Under the pieces are notes generated by a model that did no database searches, had not been told where the DNA came from, and was given only the letters and a program-made list of their open reading frames with translations. Shown here piece by piece: positions 1 to 46,005 of a stretch of DNA of 46,005 bases (position 1 is the first letter of the stretch; the number at the start of each line of letters is the position of its first letter). A program made the position numbers and the translations under genes. This DNA comes from Pseudobutyrivibrio sp. Its GTDB lineage: Bacteria > Bacillota > Clostridia > Lachnospirales > Lachnospiraceae. Where the stretch lies: NCBI GenBank assembly GCA_024693775.1, contig JAILKL010000055.1, positions 1 through 46,005 of the forward strand, given 5' to 3'.

Positions 1-94
1 CAAGAACCTTACGTCCGCCTGCTGTGCTCATTCTAGATCTAAATCCATGTACTTTGGATCTCTGTCTCTTTTTTGGTTGATATGTCATCTTCAT
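1..94 (-). CDS. rpmH: 50S ribosomal protein L34 (N-terminal part)
   Basis: Only the first 31 codons lie in the window; the gene runs off the left edge. The reading starts [18 protein letters not shown] and continues with a basic stretch ending AGGRKVL, which is the almost invariant L34 signature; the family is about 44 residues, so roughly a quarter is missing. L34 is a small rRNA-binding protein of the large ribosomal subunit. A strong Shine-Dalgarno (AGGAGGTGG on the minus strand) sits just upstream of the ATG. It is divergent from dnaA across oriC, the classical Gram-positive arrangement in which rnpA normally follows rpmH to the left. Confidence 0.97.
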
Positions 95-135
95 AATATA
101 TCCACCTCCTCTTTATGAGAAAACATCAGTTGAAA

Positions 136-164
136 TTATAATAACAAACGGCCATAAAGTCAAT
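136..164 (-). promoter_or_regulatory. sigma-A promoter of rpmH
   Basis: On the minus strand TTGACT (159-164), a 17-bp spacer and a perfect TATAAT (136-141) lie 42 bp upstream of the rpmH start. This is the best-matching promoter on that strand in the intergenic region and points into rpmH. Confidence 0.75.
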
Positions 165-196
165 AATAAAAGCATATTTTGTATAATTTTATAGTA

Positions 197-556
197 TGTG
201 GATAACCCAAAAACACAATATATTAATAACTGGATAATTAAATAACACTAAATATGGTATAAACATGCTGAAAAATTTTTTTAGACTTATAAACAGCTTG
301 TGGATAACTGTGTGGATAACTGTGGAAAAATCATATTTTATTAACATTTTTATCACATTTAGAACGGAAATATGGGAAAAACTGCTGTTGAAAAGTTGAA
401 AAATGCTATGTGGATAAAAAAATTTAGATATCCACAGGCCTAAATTCTGAAAATAAGACATTTTTCTAATTTAATTATCCCCCACACGTTTCTTATATTT
501 TATTGCGAAATAAGGTTATTTAGTTTAGAATAGATATGATTTAAAATTGTGGATAA
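197..556. other. oriC, upstream DnaA-box cluster
   Basis: Five perfect TGTGGATAA boxes, all in the same orientation, occur at 197-205, 299-307, 311-319, 409-417 and 548-556. Near matches are at 321-329 (TGTGGAAAA) and, inverted, at 428-436 (ATATCCACA). The 299/311/321 trio is tightly packed. With the second cluster between dnaA and dnaN this forms a bipartite origin like that of Bacillus subtilis. The whole 474-bp rpmH-dnaA gap is AT-rich, and apart from these boxes and two promoters I see no gene in it. Boxes overlapping the dnaA promoter/leader are consistent with DnaA autoregulation, which is inference. Confidence 0.9.
503..531 (+). promoter_or_regulatory. candidate dnaA promoter
   Basis: TTGCGA (503-508), a 17-bp spacer and TAGAAT (526-531) would start transcription near 538. 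That places the perfect DnaA box at 548-556 in the 5' leader, just before the ribosome-binding site. Confidence 0.55.
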
Positions 557-568
557 AAGGGAAATTAT

Positions 569-1957
569 ATGGAAGAACTTGTTAAAAAATGGGACGAGAT
601 ATTAGTCTCACTTCAGAATGAGTATGAAATAGCAAATATCTCATTCGAATCGTGGATAAAACCTCTTGAAGTATTTCAAATAGAAGATAATAGTCTTTAT
701 TTAGTATATCAGAGTGAATCATCAGACAAATTTGCACTTAACTACATTTCTAAAAAATTCAAAACACCACTTAGAACAACTATAGCGGAAGTTACTGGTG
801 CCGAATATGAAATAATTATTATTTCACCAGAAAAAGCTAATGAAATTAAAAAAGAAAAAAATGTAAGCATTAATGTACAAGAAATATCAAAGCCTACAGA
901 AATTCGTAGAGCTATGGGTAATTCAACTATAAACCCTAGATACACATTTGATAACTTTGTCGTAGGACGAAATAATAGATTTGCTCAAACAGCTGCGCTT
1001 GCTGTTGCCGAATCTCCTGGAGAATTCTACAACCCTCTATACTTATATGGAGGTCCTGGTCTAGGAAAAACTCACTTAATGCAGGCAATCGGAAATTATA
1101 TCGAAGACCAAAATCCAAATACACATATTTTATATGTAACTTCAGAGGAATTCACAAACGAAGTAATTGAAAATATGAGAACCAGCAACAACGCTACTGC
1201 TATGCAGCGTTTTAGAGATAAATATCGTACAGTTGATGTTCTCATGGTTGATGATATTCAATTTATAATAGGAAAGGAAGCAACTCAGGAAGAATTTTTC
1301 CATACCTTTAATGCACTTCATGCAATGGGAAAACAGATTGTTATTTCATCTGATAAACCACCAAAAGATATGGAAACACTTGATGATCGTTTCAAATCAA
1401 GATTTGATATGGGTCTCATGGCTGATATCGGATATCCAGATTATGAAACACGTATGGCTATCCTTAATAAAAAGATTGAAGAAAAAAACTTCAATCTAGA
1501 CGAATCAATTAGAAAATATATAGCTGAAAATATACAGTCAAATATTAGAGAAATAGAGGGAGCTTTAAATAAGCTTATCGCTTTTTCACGATTAGAAAAA
1601 ATCGATATCACAATGGATATAGCAGAAAGAGAATTACAAAACTTTATTTCTCCTAATATTTCCAGAGAAGTAACACCACAGCTTATAATAGAAGTTGTTG
1701 CTGAGCACTTTAATATTACAGTAGATCAAATGGCCTCTAAAAATAGAGCTAGTTCGGTTGTTAGACCTAGACAAATTGCCATGTACTTATGTAATACAAT
1801 GACTGATTCTTCGCTAAAGGCTATCGGTCTTCTACTTGGAGGACGAGATCACACCACTATTATTCATGGTGCCAACAAAATTTCAGATGAAATCAACGAA
1901 GATGAAAATACTAGAAATTTAGTTGAAACAATTAAGAAGAAAATTAATCCAAATTAA
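569..1957 (+). CDS. dnaA: Chromosomal replication initiator DnaA
   Basis: DnaA binds 9-bp boxes at oriC, oligomerises with ATP and melts the origin to load helicase. The 462-residue product has the four expected domains: an N-terminal DnaB/partner domain (about 1-85), a linker, an AAA+ core with Walker A GGPGLGKTH (from about residue 161) and Walker B VLMVDDIQF, and a C-terminal helix-turn-helix with the signature GGRDHTTIIHG that reads the box. Length is normal for the family. AAAGGGA precedes the ATG. Perfect DnaA boxes lie upstream and a degenerate array begins one base after the stop codon. Confidence 0.99.
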   Translation: MEELVKKWDEILVSLQNEYEIANISFESWIKPLEVFQIEDNSLYLVYQSESSDKFALNYISKKFKTPLRTTIAEVTGAEYEIIIISPEKANEIKKEKNVSINVQEISKPTEIRRAMGNSTINPRYTFDNFVVGRNNRFAQTAALAVAESPGEFYNPLYLYGGPGLGKTHLMQAIGNYIEDQNPNTHILYVTSEEFTNEVIENMRTSNNATAMQRFRDKYRTVDVLMVDDIQFIIGKEATQEEFFHTFNALHAMGKQIVISSDKPPKDMETLDDRFKSRFDMGLMADIGYPDYETRMAILNKKIEEKNFNLDESIRKYIAENIQSNIREIEGALNKLIAFSRLEKIDITMDIAERELQNFISPNISREVTPQLIIEVVAEHFNITVDQMASKNRASSVVRPRQIAMYLCNTMTDSSLKAIGLLLGGRDHTTIIHGANKISDEINEDENTRNLVETIKKKINPN

Positions 1958-2092
1958 TGTGTAAAACCTGTTGATAAATATATGGATAAACTGTTAATTG
2001 CATGTTGATTCCCTGTTAATTCAATGTGGAGGACAAAATTAAGACATTTTTAATTCACACATTATCCATACATTATCAATACTTAATTCACA
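1958..2092. other. oriC second half: phased arrays of degenerate DnaA-box-like 9-mers
   Basis: Seven 9-mers related to TGTGNATAA start at 1958, 1969, 1981, 1992, 2003, 2014 and 2025, with 2-bp gaps (one gap is 3 bp). Four 9-mers related to the opposite orientation, TTATNCACA, start at 2051, 2062, 2073 and 2084, again with 2-bp gaps. Matches range from 6 to 8 of 9; none is perfect. The two rows converge on a 17-bp AT-rich core (2034-2050). Two further weak sites, at 2137-2145 and 2155-2163, are out of phase. The spacer is in the position of the B. subtilis unwinding region; I could not identify a clean DnaA-trio run. Confidence 0.6.
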
Positions 2093-2157
2093 GGTTTTCA
2101 TAATTTAATTTTCAATGTTTCACTAGAAAACACTGATGTTTCACAGTTATATACAAA

Positions 2158-2187
2158 TTCACACTCTATAAGAAGAGTACTTAGAAT
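2158..2187 (+). promoter_or_regulatory. candidate dnaN promoter
   Basis: TTCACA (2158-2163), an 18-bp spacer and TAGAAT (2182-2187) would start transcription about 35 bases before dnaN. The -35 overlaps a weak DnaA-box-like sequence (AAATTCACA at 2155-2163). Confidence 0.45.
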
Positions 2188-2229
2188 ATAAATTATTATT
2201 TTTATTGTTTACGAAAGGGAGCTATACAA

Positions 2230-3345
2230 ATGAAAATTACATGTCAAAAAGCAGACCTGCTTAAAGGTGTTAACATTGTATCCAAAGCAGTACCAACTAG
2301 AACTACAATGGCAATACTTGAATGTATTCTTATTGATGCATCATCTGGAGAAATTAAACTTACTGCAAATGATATGGAAATAGGAATAGAAACTATTGTT
2401 AATGGAAACATATTAGAAAGAGGAATTATTGCACTTGATGCAAAGATATTCTCAGAAATCGTAAGAAAGCTTCCTGATAATGAAGTTACTATAGAAACAG
2501 ATTCATCATTTAAGACATTTATTACATGTGAAAAAGCAAAGTTCAATATTATAGGAAAATCTGGTGAAGATTTTTCTTATATTCCAGTAATTCCTAGAAA
2601 TCAGCCTATCATTATTTCTCAGCTTACATTAAGAGATATTGTTAGACAGACAATCTTCTCTGTTGCTGACAATGAAAACAACAAGCTAATGACTGGTGAG
2701 TTGTTTGAAATCAAGGATAACAAGTTAAAGGTTGTTGCACTTGATGGACACAGAGTTTCTATTAGAAATATTGAGCTTAAAAATCAGGCTAATGATGTAA
2801 AGGTTGTCGTACCTAAGAAAACACTTAATGAAATTGTTAAGATTGTAGATGGTGGTATTGATGACGAAGTAAATATCTTTGTTACAGACAATCATATTAT
2901 TTTTGAATTTGATCAGACTACAGTTGTTTCTCGTATTATTGAGGGAGAATATTTCAAGATTGAGCAAATGCTCTCTGCTGATTACGAGACAAAGGTAAAG
3001 GTAAATAAAAGAGAATTCTTTGAATGTATCGATAGAGCTACTCTTCTTGTTAAGGAAGGTGACAAAAAGCCAATCATTGTAAATGTTACAGATGGTTCAA
3101 TGGCATTATCAATCAATTCATTTATTGGATCAATGGATGAAGAAATTGATATCACAAAAGAAGGTAAGGATTTAATGATTGGATTTAATCCAAAATTTGT
3201 TATTGATGCCTTAAAGGTAATTGATGACGAAGAGATTAACATTTATATGTTAAATGCAAAGAGTCCTTGCTTCATAAAGGATGATAATGGTTCATTTATC
3301 TATATTGTCCTTCCTGTAAACTTTAATAATCCAGGAGCAAATTAA
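2230..3345 (+). CDS. dnaN: DNA polymerase III beta subunit (sliding clamp)
   Basis: The ring-shaped clamp tethers the replicative polymerase to DNA. The 371-residue sequence begins [20 protein letters not shown] and carries the usual three repeated clamp domains (about 1-120, 130-245, 250-371). The conserved DGHRVS segment in the middle domain and the hydrophobic C-terminus ending in the YIVLPV region, which forms the partner-binding pocket, are both visible. GAAAGGGAG precedes the ATG. The stop codon overlaps the yaaA start by one base (TAATG), which suggests translational coupling into the yaaA-recF-gyrB chain. Confidence 0.98.
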
Positions 3346-3549
3346 TGGAAAAGATAACAATTAAAGATGAATTTATAAAGCTTGGCCAGTTACTTAAACT
3401 GGCTAACCTTGTTGAGTCTGGAGCTATGGCCAAGGAGGTCATTGAAGAAGGACTTGTAAAATACAATGGTGAAGTTGAAACACGCCGCGGTAAAAAGGTT
3501 TATCCAGGTGATGTTGTTGAATTTGATGGAGAAAGCGTAACAGTTACCA

Positions 3550-3560
<11 letters not shown>
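3345..3560 (+). CDS. yaaA: S4-domain RNA-binding protein YaaA (RlbA-like)
   Basis: This 71-residue protein is one S4 domain: the alpha-L motif core [20 protein letters not shown] followed by a [19 protein letters not shown] segment. In Firmicutes this small protein nearly always lies between dnaN and recF; its exact role is unsettled, with RNA or ribosome binding inferred from the S4 fold. Its start overlaps the dnaN stop by one base, and its last 11 bases overlap recF, so its position in a tightly coupled operon is clear. Confidence 0.93.
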
Positions 3561-6571
<3,011 letters not shown>

Positions 6572-6576
6572 AAATT

Positions 6577-6591
6577 TCGGGCTTCGCCCGA
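6577..6591 (+). other. short hairpin between gyrB and gyrA
   Basis: TCGGGC-TTC-GCCCGA forms a 6-bp GC-rich stem immediately after the gyrB stop. It is followed by ATAGAAAAAG rather than a U-tract, so it is not a canonical intrinsic terminator. It may stabilise the gyrB mRNA 3' end or set the gyrB:gyrA ratio, which is inference. Confidence 0.5.
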
Positions 6592-6613
6592 TAGAAAAAG
6601 ATAAAGGAAGATT

Positions 6614-9148
6614 ATGGACGACAAAATTTTTGATAATATTCATGAAGTTGATCTGAAACAGACAATGGAAACAAGCTATATAGATTACGCCATGAGCGTA
6701 ATCGCCTCTCGTGCCCTTCCAGATGTACGAGATGGTTTAAAGCCTGTTCAGCGAAGAGTTCTGTTTTCAATGATCGAATTAAACAATGGTCCCGACAAGC
6801 CACACAGAAAATGTGCACGTATTGTTGGTGATACAATGGGTAAATATCACCCTCATGGTGATAGTTCTATTTATGGAGCTCTTGTTAATATGGCCCAGGA
6901 ATGGAACACAAGATACCCACTAGTAGACGGACATGGAAACTTTGGTTCAGTGGATGGTGATGGCGCCGCTGCCATGCGATACACTGAGGCACGTCTTTCA
7001 AGGATTTCTATGACAATGTTTGGTATCAATTACAAGGATGATAAGTTTACCACAGGTAAAGATATCGACATGGATGGCGTAGATTTCATGCCAAACTTTG
7101 ATGAAACAGAGAAAGAACCAACAGTTCTTCCTGCTCGTTATCCAAACCTACTTGTAAATGGTACTACAGGTATTGCAGTAGGTATGGCTACCAATATTCC
7201 ACCTCATAACCTTAGAGAGATTATTGGTGCTGTAAACAAGATTATAGACAATCAAATCGAGGAAGACAGAGATACAGAAATCGAAGAAATTCTTGAGATT
7301 GTAAAGGGCCCAGATTTCCCAACAGGTGGTGTAATTCTTGGCAAGGCAGGCATTGAGGAAGCATATCGTACTGGTAAGGCAAAAATCAGAGTACGTGCTG
7401 TTTCTGAAATTGAGCCTATGGACAATGGTAAAAACAGAATTGTTGTTACTGAAATTCCATACAATGTAAACAAAGCAAGATTAATCGAAAAAATTGCTGA
7501 GCTTCACAAGGATAAAAAGATTGATGGTATTACAGATCTTCGTGATGAGTCATCACGTGAAGGTATGCGTATTTGTATCGAATTACGTCGCGATGTAAAT
7601 CCTAATATCATCTTAAATCAGCTTTACAAGCATACACAGTTACAGGATACATTTGGTGTAATCATGCTTGCACTCGTAGACAATCAGCCTAAGATTTTAA
7701 ATCTTAAGGAGATGTTAGTACATTACCTAAATCACCAGAAGGATGTAGTAACACGTCGTACAAAATACGAGTTAAATAAGGCTGAAGAGCGTGCTCATAT
7801 TTTAGAGGGATTATTAATTGCCCTTGATAATATTGACGAGGTAATTCAAATTATTCGTAGCTCTGCAGATGTTGCCACAGCAAAGGCTACATTGATGGAG
7901 CGCTTTGGATTATCAGATGCTCAATCACAGGCTATAGTTGATATGAGACTTCGTGCTCTTACAGGATTGGAAAGAGACAAAATCCAGAATGAGTACAATG
8001 ACCTACAGATTCTCATCGGTAAATTAAAAGCAATCCTTGGTGATGAAAAGGTACTCCTTTCTGTTATCAAGACAGAAATTTCTGAGATTGCTGATAAATA
8101 CGGTGATGACAGACGTACAGAAATTGGATTTGACGAATATGACATCAATATGGAGGATATGATTCCTGTTACAAATACAGTTGTTACATTCACAAAGCTT
8201 GGATATATCAAGCGTATGAATGAAGACAACTTCAAAGCACAGCATCGTGGAGGTAAGGGAATCAAGGGTATGGAAACCATTGATGAAGACTATGTAGTAG
8301 AAATGCTTATGATGTCTTCTCATGATTATCTACTCTTCTTCACAAACAAGGGTCGTGTATATCGTATAAAGGCATATGAGATACCAGAAAGTAGCCGTAC
8401 AAGCCGTGGTATTGCCATAGTAAATATTCTTCAGCTACAGCCTGATGAAAAGGTTACAGCCATGATTCCTGTAGAGGATTATCATGAGGATAAATACTTA
8501 TTCATGGCTACTGCTGATGGATTTGTTAAGAAGACAAAGATTACTGAATATGACAATATTCGTAAGAATGGTCTTACAGCAATCACTCTTCGTGATGATG
8601 ATATGCTAATCGAGGTTAAGCTTTCTACAGGTGACGAAGATGTCATTATGGTAACAAAGCTTGGTCAGGCAATTAGATTCAACGAATCAGAAGTACGTCC
8701 TACAGGCCGTGCCACAATGGGTGTTATCGGTATGAATATTGATGCTGATGATAGAATTATCGGTATGCAGCTTATTTCACAGGGTGAGTCACTTATGACA
8801 GTATCTGAAAATGGTCTTGGTAAGTGTACACTTATGACTGAATTTAACACAATTCACCGTGGTGGAAAGGGTGTTAAATGCTATAAGATTACTGATAAAA
8901 CAGGAAACCTTATAGGTGCAAAGGCAGTTGGAAAAGACGATGAAGTCATGCTGATAAATACTGCCGGAACAATTATCAGAATAAATGTTGCAGATACATC
9001 ATTACTCAGTCGAATTACTTCTGGAGTAAAATTAATTGATCTAAAAGAAAATACAAAGCTAATTAGTATTGCAAAAGTTAGAAAAAGTGATACAATACTT
9101 GCGGAAGAGGTTGAAGAATTAAATGAAGGTTCAACAACCGAATCATAA
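6614..9148 (+). CDS. gyrA: DNA gyrase subunit A
   Basis: GyrA cleaves and rejoins DNA. The 844-residue product has the winged-helix/tower breakage-reunion domain with catalytic Tyr123 in AAAMRYTEARLS, and a C-terminal beta-pinwheel beginning with the GyrA box QHRGGKG, which separates gyrase from topoisomerase IV. The quinolone-determining stretch reads HPHGDSSIYGALV: Ser84 (E. coli 83) is retained but position 88 (E. coli 87) is Gly instead of the usual acidic residue. RBS AAAGGAAG precedes the ATG. An intrinsic terminator follows, closing the dnaA-gyrA block. Confidence 0.99.
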   Translation: MDDKIFDNIHEVDLKQTMETSYIDYAMSVIASRALPDVRDGLKPVQRRVLFSMIELNNGPDKPHRKCARIVGDTMGKYHPHGDSSIYGALVNMAQEWNTRYPLVDGHGNFGSVDGDGAAAMRYTEARLSRISMTMFGINYKDDKFTTGKDIDMDGVDFMPNFDETEKEPTVLPARYPNLLVNGTTGIAVGMATNIPPHNLREIIGAVNKIIDNQIEEDRDTEIEEILEIVKGPDFPTGGVILGKAGIEEAYRTGKAKIRVRAVSEIEPMDNGKNRIVVTEIPYNVNKARLIEKIAELHKDKKIDGITDLRDESSREGMRICIELRRDVNPNIILNQLYKHTQLQDTFGVIMLALVDNQPKILNLKEMLVHYLNHQKDVVTRRTKYELNKAEERAHILEGLLIALDNIDEVIQIIRSSADVATAKATLMERFGLSDAQSQAIVDMRLRALTGLERDKIQNEYNDLQILIGKLKAILGDEKVLLSVIKTEISEIADKYGDDRRTEIGFDEYDINMEDMIPVTNTVVTFTKLGYIKRMNEDNFKAQHRGGKGIKGMETIDEDYVVEMLMMSSHDYLLFFTNKGRVYRIKAYEIPESSRTSRGIAIVNILQLQPDEKVTAMIPVEDYHEDKYLFMATADGFVKKTKITEYDNIRKNGLTAITLRDDDMLIEVKLSTGDEDVIMVTKLGQAIRFNESEVRPTGRATMGVIGMNIDADDRIIGMQLISQGESLMTVSENGLGKCTLMTEFNTIHRGGKGVKCYKITDKTGNLIGAKAVGKDDEVMLINTAGTIIRINVADTSLLSRITSGVKLIDLKENTKLISIAKVRKSDTILAEEVEELNEGSTTES

Positions 9149-9163
9149 GAGTGTGTAATAGCA

Positions 9164-9197
9164 ATGGGGCTGTTATTTAATAGCAGCTCCATTTTTT
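9164..9197 (+). terminator. intrinsic terminator after gyrA
   Basis: A 13-bp stem (ATGGGGCTGTTAT against ATAGCAGCTCCAT, with two G-U pairs) and a 3-nt loop are followed by a run of T residues. Confidence 0.85.
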
Positions 9198-9205
9198 GTA
9201 AACTA

Positions 9206-9235
9206 TTTACTTTAGCTATTTAAAGCGAATGTAAT
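9206..9235 (+). promoter_or_regulatory. candidate fumarase promoter
   Basis: TTTACT (9206-9211), an 18-bp spacer and TGTAAT (9230-9235) lie between the gyrA terminator and the fumarase start. Both hexamers deviate from consensus, so this is a moderate call. Confidence 0.35.
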
Positions 9236-9263
9236 GTAAAGCATTAACGGGATAATGTATAAA

Positions 9264-10106
9264 ATGAAAAATATCAGAGCAGAAAAAATAACTGAAGAAG
9301 TAAAAGAAATGTGTATTCTTGCTAATCATTATTTATCTTCTGATATGAATTCTAGATTAAATAATGCAGTTAATGTTGAAGAATCGCCCTTAGGAAAGAA
9401 AATTTTAAATCAGCTTAAAGAAAATTTAGAAATAGCTGATAAGGAACAAATTCCAATATGCCAGGATACAGGTATGGCAGTGTTATTTGTGGATATCGGT
9501 CAAGATATTCATATCGAGGGTGGATTAATTACTGACGCTATCAATGAAGGAGTAAAAAAAGGCTATACAGAGGGTTTTCTTAGAAAATCAGTTGTTAAAG
9601 ACCCAATAGAAAGAGTTAATACAAACGACAATACTCCTGCTGTTATTCACTACAACGTAGTTGAAGGTGATCAATTAAAAATAATACTAGCTCCTAAAGG
9701 ATTTGGTTCAGAAAACATGAGTCAGATATTTATGTTAAAGCCAGCTGATGGTATTGAGGGAGTAAAGGAAGCTATTTTAAAAGCTGTTAAAGATGCAGGA
9801 CCAAATGCTTGTCCACCAATGGTGGTTGGAGTTGGCATAGGTGGAACCTTTGAAAAGGCAGCATTAATGGCAAAGCAAGCACTCACAAGAGATTTTGATG
9901 ACAGACCTACAAAGGAATGGGTAAGAAATCTAGAAGATGAAATGCTTGAAAGAATTAACAGATTAGGCATCGGGCCTGGTGGTTTAGGTGGTAGCACCAC
10001 TGCCCTAGCTGTAAATATAAATACTTATGCAACACATATTGCAGGACTTCCTGTAGCGGTTAATATATGTTGCCATGTAAATAGACATATAACGAGGATT
10101 TTATAA
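9264..10106 (+). CDS. Class I fumarate hydratase, alpha subunit
   Basis: The large subunit of a two-subunit [4Fe-4S] hydro-lyase interconverts fumarate and malate. Visible family marks are ICQDTGMAV (first cluster cysteine), GPNACPPMVVGVGIGGT, and NICCHVNRH near the end; these Cys-bearing segments hold the oxygen-sensitive cluster. I chose the second ATG: homologues start at this point and the GGGA at 9249-9252 is 11 bases upstream. An ATG at 9255 would add three residues. The stop overlaps the beta-subunit start by one base. The close relative L(+)-tartrate dehydratase alpha cannot be excluded by sequence alone. Confidence 0.9.
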   Translation: MKNIRAEKITEEVKEMCILANHYLSSDMNSRLNNAVNVEESPLGKKILNQLKENLEIADKEQIPICQDTGMAVLFVDIGQDIHIEGGLITDAINEGVKKGYTEGFLRKSVVKDPIERVNTNDNTPAVIHYNVVEGDQLKIILAPKGFGSENMSQIFMLKPADGIEGVKEAILKAVKDAGPNACPPMVVGVGIGGTFEKAALMAKQALTRDFDDRPTKEWVRNLEDEMLERINRLGIGPGGLGGSTTALAVNINTYATHIAGLPVAVNICCHVNRHITRIL

Positions 10107-10657
10107 TGGAGCATAAGATTAAATTACCACTTACGTCAGAAGCCATAGAAGGCTTTAAATCGGGAGATTATGTTTTTCTAACTGGAGAGCTTTATGTTGC
10201 AAGAGATGCAGCACATAAGCGTATGAATGAAGCTCTTGATCAAGGAAATAATCTTCCTATACCAATCAAAAATCAGACAATCTACTATATGGGGCCATCA
10301 CCTGCTAGGCAGGGGCGAGCAATAGGTTCTGCAGGGCCTACAACAGCCAGTCGCATGGATAAATATGCACCACGCTTACTTGACCTTGGATTAAAGGGAA
10401 TGGTAGGTAAAGGAAAAAGAAGTAAAGAAGTAATTGATGCAATTGTTAGAAACAAAGCAGTTTACTTCGCTGCGGTTGGAGGTGCAGGTGCTCTTCTATC
10501 AAAATGCATAAAAGAGTCAGAGGTTATTTGTTATGACGATCTAGGTGCAGAAGCAATCAGAAAGCTTTATGTAGAAGATTTTCCAGTAATAGTTGTAATT
10601 GATTCTAAAGGGAATAACCTTTATGAAACAGCAATCCTGAAATATAAAAAGGATTAA
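10106..10657 (+). CDS. Class I fumarate hydratase, beta subunit
   Basis: This 183-residue small subunit supplies the swivelling domain that completes the active site with the alpha subunit. Diagnostic segments are MGPSPARQGRAIGSAGPTT, the MVGKGKRSKEV loop and YFAAVGGAGALLSKC. The TAATG overlap with the alpha gene implies coupled 1:1 synthesis. Fumarase in a fermenting anaerobe fits a branched, reductive TCA arm. Tartrate dehydratase beta is the main alternative. Confidence 0.9.
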   Translation: MEHKIKLPLTSEAIEGFKSGDYVFLTGELYVARDAAHKRMNEALDQGNNLPIPIKNQTIYYMGPSPARQGRAIGSAGPTTASRMDKYAPRLLDLGLKGMVGKGKRSKEVIDAIVRNKAVYFAAVGGAGALLSKCIKESEVICYDDLGAEAIRKLYVEDFPVIVVIDSKGNNLYETAILKYKKD

Positions 10658-10658
10658 T

Positions 10659-10682
10659 AAAACTTGAGAAGGTTTTTTTAAT
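10659..10682 (+). terminator. weak terminator-like hairpin after fumarase
   Basis: AAAACTT can pair imperfectly (one bulge) with AAGGTTTT, followed by a T run. The stem is short and AT-rich, so it may only attenuate transcription into the transporter operon. Confidence 0.35.
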
Positions 10683-10714
10683 AGAGAAAGTTAAAGAAAA
10701 GGAGTATTTTTGTC

Positions 10715-11626
10715 GTGACAAAATATGTAGTAAAAAGAGTTTTACTGGCGTTTGCTACAGTAATAATCATTAGCTTGATTACATTCTTTGCCATGAATGC
10801 CATCCCAGGTGGACCATTCAACAAAGAAAAAGCAGTTAGCCCAGCAGTTATTGCTCAATTGGAGGCACGTTACAACTTAGACAAGCCACTTTGGGAGCAG
10901 TACATCATTTATGTAAAAAATATTGCACACGGAGATTTTGGTGTTTCTCTTAAAAATGGACGTGAAATAAAAGATATTTTTGCCGAGAGTTTTCCAATAT
11001 CTGCAAAGATTGGTTTACTTGCATCTGTAATAGCTATTGCGGCAGGTCTTGTACTTGGTTCAATAGCAGCACTTATGAGAAATAAATGGCCAGATAGAGT
11101 AATTATTTTCTTCATAACAATAATTACCTCAATGCCATCATTCGTAGTGGCAACATTGTTATTGTATTTCTTCTGTATGAAGCTTGGATGGTTTTCAGCA
11201 TTCTCTGCAGGTGAAAATATGACAGTGTTACCTGTAATTGCTCTTTCACTTTCTCCTATGGCATACATTACTCGACTTACTAAGACTTCAATGCTTGATG
11301 CTTTGGGACAGGATTACATTCGTACAGCAAAGGCAAAGGGTGTTTCTTCTAGAAAAGTAATCTTTGTACATGGACTTAGAAACGCACTTATACCAGTAAT
11401 TACTTATGTTGGACCAATGATTGCTAGTATCCTTACAGGATCAATGGTTGTAGAGGCAATCTTCAATCTTGGTGGTTTAGGTTCAAAGTTTGTTATGGCT
11501 ATTACAAACCGTGATTATACACTGATTATGGCTACTACAATTTTCCTTGCAACAATCATGGTTATCGCAAACCTTATTACAGATATTGTTTATAAGGTAG
11601 TTGATCCACGTATTAAGCTTGACTAA
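10715..11626 (+). CDS. oppB: Oligopeptide ABC transporter permease (OppB type)
   Basis: First permease of a dipeptide/oligopeptide importer. The 303-residue protein has an N-terminal membrane segment (about 9-30), the periplasmic-face loop with NLDKPLWEQYI typical of OppB/DppB, five further membrane segments, and the cytoplasmic EAA-type loop DYIRTAKAKGVSSRKV that contacts the ATPases. The start is GTG at 10715, ten bases after a strong AAAGGAG; the TTG upstream is followed by a stop. It leads a five-gene set encoding two permeases, two ATPases and a binding lipoprotein, all on the same strand. Confidence 0.95.
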   Translation: MTKYVVKRVLLAFATVIIISLITFFAMNAIPGGPFNKEKAVSPAVIAQLEARYNLDKPLWEQYIIYVKNIAHGDFGVSLKNGREIKDIFAESFPISAKIGLLASVIAIAAGLVLGSIAALMRNKWPDRVIIFFITIITSMPSFVVATLLLYFFCMKLGWFSAFSAGENMTVLPVIALSLSPMAYITRLTKTSMLDALGQDYIRTAKAKGVSSRKVIFVHGLRNALIPVITYVGPMIASILTGSMVVEAIFNLGGLGSKFVMAITNRDYTLIMATTIFLATIMVIANLITDIVYKVVDPRIKLD

Positions 11627-11652
11627 GAATCAATTGAAAAGGAGTTTATTTG

Positions 11653-12711
11653 ATGAAGGACAATTTTAAGAAGGCGCCATTTTCTGCACAGATTGACCTT
11701 AGCAAGTTTTCTATGCAGGATTTTGAAAAGGCTACAGACGAAGAAAAAAAGCAGCAGGATGTTATGGGCGAGTCTACTACATTCTTCAAGGATGGAATGA
11801 GAAGACTCCGTAAAAATCCACTTGCTATGCTTTCAATAGTAATTTTAGTTTTATTAATCCTTGTTATTTTAATTGCACCACATGTAATTCCTTATGGATA
11901 CGCTGATATCGTAAAGGGTTCAGCTAATCTTCATCCAATGGAATACAGCATGCAGGAGCAGCAGGCAATAGCAAAAGGCGAGTCAGTTTTCCCACATTTA
12001 TTTGGAACAGATTCACTTGGTAGAGATTATTTTATCCGTGTAGTTTATGGAGCAAGAGTTTCACTTAGTGTTGGTATCTTCGCTTCTATCCTTGTTCTTA
12101 TTATAGGTATGGTTTACGGTTCTATTTCAGGATATCTTGGTGGACGAGTTGACCTTGTTATGATGAGAATTGTGGATATCATCTATTCACTACCAGATAT
12201 GTTGTTGATAATCTTACTTGCCGTAGTTTTAAACGAAACATTAAGCCCATTAATAAAAGGTACAGTTCTTGCAAAGCTTGGAACTAATATGATTGCCTTG
12301 TTTATTGTATTCGGTATTTTATATTGGGTTGGTATGGCCCGACTTATCAGAGGTCAGATTCTTACAATTAAGCAGAATGAATATGTACTTGCTGCTAAAT
12401 GTATTGGTACATCTACATCAAGAACAATCATTAAGCACATTTTACCTAACTGCTTATCAGTAATTATCATTACTACTGCCCTACAGATTCCATCAGCTAT
12501 CTTTACAGAGAGCTACCTTTCATTCGTAGGACTAGGTGTTTCTGCTCCAATGCCATCTTTAGGTTCCCTTGCAAACGAAGCAAGAGCCGGTATGATGACA
12601 TATCCAGAAAGACTTTTGTTCCCAGCATTTGCAATTTGCTTAATTGTACTTGCATTAAACTTACTTGGCGATGGTCTCCGCGACGCATTCGATCCAAAGT
12701 TGTCTAGATAA
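11653..12711 (+). CDS. oppC: Oligopeptide ABC transporter permease (OppC type)
   Basis: Second permease, about 352 residues. It has the long cytoplasmic N-terminal extension typical of OppC, the RLRKNPLAMLS entry into the first membrane helix, the FGTDSLGRDYFIRVVYGARV segment diagnostic of OppC/DppC, and the EAA loop QNEYVLAAKCIGTSTSRT. ATG at 11653 is eight bases after AAAAGGAG; a TTG one codon earlier is too close to the RBS to be preferred. It pairs with OppB in the membrane. Confidence 0.95.
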   Translation: MKDNFKKAPFSAQIDLSKFSMQDFEKATDEEKKQQDVMGESTTFFKDGMRRLRKNPLAMLSIVILVLLILVILIAPHVIPYGYADIVKGSANLHPMEYSMQEQQAIAKGESVFPHLFGTDSLGRDYFIRVVYGARVSLSVGIFASILVLIIGMVYGSISGYLGGRVDLVMMRIVDIIYSLPDMLLIILLAVVLNETLSPLIKGTVLAKLGTNMIALFIVFGILYWVGMARLIRGQILTIKQNEYVLAAKCIGTSTSRTIIKHILPNCLSVIIITTALQIPSAIFTESYLSFVGLGVSAPMPSLGSLANEARAGMMTYPERLLFPAFAICLIVLALNLLGDGLRDAFDPKLSR

Positions 12712-12724
12712 GAGGTGAAATTAG

Positions 12725-13729
12725 ATGGAAGATTATAAGTACATATTAGAGTTACAGGATCTACATACCACCTTTACAACAGACAATGGTGAGGTATGTG
12801 CTGTAAATGGAGTTAATTTTACACTTGAGCCAGGAAAAACACTTGGTATTGTAGGTGAGTCTGGTTCAGGAAAGTCAGTTACTGCATATTCTATTATGCA
12901 GATTCTTGCTGACAATGGTCGTATTTCTGACGGTAAGGTTTTATATAAAGGCGAAAATATTGTTGGATGGAATAACAAGCAGATGTCTACATTCAGAGGT
13001 AGATGTGTTTCAATCATTTTCCAGGATCCAATGACTTCTTTAAATCCTGTTTTTTCAATTGGCTATCAGTTAAAGGAGGCAATCCTTCTTCATACAGATA
13101 AAAACAAGGAGCAGGCTACAGAGAGAGCTAAAGAGCTTCTTACACTTGTAGGAATCAATGAGCCAGAAAAGAGATTAAAGCAGTATCCACATGAGCTTTC
13201 TGGTGGTATGAGACAGCGTGTAATGATTGCTATGGCACTTGCATGCGAGCCAGATATTCTTATTGCTGATGAGCCTACAACAGCTCTTGATGTTACTATC
13301 CAGGCACAGATTCTTGAGCTTATGCAGGAGCTTCAGAAAAAGCTTGGAATGGCTATTATCATGGTTACACATGACCTTGGTGTTATTGCATCAATGTGTG
13401 ATGAAATCATTGTTATGTATGGTGGACGTGTTTGTGAAAGAGGTACAGCAGATGATATCTTCTACTCTCCTTCTCATGAATACACAAAGGGATTACTTCG
13501 TTCTATTCCTACAAAAGCAAACAATAACGAAAGATTAGTGCCAATCGGCGGTACTCCAATCAACCTTTTAAATATGCCAGAAGGTTGTGCATTCTGCCCT
13601 CGTTGTGATGAGGCAATGAAAATTTGTCTTCACGAAAAGCCAGAAGAAATCAGAGTTGGTGAATCACATTTGGCAGCTTGTTGGATGAATATTAAGAACA
13701 TGAAGCAGGAGGAAGTAGTAAATGAGTAG
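12725..13729 (+). CDS. oppD: Oligopeptide ABC transporter ATPase (OppD type)
   Basis: First nucleotide-binding subunit, 334 residues. It shows Walker [10 protein letters not shown]-loop [12 protein letters not shown], signature LSGGMRQRV, Walker [13 protein letters not shown] and the switch His in MVTHDLGV. The C-terminal oligopeptide-transporter extension carries the cysteine-rich segment [14 protein letters not shown] and a final CW, a region that can bind an iron-sulphur cluster in some family members. It overlaps oppF by 8 bases. Confidence 0.96.
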
Positions 13730-14699
13730 CGAGAATATTTTAGAAGTAAGCCACTTAAAGCAGTACTTCCCAGTAAAAAATGGATTTAAGACAGTTCCAC
13801 TTAAGGCTGTTGATGATATTTCATTTTCTATCAAGCCAGGTGAGACACTTGGTCTTGTAGGTGAGTCTGGTTGTGGTAAGACAACTGTAGGACGTACACT
13901 TTTACGTTTATACCAGCCAACAGCTGGACGTATTGTTTTTGACGGTGACGTTCTTTTTGATAGCGAGCAAAAAATTGACAAAAAGATGCAGCCATACAGA
14001 AAGCAGATGCAGATGGTATTTCAGGATCCATACTCTTCTTTAAATCCACGTATGACTGTAGAAGATATTATTGGTGAACCACTGGATGTACATAAGCTTT
14101 ACTCATCAAAGGGTGAGCGCCATGACAAGATTATGGAGCTTATGGAAACAGTAGGACTTAACGCAGAGCATGCTACACGATATGCACACGAGTTCTCAGG
14201 CGGACAGCGTCAGAGAATTGGTATTGCAAGAGCTCTCGCAGTAGATCCAAAATTCATCGTCTGTGATGAACCTGTATCAGCCCTTGATGTTTCAATCCAG
14301 GCACAGGTTGTTAACATGTTTGAGGATTTACAGAAGGAAAGAGGTCTTTCTTATCTGTTTATCGCTCATGATTTATTGGTTGTTCAGCATATTTCAGATC
14401 GAATTGCAGTTATGTACTTAGGTCATATGATGGAAATTGCTGATGCAGTTGAACTTATGGATAATCCAATTCATCCATATACACAGTCTCTTCTTTCAGC
14501 TGTACCAATTCCTGATCCAAATACAGCTAGAAAGAGCCAGAGAATTATCTTAGAGGGTGATGTTCCAAGTCCTCTTAAGATGCCTAGCGGATGTCCTTTC
14601 AGAACAAGATGTCGCTATGCTACAGAACAGTGTGCATGTGAGATGCCTCCATTTACTGACAGAGGCAATGGTCACATGGTTGCATGTTGGAACAAATAG
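13722..14699 (+). CDS. oppF: Oligopeptide ABC transporter ATPase (OppF type)
   Basis: Second nucleotide-binding subunit, 325 residues, forming the heterodimer with OppD. It has Walker [11 protein letters not shown]-loop [12 protein letters not shown], signature [15 protein letters not shown], Walker [13 protein letters not shown], switch His in FIAHDLLV, and the C-terminal extension with [23 protein letters not shown] lies within the end of oppD. The RIGIARALA form of the signature is typical of OppF rather than OppD. Confidence 0.96.
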
Positions 14700-14720
14700 A
14701 ATGTGTTTTTATATGGTTTT

Positions 14721-14737
14721 AACTTCTAAAAGAAGTT
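14721..14737 (+). other. small hairpin between oppF and oppA
   Basis: AACTTC-TAAAA-GAAGTT (6-bp stem) lies in the 70-bp gap before oppA and has no U-tract. In many opp operons the binding protein is made in excess through RNA processing or stabilisation at this junction; that role here is inference. Confidence 0.4.
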
Positions 14738-14769
14738 GAAATAGAGATTAAAAATATAGGAGGGATAGT

Positions 14770-16500
14770 ATGAAGAAGAAATTAGTCTCTTTAGTTCTCG
14801 TAGCCTCAATGGCACTTGGACTCGTTGCTTGCGGTAAATCTGCAACAGATACTAGCTCAAACGCTGGTACTGGTTCAGAAGCTCCTGCAGTAGAAACAAC
14901 AAAGGAAGACAAGACTACACTTAATATCTGGATGTCTAGTGAGCCAGCTCACATTGATCCAGCTCTTAACTCATCAGTTGATGGTGGATGTCTTGCAGTT
15001 AACTCATTTGAAGGTTTAATGCGTTATGCAGCTGATGGTTCTTTAGAGCCAGCTTGCGCAGAGAGCTATGAGGTATCAGAGGATGGACTTACTTATACAT
15101 TCACAATGCGTGATGGTCTTAAGTGGTCAAATGGAGAATCTCTTGATGCTTCAGATTTTGTTTACTCTTGGAAGCGTGCTGCTTCTCCAGAGGTTGCAGC
15201 TGATTATAGCTACCTTGCAGAAATTTTCCCAAGCTTTACTTATGAAACAGGACTTGGCGATGAGGATGTTGTAGCATCTGAGGATGGAAAGACTCTTACA
15301 GTACATCTTAAGAGTGTATGCCCATACTTCTTAGATCTTTGCGCATTCCCATTCTTCTTCCCAGTAAACGAAGAAGCTGTTGAGGCTTCTAAGTCAGCTG
15401 ATGATCCAGTTGGTTCATGGGCTAACGATGCTGGAGAAAACTTTGTATGTAACGGTGCTTACGTTCTTTCATCATGGAATCACGATTCAGATATGACTTA
15501 CACAAAGAACGATAACTACTGGGATGCTGATTCAGTATCAGTTACTACACTTAACGTAATGCTTACAGCAGAAAACACAGTTGCTTATACAGCATATCAG
15601 ACAGGTGATCTTGATTTCATCGATGATATTCCTGTAGCTGAGATTCCTACAGCTATGCAGAGCAGTGAGTTTAACATTCTTGACAACTTAGGTACATACT
15701 ACTTCAGCTTTAACTACAACTCTGATCTTTATGATTCACTTGGTCTTAACGAGGAGGATGCTAAGGTATTCCGTCATGCTATCGCTCTTTTAATTGACCG
15801 TCAGTACATCTGTGACACAATTGGTCAAACTGGCCAGGTTCCAGCTTCTACATTCATTCCAGCTGGTTGTGTAGACGGTAATGGTGGTGAGTTCAAGAAC
15901 ACAGACTACTATTCAATAGATGATTATGAGGCAAACGTAACAGAGGCAAAGAGCCTTCTTGAGTCAATCGGATTATTCGATACAGCTACAGATGCTCTTA
16001 CACAGGATGTTTCATTCACATACCTTACAAACAACGTTGAGGGTAATGTAAAGATTGGTGAAGCAATCCAGGCAGATCTTGCTGCAGTAGGCATCAACAT
16101 GTCTATTGATCAGGAAGAGTGGAATGTATTCCAGGAGACACGTAAGGCTGGTAACTATGATGTTGCTAGAGAAGGTTGGATCATGGATTACAACGATCCT
16201 GTAAACATGCTTGAAATGTACACAACAGAGTCTGGTAACAACAACCCACAGTTTGGTAAGGATTCAAGCAAGTCACTTGATTGGGCTAAGTATGATGAGA
16301 TGATTGACAATATCCGTACAGAGGCAGACCTTGCTAAGCGTGCAGAACTCATGCACGAGGCAGAGGATTACCTTATGGATACATGGTGCATCATTCCTCT
16401 TTACTACTACAATGATCCATACATGATCAAGGGTTACGTTGATGGTGTTTATGGTACTGTAGAGGGTATGAAGTACTTCTATCACGCTACAATTAAGTAA
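14770..16500 (+). CDS. oppA: Oligopeptide-binding lipoprotein (OppA type)
   Basis: The substrate-binding component is tethered outside the membrane. The 576-residue precursor starts with a classical lipoprotein signal: MKKK, a hydrophobic core, and lipobox LVAC with Cys21 as the lipidation site, followed by a Ser/Thr-rich linker (about 22-45). The mature part is an SBP_bac_5 fold, with PAHIDPALNSS near its start and SYEVSEDGLTYTFTMRDGLK, the hallmark of the family. A strong RBS (AGGAGGG) precedes it. Placement last in the operon, after its own intergenic hairpin, fits higher expression than the membrane parts. A terminator follows. Confidence 0.96.
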   Translation: MKKKLVSLVLVASMALGLVACGKSATDTSSNAGTGSEAPAVETTKEDKTTLNIWMSSEPAHIDPALNSSVDGGCLAVNSFEGLMRYAADGSLEPACAESYEVSEDGLTYTFTMRDGLKWSNGESLDASDFVYSWKRAASPEVAADYSYLAEIFPSFTYETGLGDEDVVASEDGKTLTVHLKSVCPYFLDLCAFPFFFPVNEEAVEASKSADDPVGSWANDAGENFVCNGAYVLSSWNHDSDMTYTKNDNYWDADSVSVTTLNVMLTAENTVAYTAYQTGDLDFIDDIPVAEIPTAMQSSEFNILDNLGTYYFSFNYNSDLYDSLGLNEEDAKVFRHAIALLIDRQYICDTIGQTGQVPASTFIPAGCVDGNGGEFKNTDYYSIDDYEANVTEAKSLLESIGLFDTATDALTQDVSFTYLTNNVEGNVKIGEAIQADLAAVGINMSIDQEEWNVFQETRKAGNYDVAREGWIMDYNDPVNMLEMYTTESGNNNPQFGKDSSKSLDWAKYDEMIDNIRTEADLAKRAELMHEAEDYLMDTWCIIPLYYYNDPYMIKGYVDGVYGTVEGMKYFYHATIK

Positions 16501-16533
16501 TAATTTTTAGACTAAATTCAGTGGAACTTATCA

Positions 16534-16568
16534 TTGGGAGAAGTCGTAAAAGCTTCTCCCAATTTTTT
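16534..16568 (+). terminator. intrinsic terminator after oppA
   Basis: A perfect 10-bp stem TTGGGAGAAG/CTTCTCCCAA with a 9-nt loop is followed by TTTTTT. Confidence 0.92.
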
Positions 16569-16591
16569 CTAGAAAAAAGGGGAAAAACTGG

Positions 16592-16620
16592 TTGACAATG
16601 GTCCGTTACTCTAGTAGAAT
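16592..16620 (+). promoter_or_regulatory. promoter of the tRNA-Ser/tRNA-Cys unit
   Basis: Perfect TTGACA (16592-16597), 17-bp spacer and TAGAAT (16615-16620), about 40 bp before the first tRNA. The hexamers and spacing are identical to the SRP RNA promoter at 34290-34318, so this looks like the stable-RNA promoter class of the organism. Confidence 0.85.
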
Positions 16621-16661
16621 AACACTTGCGTCGAACAGAATAAGTAAATTACCTACAACTT

Positions 16662-16749
16662 GGAGAAGTACTCAAGAGGCCGAAGAGGCGCCCCTGCTAA
16701 GGGTGTAGGTCGGGCAACCGGCGCGAGGGTTCAAATCCCTCCTTCTCCG
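16662..16749 (+). tRNA. tRNA-Ser (GCU anticodon)
   Basis: Reads serine codons AGC/AGU. The acceptor stem GGAGAAG pairs with CTTCTCC (16742-16748), discriminator G. The anticodon loop CTGCTAA sits on a CCC/GGG-type stem, the long class II variable arm is centred on GTCGGGCAACCGGC, and the T arm is GAGGG-TTCAAAT-CCCTC. CCA is not encoded. Confidence 0.97.
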
Positions 16750-16764
16750 TTTTACTTTATATAT

Positions 16765-16835
16765 GGTGCCATAGCCAAGTGGTAAGGCAAAGGTCTGCAA
16801 CACCTCTATCACCAGTTCAAATCTGGTTGGCACCT
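16765..16835 (+). tRNA. tRNA-Cys (GCA anticodon)
   Basis: 71 nt. The acceptor GGTGCCA pairs with TGGCACC and the discriminator is U, as expected for Cys. The anticodon loop is CTGCAAC and the T arm ACCAG-TTCAAAT-CTGGT. Two details are unusual: position 38 is C rather than A, and the 27-43 pair at the end of the anticodon stem is A-C. CCA is not encoded. Confidence 0.95.
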
Positions 16836-16841
16836 CTTAAC

Positions 16842-16876
16842 ATCCCTCGACCCTAGAAATGGGGGCGAGGGATTTT
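16842..16876 (+). terminator. intrinsic terminator of the tRNA unit
   Basis: ATCCCTCG pairs with CGAGGGAT (8 bp), and the inner CCC can extend onto GGG after a bulge. TTTT follows. It closes the tRNA transcript just before tyrS. Confidence 0.8.
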
Positions 16877-16927
16877 GTTATATTTAGACAAATACTAACT
16901 ATCAAAATACTGTAAGGAGGAAATGCA

Positions 16928-18148
16928 ATGACAATTTATGACGAGTTAGTAGCTCGTGGCCTGATAGCCCAGGTAACGAACGAAGAAGAAATTAAAAAAT
17001 TAATTAATGAGGGCAAGGCAACTTTCTATATCGGCTTTGATTGTACTGCAGACAGCCTTACAGCCGGTCACTTTATGGCTCTCACACTTATGAAGAGACT
17101 TCAGATGGCTGGAAACAAGCCTATAGCACTTATCGGTGGCGGTACTACTATGATTGGTGATCCATCAGGCCGTACTGATATGAGAAAGATGCTTACTAGA
17201 GAGGATATCGATCACAACGCAGCTTGCTTCAAAAAGCAGATGGAGCGTTTCATTGATTTCTCAGACGGAAAGGCTCTTATGCTTAACAACGCTGATTGGT
17301 TACTTGACCTCAACTATGTAGAGCTTCTTAGAGAAGTAGGTGCATGTTTCTCAGTAAACAACATGCTTCGTGCAGAGTGCTACAAGCAGCGTATGGAAAA
17401 GGGACTTTCATTCCTTGAGTTCAACTACATGATTATGCAGTCTTATGACTTCTATCACATGTTCCAGGAATATGATTGTAATCTTGAGTTTGGTGGAGAC
17501 GATCAGTGGTCAAACATGCTTGGTGGTACAGAGCTTATCAGACGTAAGCTTGGCAAGGACGCACACGCAATGACTATTACTCTTCTCACTGATTCACAGG
17601 GTAAAAAGATGGGTAAAACAGCTGGAAACGCTGTATGGCTTGATGCAAACAAGACTTCACCATTTGATTTCTACCAGTACTGGAGAAATGTTGGTGATGC
17701 TGATGTATTAAAGTGCATCCGTATGCTTACATTTATTCCTATTGAAGAAATCGAAAAGATGAACAGCTGGGAAGGTGCTCAGCTTAACGAAGCAAAGGAT
17801 ATCTTAGCTTATGAGCTTACTCAGATGGTACATGGTATTGAGGAGGCTGATAAAGCTCGCGAGGCTTCAAAGGCACTTTTCGCAGGTGGCGCAAACTCTG
17901 ATAATATTCCTACAGCTCAGCTTAAGGATGAGGATTTCAAGGATGGAAAGGTAGATATCCTTCAGATTCTTGTATCTGCAGGACTTACAGCTAGCCGTGC
18001 AGAGGCTCGTCGTGCAGTACAGCAGGGTGGTGTTTCAGTTAACGGAGAAAAGGTTGCTGATCCATTTACATCATATGAAAAATCAGCATTTTCAGAGGAG
18101 TTCCTTCTTAAAAAAGGAAAGAAGTCATTCTGTAAAATTACAGTTTAA
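16928..18148 (+). CDS. tyrS: Tyrosyl-tRNA synthetase
   Basis: Charges tRNA-Tyr. The 406-residue class I synthetase has the HIGH-type motif within DCTADSLTAGHF, the tyrosine/GGDDQWSNMLGG pocket segment, the KMSKS-type KMGKT, and a C-terminal S4 tRNA-binding domain with LTASRAEARRAVQQGGVSVN. RBS AAGGAGG precedes the ATG. Unlike many Firmicute tyrS genes there is no room for a T-box leader: the tRNA terminator ends about 50 bases upstream. The PAP2 gene follows by 14 bases and is probably co-transcribed. Confidence 0.98.
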   Translation: MTIYDELVARGLIAQVTNEEEIKKLINEGKATFYIGFDCTADSLTAGHFMALTLMKRLQMAGNKPIALIGGGTTMIGDPSGRTDMRKMLTREDIDHNAACFKKQMERFIDFSDGKALMLNNADWLLDLNYVELLREVGACFSVNNMLRAECYKQRMEKGLSFLEFNYMIMQSYDFYHMFQEYDCNLEFGGDDQWSNMLGGTELIRRKLGKDAHAMTITLLTDSQGKKMGKTAGNAVWLDANKTSPFDFYQYWRNVGDADVLKCIRMLTFIPIEEIEKMNSWEGAQLNEAKDILAYELTQMVHGIEEADKAREASKALFAGGANSDNIPTAQLKDEDFKDGKVDILQILVSAGLTASRAEARRAVQQGGVSVNGEKVADPFTSYEKSAFSEEFLLKKGKKSFCKITV

Positions 18149-18162
18149 TTAGGAGGATTTTA

Positions 18163-18732
18163 ATGGAAAACATAGGAAATGTATTCTACTTCGGTTGGGA
18201 GTTAGATTTACTTCATTGGTTCCAGAGTATCCATAATTCATTTTTAGATTTTATTATGCCAAAGATTACATTCCTTGGTGACAAGGGATGGTTTTGGATT
18301 GTACTTGCACTGGTAATGATGGTTTTAGTTAAGACTAGAAAGCTTGGTTTTCAGTCAGCTGTAGCCCTTGTTATTTCAGTATTTCTTTGCAATATTGTCT
18401 TAAAGCATGTATTTATGAGATGCAGACCATGTTGGCTAGAGCCTGATGTTCAGCTTCTTGTAGGAATACCTGATGATTATTCATTCCCATCAGGACACAC
18501 AAATGCAAGCTTTGCAGTTGCTACTGCTATTTTCACTCGCAATAAAAAGTGGGGAATTGCAGCATTAGTACTTGCAGTGCTCATTGGAATCAGTAGATTA
18601 TATGTATTCGTACATTGGCCAACTGATGTACTTGTAGGCATGCTTACAGGTATTTTTGGCGGTGTAATGAGTTTTTATATCATTAATTGGTTCTACAAAA
18701 AAGCTGGCTGGGAAGTTGACACAACAAAGTAA
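18163..18732 (+). CDS. PAP2-family membrane phosphatase
   Basis: A 189-residue integral membrane phosphatase. All three catalytic motifs of the PAP2 family are present: the KxxxxxxRP block as KHVFMRCRP, PSGH, and SRLYVFVHWPTD with the catalytic His. Several hydrophobic segments surround them, with the active site predicted on the outer face. Substrates in this family include undecaprenyl pyrophosphate and phosphatidic or phosphatidylglycerol phosphates; I cannot choose between them. It lies 14 bp after tyrS with its own RBS (AGGAGG), so co-transcription is likely although the functions are unrelated. Confidence 0.93.
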   Translation: MENIGNVFYFGWELDLLHWFQSIHNSFLDFIMPKITFLGDKGWFWIVLALVMMVLVKTRKLGFQSAVALVISVFLCNIVLKHVFMRCRPCWLEPDVQLLVGIPDDYSFPSGHTNASFAVATAIFTRNKKWGIAALVLAVLIGISRLYVFVHWPTDVLVGMLTGIFGGVMSFYIINWFYKKAGWEVDTTK

Positions 18733-18749
18733 TTTTAGTAAATTGTATA

Positions 18750-18830
18750 CATACTTCGTGAGGGAGTAGCAAGCGTATAGATATACGTTGTTTGTCAACA
18801 GACTCGGTTAAATATACCTGGCAAACATTA
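18750..18830 (+). promoter_or_regulatory. yybP-ykoY manganese riboswitch aptamer
   Basis: Upstream of mntP lies the conserved GGGAGTAGC block (18762-18770 region). It is followed by a CGTAT-AGAT-ATACG hairpin, then GTCAACA and CTGGCAA, with GTTTG (18790-18794) able to pair with CAAAC (18822-18826). This order matches the yybP-ykoY Mn2+-sensing family, which commonly controls mntP. A long intrinsic terminator follows at once. CGTGAG (18757-18762) can pair with CTCACG (18841-18846), which is inside the terminator's left arm; ligand-stabilised P1 would then block termination, giving an Mn-ON switch. Confidence 0.75.
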
Positions 18831-18837
18831 AATAGTG

Positions 18838-18879
18838 AGACTCACGTGTACGTTTTAGACGTGCACGTGAGTCTTTTTT
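18838..18879 (+). terminator. riboswitch expression-platform terminator
   Basis: A 16-bp stem (AGACTCACGTGTACGT against ACGTGCACGTGAGTCT, one G-U) with a 5-nt loop and a T6 tract lies between the aptamer and mntP. It sits 29 bases before the mntP start and must be bypassed for expression. Confidence 0.9.
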
Positions 18880-18908
18880 ATTACAAAAGACAAATAAAAG
18901 GAGTTTAT

Positions 18909-19499
18909 ATGGCAATACTGGACATATTTCTGTTTGGAGTAGGTCTATCAATGGATGCATTTGCTGTAGCTATCTGCAAAGGACTGGCAATGAGGCAGGT
19001 AAATAAAAAGCAAATGCTATTAATAGCGCTGTTCTTTGGTGGATTCCAAGCACTAATGCCCTTCTTGGGATTTTATTTGGGAAGTACATTTGCACACAAA
19101 ATACAAATGTATGACCACTGGATAGCATTTGTATTATTACTTTATATTGGTGGAAAAATGGTTATAGATGCAATCAAAGAGTGGAAAGATTGCGAATTTG
19201 TTGAGGAATTAGATCCGCCACTTGATTTAAAGGAGCTTACAATCCTTGCAATTGCCACAAGCATTGATGCGCTGGCTTGTGGAGTGACATTTTCATTTAT
19301 ACAAGACTTTAATATTTTCAGAGCAATAACAATTATAGGTATTACTACCTTTGTTATATCCGCCGCAGGCGTATATGCTGGAAATATATTTGGCTGCAAA
19401 TATAAATCAAAAGCACAATTAATAGGTGGAGCGATACTTATATTTTTAGGTGTAAAAATACTTTTAGAGCATTTATATGGAATAATTATAGGTTTTTAA
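18909..19499 (+). CDS. mntP: Manganese exporter MntP
   Basis: MntP pumps Mn2+ out of the cell. The 196-residue protein has six hydrophobic segments arranged as two repeats, each with its conserved acidic motif: SMDAFAVAICKGL in the first half and TSIDALACGVTFSFI in the second. I place the start at 18909, five bases after AAAAGGAG; an in-frame extension to 18792 would translate the riboswitch and terminator and is rejected. The manganese riboswitch upstream independently supports the function. Confidence 0.94.
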   Translation: MAILDIFLFGVGLSMDAFAVAICKGLAMRQVNKKQMLLIALFFGGFQALMPFLGFYLGSTFAHKIQMYDHWIAFVLLLYIGGKMVIDAIKEWKDCEFVEELDPPLDLKELTILAIATSIDALACGVTFSFIQDFNIFRAITIIGITTFVISAAGVYAGNIFGCKYKSKAQLIGGAILIFLGVKILLEHLYGIIIGF

Positions 19500-19511
19500 G
19501 AGGAGGAGAAA

Positions 19512-20495
19512 ATGACTGCTATTTTTCAAACTATACCAGGAGCACTTGTATTACTTGTTATAGGATTTATTTTTCTTATCAAGGGTGCTGATTTTTTTGT
19601 TGAGGGAGCATCTGCTGTTGCTAAAAAGCTTCATGTTCCAGCCCTTGTAATTGGAATGACTATTGTCGCTATGGGAACATCACTTCCAGAGCTTTCAGTT
19701 TCAGTTACTGCATCAATTGCAGGTAGTAACCAGCTGGCTATCGGAAACGTTGTTGGATCAAATATTTTTAATTTAATGGTTGTTCTGGGAAGCTGTGCAT
19801 TATTATCATCACTTCAGGTTACAGATATTACTATTAAGCGTGATTTTCCATTTTCAGTAATTTGCGTTGTTTTACTTGTTGTTTTGGGACTTGTTGGAGG
19901 TCAGGTAGGCCATGCAGATGGAATTATTCTTTTAATTCTTTTTGTAGGTTTCCTTGCTATGATGTTAAAAACAGCCCTAAAATCAAGAAGTGATGCTGCT
20001 ATAGAGGTGTTAGATGATAGTAATATCGTTGATATACCAACATGGCTTTGTATTGTTTATATTGTTGGTGGTGCTATAGCTATCAAATTTGGTGGTGACT
20101 GGGTTGTAAATTCATGTACTACTCTCGCACTTAAATTTGGAATGTCTGAGACACTTGTAGGTCTTACTATTGTAGCTCTTGGAACATCATTGCCAGAGCT
20201 TGTTACATCAATGGTTGCAGCAAAGAAAAATGAGCTTGATATGGCCATCGGAAATGTTGTTGGTTCAAATGTATTTAACGTATTAATGATCTTAGGCGTG
20301 GCTGGAACAATTAGTCCAATGACATACCTAACAGTAAACGCTATAGATGCAGCAATTCTTATAGCTTTTTCATTATTGGTTTGGATAATGTGTGCAAAAA
20401 AGAAGAGCCTTGGTCGAACAAACGGAATTATAATGCTTGCCCTTTATGTAGCATATATTGCGTATATTATTATTAGAGATGGCGGTGTTGCTTAA
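19512..20495 (+). CDS. CaCA-family Na+(K+)/Ca2+ exchanger-like protein
   Basis: A 327-residue antiporter of about ten membrane segments with the two inverted alpha-repeats of the family: MGTSLPELSVSVTASIAG with GNVVGSNIFNL in the first half, and LGTSLPELVTSMVAAKK with GNVVGSNVFNVLM in the second. The conserved Glu in each repeat is the cation-binding residue. It most resembles the YrbG branch. It starts 12 bp after mntP with RBS GAGGAGGAG, so both may respond to the Mn riboswitch; whether this exchanger moves Ca2+ or Mn2+ is therefore open. Confidence 0.9.
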   Translation: MTAIFQTIPGALVLLVIGFIFLIKGADFFVEGASAVAKKLHVPALVIGMTIVAMGTSLPELSVSVTASIAGSNQLAIGNVVGSNIFNLMVVLGSCALLSSLQVTDITIKRDFPFSVICVVLLVVLGLVGGQVGHADGIILLILFVGFLAMMLKTALKSRSDAAIEVLDDSNIVDIPTWLCIVYIVGGAIAIKFGGDWVVNSCTTLALKFGMSETLVGLTIVALGTSLPELVTSMVAAKKNELDMAIGNVVGSNVFNVLMILGVAGTISPMTYLTVNAIDAAILIAFSLLVWIMCAKKKSLGRTNGIIMLALYVAYIAYIIIRDGGVA

Positions 20496-20508
20496 ACCTA
20501 TTCTAATA

Positions 20509-20537
20509 TGGTCAAAAAAGCCGTAATATGTTAAAAT
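20509..20537 (+). promoter_or_regulatory. candidate promoter for the zinc-ribbon/metG operon
   Basis: TGGTCA (20509-20514), 17-bp spacer and TAAAAT (20532-20537) lie in the 93-bp gap after the exchanger gene; the predicted start is about 45 bases before the next ATG. Confidence 0.4.
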
Positions 20538-20588
20538 CAAAAGGTTTAAAGGACATTATATTCTTCGCAAAATCTAGGAGGATGGATT

Positions 20589-20945
20589 ATGGGATTTTTG
20601 GATGAACTTACAGAAGGAATTGCAAATACCACTAGAGACATCGGGAAGATGGCGCAAAATGCTGGAGATTTAACAAAGCTTCAGTATGATAAAAAGGTAA
20701 AAGAGCAGGAATTACAAAAGCTCTATGAAAACCTAGGTAAGAAATTCTATAATTCGCATAAGGATGAGGATGATGACGAAATAAAAGAAATTACGGCATG
20801 TATCCTCAGAATCAAAGAGTACACCAATGATATTATGGAACTTAAAGGTGGAAAGGCATGTACAAGATGCGGAGCCCTGGTCAAAGCAGGGGACAAATAC
20901 TGCAGTGCCTGCGGAGAAAAGATAGATGATATTTTTGAAGAGTAG
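20589..20945 (+). CDS. Small coiled-coil/zinc-ribbon protein
   Basis: 118 residues. The N-terminal two thirds are a charged amphipathic helix, likely a coiled coil. The C-terminus is a zinc ribbon of two CxxC knuckles, CTRCGALVKAGDKYCSAC. The acidic tail ends DDIFEE. Similar small proteins are widespread in clostridia without an assigned function. RBS AGGAGG precedes the ATG and only 10 bases separate it from metG, so they share a transcript. Confidence 0.8.
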   Translation: MGFLDELTEGIANTTRDIGKMAQNAGDLTKLQYDKKVKEQELQKLYENLGKKFYNSHKDEDDDEIKEITACILRIKEYTNDIMELKGGKACTRCGALVKAGDKYCSACGEKIDDIFEE

Positions 20946-20955
20946 GAGTTAAGAA

Positions 20956-22929
20956 ATGGGCAACAAAGGGAATTATTACATTACAACAGCCATAGCTTAC
21001 ACATCAGGTAAGCCACATATCGGTAATACATACGAAGTTGTTTTAGCTGATAGTATTGCTAGATTCAGACGTCAGGAAGGTTACGATGTTTTCTTCCAGA
21101 CAGGTACTGATGAGCATGGTCAGAAAATCGAGTTAAAGGCTGCTGAGGCAGGTATCACACCAAAGGAATACGTTGATAATATATCAGGAGAGGTTCATAA
21201 AATCTGGGATTTAATGAACACTTCATATGACAAATTCATTCGTACTACAGATGAGGATCATGAAAGACAGGTAAAGAAAATCTTTAAAAAGCTTTACGAT
21301 AAGGGTGATATTTATAAGAGCTCTTACGAAGGTCTTTACTGTACTCCTTGCGAGTCATTCTGGACAGAGTCTCAGCTTGTAGATGGCAAGTGCCCAGACT
21401 GTGGTCGTGAGGTTCAGCCAGCAAAGGAAGAAGCATATTTCTTCAAGATGAGCAAATATGCTGACAAGCTTATTGATTATATCAATACTCATCCTGAGTT
21501 TATTCAGCCTGTATCTCGTAAAAATGAAATGATGAATAACTTCCTACTTCCAGGACTTCAGGATTTATGTGTTTCTAGAACATCATTTTCTTGGGGAATC
21601 CCAGTAGATTTTGATCCAAAGCATGTTGTTTATGTATGGCTCGATGCTCTCACAAACTATATTACAGGTATTGGTTACGAGTGTGATGGTGAATCCAGTG
21701 ATCAGTTCAAGGCTTTATGGCCAGCTGATTTACATCTTATCGGAAAAGATATCATTAGATTCCATACAATTTATTGGCCAATATTCTTAATGGCACTTGA
21801 TCTTCCACTTCCAAAGCAGGTATTTGGTCATCCATGGCTTCTTACAAAGTCTGCAAATGGTGAAGACGACAAGATGTCAAAGTCAAAGGGAAATGTTATT
21901 TACGCTGATGAGTTAGTAGATTTCTTTGGTGTAGATGCCGTTAGATATTTTGTTTTACATGAGATGCCATTTGAAAATGATGGTGCTATTTCATGGCCAC
22001 TTATGGTAGAGCGTGTAAATTCAGACCTTGCAAATACTCTTGGAAACCTTGTAAATAGAACAATTTCTATGAGCAACAAATACTTCGGTGGAGTTGTAGA
22101 GGACAAGGGTGTTGTAGAGGATGTTGATGCTGACTTAAAGGCAGTATGCACTTCTACTGTTACAGCTGTTGAGAAAAAGATGGCTGATTTACGTGTCGCT
22201 GATGCTATTACAGAGGTATTCAACCTCTTTAAGAGATGTAATAAATACATTGATGAGACAATGCCATGGGCACTTGCAAAGGATGAAACAAAGCAGGATA
22301 GACTTGCTACTGTTTTATATAACCTTGTTGAGGGAATTTCAATAGGTGCTACTCTTCTAAAGGCATTTATGCCAGAGACATCTGAAAAGGTATTAGCTCA
22401 GTTAGGTGCATCAGAGATTCCATATGACGAGCTTACTACATTTGGTCATTATACAAATGGAGCAAAGGTTACAGAGACACCAGAAATTCTCTTTGCTCGT
22501 CTTGATTTAGATGAGGTTATGGCAAAGGTTGCCGAGCTTCATCCAGCACAGCCAGAGGAATCTGAGTCTGATGATGAAGAAGGAATTGAGATCGAAGCAA
22601 AGGACGAAATCACATTTGACGATTTCATGAAGATGCAGTTCCAGGTAGGAAAAATTATTTCTTGTGAGGCAGTAAAGGGTTCAAAGAAGCTTCTTTGCTC
22701 ACAGGTTAAGATAGGTTCACAGACAAAGCAAATCGTATCAGGAATTAGAAAATTCTACAGCCCAGAGGAAATGGTAGGCAAAAAGGTTATGGTTCTTGTA
22801 AACCTTAAGCCAGCAAAGCTTGCCGGAGTTTTATCTGAGGGAATGTTATTATGTGCAGAGGATGCAGATGGTAATCTTGCTCTCATGACTCCAGAAAAGC
22901 CTATGCCAAATGGAGCTGAGATTTGCTAA
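20956..22929 (+). CDS. metG: Methionyl-tRNA synthetase
   Basis: Charges elongator and initiator tRNA-Met. At 657 residues it has the HIGH-type PHIGNTYEV, an inserted zinc domain with CTPCESFW and CPDCG, KMSKSKGN, an all-helical anticodon-binding domain, and a C-terminal OB-fold tRNA-binding domain (from about residue 555: FMKMQFQVGKIISCEAV to the end) that makes it a dimer-type MetRS. An acidic linker (EESESDDEEGIEIE) joins the two. It is followed by tatD and rsmA, a common Firmicute order, although rnmV is missing between them. Confidence 0.98.
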   Translation: MGNKGNYYITTAIAYTSGKPHIGNTYEVVLADSIARFRRQEGYDVFFQTGTDEHGQKIELKAAEAGITPKEYVDNISGEVHKIWDLMNTSYDKFIRTTDEDHERQVKKIFKKLYDKGDIYKSSYEGLYCTPCESFWTESQLVDGKCPDCGREVQPAKEEAYFFKMSKYADKLIDYINTHPEFIQPVSRKNEMMNNFLLPGLQDLCVSRTSFSWGIPVDFDPKHVVYVWLDALTNYITGIGYECDGESSDQFKALWPADLHLIGKDIIRFHTIYWPIFLMALDLPLPKQVFGHPWLLTKSANGEDDKMSKSKGNVIYADELVDFFGVDAVRYFVLHEMPFENDGAISWPLMVERVNSDLANTLGNLVNRTISMSNKYFGGVVEDKGVVEDVDADLKAVCTSTVTAVEKKMADLRVADAITEVFNLFKRCNKYIDETMPWALAKDETKQDRLATVLYNLVEGISIGATLLKAFMPETSEKVLAQLGASEIPYDELTTFGHYTNGAKVTETPEILFARLDLDEVMAKVAELHPAQPEESESDDEEGIEIEAKDEITFDDFMKMQFQVGKIISCEAVKGSKKLLCSQVKIGSQTKQIVSGIRKFYSPEEMVGKKVMVLVNLKPAKLAGVLSEGMLLCAEDADGNLALMTPEKPMPNGAEIC

Positions 22930-22963
22930 GAATTAATGGCATGATTGAAATATAGGAGTTTTT

Positions 22964-23749
22964 ATGATATTTGAGACACATGCTCATTATGATGATGAGA
23001 AGTTCGACGCTGATAGGGTCGAACTTCTTTCTCATTTATTGAAGGATAATAATATAGGAAATATAGTAAATGTAGGTGCTAGCTTTAAAGGCTGTGAGGA
23101 TAGTCTAAAGCTTGCAAATGAATATGAAAATGTTTATGCAGCCATTGGTATTCATCCAGAGGATGTAAAGGATTTGAATGAGGATACCCTAAATTGGCTT
23201 CGTACACATTCTGCAGACCCAAAGGTAGTTGCCATTGGAGAAATTGGTCTCGATTATTATTGGGAAAAGGATGACGAAGGTAGAGCTCTTCAGCGTCAGT
23301 GCTTTAATCAGCAGATGGAGCTTGCTTCTGAGGTGCAATTACCGGTGATTATTCACTCTAGAGATGCGGCAGAAGACACTTTAAACACAATTAAGAGGTA
23401 TAATACTCAGATAGTGAATGGTATTGTACATTGCTATTCATATTCTAAAGAAATTGCATTAGAATATGTTAAGATGGGATGGTACATAGGAGTTGGTGGT
23501 GTAGTTACATTTAAAAATGGAAGAAAACTACAGGAAACCGTAAAGGCTATACCAATTGAAAATATAGTACTAGAAACAGATTGCCCGTATATGGCTCCAG
23601 AGCCACATAGAGGTGAAAGAAATTCATCAATTTTCTTGTCGCATATAGCAGAGAAGGTAGCAGAATTAAAAGGTATGAGCGTTAAAGATGTAGAGGATAT
23701 TACATATGAAAACGCTTTAAGAATATATAGTAAGAGTAAAAGGAATTAG
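22964..23749 (+). CDS. tatD: TatD-family metal-dependent DNase
   Basis: A 261-residue TIM-barrel hydrolase. Metal ligands are visible in order: HAH in FETHAHYDDEKFD, Glu in GEIGLDYYW, His in VIIHSRDA, His in GIVHCYS, and Asp in ETDCPYMAPEPHRG. Family members act as 3'-5' exonucleases in DNA repair or RNA turnover. RBS TAGGAG precedes the ATG, and one base separates it from rsmA. Confidence 0.94.
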   Translation: MIFETHAHYDDEKFDADRVELLSHLLKDNNIGNIVNVGASFKGCEDSLKLANEYENVYAAIGIHPEDVKDLNEDTLNWLRTHSADPKVVAIGEIGLDYYWEKDDEGRALQRQCFNQQMELASEVQLPVIIHSRDAAEDTLNTIKRYNTQIVNGIVHCYSYSKEIALEYVKMGWYIGVGGVVTFKNGRKLQETVKAIPIENIVLETDCPYMAPEPHRGERNSSIFLSHIAEKVAELKGMSVKDVEDITYENALRIYSKSKRN

Positions 23750-23750
23750 A

Positions 23751-24605
23751 ATGGCATATTTAAGTAATCCAACATATACAAAGGCGGTTTTAGAAGCACA
23801 TGGTTTTTCATTTCAAAAAAAATACGGACAGAATTTCCTTATAGATGGAAATGTTCTAGACAGTATTATCGATGCTGCTGAAATCACAAAGGATGATTTC
23901 GTTCTAGAAATTGGTCCGGGTATTGGAACCATGACACAGAGACTTTGCGAGGAGGCTCGCGAGGTTGTTGCAGTTGAAATTGATAAGACACTTATTCCAA
24001 TTTTGGATGATACACTATCTACTTACAAAAATTGGACAGTTATAAATGAGGATGTTTTAAAGGTTGATATCAAAAAGCTAGCCGATGAAAAGAATAATGG
24101 TAAGCCAATAAAGGTGGTTGCTAATCTTCCATACTATATTACAACACCTATTATTATGGGATTATTTGAAAGCCATGTACCACTTGAATCAATTACTATT
24201 ATGATTCAAAAGGAGGTGGCTGACAGAATGCAGGAGGGCCCTGGTTCAAAGGAATATGGTGCTCTTTCTCTTGCAGTTCAGTACTACTCTAACCCACAGA
24301 TTGTATGTGAGGTTCCACCTAGTTGCTTTATGCCTCAGCCAAAGGTATCAAGCACAGTTATCACATTAAAGTGTCATGAAAAGCCACCTGTTGAATGTGA
24401 TGAAAAGCTTTTATTTAAAATAATAAGAGCATCCTTTAATCAGCGCCGAAAAACCTTGCAAAACGGTCTGAGCAATGGATTAAATTATTCAAAGGATCAA
24501 ATAGCAAAGGCTATTGAAGAAGCTGGATTTATTCCAACTATAAGGGGAGAAGCGCTATCTTTAGAAGAGTTCGCTAAATTGACTAATATATTAAAGTCAA
24601 TGTAA
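23751..24605 (+). CDS. rsmA: 16S rRNA dimethyladenosine transferase RsmA/KsgA
   Basis: Dimethylates two adjacent adenosines near the 3' end of 16S rRNA during small-subunit maturation. The 284-residue SAM-dependent enzyme shows KKYGQNFLID, motif I VLEIGPGIGTMTQRL, the acidic VAVEIDK, catalytic motif NLPYYITTP, and the C-terminal helical domain with FNQRRKTLQNGL. It starts two bases after the tatD stop and is the last gene of the metG operon. Confidence 0.97.
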   Translation: MAYLSNPTYTKAVLEAHGFSFQKKYGQNFLIDGNVLDSIIDAAEITKDDFVLEIGPGIGTMTQRLCEEAREVVAVEIDKTLIPILDDTLSTYKNWTVINEDVLKVDIKKLADEKNNGKPIKVVANLPYYITTPIIMGLFESHVPLESITIMIQKEVADRMQEGPGSKEYGALSLAVQYYSNPQIVCEVPPSCFMPQPKVSSTVITLKCHEKPPVECDEKLLFKIIRASFNQRRKTLQNGLSNGLNYSKDQIAKAIEEAGFIPTIRGEALSLEEFAKLTNILKSM

Positions 24606-24644
24606 AAAAATGGGAGTTAAGTAAAATTTGGAGAGTATTCCGTA

Positions 24645-26264
24645 ATGGATGTTCGTAGTTACACAAGAGAAGTACAGCTTCTCATAGGGGAAATACAAAA
24701 TAATAGGGGCAAAAATTCAAAGGCTGTACTGGGTGCATGTGACAGACTAGAGGAAATTGGAGCTAGTCTAAAGGATGACGCCCTCTTGGGCTATGCATAC
24801 TTTTCTAGGGGTGAAACCTATTATTTATTAAACAATGCAAAAAATTTTTATACACAGATGCTAGGATGTTTAGGACCATTAGAGCATGTTCATGAGTGGA
24901 ACTATGTTGCAATGGCTAACAATATGCTAGGTATAGTGTCATTAAATAGAGGAAATGCGCCATTTGCCTTGGATTATTTTATCAAGGCAATTAGCATTTG
25001 CCACGATTATTCTTTACCAGATATAGAATGGATGATCCATCTAAATCTAGGTTCTTTATATCTAAACATAGAAGAATACCAAAAAGCACTTAATCATACT
25101 GAAATTGCATATAGATATGTTACTAGTCATCAGGATATGGATGATTATACAGAATGTCTTACTACTACCCTATTGGGTATGGGTAGGTCTTATTTGAAAT
25201 TAGAACAAATAAGTCATGTTCTTGAGATAGAAAAGAAACTAAAGGTAGAATGTATGCCTTTTTTACAGGATAATGAAAAGCTTGTAATATATTGTTTCTT
25301 TGCTAGGACCCATGATTTGATGAAGGAATTTGAGGCTAGAGATTACTGGATTGAAAAGGTTAATGATCAACTTAGTCTAATGATTCCGATAATGGATGTC
25401 TTTGATGACTTTTACGATTACTTGGAAATGCTTTTAAACATCGAAAAGTATGATGATTTCTTCGAAACCTATGACATACTTGATGAATTGACAAAGCACA
25501 CTTCAATAAAAAACCTTGAACGAAAATTATTAACATTGAAAATACGTTATTTCAGACGTGTAGGACAAATCGAGGAATACAAAATTTCATCGGTTTTATT
25601 TTTCGAGCTATCAGAATATATGGAACGCGATAACAGATTAATGGTTAGTAACATGATCGTTATGCGTAATTCGTATATGGAGCTTACACAAATCAATCGA
25701 AAAGTAGAGGAACAGAATACATTCTTACAAAAACGTTCAGAGACAGACCCATTAACAGGGATGTATAATAGGCTGAAACTTAATGATTATAGTGAAAAAG
25801 CCTTTGATAAAGCTTTAATAAATAGAACAAATATCGCAGTTGAAATATTAGATATTGATTATTTTAAACAATATAACGACAATTATGGCCATCAGGCTGG
25901 TGATGAGTGTATTAAAACTGTAGCAAAAATACTTATAGAAATAGCCAATGAAGATGGAATTTTTTCTGCTAGGTACGGAGGCGATGAATTTGTAATTATA
26001 TATGAAGGTTTTTCAAGAGAAATGGTGGAAACAAAGGCTTTAGATTTAAGGGAGCGAATCTACAATTCAAATTGTGAGCACAGGTTTTCTCTGACAGATA
26101 ATAGAGTAACGATTTCTCAGGGTATCTGCTATGGCATTCCAAAGGACGACGAGACCTTTTTTATGTATCTTCAGGGAGCAGATAAAATGTTATATGAAGT
26201 AAAAGAGCAAAGCAGAAATAATTTAAAAATCTGTGATGCAAAAGAATTATATACAAAAGGGTGA
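24645..26264 (+). CDS. TPR-like/GGDEF diguanylate cyclase
   Basis: 539 residues. About 1-340 is all-helical with TPR-like repeats (for example MLGIVSLNRGNAPFALDYF and NLGSLYLNIEEYQKALNH). About 365-525 is a GGDEF domain starting SETDPLTGMYNRLKL, with the metal-binding DIDYFKQYNDNYGHQAGD and an intact RYGGDEF catalytic loop. It should therefore make cyclic di-GMP. No RxxD inhibitory site is present five residues before GGDEF, so product feedback may be absent. There is no membrane segment; the sensor part is cytoplasmic and presumably protein-responsive. It lies 7 bp before the first YhgE/Pip gene. Confidence 0.92.
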   Translation: MDVRSYTREVQLLIGEIQNNRGKNSKAVLGACDRLEEIGASLKDDALLGYAYFSRGETYYLLNNAKNFYTQMLGCLGPLEHVHEWNYVAMANNMLGIVSLNRGNAPFALDYFIKAISICHDYSLPDIEWMIHLNLGSLYLNIEEYQKALNHTEIAYRYVTSHQDMDDYTECLTTTLLGMGRSYLKLEQISHVLEIEKKLKVECMPFLQDNEKLVIYCFFARTHDLMKEFEARDYWIEKVNDQLSLMIPIMDVFDDFYDYLEMLLNIEKYDDFFETYDILDELTKHTSIKNLERKLLTLKIRYFRRVGQIEEYKISSVLFFELSEYMERDNRLMVSNMIVMRNSYMELTQINRKVEEQNTFLQKRSETDPLTGMYNRLKLNDYSEKAFDKALINRTNIAVEILDIDYFKQYNDNYGHQAGDECIKTVAKILIEIANEDGIFSARYGGDEFVIIYEGFSREMVETKALDLRERIYNSNCEHRFSLTDNRVTISQGICYGIPKDDETFFMYLQGADKMLYEVKEQSRNNLKICDAKELYTKG

Positions 26265-26271
26265 AGTGTAA

Positions 26272-28380
26272 ATGAAAACTATAAGGAAGATTTTCTATGA
26301 TGACATTTTAGGGTTGGTAAAAAACTTTTTTGCACTGGTAATAGTTGTAGGAATATGTTTTTTGCCAGCCTTATATGCCTGGTTTAATATTTATTCAAAC
26401 TGGGATCCTTATGGAAATACAGGTGCTTTAAAAATGGCGGCTGTATCCTTAGATGAGGGTTTTACAGATGAAAACGGAGAATATCATAATCAAGGCGATA
26501 CGGTAATTGATAATCTACACGAAAATACAGCAGTAGATTGGCAGTTTGTTGATACAGAAGAAGATGCCATAGAAGGTGTAAACAGTGGTGATTACTACGC
26601 GGCAGTGGTTATTGATAAGCAGTTTTCATACAACATGTACAATGTTTTAACTGAAGAAGTAGATAAACCTACTCTTCACTTCTATGAAAATCAAAAGAAG
26701 AATCCAGTAGCAACAAAAATTTCAGATACAGTGGTTCAAACCTTGCAAAACAGCATTAATGTAGCTTTTACAGAAGTTGTTGTTAGCCAGGTTTTTTCTA
26801 GTGCATCCAATTTTTCTGATGAACTTGAAAATCAGGGTGGTATAGATAATGCCTTAGATAATTTAAAAACTCTAAGCGCTGATTTAACTACATATCAGAC
26901 TCTTTTAACAGATATTATTGCAAATGATGAGGCATTAAATAATGCATTAGACAGTGCACAGGCTGATCTTAGTAATATGGAAGCACAGGCTAGAAAAAGT
27001 GCGGAGGCTGTAGGTGATTCTGCAAAGGAATCAGCAAAGACCGAAACAACTATGTCTGGATACTCAGCTGATGTACAAAATGTTTTAGATGCTATGGGCG
27101 TGTCATTGACAAATATAGGTGACACCCTATCTTCTGCCGAGCTTTCTAATGATGTAAAGGAACAGGAAAAGCTTTTACAGCAGGTTGCTATAGAGGTAAA
27201 CGATATGACTGGCCTTTTAAAAACAATTGAGGCCGGACCAATAGAAAATGAAAATATTAAATCTTTTCTTGCGGAATTAGAAAGCCTTGGAGAGATTTTA
27301 AAGGATTATCAGCCTACAACAATTGCTGGGGATGCTGTGGCGCACACAGAAGCTCAGATAAATGAGACTATTCAAAAGGCAAAGGCATCTACTCTTACAC
27401 TTACAGATAAATATGACAATAAATTAGTACCAGGTATTAAAGAAGCCTTAACAGATTTGACAGGTACATTAAATGATTCTACAACACTTTTAAATTCTGT
27501 AGGCGATACATTTGGCAATTTATTAGTTATGTTTACAGCTATTGAAAACTCAGTAGATTCAGCAAATACAAGCTTGGATAAAACGAAGGATGCCATAGTT
27601 TATGTTAATGGCAAGTTAATAAAAGTAATAAACGATGTGGAAGCAGCAGGAACAAGTGAGAAGGTAGAAATATTAATGGGCGCTCTTTCTGGAGATCCAG
27701 AGGTTTATGGAAAATTCTTCTCATCACCAGTAAATGTAGTGACAGAGGCTGTATATCCAATTAAGAATTACGGGTCAGCAGTTGCACCATTTTATTCAAC
27801 ATTGGCATTTTGGGTTGGAGCTCTTATTCTTACAGCTATCATCAAGGTTCATCCAGACAAGAGTAAATATCCAAATGCGTCGGACAGACAATTATTCTTT
27901 GGTAGATACGTACTTTATTGGGTATTAGGACAGATTCAAGCGGTTGTTATTGTAGTTGGAGACTTATTCTTGCTTAAGATTCAGTGCATTCATCCTTGGT
28001 TATTTATGTTGGCAGCATCAGTGACAGCCACCACCTTTACACTGCTTATTTATTCCTTAGTAGTGACCTGGGGAGATGCAGGAAAAGCACTTGCTGTTGT
28101 TATCGTTGTTATCCAGATTGCCGGAAGCTCAGGAACATATCCAATAGAATTATTACCTGATTTCTTCAAAAAGGTTTATATATTCTTCCCATTCCCTTAT
28201 GCAATAAATGCCATACGAGAATGTCTGTGTGGAATGTATAAATTAGATTATTTAATTTACCTGGGAAGCTTATCGTTATTTATTATCGTAGCCCTAGTAA
28301 TAGGACTTTTGGTTCGAATTCCATTTAAGGATATAAATCATTATATGGAAGAACGAATGGAAGAAACAGAAATGATGTAG
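26272..28380 (+). CDS. YhgE/Pip-family membrane protein (first copy)
   Basis: 702 residues with the family architecture: one N-terminal membrane segment (about 13-37), the conserved LYAWFNIYSNWDPYGNTG motif just outside it, a long extracellular helical stalk (about 150-490), and a C-terminal ABC-2-like membrane block of about five helices with GSSGTYPIELLPDFFKKVY. Lactococcal Pip, the phage-infection protein, is the best-known member, and the fold is related to YueB/EsaA of type VII secretion. The role here is unknown. There is no nearby ATPase, so it is not an ordinary ABC exporter. It pairs with a paralogue at 28875. Confidence 0.9.
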   Translation: MKTIRKIFYDDILGLVKNFFALVIVVGICFLPALYAWFNIYSNWDPYGNTGALKMAAVSLDEGFTDENGEYHNQGDTVIDNLHENTAVDWQFVDTEEDAIEGVNSGDYYAAVVIDKQFSYNMYNVLTEEVDKPTLHFYENQKKNPVATKISDTVVQTLQNSINVAFTEVVVSQVFSSASNFSDELENQGGIDNALDNLKTLSADLTTYQTLLTDIIANDEALNNALDSAQADLSNMEAQARKSAEAVGDSAKESAKTETTMSGYSADVQNVLDAMGVSLTNIGDTLSSAELSNDVKEQEKLLQQVAIEVNDMTGLLKTIEAGPIENENIKSFLAELESLGEILKDYQPTTIAGDAVAHTEAQINETIQKAKASTLTLTDKYDNKLVPGIKEALTDLTGTLNDSTTLLNSVGDTFGNLLVMFTAIENSVDSANTSLDKTKDAIVYVNGKLIKVINDVEAAGTSEKVEILMGALSGDPEVYGKFFSSPVNVVTEAVYPIKNYGSAVAPFYSTLAFWVGALILTAIIKVHPDKSKYPNASDRQLFFGRYVLYWVLGQIQAVVIVVGDLFLLKIQCIHPWLFMLAASVTATTFTLLIYSLVVTWGDAGKALAVVIVVIQIAGSSGTYPIELLPDFFKKVYIFFPFPYAINAIRECLCGMYKLDYLIYLGSLSLFIIVALVIGLLVRIPFKDINHYMEERMEETEMM

Positions 28381-28389
28381 AGGTGTGTT

Positions 28390-28878
28390 ATGGGAAATGA
28401 AAAAAAATTAGAGATTTTATATGACCACTTCATGGATATGCAGCAAGAAGTGCATTTAAAAAATCAAAAGAAAATAAAAGTTGGTCTAAAAATTAATATT
28501 TTATTGCCATTAGTATTTTTAATAATTAGTTTCTTATCAAATAGATCAAAGCTAGTCTTCTTGGTACTGTGGATAGTTTCATTATTTGGCATTGCATTTT
28601 ATTTACTTTATATAGAGTACACGGATTTTAAATTACAAGAGCAAATGAAGGAATTTGGAATTATGGAGGAAGAAGCCGAGGTTCAAGCCCTAATAGGTGA
28701 TGAGGTATTACAAAGCATTGATGATTTAAATACTGTCAGAACAGAGGTTGAAAAGAATATTTCAAATAAAAAATCAGAGGTGGAAGAAAATATTTCTAAT
28801 AAAAAAATTGAAATGGAAAAAAACATTTCTGAGTTTAAAAATGAAATTAAAACTATGGGAGACAAGCTAAAGAAATGA
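28390..28878 (+). CDS. Small two-TM protein with hendecad coiled-coil repeats
   Basis: 162 residues, no recognised family. A charged N-terminus is followed by two membrane segments (about 34-50 and 55-77) with a very short turn. A cytoplasmic-type helix then ends in three tandem 11-residue repeats (residues 119-151): EVEKNISNKKS, EVEENISNKKI and EMEKNISEFKN. The DNA repeats (33 bp each, 28744-28842) are visible too. It is sandwiched between two YhgE/Pip genes, nine bases after the first and overlapping the second by ATGA, so it is probably a partner or spacer subunit of that membrane complex. That is inference from context. Confidence 0.75.
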   Translation: MGNEKKLEILYDHFMDMQQEVHLKNQKKIKVGLKINILLPLVFLIISFLSNRSKLVFLVLWIVSLFGIAFYLLYIEYTDFKLQEQMKEFGIMEEEAEVQALIGDEVLQSIDDLNTVRTEVEKNISNKKSEVEENISNKKIEMEKNISEFKNEIKTMGDKLKK

Positions 28879-31052
28879 AAAACATATTAAAAATAATAGT
28901 TTCAGATATAAAAAGATTGTCTACAAATGTAGTAGCCGTAGTTGTAATTATTGGACTTACAGTTATTCCTTGTTTGTATGCTTGGTTTAATATTCTATCC
29001 AATTGGGATCCATATGGAGAAAGTGCTACTAGTAATTTACAGGTAGCGGTAGCGTCATCAGACCAGGGTATCGTATTAGGAAACTTTGAAGTAAATGTAG
29101 GCGATACAATTATTAGTAACCTAAAAGAAAACAAGACTATAGGGTGGGTTTTCACGGACACTGCACAGGAGGCTATAGAAGGTGTATACGCGGGTGATTA
29201 CTATGCAGCTCTTGTAATAGACGAGCAATTTAGTGCCAATATGATTAGCTTTTTAAGTGGAGACATAGAAAATCCTGTTATTACATACTATGAAAATGAA
29301 AAGAAAAATGCTATTGCACCAAAGATTACAGGCAAGGTAAAGACCACAATTGAGCGTGAAGTAGATCATGCATTTGTGGGAACAATAGCTGAAACATTCT
29401 TGAATGCCAGCGAGTATTTGGCATCGGTTGATGAAGAAGGAAACGTTACAGGTGAAGGAATTGCCAAGCTAGAACAGCTTGATTCTGATATAAATGGTGT
29501 TATTACTATCTTAGATTCATATATTGCTCTTATGGATTCAACAGAACAAATTTCTGAGGCCAGTCAATCAGTTACAGAAACTGCAGATTCCATTACAGAA
29601 TTAGCAGAAAAAATGGCTCAAAATGCTCAGCAAGAGGCAAAGGAGGCAAAGCCAAAGGTTGATGAGGCCAAAAACGATTTAGATAATACCATTACAAATA
29701 TAAATGATAAATTAGATATTCTCTCTAGTAATGCAACGACTATAGAGAATGAATTAAACAATCAAACAGTTAATATTAGTGCTGCCTCAACTGCAAAAGA
29801 AATACAAGATAATATTTCATCAGTATGGGGTTCTACTGAGGATACTCTTAGCCCAAACTATATTTTGACGAATATATCAACTGGTAATAGTGATATAGAT
29901 GATCAGTTACATGGAATCGCATTAGATATCAATACAAAAATATCCACACTTAACACAGATATTGATGCGTGGCGTGAGACTGAGGAAAAGGGAAATGCTG
30001 ATGTAAATCAATTTAAGCAGACTGTTTTAACAGACCTTTCTAATTTACAGGATAAAGTAGATGTAGTTAGAGCTTCTTATTCAGAGTATTTAAAACCAAC
30101 AGCCGATGCAGTGTCATCTTCTGCTGAGAAGGCTGTAGAAGAAATAGAAAAGCTTTTAAAATATGATGCAACAAGCATAGATTTAGTTGTTTCAAATCTA
30201 GACAATTATTCTGCAATAATGGATAAATCAAAAGAATCTCTTGTAAAATCAAGGGATGAAGCTGTAGAAATGGAACAGGGACTATCCGCATTAATAGCTG
30301 ATATAAAGGGCGTAAGTGAAAATGAGGCCTATCAGAAATTTGCTGAATTAATAAAGTCAGATCCAGAGTTTCTCTCTGACTTTATTAGTAGTCCTGTTGA
30401 TATCTCTGATGAATATATTTATCCAATTGAGAATAATGGTTCAGCTACTGCCCCATTTTATATTATTTTATCTATATGGGTGGGTTCGCTGATTATGTCC
30501 ACTATTTTAAAAACCACTGTCAAAGACACTACTGGTATGGTAAATCTCAAAAATTGGCAATGTTTCTTTGGTAGATATTTTGTCACATTTGCAATTGGAC
30601 AGATTCAGACAATTATTACGGTATTAGGAGCATTTTTGTTTGTAGGCATTCAATGTCAAAATTATTTTCTATTTTGGCTAACCTGCGCATGGACATCGCT
30701 AATATATTCACTGCTCCTCTATTCCTTCACCTACTCATTTGGAAATGTTGGTGAGGCCTTGTCGGTTATATTAATGGTTATTCAGGTTGCCGGTGCAGGT
30801 GGAACCTTCCCTATAGAGGTATTGCCAAAGGTTTTCCAGATTCTTTATAAATTTATGCCATTCAAATATTCAATGAATGCGCTAAGAGAATGCATAGGTG
30901 GATTTTATAAAAATACATATAGAGATTGCATGTTAACACTTATAGCATATGGTGTTGTAGCAATCTTTGTGGGTGTAGTACTCTATCATCCATGCAAGGT
31001 TTTAAATGAAAAGATAGAAAGTAGTAAAGAAGCTTCAGGAATTTTAATCTAA
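28875..31052 (+). CDS. YhgE/Pip-family membrane protein (second copy)
   Basis: 725 residues, same plan as the first copy: N-terminal membrane segment (about 17-40), CLYAWFNILSNWDPYGES, an extracellular helical stalk (about 150-520, rich in Ala/Glu/Asp/Lys), and a C-terminal ABC-2-like block with GAGGTFPIEVLPKVFQILY. The paralogues are most alike at the two ends and diverged in the stalk, as expected if the stalk determines what is bound. It is translationally coupled to the small protein by a 4-base overlap. Confidence 0.9.
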   Translation: MKNILKIIVSDIKRLSTNVVAVVVIIGLTVIPCLYAWFNILSNWDPYGESATSNLQVAVASSDQGIVLGNFEVNVGDTIISNLKENKTIGWVFTDTAQEAIEGVYAGDYYAALVIDEQFSANMISFLSGDIENPVITYYENEKKNAIAPKITGKVKTTIEREVDHAFVGTIAETFLNASEYLASVDEEGNVTGEGIAKLEQLDSDINGVITILDSYIALMDSTEQISEASQSVTETADSITELAEKMAQNAQQEAKEAKPKVDEAKNDLDNTITNINDKLDILSSNATTIENELNNQTVNISAASTAKEIQDNISSVWGSTEDTLSPNYILTNISTGNSDIDDQLHGIALDINTKISTLNTDIDAWRETEEKGNADVNQFKQTVLTDLSNLQDKVDVVRASYSEYLKPTADAVSSSAEKAVEEIEKLLKYDATSIDLVVSNLDNYSAIMDKSKESLVKSRDEAVEMEQGLSALIADIKGVSENEAYQKFAELIKSDPEFLSDFISSPVDISDEYIYPIENNGSATAPFYIILSIWVGSLIMSTILKTTVKDTTGMVNLKNWQCFFGRYFVTFAIGQIQTIITVLGAFLFVGIQCQNYFLFWLTCAWTSLIYSLLLYSFTYSFGNVGEALSVILMVIQVAGAGGTFPIEVLPKVFQILYKFMPFKYSMNALRECIGGFYKNTYRDCMLTLIAYGVVAIFVGVVLYHPCKVLNEKIESSKEASGILI

Positions 31053-31070
31053 TTAAATAGGAGGGCCAGT

Positions 31071-32366
31071 ATGAGAAAAATCAAATGGGTTGAAAATGCA
31101 TTGTTTTATCATATTTATCCACTAGGGGCATTTGACTGTCCTAGGGAGAATAAAGGTGAAGAAACATCAGGTCATAGGATACTAAAACTTATAGACTGGC
31201 TTCCTCATTTAAAAAATATTGGAGTCACGGCTATTTATCTAGGACCTATTTGGGAATCTGGTACACACGGCTATGACACATACGACTATTTCAAATTGGA
31301 TCGTAGATTAGGTGACAATGACGACCTAAAAAGAGTAATAAATAATTGCCACGAAAACGATATTAAAGTGGTATTAGATGGCGTTTTTAACCATATTGGG
31401 CGCGGTCACAAGGCTTTTATGGATATATTAAAAAATAGAGAACAGTCTAATTATAAAGACTGGATTTCTGGCCTGAATTTCGGTGGAAATAATTATTATA
31501 ATGATGGACTGAGCTATGATTGCTGGGCTGGTGCACAATGTTTGGTAAAGCTTAATCATTACAATGAAAATGTTAATAACCATATACTTGAAGCCGTTGG
31601 AATGTGGATAGACGAATTTGATATTGACGGATTAAGATTGGATGCTGCAGATTGTATACAAAGAGACTTCTTTAAAAAGCTAAAAAGCTATACAGAAAGC
31701 AAAAAGCCTGATTTTTGGCTTATGGGAGAAATCATACATGGTGATTACAACATCTATGTAAATGAAGAAATGATGGATGCTGTAACAAACTACGAATGCT
31801 GGAAGGGCATATACTCTAGTCATAACGACCATAACTATTTTGAAATCAGTTATGCAATGAAGAGACAGTGGGGAAAAGGTGGATTATATTCAGGTAAATA
31901 TCTATATAATTTTTTAGATAATCATGATGTAAATCGTATATACACTCTTTTGAAGGAAAAAGAAAGTATATTTACTGTGTATACTCTTCTATTTACTATG
32001 CCAGGAATTCCATCAATCTATTATGGCAGTGAGTGGGCTATTGAAGGTGATAAAAATTCAGGAGATGGCGATTATGCACTTAGACCGGCTCTTGATATTG
32101 AAAAAATGAAGGATGTAAATACTGATTTAATTGAGCATATTAAAATGCTTGCTTACATTAGAACTACATCAAATGCTATAAAATATGGAGAATATGAAGA
32201 AGTTCAGGTGCGAAATGAAACAATAGTTTTTGCTAGAGCTTTAGAAAATGAATGCGCTATCGTAGCTTTAAACAGCACAAATAGCGCAAAACAAATTTCT
32301 TTTGATTATAGAGGTGAACACTACGAAGTAGAATTACCTCCTTATGGTAGCAAAATCTGGAAATAA
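31071..32366 (+). CDS. Cytoplasmic GH13 alpha-amylase-family enzyme
   Basis: 431 residues with no signal peptide. The GH13 regions are VVLDGVFNHIG, IDGLRLDAAD (nucleophile Asp), LMGEI (acid/base Glu) and FLDNHDVNR (third catalytic Asp). The small size and YHIYPLGAFDCP start resemble intracellular maltodextrin-degrading or transferring enzymes rather than secreted amylases. The exact activity (alpha-amylase, maltogenic or neopullulanase-like) cannot be read from sequence. RBS AGGAGGG precedes the ATG. It converges with the acetyltransferase gene, and the two stop codons touch with no base between. Confidence 0.88.
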   Translation: MRKIKWVENALFYHIYPLGAFDCPRENKGEETSGHRILKLIDWLPHLKNIGVTAIYLGPIWESGTHGYDTYDYFKLDRRLGDNDDLKRVINNCHENDIKVVLDGVFNHIGRGHKAFMDILKNREQSNYKDWISGLNFGGNNYYNDGLSYDCWAGAQCLVKLNHYNENVNNHILEAVGMWIDEFDIDGLRLDAADCIQRDFFKKLKSYTESKKPDFWLMGEIIHGDYNIYVNEEMMDAVTNYECWKGIYSSHNDHNYFEISYAMKRQWGKGGLYSGKYLYNFLDNHDVNRIYTLLKEKESIFTVYTLLFTMPGIPSIYYGSEWAIEGDKNSGDGDYALRPALDIEKMKDVNTDLIEHIKMLAYIRTTSNAIKYGEYEEVQVRNETIVFARALENECAIVALNSTNSAKQISFDYRGEHYEVELPPYGSKIWK

Positions 32367-32915
32367 TTAATTGTTTGCAAGGTATGCAAACATGCAATGA
32401 TCTAGTCTTTTGCCACCAATAATGATTTTATCTCGAAGAATACCTTCGTAATTAAAACCAAGCTTTTCAACCATATGAATTGAAGGGGCGTTGTCAGGAA
32501 GAATTAGAGCTTCAAAACGGTGAATACCAAGTTCTTTTGCAAGAAGAGGTATTGTGGCTTTGATTGCTTCACTGCAATAGCCCCTATTTATATATTCATG
32601 ATCCATTTTATAACCTATTGTACAGCTTTCGTATATAGGACGAACGATATTTCTGTAGCTGACTGTACCGATTATTTTATTAGGATTATTCTTTTCAAAA
32701 ATCCAAAAACGAATCATAACAAGTTTCATTATATTTTGATATTCAAAATTCAATATCTTTTTTTGATGTTCAATAGTATAGAAATCATCTCCTATTACGG
32801 GCTCGTATTTTTCGAAAATGTTTCTATTTCTTTTATAAAAATCAAGAACCATGCTAGCAGAATCGCTAGTTAAAACCTTTAAACACAAATTATCAGTAGT
32901 TAAATTGAAAGTCAT
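32367..32915 (-). CDS. GNAT-family acetyltransferase (RimJ/RimL-like)
   Basis: 182 residues of the GNAT fold: the beta-bulge region IIGTVSYRNIV, the acetyl-CoA loop region near YINRGYCSEAIKATI, and IHMVEKLGFNYEGILRDKI at the C-terminus, which is the RimJ/RimL pattern. Substrates in this group are protein N-termini or small amines; none can be assigned. A minus-strand RBS (GAGGGG) precedes the ATG. It follows the radical SAM gene by 20 bp in the same direction, so both are likely one transcript. A TGTTTGCA/TGCAAACA hairpin (32372-32392) lies within its final codons. Confidence 0.88.
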   Translation of the reverse strand: MTFNLTTDNLCLKVLTSDSASMVLDFYKRNRNIFEKYEPVIGDDFYTIEHQKKILNFEYQNIMKLVMIRFWIFEKNNPNKIIGTVSYRNIVRPIYESCTIGYKMDHEYINRGYCSEAIKATIPLLAKELGIHRFEALILPDNAPSIHMVEKLGFNYEGILRDKIIIGGKRLDHCMFAYLANN

Positions 32916-32935
32916 ATTTCCCCTCTTGAATATTT

Positions 32936-33631
32936 CTAATCTACACCACGAAGTGAAGCGTTAGGTATATATGGTTTTAATAATTCTATAAAATGCTCTA
33001 ATGTTTCTATTGAATGTGGATTGAATATTGGATTTATTACTTGCTCTGACTCTTTATAGCTTTGTAAATAATATGATTTTGCATCACTTAGCCACTCTCC
33101 TATTGAAATCATATCATCAGCTGTATGACATTCTTTCATAATGGTGGTTCTAAATTCATAATCAATTGTACTGCCCTTTAAAATTTCTACGGACTCTTCA
33201 ATTGGTTTTATGTCAAATTTTGACATGCATGCAATATCATTATATTTCTCTTTTGAATTTTTTATATCCATAGCAACATAGTCTATTAAATTGTTGGAAA
33301 TCAAGTATTCTATCATTTGTGGATTTGTACCATTTGAATCTAATTTTACTAATAAACCCAAGTCCTTTATTTTAGCGATAAATTCAGGTAAATCCTTGTG
33401 AAGAGTTGGCTCTCCGCCTGTAATACAGACCCCGTCCAAAATCTTCTTTTTATTATTCAAATGTTCAAATATTTCATCCTGAGAATAGGCAAAGACATCT
33501 GCCGGAGGCATAACCAAGTCGCGATTATGGCAATATGGACATCGAAAATTACAACCTCCAGTAAATATAGTACTTGCTACCTTGCCAGGATAATCCAAAA
33601 GCGTAGTTTTTTGTAAACCTAAGATTAGCAT
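32936..33631 (-). CDS. Radical SAM activase, NrdG2 type
   Basis: 231 residues. The start GLQKTTLLDYPGKVASTIF and the cluster motif CNFRCPYC (Cys27, Cys31, Cys34) are hallmarks of the short NrdG-like activating enzymes, followed by the SAM-binding GVCITGGEPTLHKDL. Family members install a glycyl radical on anaerobic ribonucleotide reductase or related enzymes. No nrdD or other glycyl-radical enzyme is present nearby, so its partner is elsewhere. RBS AAAAGGAAA is found upstream on the minus strand; the gene is divergent from tadA. Confidence 0.88.
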   Translation of the reverse strand: MLILGLQKTTLLDYPGKVASTIFTGGCNFRCPYCHNRDLVMPPADVFAYSQDEIFEHLNNKKKILDGVCITGGEPTLHKDLPEFIAKIKDLGLLVKLDSNGTNPQMIEYLISNNLIDYVAMDIKNSKEKYNDIACMSKFDIKPIEESVEILKGSTIDYEFRTTIMKECHTADDMISIGEWLSDAKSYYLQSYKESEQVINPIFNPHSIETLEHFIELLKPYIPNASLRGVD

Positions 33632-33676
33632 AAACTATTTTCCTTTTAAGTGTAAAAGTGTTAACATAAAATAACT

Positions 33677-33692
33677 GAAAATGGTGATTTTC
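33677..33692. other. inverted repeat in the divergent radical SAM/tadA gap
   Basis: GAAAAT-GGTG-ATTTTC sits about midway in the 108-bp gap between the two divergent genes. It could be an operator or chance in AT-rich DNA. Confidence 0.25.
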
Positions 33693-33739
33693 GGTATATT
33701 TTACATATAAAAGTATAGCAAAATAGGAGTAGAAAATCC

Positions 33740-34276
33740 ATGATGTCGAAAGAGGAACGCGAGGAGAAGAAATTAGAAAAACTTCAGGAAAAAGCACAGA
33801 AAAAAACTCTTAAAACATACGAAAAATACATGGGACAGGCTATAAAAGAAGCAAAAAAGGCATATGCCATAAACGAAGTTCCTATTGGATGTGTAATTGT
33901 TTGTGATGACAAAGTCATTGCAAGAGGTTATAATCGCAGAAACACTGATAAAAATGTCTTGGCACATGCTGAAATTTCAGCAATTAAAAAGGCATGTAAG
34001 AAAACAGGTGATTGGCGATTAGAGGATTGTACCCTATATGTCACACTAGAACCATGTCAAATGTGTGCAGGAGCCATAGTTCAGGCCAGGATACCAAAGG
34101 TAGTTATTGGCTCTATGAATCCTAAAGCTGGATGTGCAGGTTCCGTCATAAATATTCTTCAAATAGACAAGTTCAATCACCAATGTGAAATCGAAACAGG
34201 AATCCGCGGAGAAGAATGTACAAAGATGCTTACAGGATTTTTCGAGGAACTTAGAAAAAAGAAAAATAAAGCTTAA
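33740..34276 (+). CDS. tadA: tRNA-specific adenosine deaminase TadA
   Basis: Deaminates adenosine 34 of tRNA-Arg(ACG) to inosine. The 178-residue protein has the zinc/catalytic HAE in NVLAHAEISAI and PCxxC in EPCQMCAGAIVQA, plus the tail helix with CTKMLTGFFEELRKKK that contacts tRNA. It has an unusual highly charged N-terminal extension of about 30 residues (Lys/Glu rich) before the usual start near YEKYMGQAIKEA. The RBS AGGAG at 33725-33729 fits the ATG at 33740, and no RBS precedes the internal Met, so the extension looks real. The SRP RNA follows, as in Bacillus. Confidence 0.95.
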   Translation: MMSKEEREEKKLEKLQEKAQKKTLKTYEKYMGQAIKEAKKAYAINEVPIGCVIVCDDKVIARGYNRRNTDKNVLAHAEISAIKKACKKTGDWRLEDCTLYVTLEPCQMCAGAIVQARIPKVVIGSMNPKAGCAGSVINILQIDKFNHQCEIETGIRGEECTKMLTGFFEELRKKKNKA

Positions 34277-34289
34277 ACACTAGCTTTTA

Positions 34290-34318
34290 TTGACATTATT
34301 ATATATTTAGAATAGAAT
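34290..34318 (+). promoter_or_regulatory. promoter of the SRP RNA
   Basis: TTGACA (34290-34295), a 17-bp spacer and TAGAAT (34313-34318) predict a start near 34325, exactly where the RNA's closing stem begins. Confidence 0.88.
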
Positions 34319-34324
34319 GAAGAC

Positions 34325-34556
34325 TCCGAGCAGTTGGAGTCAGACTTCAACATTGTTCATACAAAACGGTATCATTTGATGGCTATCCTGGGTTTATGTT
34401 GATTCCTGGGTCCTACGTAATGGGCACCTACGAATCGTGTCAGGGCAGGAATGCAGCAGCACTAAGTAGACCCGCTCATCTGACGTGGGGGTGCCTGGGA
34501 GGAGTACTCACAGGATGGCTTTCAATTGATATCAGTATGAACAGCTCGGTTTTTTT
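34325..34556 (+). ncRNA. ffs: Signal recognition particle RNA (long Firmicute type)
   Basis: The RNA scaffold of SRP targets nascent membrane proteins through Ffh. The diagnostic helix-8 block is at 34438-34461: GTCAGGGCA, the GGAA tetraloop (34448-34451), then TGCAGCAGCAC, with the symmetric internal-loop AGCAGC conserved. The ends pair: CCGAGC (34326-34331) with GCTCGG (34544-34549), followed by a T7 terminator run. At about 232 nt it is the long form with an Alu-like domain, as in Bacillus scRNA. The flank tadA-SRP RNA is the Bacillus order. It accounts for the 310-bp gap between tadA and the next gene. Confidence 0.93.
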
Positions 34557-34586
34557 GTATACAAATTTATTTAGGTGGATAAAAAT

Positions 34587-35357
34587 ATGGGAGCACAGGA
34601 TAGAACAGAAAGAGTACTTAGAGAAATGCATGTGCAGTTTTCAAAAGCACAGCCATATGAAGGAAGTAGTAAAAACGTTATTGTAGACAAAAACGCAATG
34701 ATGGATTTACTAAAAGAGCTTAATGAGTGCATGTATGACATGATGGAGGAATATGAGCTCACTGTGAAGAGTCGTGACAAGGCCAACAGAGAAGTCCAAA
34801 AGCAGGGTGACGACATTATTTTTGATGCCACAAGAAAGGCTGAAGATATATACGCAGCTTCCATTATGTACACAGATAATGCTTTGGAGTCAATCCAAAA
34901 CATTATTAAAGAGTCGCAGTCTTCTATTGATAAAATATACGAAGAAGCAACTAAAAAAATAAAAGAAGAAACAAGTTCTGTTAAAACAAATCAATTAGAA
35001 TTAAAGGGGCACCTAAATGATTTGATTGACACACAGAAATATTTACGATTAATAGATGAAGAAAACTTACGTATAGCAAAGGCAAAAGAAAATGGAACAG
35101 AGGAAGAGTTTGATGATGCTCCAAAATATTCTGCTCCAGAAATCAGAATTGATAAGGATTATTTTGCAAGAGCTGGTCTTGATATAGAAGACGATTTAGA
35201 TCAGCCTGCTGATAATATAAATGGGGAGGAAACTGGTATTTCTTCAGAGGACTTGGACGCAGAGTATTTCAAGTGGCAGGAAGAGGAAAAGGAGTCCGAA
35301 GAAGGAAAGAAACCTGGCAAAAAAGGCCTTTCAGGTCTATTTGGATTAAAGCACTAG
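34587..35357 (+). CDS. Coiled-coil protein of unknown function
   Basis: 256 residues, no confident family. About 35-165 is a long amphipathic coiled coil (KNAMMDLLKELNECMYDMM onward, then ARKAEDIYAAS-like Ala/Glu heptads), somewhat DivIVA-like. About 165-235 is acidic and probably disordered. The C-terminus is basic and ends in KKGLSGLFGLKH, which could be a membrane or partner anchor. There are no membrane segments. ATG at 34587 is eight bases after AGGTGG; the in-frame GTG at 34575 overlaps that RBS and is rejected. It occupies the place of dnaX after the SRP RNA and is 15 bp before the hydratase gene. Confidence 0.75.
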   Translation: MGAQDRTERVLREMHVQFSKAQPYEGSSKNVIVDKNAMMDLLKELNECMYDMMEEYELTVKSRDKANREVQKQGDDIIFDATRKAEDIYAASIMYTDNALESIQNIIKESQSSIDKIYEEATKKIKEETSSVKTNQLELKGHLNDLIDTQKYLRLIDEENLRIAKAKENGTEEEFDDAPKYSAPEIRIDKDYFARAGLDIEDDLDQPADNINGEETGISSEDLDAEYFKWQEEEKESEEGKKPGKKGLSGLFGLKH

Positions 35358-35372
35358 GAGGAGAATAAAGGA

Positions 35373-37655
35373 ATGAAGCTTTACAACAACGGAGTTTACT
35401 TAATTAATGGCACTCAAATCCTTGAGGATTGTGTTGATGCCAAAGCAGCTATTAAGGCCGCAACTGGTCTTGATGTTACAAAAGACGCCGCTCATAAAGA
35501 GACTATGGCTTATGGTATTTTATCTAGTCATAACACCTCTGGTAACATGGAGCACTTACAAATCAAGTTTGATAAGCTAGTTAGTCACGATATCACTTAT
35601 GTAGGTATAATTCAAACTGCTCGAGCTTCAGGCCTTGAAAAATTCCCAATACCATACTGCCTTACTAATTGTCACAACTCTCTTTGCGCAGTTGGTGGAA
35701 CAATAAATGAAGATGATCACATGTTTGGACTTACATGTGCTAAAAAATACGGTGGAATCTATGTGCCACCACATCAGGCAGTAATTCACCAGTTTGCTAG
35801 AGAAATGATGGCAGGCAGTGGAAAAATGCTACTTGGTTCTGATTCACATACTCGTTATGGTGCACTTGGTACTATGGCTATGGGTGAAGGTGGTCCAGAG
35901 CTTGTAAAACAGTTACTTAACCAAACATACGATATATCTATGCCAGGCGTAATCGCTGTATATATGACAGGTACACCACAAAAGGGCGTAGGACCTCAGG
36001 ATATCGCCCTTGCCATTATTGGTGAAGTATTTGATAAGGGCTATGTTAAGAATAAAGTTATGGAATTTGTAGGTCCAGGTGTAGCCAACTTATCAATGGA
36101 TTACAGAATTGGCGTTGACGTAATGACTACTGAGACTACATGTCTTAGCTCTATTTGGGTTACAGATAAAAAGACAGAAGAATTCTATGAAATTCACGGA
36201 CGTAAAGAAGAATTTAAGGAATTAAATCCAGGACAGGTTGCATATTATGACGGCATGATTGAAATCAATCTTGATGAAATCAAACCTATGATAGCTATGC
36301 CATTCCATCCAAGCAATACATATACAATCGATGAATTAAATGCAAACCTAATGGATATATTAGATGATTGCGAAAAGAGAGCCAAGGTTTCATTAGATGG
36401 CCAGGTTGAGTTTTCTTTGAAGGATAAGGTTAGAAACGGAAAATTATACGTAGACCAGGGAATTATTGCTGGATGTGCAGGTGGTGGATACGAAAACATC
36501 TGCGACGCAGCAGATATTCTTAGAGGAGCTAGCATTGGCCCTGATGAATTTACATTATCAGTTTATCCAGCTTCTACTCCTATTTACATGGAGCTTGTTA
36601 AAAACGGTGCAGTTGCAGATCTTATGAGCACAGGAGCCATTGTAAAAACAGCATTCTGTGGACCATGCTTTGGCGCTGGAGATACACCTTCCAACAATGG
36701 ATTCTCTATTCGTCATTCTACTCGAAACTTCCCTAATAGAGAGGGTTCAAAGCTTCAAAATGGACAGATTGCTTCTGTTGCACTTATGGATGCACGTTCA
36801 ATTGCAGCTACTGCAGCAAACAAGGGTTATCTTACATCTGCTACAGATGTTGACGTAGAGTTTACCAAACCAAGATATCATTTTGATGGAAGAATTTATG
36901 CAAACCGTGTATTTGATTCGCACGGAGTGGCTGAGCCAGATACAGAGATTCATTTTGGCCCAAATATCAAGGATTGGCCAAAGATGAGTGCGCTCCCAGA
37001 AAACCTATTCTTACAGGTAGTTTCAGAGATTCATGATCCAGTAACTACAACAGATGAGCTAATTCCTTCTGGTGAGACATCATCATATCGTTCAAATCCT
37101 CTTGGTCTTGCTGAGTTCACATTATCTCGTAAGGATCCAGAATATGTAGGCAGAGCAAAGAACATTCAAAAGGCACAGAAGGCTCTAGAAGAAGGTGGCT
37201 GTGCAGGTGAGGCTGTACCAGAGCTAAAGGCTATTGTTCATAAGGTAAAAGAAACATATCCAAATCTTGACCATAGCAATTTTGGAGTAGGCTCTACTAT
37301 CTTCGCCGTAAAACCAGGTGATGGTTCCGCTAGAGAGCAGGCTGCGTCTTGCCAAAAGGTACTTGGTGGATGGGCAAATATTGCCAATGATTATGCCACA
37401 AAGAGATATCGTTCAAATCTTATAAATTGGGGAATGCTTCCATTTGTAATAAAAGAAGATTTACCATTCAAAAATCTCGATTTCTTATTCATTCCAGGTA
37501 TAAGGGATGCTGTAAAGAATAAAGATGAAATCATCAAAGCTTACGTTGTTAAGGATGATGGATTAAAAGAATTTGAATTAACTCTCGGCGAGCTTACAGA
37601 TGATGAAAGAGAAATTATCCTTAAGGGATGCTTAATTAATTACAATAGAAAATAG
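35373..37655 (+). CDS. Aconitase-superfamily hydratase (YbhJ-like)
   Basis: 760 residues, the length of the uncharacterised YbhJ branch rather than AcnA or AcnB. Three cluster cysteines are placed as in aconitase: Cys368, then Cys429 and Cys432 in [12 protein letters not shown]. However, the canonical SCTN loop around the first cysteine reads [11 protein letters not shown]. The SDSHT motif is kept ([21 protein letters not shown]) and a C-terminal swivel domain is present. It is probably a [4Fe-4S] hydro-lyase or isomerase on a non-citrate substrate; the substrate is unknown. RBS AGGAGG precedes the ATG. Confidence 0.85.
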
Positions 37656-37675
37656 AGCTATTGTTGGAGGTAGAA

Positions 37676-38989
37676 ATGCCACAAGAAAAGGAAGAATTAG
37701 AAGAAAAAAATCAAAAAAAGAAAATAATTAGTTATGTATTTGGTGCATGTGTAGTTATTGCTTTTTATTTTATTTTGCTAAATAGCGGTAATATCTTCAT
37801 GGGATTAGAAAAAATCAAATCTGTTTTGCAGCCAATACTAATCGGTCTTGTTATGGCCTTTTTGATGAATCCAATAATGGAATTCTTCGAAAAAAGGTTA
37901 AAAAAGATAACCGGGTTTTTCTGTAAAAATGAAAATACTGCAGCAAAGGTAAATAGGACAGTTTCATCAATTCTAGCGTTACTTGTTTTGGTTGGAATAG
38001 TTATATTCATCTTTGCCACAGTAATACCAAATCTGATAAATACTATTGTTTACCTAGCGCAGCATATAGAAGAGCAAATAGCCGGTGTCCTAGACTGGGC
38101 AAATGTTATTACAAAGGGAAAATACGAAGAAGCCCTTATGTCTGCGAAAGACAATAAAATTGGCGATATGATGGATCAGGGACTAAATTTACTTGACCAA
38201 TACATTAATTACGACGAAACAGATATGCTAACGACTATTACTACAAGCGTGTTATCTGTTGGTAAATTCTTTGTTGCCATTATCGTAGGCATGTTTGTAT
38301 CTGTCTATGTTCTTATGTCAAAAGAATTGTTTAAAGGTCAGGCAAAGAAGCTTATCTGTGGTGTTTTTTCTCCTAAATATGCGAATATTGCATTAGAAAT
38401 AACTAGAAAGTCTGCAGATATTTTTTATGGCTTCATTATTGGAAAAATAATAGATTCCATCATAATTGGTTTGATATGCTACATATCTTGTCTGATTATG
38501 AAGATGCCTTATCCTGTTTTAGTATCGGTAATTATAGGAGTAACCAATATCGTTCCAGTATTTGGACCATATATTGGAGCCGTACCTACAGTTATTATTA
38601 TCTTCCTTACAGAGCCAATGAAGGGTATATATTTCCTCATTTTTATTTTGATTTTACAGCAGATCGACGGAAACCTAATTGGTCCAAAGATTTTAGGAGA
38701 TTCTACAGGAATATCATCTTTCTGGGTAGTTTTTGCAGTTGTAGTTGGTGCAGGACTATTTGGACTTGGTGGAATGATTGTTGCAGTGCCACTTGTGGCT
38801 GTTATCTATTATATAGTTGGTAGAATAGCGAAATATTTAGTGGCAAAGCGAAATCTGCCAATAGATACGTCAAAATATATTACTATGGATTACATAGATA
38901 CAGCTAATAACACACTGGTTATGCATGAAAACAAAGACAAGAATAAAAATAGAACTAATATTTTTAAATCTTTAAAGTTAAAGAAATAA
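37676..38989 (+). CDS. AI-2E-family transporter (putative permease)
   Basis: 437 residues. A charged N-terminus is followed by two membrane segments, then an extracytoplasmic-type domain with amphipathic helices (about 120-195), then a membrane block. The family marks are GVTNIVPVFGPYIGAVP and LQQIDGNLIGPKILGDSTG, and the block ends with GLFGLGGMIVAVPLVAV. Members include autoinducer-2 exporters and Na+/Li+-H+ antiporters, so the substrate is open. ATG at 37676 follows GGAGG; the TTG at 37661 would start before the RBS and is rejected. A clear terminator follows. Confidence 0.88.
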   Translation: MPQEKEELEEKNQKKKIISYVFGACVVIAFYFILLNSGNIFMGLEKIKSVLQPILIGLVMAFLMNPIMEFFEKRLKKITGFFCKNENTAAKVNRTVSSILALLVLVGIVIFIFATVIPNLINTIVYLAQHIEEQIAGVLDWANVITKGKYEEALMSAKDNKIGDMMDQGLNLLDQYINYDETDMLTTITTSVLSVGKFFVAIIVGMFVSVYVLMSKELFKGQAKKLICGVFSPKYANIALEITRKSADIFYGFIIGKIIDSIIIGLICYISCLIMKMPYPVLVSVIIGVTNIVPVFGPYIGAVPTVIIIFLTEPMKGIYFLIFILILQQIDGNLIGPKILGDSTGISSFWVVFAVVVGAGLFGLGGMIVAVPLVAVIYYIVGRIAKYLVAKRNLPIDTSKYITMDYIDTANNTLVMHENKDKNKNRTNIFKSLKLKK

Positions 38990-38996
38990 ATAATTA

Positions 38997-39028
38997 AAAA
39001 AACCAGGAAAATTAGTTCCTGGTTTTTT
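38997..39028 (+). terminator. intrinsic terminator after the AI-2E permease
   Basis: AACCAGGAA pairs with TTCCTGGTT (9 bp), extended by A-T pairs, with a 6-nt loop and a T6 run. The flanking A and T runs make it symmetrical. Confidence 0.9.
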
Positions 39029-39055
39029 GATTTTAACGTTCTTGTATGATAATAT
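39027..39055 (+). promoter_or_regulatory. candidate promoter of the TPR/AAA+ gene
   Basis: TTGATT (39027-39032), 17-bp spacer and TAATAT (39050-39055), overlapping the end of the preceding terminator; the predicted start is about 33 bases before the GTG codon. Confidence 0.4.
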
Positions 39056-39094
39056 TTTAATAACTATAAGTATGTTTGTTTGGAGAATAACGGC

Positions 39095-41836
39095 GTGGAA
39101 AAATTGGAGTATAGGAACAAGATAGAAGAAATGAAAAATCTTGTGTCCAGAAACAAATTTACAGATGCATTGACAGTCGCTGAGACTATCAATTGGAGAA
39201 AAGTTCATAATATAAACGACATTCTAGCAGGAAGTGAGTCTTACGAGGCGGCTGGAAAATTAGAAGAGTCTCGAGATTTACTACTCCTTGCTCATGAGCG
39301 TTCGCCTATAGGTCGTATGATTCTTTACAAGCTTTGTATTATTTCTATAAAGCTAAAGGAATTAGATGAGGCCCAGGAATACTACAATGAGTTTGTACAA
39401 ATTGCACCTCACGATAGCCTAAAGTACATCTTAAAGTACCATATTAATGTGGCTAAGGGTGCAGATAATGCTACGCTTATAAAGATTCTTGAGCAATTAA
39501 AAGACAACGACCTTATCGAAGAGTGGGCCTACGAGCTTGCATATCTATATCACAAAACTAATCAAGCTGAAAAATGTATAGAGCTTTGTGACGAGATCAT
39601 CCTATGGTTTGGAGATGGTCCTGTTGTTGAGCGTGCATTAGAGCTTAAAATGCTTTATCAGCCACTTGATAAAAATCAGGAAACAAAGTATCGTCACATG
39701 CAACAAAAGAAGGACGGAATTACCGAGATAACAGCCAATGAGCCATTGCTATCAGGTGAGATTGTTCCTCATACAGTTGCTATTCCTTCAGTGGAATTAC
39801 CATCAGGCCCTGAAAGATTTAATACCATAAATCTCCAGGCAGAAATCAAGAAAAATATTGATGAAATAATGAAAGCCACAGAAGCTGGTGAGGTAAACGA
39901 AAATATCGATGCCATCAAAAATCTTGTAGAGGAGATTCCTTATCTTCAGGTGCAGGAAGAAACACCAAGCGAGCCTGTCAAAGAGGAGTTTTCTATTAAT
40001 GATACTTTCCAACAGTATCTAGCAGAAGGTTATGATGGACAAATCAGCTTAAAGCTTCCAGATGATTCACCTGTAGAGGAAGAGCAAATCGAGGGCCAGA
40101 TGACCATTGAGGACGTTCTTGCAGAATGGGAAAAGACAAAAAGAGCAGCTGAAGCTGCTATGGAGGATGCAAAGAGTAATGAATTAGAAAATGCTCGAGC
40201 AAAGGCCCTTAGAGAGGCCAATAATGTTCTTAATAGACTTGAAGGTGCAATGTCAAAGCTTGATGCTGGCATGACATCATCAGAGCTTCTAAAAGAAGAG
40301 TACCTATCTAATTCAGACGATTACAATGAAACAGCGAGCAACGAAGAACCAATAAATGAAGTAGATAACGAATTAGATTCAGATAAATTTGAAATACCAA
40401 AAATTAATATTGAAGGTGCTAATCTAGGTTCACTTGAGATTCCAGTTGTTCACACACATGCGGTTGAGCCAGCAGCAGCGGCAGCAGCTATTTCAGCTCT
40501 TACACATTCAGCTGAAGCTGCAAAGGATACCACAAGCTGGCAGCCACCTACACTAGATGATACAGAGACAATAGAGGAGAACGAAGAAGTGGACTTTAAA
40601 GAAGCATCGCAGATGATTGCTGATGTAAATGAATTACTACAGAAGGAAATCGACAGATTATCAGGCGATACTGCGAAAGCTGCTGATACTGTAGAGGAAG
40701 CACAGCCAGAGATTAAGCCTGTAGAAGTAACACAGCAAATTGAAATTCCAGAAGATATAAAAGATGTTGAGGTAAAAATACCTGAATTTACATTAAATAA
40801 TAATGAAGAAGACGATAGCTTTACAGTTGCAGATGATGCACAGTATGCAGATGTAGAAGCTGAGAATACAGCTGTAGGAGCAGATGTATTAGATGATGAT
40901 ATTGAGTTACCAAAGATAGAGCTTTCACCAGAGTTATTTGCTGAGGATATCTCACCAGAGCCTATTCCAGTAGAAAAGGTTACACTTGAGGAAGAGCCAA
41001 ATACTCACGTAGAGCCAGTTACATATCCACAGGAGCCTGTTCAGCTTCAAGAAGAAGCTGAACCTGTAGATAGCACGGCTGAGAAAAAATCAGAATTTAC
41101 ATTAGAAGATGATGATTTATCAACATTCTCATATTTCCTCCCAATTAGTGGAATGAAGAGCAATATCGTAAAGGTTGTAAAGGGCGCTGCAGATAGACTA
41201 GATAATCCAATGTCTACAGGTGGAAATATTATTATTGTTGGAGAGCCTGGTTCAGGAAAGACACAGATGGCTACTAGCATTATCCGTGTTCTTGAAAAGA
41301 AGGTTGGTAAACCAAAGGGTGGTATCGGAAAAATTTCTGGTGCCAAGCTAAACGAAAAGGATATCCAAAAACTATATTCAAAGATTCAAGGTGGTTGCCT
41401 CATTATTGAAACAGCTGGTGACATTTCGAAAGAAACAGCAGTTACATTATCACTTCTCATGGAAAATGATAATACAGGTACTATCATTATTATCGAGGAT
41501 AATAGAAAGGGTATTGAAAAGGCTTTATTACTTGATGGATCTTTTGCAAAGCGTTTTACAGAAAAAATTGTTATCCCAATTTTCTCTATAGATGAACTTG
41601 TTTCTTTTGCAAAAACATACGCAAAGGAAGCTGGATGCTTTATCGACGATATGGGAGTTCTTGCTTTATATAACAGAATCAACCTTATTGGTAGATATGA
41701 TCACGCTACAACTATCAAAGAAGTAGCAGAAATCATGGATGAAGCTATCGAAAAATCCACAAGGGGCGGTTTCTTTAATAAGCCTAAATATGATAAATAT
41801 GGCAATGTGATTTTAAAGGAAAAGGATTTTGATTAG
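39095..41836 (+). CDS. TPR/disordered/CbbX-like AAA+ protein
   Basis: 913 residues in three parts. About 1-220 is TPR-like (for example LEESRDLLLLAHERSPIG, LKELDEAQEYYNEFVQIAP). About 225-670 is acidic, low-complexity and probably disordered, with a poly-Ala patch. About 680-913 is an AAA+ domain: Walker A GEPGSGKTQ near residue 716, then GGCLIIETAGDI where CbbX-type proteins have a Walker B DE pair, and FAKRFTEKIVIPIFSIDEL with the Arg-finger-like RF. TPR plus CbbX-like AAA+ recalls EccA of type VII systems. GTG start at 39095 is nine bases after GGAG; the TTG at 39080 overlaps the RBS. Confidence 0.82.
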   Translation: MEKLEYRNKIEEMKNLVSRNKFTDALTVAETINWRKVHNINDILAGSESYEAAGKLEESRDLLLLAHERSPIGRMILYKLCIISIKLKELDEAQEYYNEFVQIAPHDSLKYILKYHINVAKGADNATLIKILEQLKDNDLIEEWAYELAYLYHKTNQAEKCIELCDEIILWFGDGPVVERALELKMLYQPLDKNQETKYRHMQQKKDGITEITANEPLLSGEIVPHTVAIPSVELPSGPERFNTINLQAEIKKNIDEIMKATEAGEVNENIDAIKNLVEEIPYLQVQEETPSEPVKEEFSINDTFQQYLAEGYDGQISLKLPDDSPVEEEQIEGQMTIEDVLAEWEKTKRAAEAAMEDAKSNELENARAKALREANNVLNRLEGAMSKLDAGMTSSELLKEEYLSNSDDYNETASNEEPINEVDNELDSDKFEIPKINIEGANLGSLEIPVVHTHAVEPAAAAAAISALTHSAEAAKDTTSWQPPTLDDTETIEENEEVDFKEASQMIADVNELLQKEIDRLSGDTAKAADTVEEAQPEIKPVEVTQQIEIPEDIKDVEVKIPEFTLNNNEEDDSFTVADDAQYADVEAENTAVGADVLDDDIELPKIELSPELFAEDISPEPIPVEKVTLEEEPNTHVEPVTYPQEPVQLQEEAEPVDSTAEKKSEFTLEDDDLSTFSYFLPISGMKSNIVKVVKGAADRLDNPMSTGGNIIIVGEPGSGKTQMATSIIRVLEKKVGKPKGGIGKISGAKLNEKDIQKLYSKIQGGCLIIETAGDISKETAVTLSLLMENDNTGTIIIIEDNRKGIEKALLLDGSFAKRFTEKIVIPIFSIDELVSFAKTYAKEAGCFIDDMGVLALYNRINLIGRYDHATTIKEVAEIMDEAIEKSTRGGFFNKPKYDKYGNVILKEKDFD

Positions 41837-41869
41837 ACAATAAAATAATTACATAAATAAGGGGAAGAT

Positions 41870-43768
41870 ATGAATAATTTTACAGACTTGGATGCCTATT
41901 TATTTGGGCAGGGGACTCACTATGACATTTACAAAAAATTAGGAGCACACAAGGCAAAGGTGGGGCGACAGACTGGCTTTTACTTTGATGTATGGGCTCC
42001 ACATGCAAAAGCTGTTTCAGTAATAGGTGAGTTCAATGACTGGGATGATAACAAAAACTATATGCAAAGGGTAGAGCCTGACACAATAGGAGTTTTTGAA
42101 ACATTCATTCCAGATGCAAAGGAAGGCCAGCTATATAAGTACGTAATTCATACTGAAGATGGTACAAAGCTATACAAAGCGGATCCTTATGCAACATATG
42201 CTGAAGAGCGTCCGGGTACAGCTTCTAGACTATACGACAATACAAAATTCAAATGGTCTGATAACACCTGGATGAAAAAGCGTAAATCATGCACAAACTT
42301 TTGGGAACAGCCTTTATCTATTTATGAGGTCCACCCAGGTTCATGGAAGAGACATCCAAGACCTGAAAATGATGGTTTTTACAGTTATAAAGAATTTGCA
42401 CACAGTCTAACAGAGTATGTGTTAGATATGGGGTATACACATGTTGAATTAATGGGGATATCCGAGTATCCTTTTGATGGTTCGTGGGGATATCAGGTAA
42501 CAGGTTATTATGCTCCAACTTCTAGATACGGTACGCCGGACGACTTTATGTATTTAGTAAACTATTTGCATAAAAATGGAATAGGCGTCATTTTAGATTG
42601 GGTTCCAGCTCATTTCCCTAAGGATGCTCATGGCTTGGCAGACTTTGATGGACAAGCATTATATGAATATCCAGATCCTAGACGAGGAGAACATCCTGAC
42701 TGGGGCACAAAGATATTTAATTATGGAAAAGCAGAAGTTAAAAACTTCTTGATTGGTAGCGCTTTGCAGTGGGTAGAGCATTACCATATAGATGGCTTGA
42801 GGGTTGATGCTGTTGCATCTATGCTTTACTTAGATTATGGCAAACAGGATGGACAGTGGCTCCCAAATGAATATGGTGGAAATGAAAATCTTGAGGCCAT
42901 TGAATTATTCAAACATATCAATACTTTGATTCGCGGACGAAATCCAGGCGCAGTTATGATTGCAGAGGAGTCTACTGCATGGCCTAAAATTACAGGTGAT
43001 GTAGAAGATAATGGATTGGCATTCTCATATAAATGGAACATGGGATGGATGCATGATTTCATAGACTACATGAAATTAGATCCATACTTCAGGAAAGACA
43101 ATCACAATAAAATGACCTTTGCCATGAGTTACAACGAGGCTGAGAGATATATTCTAGTTTTAAGTCACGACGAGGTTGTGCATTTAAAGGGTTCTATGCT
43201 GGCGAAAATGCCTGGCTTGGAAATTGACAAATACAAAAACTTAATGGCTGGATATGCCTTCATGATGGGACATCCTGGCAAAAAGCTGTTGTTTATGGGG
43301 CAGGAATTTGCCCAGGGTACAGAGTGGTCTGAGGCTAGAGAATTAGATTGGTATGTCCTAGATAATCCAAACCATAGACATGTGGCTAGATTATTTAAAG
43401 ATTTATTACATTTATATAAGCAATATCCATCTATGTACGAGCAGGATGTGTCATGGGCAGGCTTCGAATGGATCAATGCCAATGACTCATATAGAAGCAT
43501 ATTTAGCTTCATTAGAAAGTCTAAAAATGGCAAGAATAATGTTTTATTTGTTATAAACATGACTCCAATGAAGTATGAGGACTATTGTGTTGGCGTCCAG
43601 TGCAATAGAAAGCATAAGCTTGTAATAGACTCAGAAAATAAGCAGTACGGTGGTAAAGGTGGTGTTATACCTGAGACACTTACTCCTGTAAAATCAGAAT
43701 GCGATGGAAGAGAATATTCAATTTCCTTTCCACTAGCACCTTATCAGGTGGCAATATTTGTATACTAA
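41870..43768 (+). CDS. glgB: 1,4-alpha-glucan branching enzyme
   Basis: Adds alpha-1,6 branches to glycogen. The 632-residue product has the N-terminal CBM48 domain (FDVWAPHAKAVSVIGEFNDW), then the GH13 barrel with LDWVPAHFPKD, DGLRVDAVAS (nucleophile Asp), MIAEEST (Glu) and LSHDEVVH (Asp), and an all-beta C-terminus. Length matches short bacterial GlgB. RBS AAGGGGAAG precedes the ATG. With the intracellular GH13 at 31071 it indicates glycogen turnover, though no glgA/C/P is in this window. A terminator follows. Confidence 0.97.
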   Translation: MNNFTDLDAYLFGQGTHYDIYKKLGAHKAKVGRQTGFYFDVWAPHAKAVSVIGEFNDWDDNKNYMQRVEPDTIGVFETFIPDAKEGQLYKYVIHTEDGTKLYKADPYATYAEERPGTASRLYDNTKFKWSDNTWMKKRKSCTNFWEQPLSIYEVHPGSWKRHPRPENDGFYSYKEFAHSLTEYVLDMGYTHVELMGISEYPFDGSWGYQVTGYYAPTSRYGTPDDFMYLVNYLHKNGIGVILDWVPAHFPKDAHGLADFDGQALYEYPDPRRGEHPDWGTKIFNYGKAEVKNFLIGSALQWVEHYHIDGLRVDAVASMLYLDYGKQDGQWLPNEYGGNENLEAIELFKHINTLIRGRNPGAVMIAEESTAWPKITGDVEDNGLAFSYKWNMGWMHDFIDYMKLDPYFRKDNHNKMTFAMSYNEAERYILVLSHDEVVHLKGSMLAKMPGLEIDKYKNLMAGYAFMMGHPGKKLLFMGQEFAQGTEWSEARELDWYVLDNPNHRHVARLFKDLLHLYKQYPSMYEQDVSWAGFEWINANDSYRSIFSFIRKSKNGKNNVLFVINMTPMKYEDYCVGVQCNRKHKLVIDSENKQYGGKGGVIPETLTPVKSECDGREYSISFPLAPYQVAIFVY

Positions 43769-43774
43769 AATATG

Positions 43775-43796
43775 GGGCTGTGAAAACAGCCCTTTT
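43775..43796 (+). terminator. intrinsic terminator after glgB
   Basis: GGGCTGT-GAAA-ACAGCCC (7-bp GC-rich stem, GNRA-like loop) followed by TTTT then C. The short U-tract may allow some read-through into the next gene, which has no obvious promoter of its own. Confidence 0.85.
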
Positions 43797-43813
43797 CTAA
43801 TTTCAAGGAAAAT

Positions 43814-45016
43814 ATGGAAGAATTTAAAATAGTAAAATTACCAACAAAGGAAGAAAATAAAGAAGAGGATGTGCCTGTAGAAAAAACGGACGATAATTAT
43901 CAGCCACCCAAAAAGAAGCATATATTTTTGTTTTTGATCTTTCTTTTTGTAATTATAGGCGTAATGGTAATTAGAATAATCACTACCTATACGGATTATG
44001 AGGTTGTAAATAAATGGGATAGAAAAGAGACATCAGAATCATCCTATTGCAATTTCAAGAATAATCTTTTGAAGTATAGCTGTGATGGTGTTTTTTATAC
44101 AACATACGCAGGTAACCTTATATGGAACTATACATATGATATGACCAATCCTAATATGGATATTTGCGGAGATTATGTAATTGTCTATGACAAAAAGGGC
44201 AACGAAATAGACTTGTTCAATTCATCTGGATTTGTAAAAACAATCACATGTACTACACCCATTATTGAAGCAAAGGTGGCAAAGCAGGGAACCATGGCAT
44301 TACTTCTTCAAGAAAATGGTGTCAGTCATATCCAGTTGTTTGATAAATCTGGAACAACATTAGTATCTGGGGAGTTCCATCCAGAAAATAGAGGATTTCC
44401 AGTCTCTATTGCCTTGTCTAGTGATGCTACAAGATTGTTGATGTCAGTTATAAATGTAGATCAAGGTGAATTATCTACTGAGCTCGTTTTTTATGACTTT
44501 ACTAATGCGGGCAAAGAGGAACAGGATAACATAATAGCATCCTATACTTATGTAGGAATGTTGGTTCCTAAAATAGATTATGTCGATAAGGACAAGGTTA
44601 TAGCCTTCGGGGATTCCAAGATTATTATTTTCAATAACAATCTAAAAGCAACTATGGCCAAAGAAATACCAGTAGATAACGTAAAAAGTGTTTTCTACAA
44701 TGATAAATATTTTGGATTTGTCAAAGAGGCTACAGCAGAAGACGGATCTGTTGTGAATGAATTAAATGTTTACAATCTATTTGGATTTAAATGGATGAGT
44801 AAAGAAATTACAGATAGCTACGAACAAATATCCATTTTAGACAATAACGAAATCCTTTTAAACGATAATGGAAAGATTGCTATATATAATATGCAGGGCT
44901 TCAAAAAGTTTGAGTACGATTTTGGAGAGCGTATATATACAGTACTACCAGGAAACACTCATAAAAAATACTATTTAATAGAAGAAAACAAGACAGAAGA
45001 AATATACATAAAGTAA
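43814..45016 (+). CDS. Membrane-anchored DUF5711-like beta-propeller protein
   Basis: 400 residues. A charged cytoplasmic N-terminus (about 1-37) is followed by one membrane helix (about 38-58, HIFLFLIFLFVIIGVMVIRI) and an extracellular all-beta domain of repeated short strands, such as GDYVIVYDKKGNEIDLF and KVIAFGDSKIIIFNNN, that read as propeller blades. This is the layout of DUF5711 proteins common in Lachnospiraceae, function unknown. It is followed after 18 bp by the CvpA-like gene, a recurring pair. RBS AAGGAAA precedes the ATG. Confidence 0.72.
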   Translation: MEEFKIVKLPTKEENKEEDVPVEKTDDNYQPPKKKHIFLFLIFLFVIIGVMVIRIITTYTDYEVVNKWDRKETSESSYCNFKNNLLKYSCDGVFYTTYAGNLIWNYTYDMTNPNMDICGDYVIVYDKKGNEIDLFNSSGFVKTITCTTPIIEAKVAKQGTMALLLQENGVSHIQLFDKSGTTLVSGEFHPENRGFPVSIALSSDATRLLMSVINVDQGELSTELVFYDFTNAGKEEQDNIIASYTYVGMLVPKIDYVDKDKVIAFGDSKIIIFNNNLKATMAKEIPVDNVKSVFYNDKYFGFVKEATAEDGSVVNELNVYNLFGFKWMSKEITDSYEQISILDNNEILLNDNGKIAIYNMQGFKKFEYDFGERIYTVLPGNTHKKYYLIEENKTEEIYIK

Positions 45017-45034
45017 GGAAAGGCAAAGGTATTT

Positions 45035-45706
45035 ATGGCAATTAATTATTTACTTATCTTATTTTTAATATTGTTGATATATTGTTGTATTCACGGCGCA
45101 CGTACAGGCATGTTGAATATAATATATGGTTTGGTAGCATGGATTTTTGCCATTTGGTTTATTCATGCCGCAGGACCATATATAACTACAGTCCTTGAAA
45201 CAAACACAACGATATCCACTAATATAGAAGAGACTATAAATAATAGTTTGCAAACTAAATACCAGGAGTCTGAAGAAAACCAGCAGGGAACAGGCGAAGA
45301 TGCTGTGATGGCATTGATCCCTAGTACCATAAAAGACAATATAGAGACAGAAGTACAGTCATCAATTGATGCTACAATAGCAGCTATAGCAAAGGAGCTT
45401 ACATATAGCGCAATGCAAGGCTTAGCTACATTAATATCCATAATTATTGCTTTTATAGCAGTATTTATAGTGGGGAAAATAATAAGATTAATAGGTGGTA
45501 TACCAGGGCTTCGTTCTATTAATAAATTCTTTGGTATTTTTGCAGGATTTATAGAGGCACTTATGATTATATGGTTCATAATGTTTATAGCAGATTGCTT
45601 CCCTGCATCAGCCTATGGACAGTTCGTAATAGGGTATGCACAATCAGATCAGATGCTTAACTATATTTACATGAATAATATTATTAAAGGCATTGTAGGT
45701 ATATAG
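45035..45706 (+). CDS. CvpA-family membrane protein
   Basis: 223 residues with four hydrophobic segments: two near the N-terminus (starting LLILFLILLIYCC), then a roughly 60-residue extracytoplasmic loop rich in Glu/Thr/Ser, and two in the second half (LISIIIAFIAVFIVGKIIRL and FAGFIEALMIIWFIMFIA). GKIIRLIGGIPGLRSINKFFG is the CvpA core motif. E. coli CvpA is needed for colicin V production, but in Gram-positives the role is undefined and probably in the envelope. It is the last gene before the rRNA promoter region. Confidence 0.85.
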   Translation: MAINYLLILFLILLIYCCIHGARTGMLNIIYGLVAWIFAIWFIHAAGPYITTVLETNTTISTNIEETINNSLQTKYQESEENQQGTGEDAVMALIPSTIKDNIETEVQSSIDATIAAIAKELTYSAMQGLATLISIIIAFIAVFIVGKIIRLIGGIPGLRSINKFFGIFAGFIEALMIIWFIMFIADCFPASAYGQFVIGYAQSDQMLNYIYMNNIIKGIVGI

Positions 45707-45742
45707 TTTTTATTAGAGAAATGTATAATTCCAAAAAACTTG

Positions 45743-45982
45743 TTGACATAAGTAATTGGTGATGATAACCTATAAAAGCTGTCGCATAAATTTGTTACGA
45801 AAGAGTGGCAAATGTTACTAAATATGCAGCGAAAAAATAGTAAAAAGTGCTTGACAAAAAGTTGTGCAGATGATACTATTTACAAGCTGACTCAAATGAG
45901 TCGCAGCCCTTGATTTTCCTAAGAAAATCAAGAAAAATAAATTTAAAAAGTTGTTGACAAAAAGCTTCAATCGTGATAATAT
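45743..45982 (+). promoter_or_regulatory. tandem promoters, probably of an rRNA operon
   Basis: Three -35 elements, each a perfect TTGACA with a 17-bp spacer: P1 at 45743-45748 with a poor -10 TAACCT (45766-45771); P2 at 45851-45856 with TACTAT (45874-45879); P3 at 45954-45959 with TAATAT (45977-45982). P2 and P3 share TTGACAAAAAG. Their spacing of 108 and 103 bp and the absence of an ORF to the window end are typical of rrn leaders. The 16S gene itself is not in the window, so this identity is inferred. Confidence 0.75.
45909..45932 (+). other. hairpin in the putative rrn leader
   Basis: CTTGATTTTC-CTAA-GAAAATCAAG is a perfect 10-bp stem just downstream of P2, with GACTC-AAAT-GAGTC just before it. 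Neither has a U-tract. They may be leader RNA structures or processing elements. Confidence 0.5.
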
Positions 45983-46005
45983 AAACGAGTTGCTGCTAAG
46001 GGCAA

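Follow-up and report, generated by a model that had tools for sequence, protein, structure and literature searches.

The dnaA-dnaN locus and its DnaA boxes

The window (the whole stretch of Pseudobutyrivibrio DNA analysed, 46,005 nucleotides) contains dnaA and dnaN on the plus strand, with clusters of DnaA boxes on both sides of dnaA, the arrangement by which a bipartite origin is recognised. The DnaA of this genome carries an HTH domain (Pfam) and is 81–85% identical to the DnaA of named Pseudobutyrivibrio relatives. The features considered here are as follows.

197..556, minus strand: upstream half, five perfect boxes TTATCCACA at 197, 299, 311, 409 and 548
569..1957, plus strand: dnaA (Pfam Bac_DnaA, Bac_DnaA_C, DnaA_N)
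1958-2229: dnaA-dnaN spacer
1958..2022, minus strand: forward row, six 9-mers that resemble TGTNNATAA when read on the plus strand (TTATNCACA sense on the minus strand), starting at 1958, 1969, 1981, 1992, 2003 and 2014
2025..2033, minus strand: seventh forward 9-mer, TGTGGAGGA, in phase in the window, not conserved in the genus alignment
2051..2092, plus strand: reverse row, TTATNCACA-like 9-mers at 2051, 2062, 2073 and 2084, directed toward the putative unwinding region
2115..2145, plus strand: two copies of ATGTTTCAC, at 2115 and 2136, 21 bp apart
2137, plus strand: box-like TGTTTCACA, overlapped by the second ATGTTTCAC and 10 bp ahead of 2147
2147..2163, plus strand: putative basal-unwinding double DnaA box, TTATATACA at 2147 and AAATTCACA at 2155, 8-bp step
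2164..2215, plus strand: degenerate DnaA-trio-like segment and AT-rich putative unwinding element
2230..3345, plus strand: dnaN (Pfam DNA_pol3_beta domains)

Exact copies of TTATNCACA occur six times in the 46 kb: five upstream of dnaA, none in the spacer and one at 24848. An earlier note on this DNA had described eleven degenerate 9-mers in the spacer, and all eleven are present at the starts listed above. Scored against the eight fixed positions of TTATNCACA, the forward sites have 7, 7, 7, 5, 5, 5 and 6 matches and the reverse sites 7, 7, 6 and 7; with only 5 of 8, forward sites 4–6 of the window make poor boxes.

To assess the regularity of the rows, we looked on each strand for the highest-scoring chain of DnaA-box-like 9-mers whose steps measure 10–12 bp. 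The best forward chain in the spacer consists of the seven claimed sites (score 32.8), and the best reverse chain of the four claimed sites, extended through weak 9-mers to 2137 and 2147 (score 35.3). Comparison with shuffled sequence, a check that had been proposed for these rows, was carried out with 1000 dinucleotide shuffles, none of which matched the score of either row (maxima 18.6 forward and 20.8 reverse). Each row is also the top chain on its own strand across the 46 kb window, followed by the strong upstream cluster at 299–329 (29.8) and then by chains scoring at most 16.9. The two opposed, phased rows are a real feature of this DNA.

Conservation of the rows within Pseudobutyrivibrio

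The genus set comprised 26 distinct aligned spacers, identical ones being counted once. Dropped from it were L002, L003, L031 and L032, in which tblastn found no dnaA; L029 and L030, with a weak DnaA-like match and no dnaN; and L033, a second DnaA with no dnaN. L049–L051, which lie outside the genus, entered no count. The second DnaA of the L033 relative (G028:C1:64458-65831; 59% identity) occurs besides the copy at C1:999849.

Across these spacers, which share descent and whose number does not amount to 26 independent trials, the phase is kept while the linkers drift, the outcome to be looked for in relatives according to the earlier note. The forward-row steps are 11, 12, 11, 11 and 11 bp in 24 of the 26, the reverse-row steps are 11, 11 and 11 bp in every one, and the gap from the last forward to the first reverse site spans 35–38 bp. 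In the genus alignment, mean column entropy is 0.12 bits in the boxes versus 1.14 bits in the linkers of the reverse row, and 0.64 versus 1.50 bits in the forward row. We also applied the suggested 11-bp autocorrelation test in a motif-free form, to per-column entropy over 1958–2093; its value at lag 11 was equalled by 0 of 10000 permutations. The forward row taken alone has a side peak of 0.29–0.32 at lag 16–17, against 0.35 at lag 11.

These alignments refine the original description of the rows. Nearly all steps are indeed 11 bp, but that from 1969 to 1981 is 12 bp, as it likewise is in 25 of the 26 genus spacers. All seven forward sites are in phase in the window, but conservation of the one at 2025 was sought in the 26-spacer genus alignment and not found. 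The statement that perfect boxes lie only upstream of dnaA is true for the window, one of four genus spacers (n = 26) without any perfect box, but does not extend to the other 22, which carry a perfect TTATTCACA at the 2051 site. Position 2052 is A in the window and T in the other 25 spacers, and the TTATTCACA of most relatives hence becomes TAATTCACA.

In at least 25 of the 26 genus spacers, TTATCCATA and TTATCAATA keep their departures from consensus, so weakness itself seems to be kept, as would be expected under selection for weak sites.

A neutral 11-bp tandem repeat, arising by slippage within AT-rich DNA, would share the regular unit length of the rows. Its units, however, would not be expected in two orientations with linkers that differ between copies, and the rows are absent from shuffles and share their register with sites elsewhere in the family (see below). 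Such a repeat is contradicted by the conservation observed in the genus, and we regard it as extremely improbable.

The opposed orientation of the rows also raises the question of an RNA element, in which the dnaA-dnaN transcript would fold into a long hairpin with the two rows as its complementary arms. The fold of the window spacer does pair the rows with each other, and the stem pairs in 806 of 999 cells of the relatives versus 376–445 of 999 when columns are slid by 1–3. Relative to the pairs formed in the window itself, both sides change in 31 instances (5–26 in the slides). With 30 shuffles per spacer, 25 of the 26 genus spacers fold better over their first 150 nt than the average shuffle (window z = −3.65). 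However, a motif that occurs twice in opposed orientation is bound to pair with itself, and slides of 11 and 22 columns keep 59–67% pairing. Both-side changes counted against the commonest pair amount to 8 of 1039 cells, pairing between linkers is poor (at 1967/2094, in 2 of 26), and forward positions that vary stand opposite reverse ones that do not. The whole-spacer fold has z = −1.26, with 20 of 200 shuffles as good, and the three Rfam matches in the window include none inside the spacer. Although arm pairing and fold energies exceed simple controls, covariation is lacking; we rejected the hairpin and consider an RNA element very improbable.

A double box beside a putative unwinding region

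The earlier note overlooked the double DnaA box at 2147/2155, which stands before AT-rich DNA, 54 bp beyond the reverse row. For comparison we sampled 60 of 185 matching Lachnospiraceae genomes, one per genus and mostly those with the DnaA nearest to the window's. L074 was lost (no dnaN, contig end), leaving 59 genera, of which 56 could be anchored on the double box (L099, L108 and L109 were unanchored). Two boxes with an 8-bp step occur at the homologous place across the family (z = 77 for 8 bp; 59 spacers), and those at 2147/2155 are tandem boxes of fixed orientation beside the putative unwinding site. Other genera have an obvious basal unwinding module there, for example TTATTCACATATTCACAGCCACTAAGAAGACG in L062 and TTTTCAACATATTCACAGCCCCTACTACGAATACGACG in L092. 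The window's trio segment, CTATAAGAAGAGTACTTAG, is degenerate; compared by eye, the CTACTACGAATACTACG-type repeats of other genera are more distinct. A+T content is 0.82 over 2163–2212 and 0.88 over 2191–2215. The rest of the spacer has 0.68–0.82, and the putative unwinding stretch exceeds it only by a modest margin. Judged by these sequence features, the double box and the AT-rich stretch that follows it likely constitute the unwinding module.

Between the reverse row and the double box lies an exact direct repeat of ATGTTTCAC (2115–2123 and 2136–2144), its copies spaced two helical turns apart; at these two places most genus members read TGTTTTACG and GTTTCACA. Perfect inverted repeats of 7–11 bp occupy the same interval in the L053, L057, L081, L084 and L089 spacers. 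A conserved hairpin in this interval was considered and set aside as weak, stems of at least 6 occurring in 14 of 56 genera versus 12.7% of shuffles.

Site registers in other genera and other families

With the double box as zero and sites counted at six or more of eight matches, box-like sites in the 56 anchored genera fall into registers of about 11 bp, the forward ones mostly distal and the reverse ones mostly proximal. Forward sites peak at −178, −167, −156, −145, −134, −124 and −93 and reverse sites at −97, −87, −77, −54 and −43; the window's own registers are −189, −178, −166, −155, −144 and −133 (forward) and −96, −85, −74 and −63 (reverse). The ratio of forward to reverse sites among the family genera is 150:60 at −200 to −101 and 22:117 at −92 to −30. 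The segregation is not clean, since two reverse peaks of lesser strength also occur within the forward zone, at −170 and −160. Upstream of the double box, 11-bp autocorrelation gave z = 51 for forward and z = 37 for reverse sites (56 genera), and the control region at the end of the dnaA coding sequence gave none at 11 bp. The strong cluster upstream of dnaA is likewise 11-bp phased (z = 133, family), and the phase is therefore no mark of weak rows.

When a row was counted as passing if at most 3 of 300 shuffles reached it, the forward row passed in 32, the reverse row in 31 and both in 22 of the 54 testable other genera, with the forward row wholly upstream in 16 of those 22. Since both rows pass in only 22 of 54 genera, long rows are not general in the family.

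The sample from outside the family consisted of 40 loci from a class search (88 matches) and 20 from a phylum search (61 matches); loss of L112, L129, L145 and L170 (dnaN not found) left 56, of which 30 were anchored and 26 unanchored (double box score below 15). In the 30 anchored spacers the convergent layout recurs with fewer, stronger, near-consensus boxes: within 1 bp, 25 reverse sites lie at −55 and 18 at −43, and 17 forward sites lie at −84 in about 25 spacers. Averaging the top-scoring 9-mers at comparable registers (best of three offsets) gives TTATCCACA and TGTGGATAA. Both rows pass in 13 of 27 of these spacers, the forward row being wholly upstream in 12 of the 13. The convergent plan extends beyond the family, and the long weak-site rows are clearest in Pseudobutyrivibrio.

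The few near-consensus boxes of the 30 anchored outside spacers (reverse −55 and −43, forward −84) are compatible with an alternative account, in which the rows are ordinary origin boxes, a decaying distal DnaA-box cluster of a clostridial oriC2 where single sites matter and the array does not. That one distal box suffices in B. subtilis (PMC6669920) points the same way. Decay, however, would not keep the steps in 24–26 of 26 spacers or hold reverse-box entropy at 0.12 bits while the linkers vary, nor would it retain non-consensus bases. We consider this account unlikely.

The outside averages also bear on whether the rows could be the sites of another regulator, or part of the dnaN promoter region, with a shared DnaA-box core. 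A protein cannot be named from sequence alone, and a promoter-like match does lie at 2158–2187, one of 16 such matches in the scanned region versus 19.0 in shuffles. Nevertheless, the motif, the location between dnaA and dnaN and the register to the double box all fit DnaA, as do the outside-family 9-mers whose averages (best of three offsets) are TTATCCACA and TGTGGATAA, and we find this reading quite improbable.

Weak and strong halves of the origin

Perfect and one-mismatch sites on either strand were counted in the spacer and in the 500 bp that precede dnaA. In the genus the ratio of perfect to one-mismatch sites is 130:81 upstream and 23:145 in the spacer, an odds ratio of 10 from related genomes whose counts are not independent. 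The corresponding ratios are 180:221 and 116:209 in the 59 other family genera (odds ratio 1.5), and 141:172 (52 upstream stretches) and 85:158 (56 spacers) outside the family (odds ratio 1.5). This bias supports the spacer as the weak, hence presumably regulated, half in the genus. The proposal that the spacer is the regulated half of a bipartite origin gains from two observations, namely that it appears to be the unwinding half and that its sites are unusually weak in the genus (odds ratio 10).

At the DnaA residue aligned with E. coli Pro423 (position assigned by alignment to E. coli 1j1v), Pro is found in 0 of 85 family members (26 genus and 59 other genera), where the residue is mostly K, Q, D or E, and in 44 of 56 outside the family. 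PMC7561715 describes this box contact as conserved in Firmicutes. A link between loss of Pro423 and a shifted box specificity is unsupported, one-mismatch spectra looking alike inside and outside the family.

Proposed mechanism

In the reading we think probable, the origin is bipartite, flanks dnaA as in the B. subtilis/C. difficile type and has its unwinding half in the spacer, where the distal DnaA-box region takes the form, in this genus, of weak-site rows that load DnaA cooperatively. The double box at 2147/2155 and the AT-rich stretch behind it would be the basal unwinding module, and the opposed 11-bp-phased rows would be weak DnaA sites forming its distal DnaA-box region. DnaA is probably seeded by strong boxes, those of the upstream cluster and, in most relatives, the TTATTCACA at the 2051 position. 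From these it would spread cooperatively into adjacent weak sites on the same face of the helix, building or looping a DnaA oligomer onto the double box so that the DNA opens. Weak sites should be occupied only when DnaA, presumably in its ATP-bound form, is abundant, which would make the spacer half a regulated switch. The sites, their spacing and conservation, their register to the double box, the segregation by orientation and the bias toward weak sites are observed; DnaA binding, cooperativity, ATP dependence, filling direction and looping are inferred.

Several features of B. subtilis incC are relevant here. According to PMC6669920, the distal box region is essential and active at least 44 bp from box 6, its helical phasing is read as a DNA loop, and boxes 6/7 require a fixed orientation. 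The same source reports that a single distal box is tolerated; since the origin works with one, the row may be redundant.

A more ambitious reading is that origins of this family carry an E. coli-like device: two facing rows of weak DnaA sites, kept by selection and fixed in register to the unwinding module. The device would have evolved on the bipartite clostridial plan and would be most complete in Pseudobutyrivibrio, in a family whose DnaA no longer has the base-contacting Pro423. We advance this tentatively and hold it to be possible but somewhat doubtful. If true, opposed weak arrays would be a recurrent solution to the timing of initiation, no peculiarity of E. coli. The rows described here give the distal DnaA-box region of a Gram-positive origin a geometry that is conserved and can be read. 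With arrays of greater regularity than in E. coli, and in a lineage far from it, they also offer a natural setting in which to test the E. coli weak-site timing model.

Comparison with known systems

The incC/BUS region of B. subtilis shares with this spacer the position between dnaA and dnaN, a fixed-orientation double box and a helically phased distal box region, whose place the rows occupy. It differs in having seven boxes and clear trios (PMC6669920); here there are long degenerate rows, a weaker double box and a degenerate trio segment. The oriC2 of C. difficile is likewise part of a bipartite origin with boxes on both sides of dnaA, and DnaA-dependent melting occurs within its dnaA-dnaN region (PMC7561715), as would be predicted for the gap here. 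In contrast, it has 8 boxes with up to one mismatch, and no description of opposed phased rows was found for it in the part of PMC7561715 at hand.

In Thermotoga maritima oriC, box phasing also matters for unwinding, and DnaA oligomers form head-to-tail regardless of box direction (PMC10316083, in part). That origin has five boxes and another 12-mer consensus, and the same portion of the paper yielded no description of opposed weak rows. A word search of a BUS survey (PMC8287927) found no 'Lachnospir', 'Clostridi', 'array' or 'spacing', and no description of such rows was found among the open-access papers listed by searches on the Lachnospiraceae origin, an absence that is weak evidence.

The closest parallel to the rows themselves is E. 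coli oriC. According to PMC6070618 and PMC4285127, its weak sites are spaced by 2-bp gaps and form two arrays of opposite orientation (here the forward row has one 3-bp gap), and these low-affinity clusters fill from strong boxes toward the centre. The parallel drawn in the earlier note thus extends to two opposed rows of degenerate sites with 2-bp gaps, but not to outer strong boxes: strong R1 and R4 flank the arrays in E. coli, whereas none lies outside the rows here. Strong outer anchors were sought in the genus spacers; the window spacer has no perfect box, and in 22 of 26 the perfect box lies at the inner end of the reverse row. The E. coli chains are less regular by the chain statistic, scoring 12.3 and 15.9 versus 32.8 and 35.3 here, and 18 and 1 of 1000 shuffles, respectively, reach their scores. 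In E. coli oriC, examined as a control (NC_000913.3), forward boxes R1 and R5M are the closest to the unwinding element, R2 and R4 follow farther out in reverse orientation, and one forward box, TTTGGATAA, lies within the far half. Relative to the unwinding element, the boxes next to it are oriented alike in both origins. The window resembles E. coli oriC mirrored, with the unwinding region at the right, the reverse row beside it and the forward row beyond. By this analogy the spacer may work like an E. coli-type array, but because strong outer anchors are absent we do not class it as one. The kind of origin is already known, and this lineage, with its regular opposed weak rows locked to the double box, appears to have a new variation on it.
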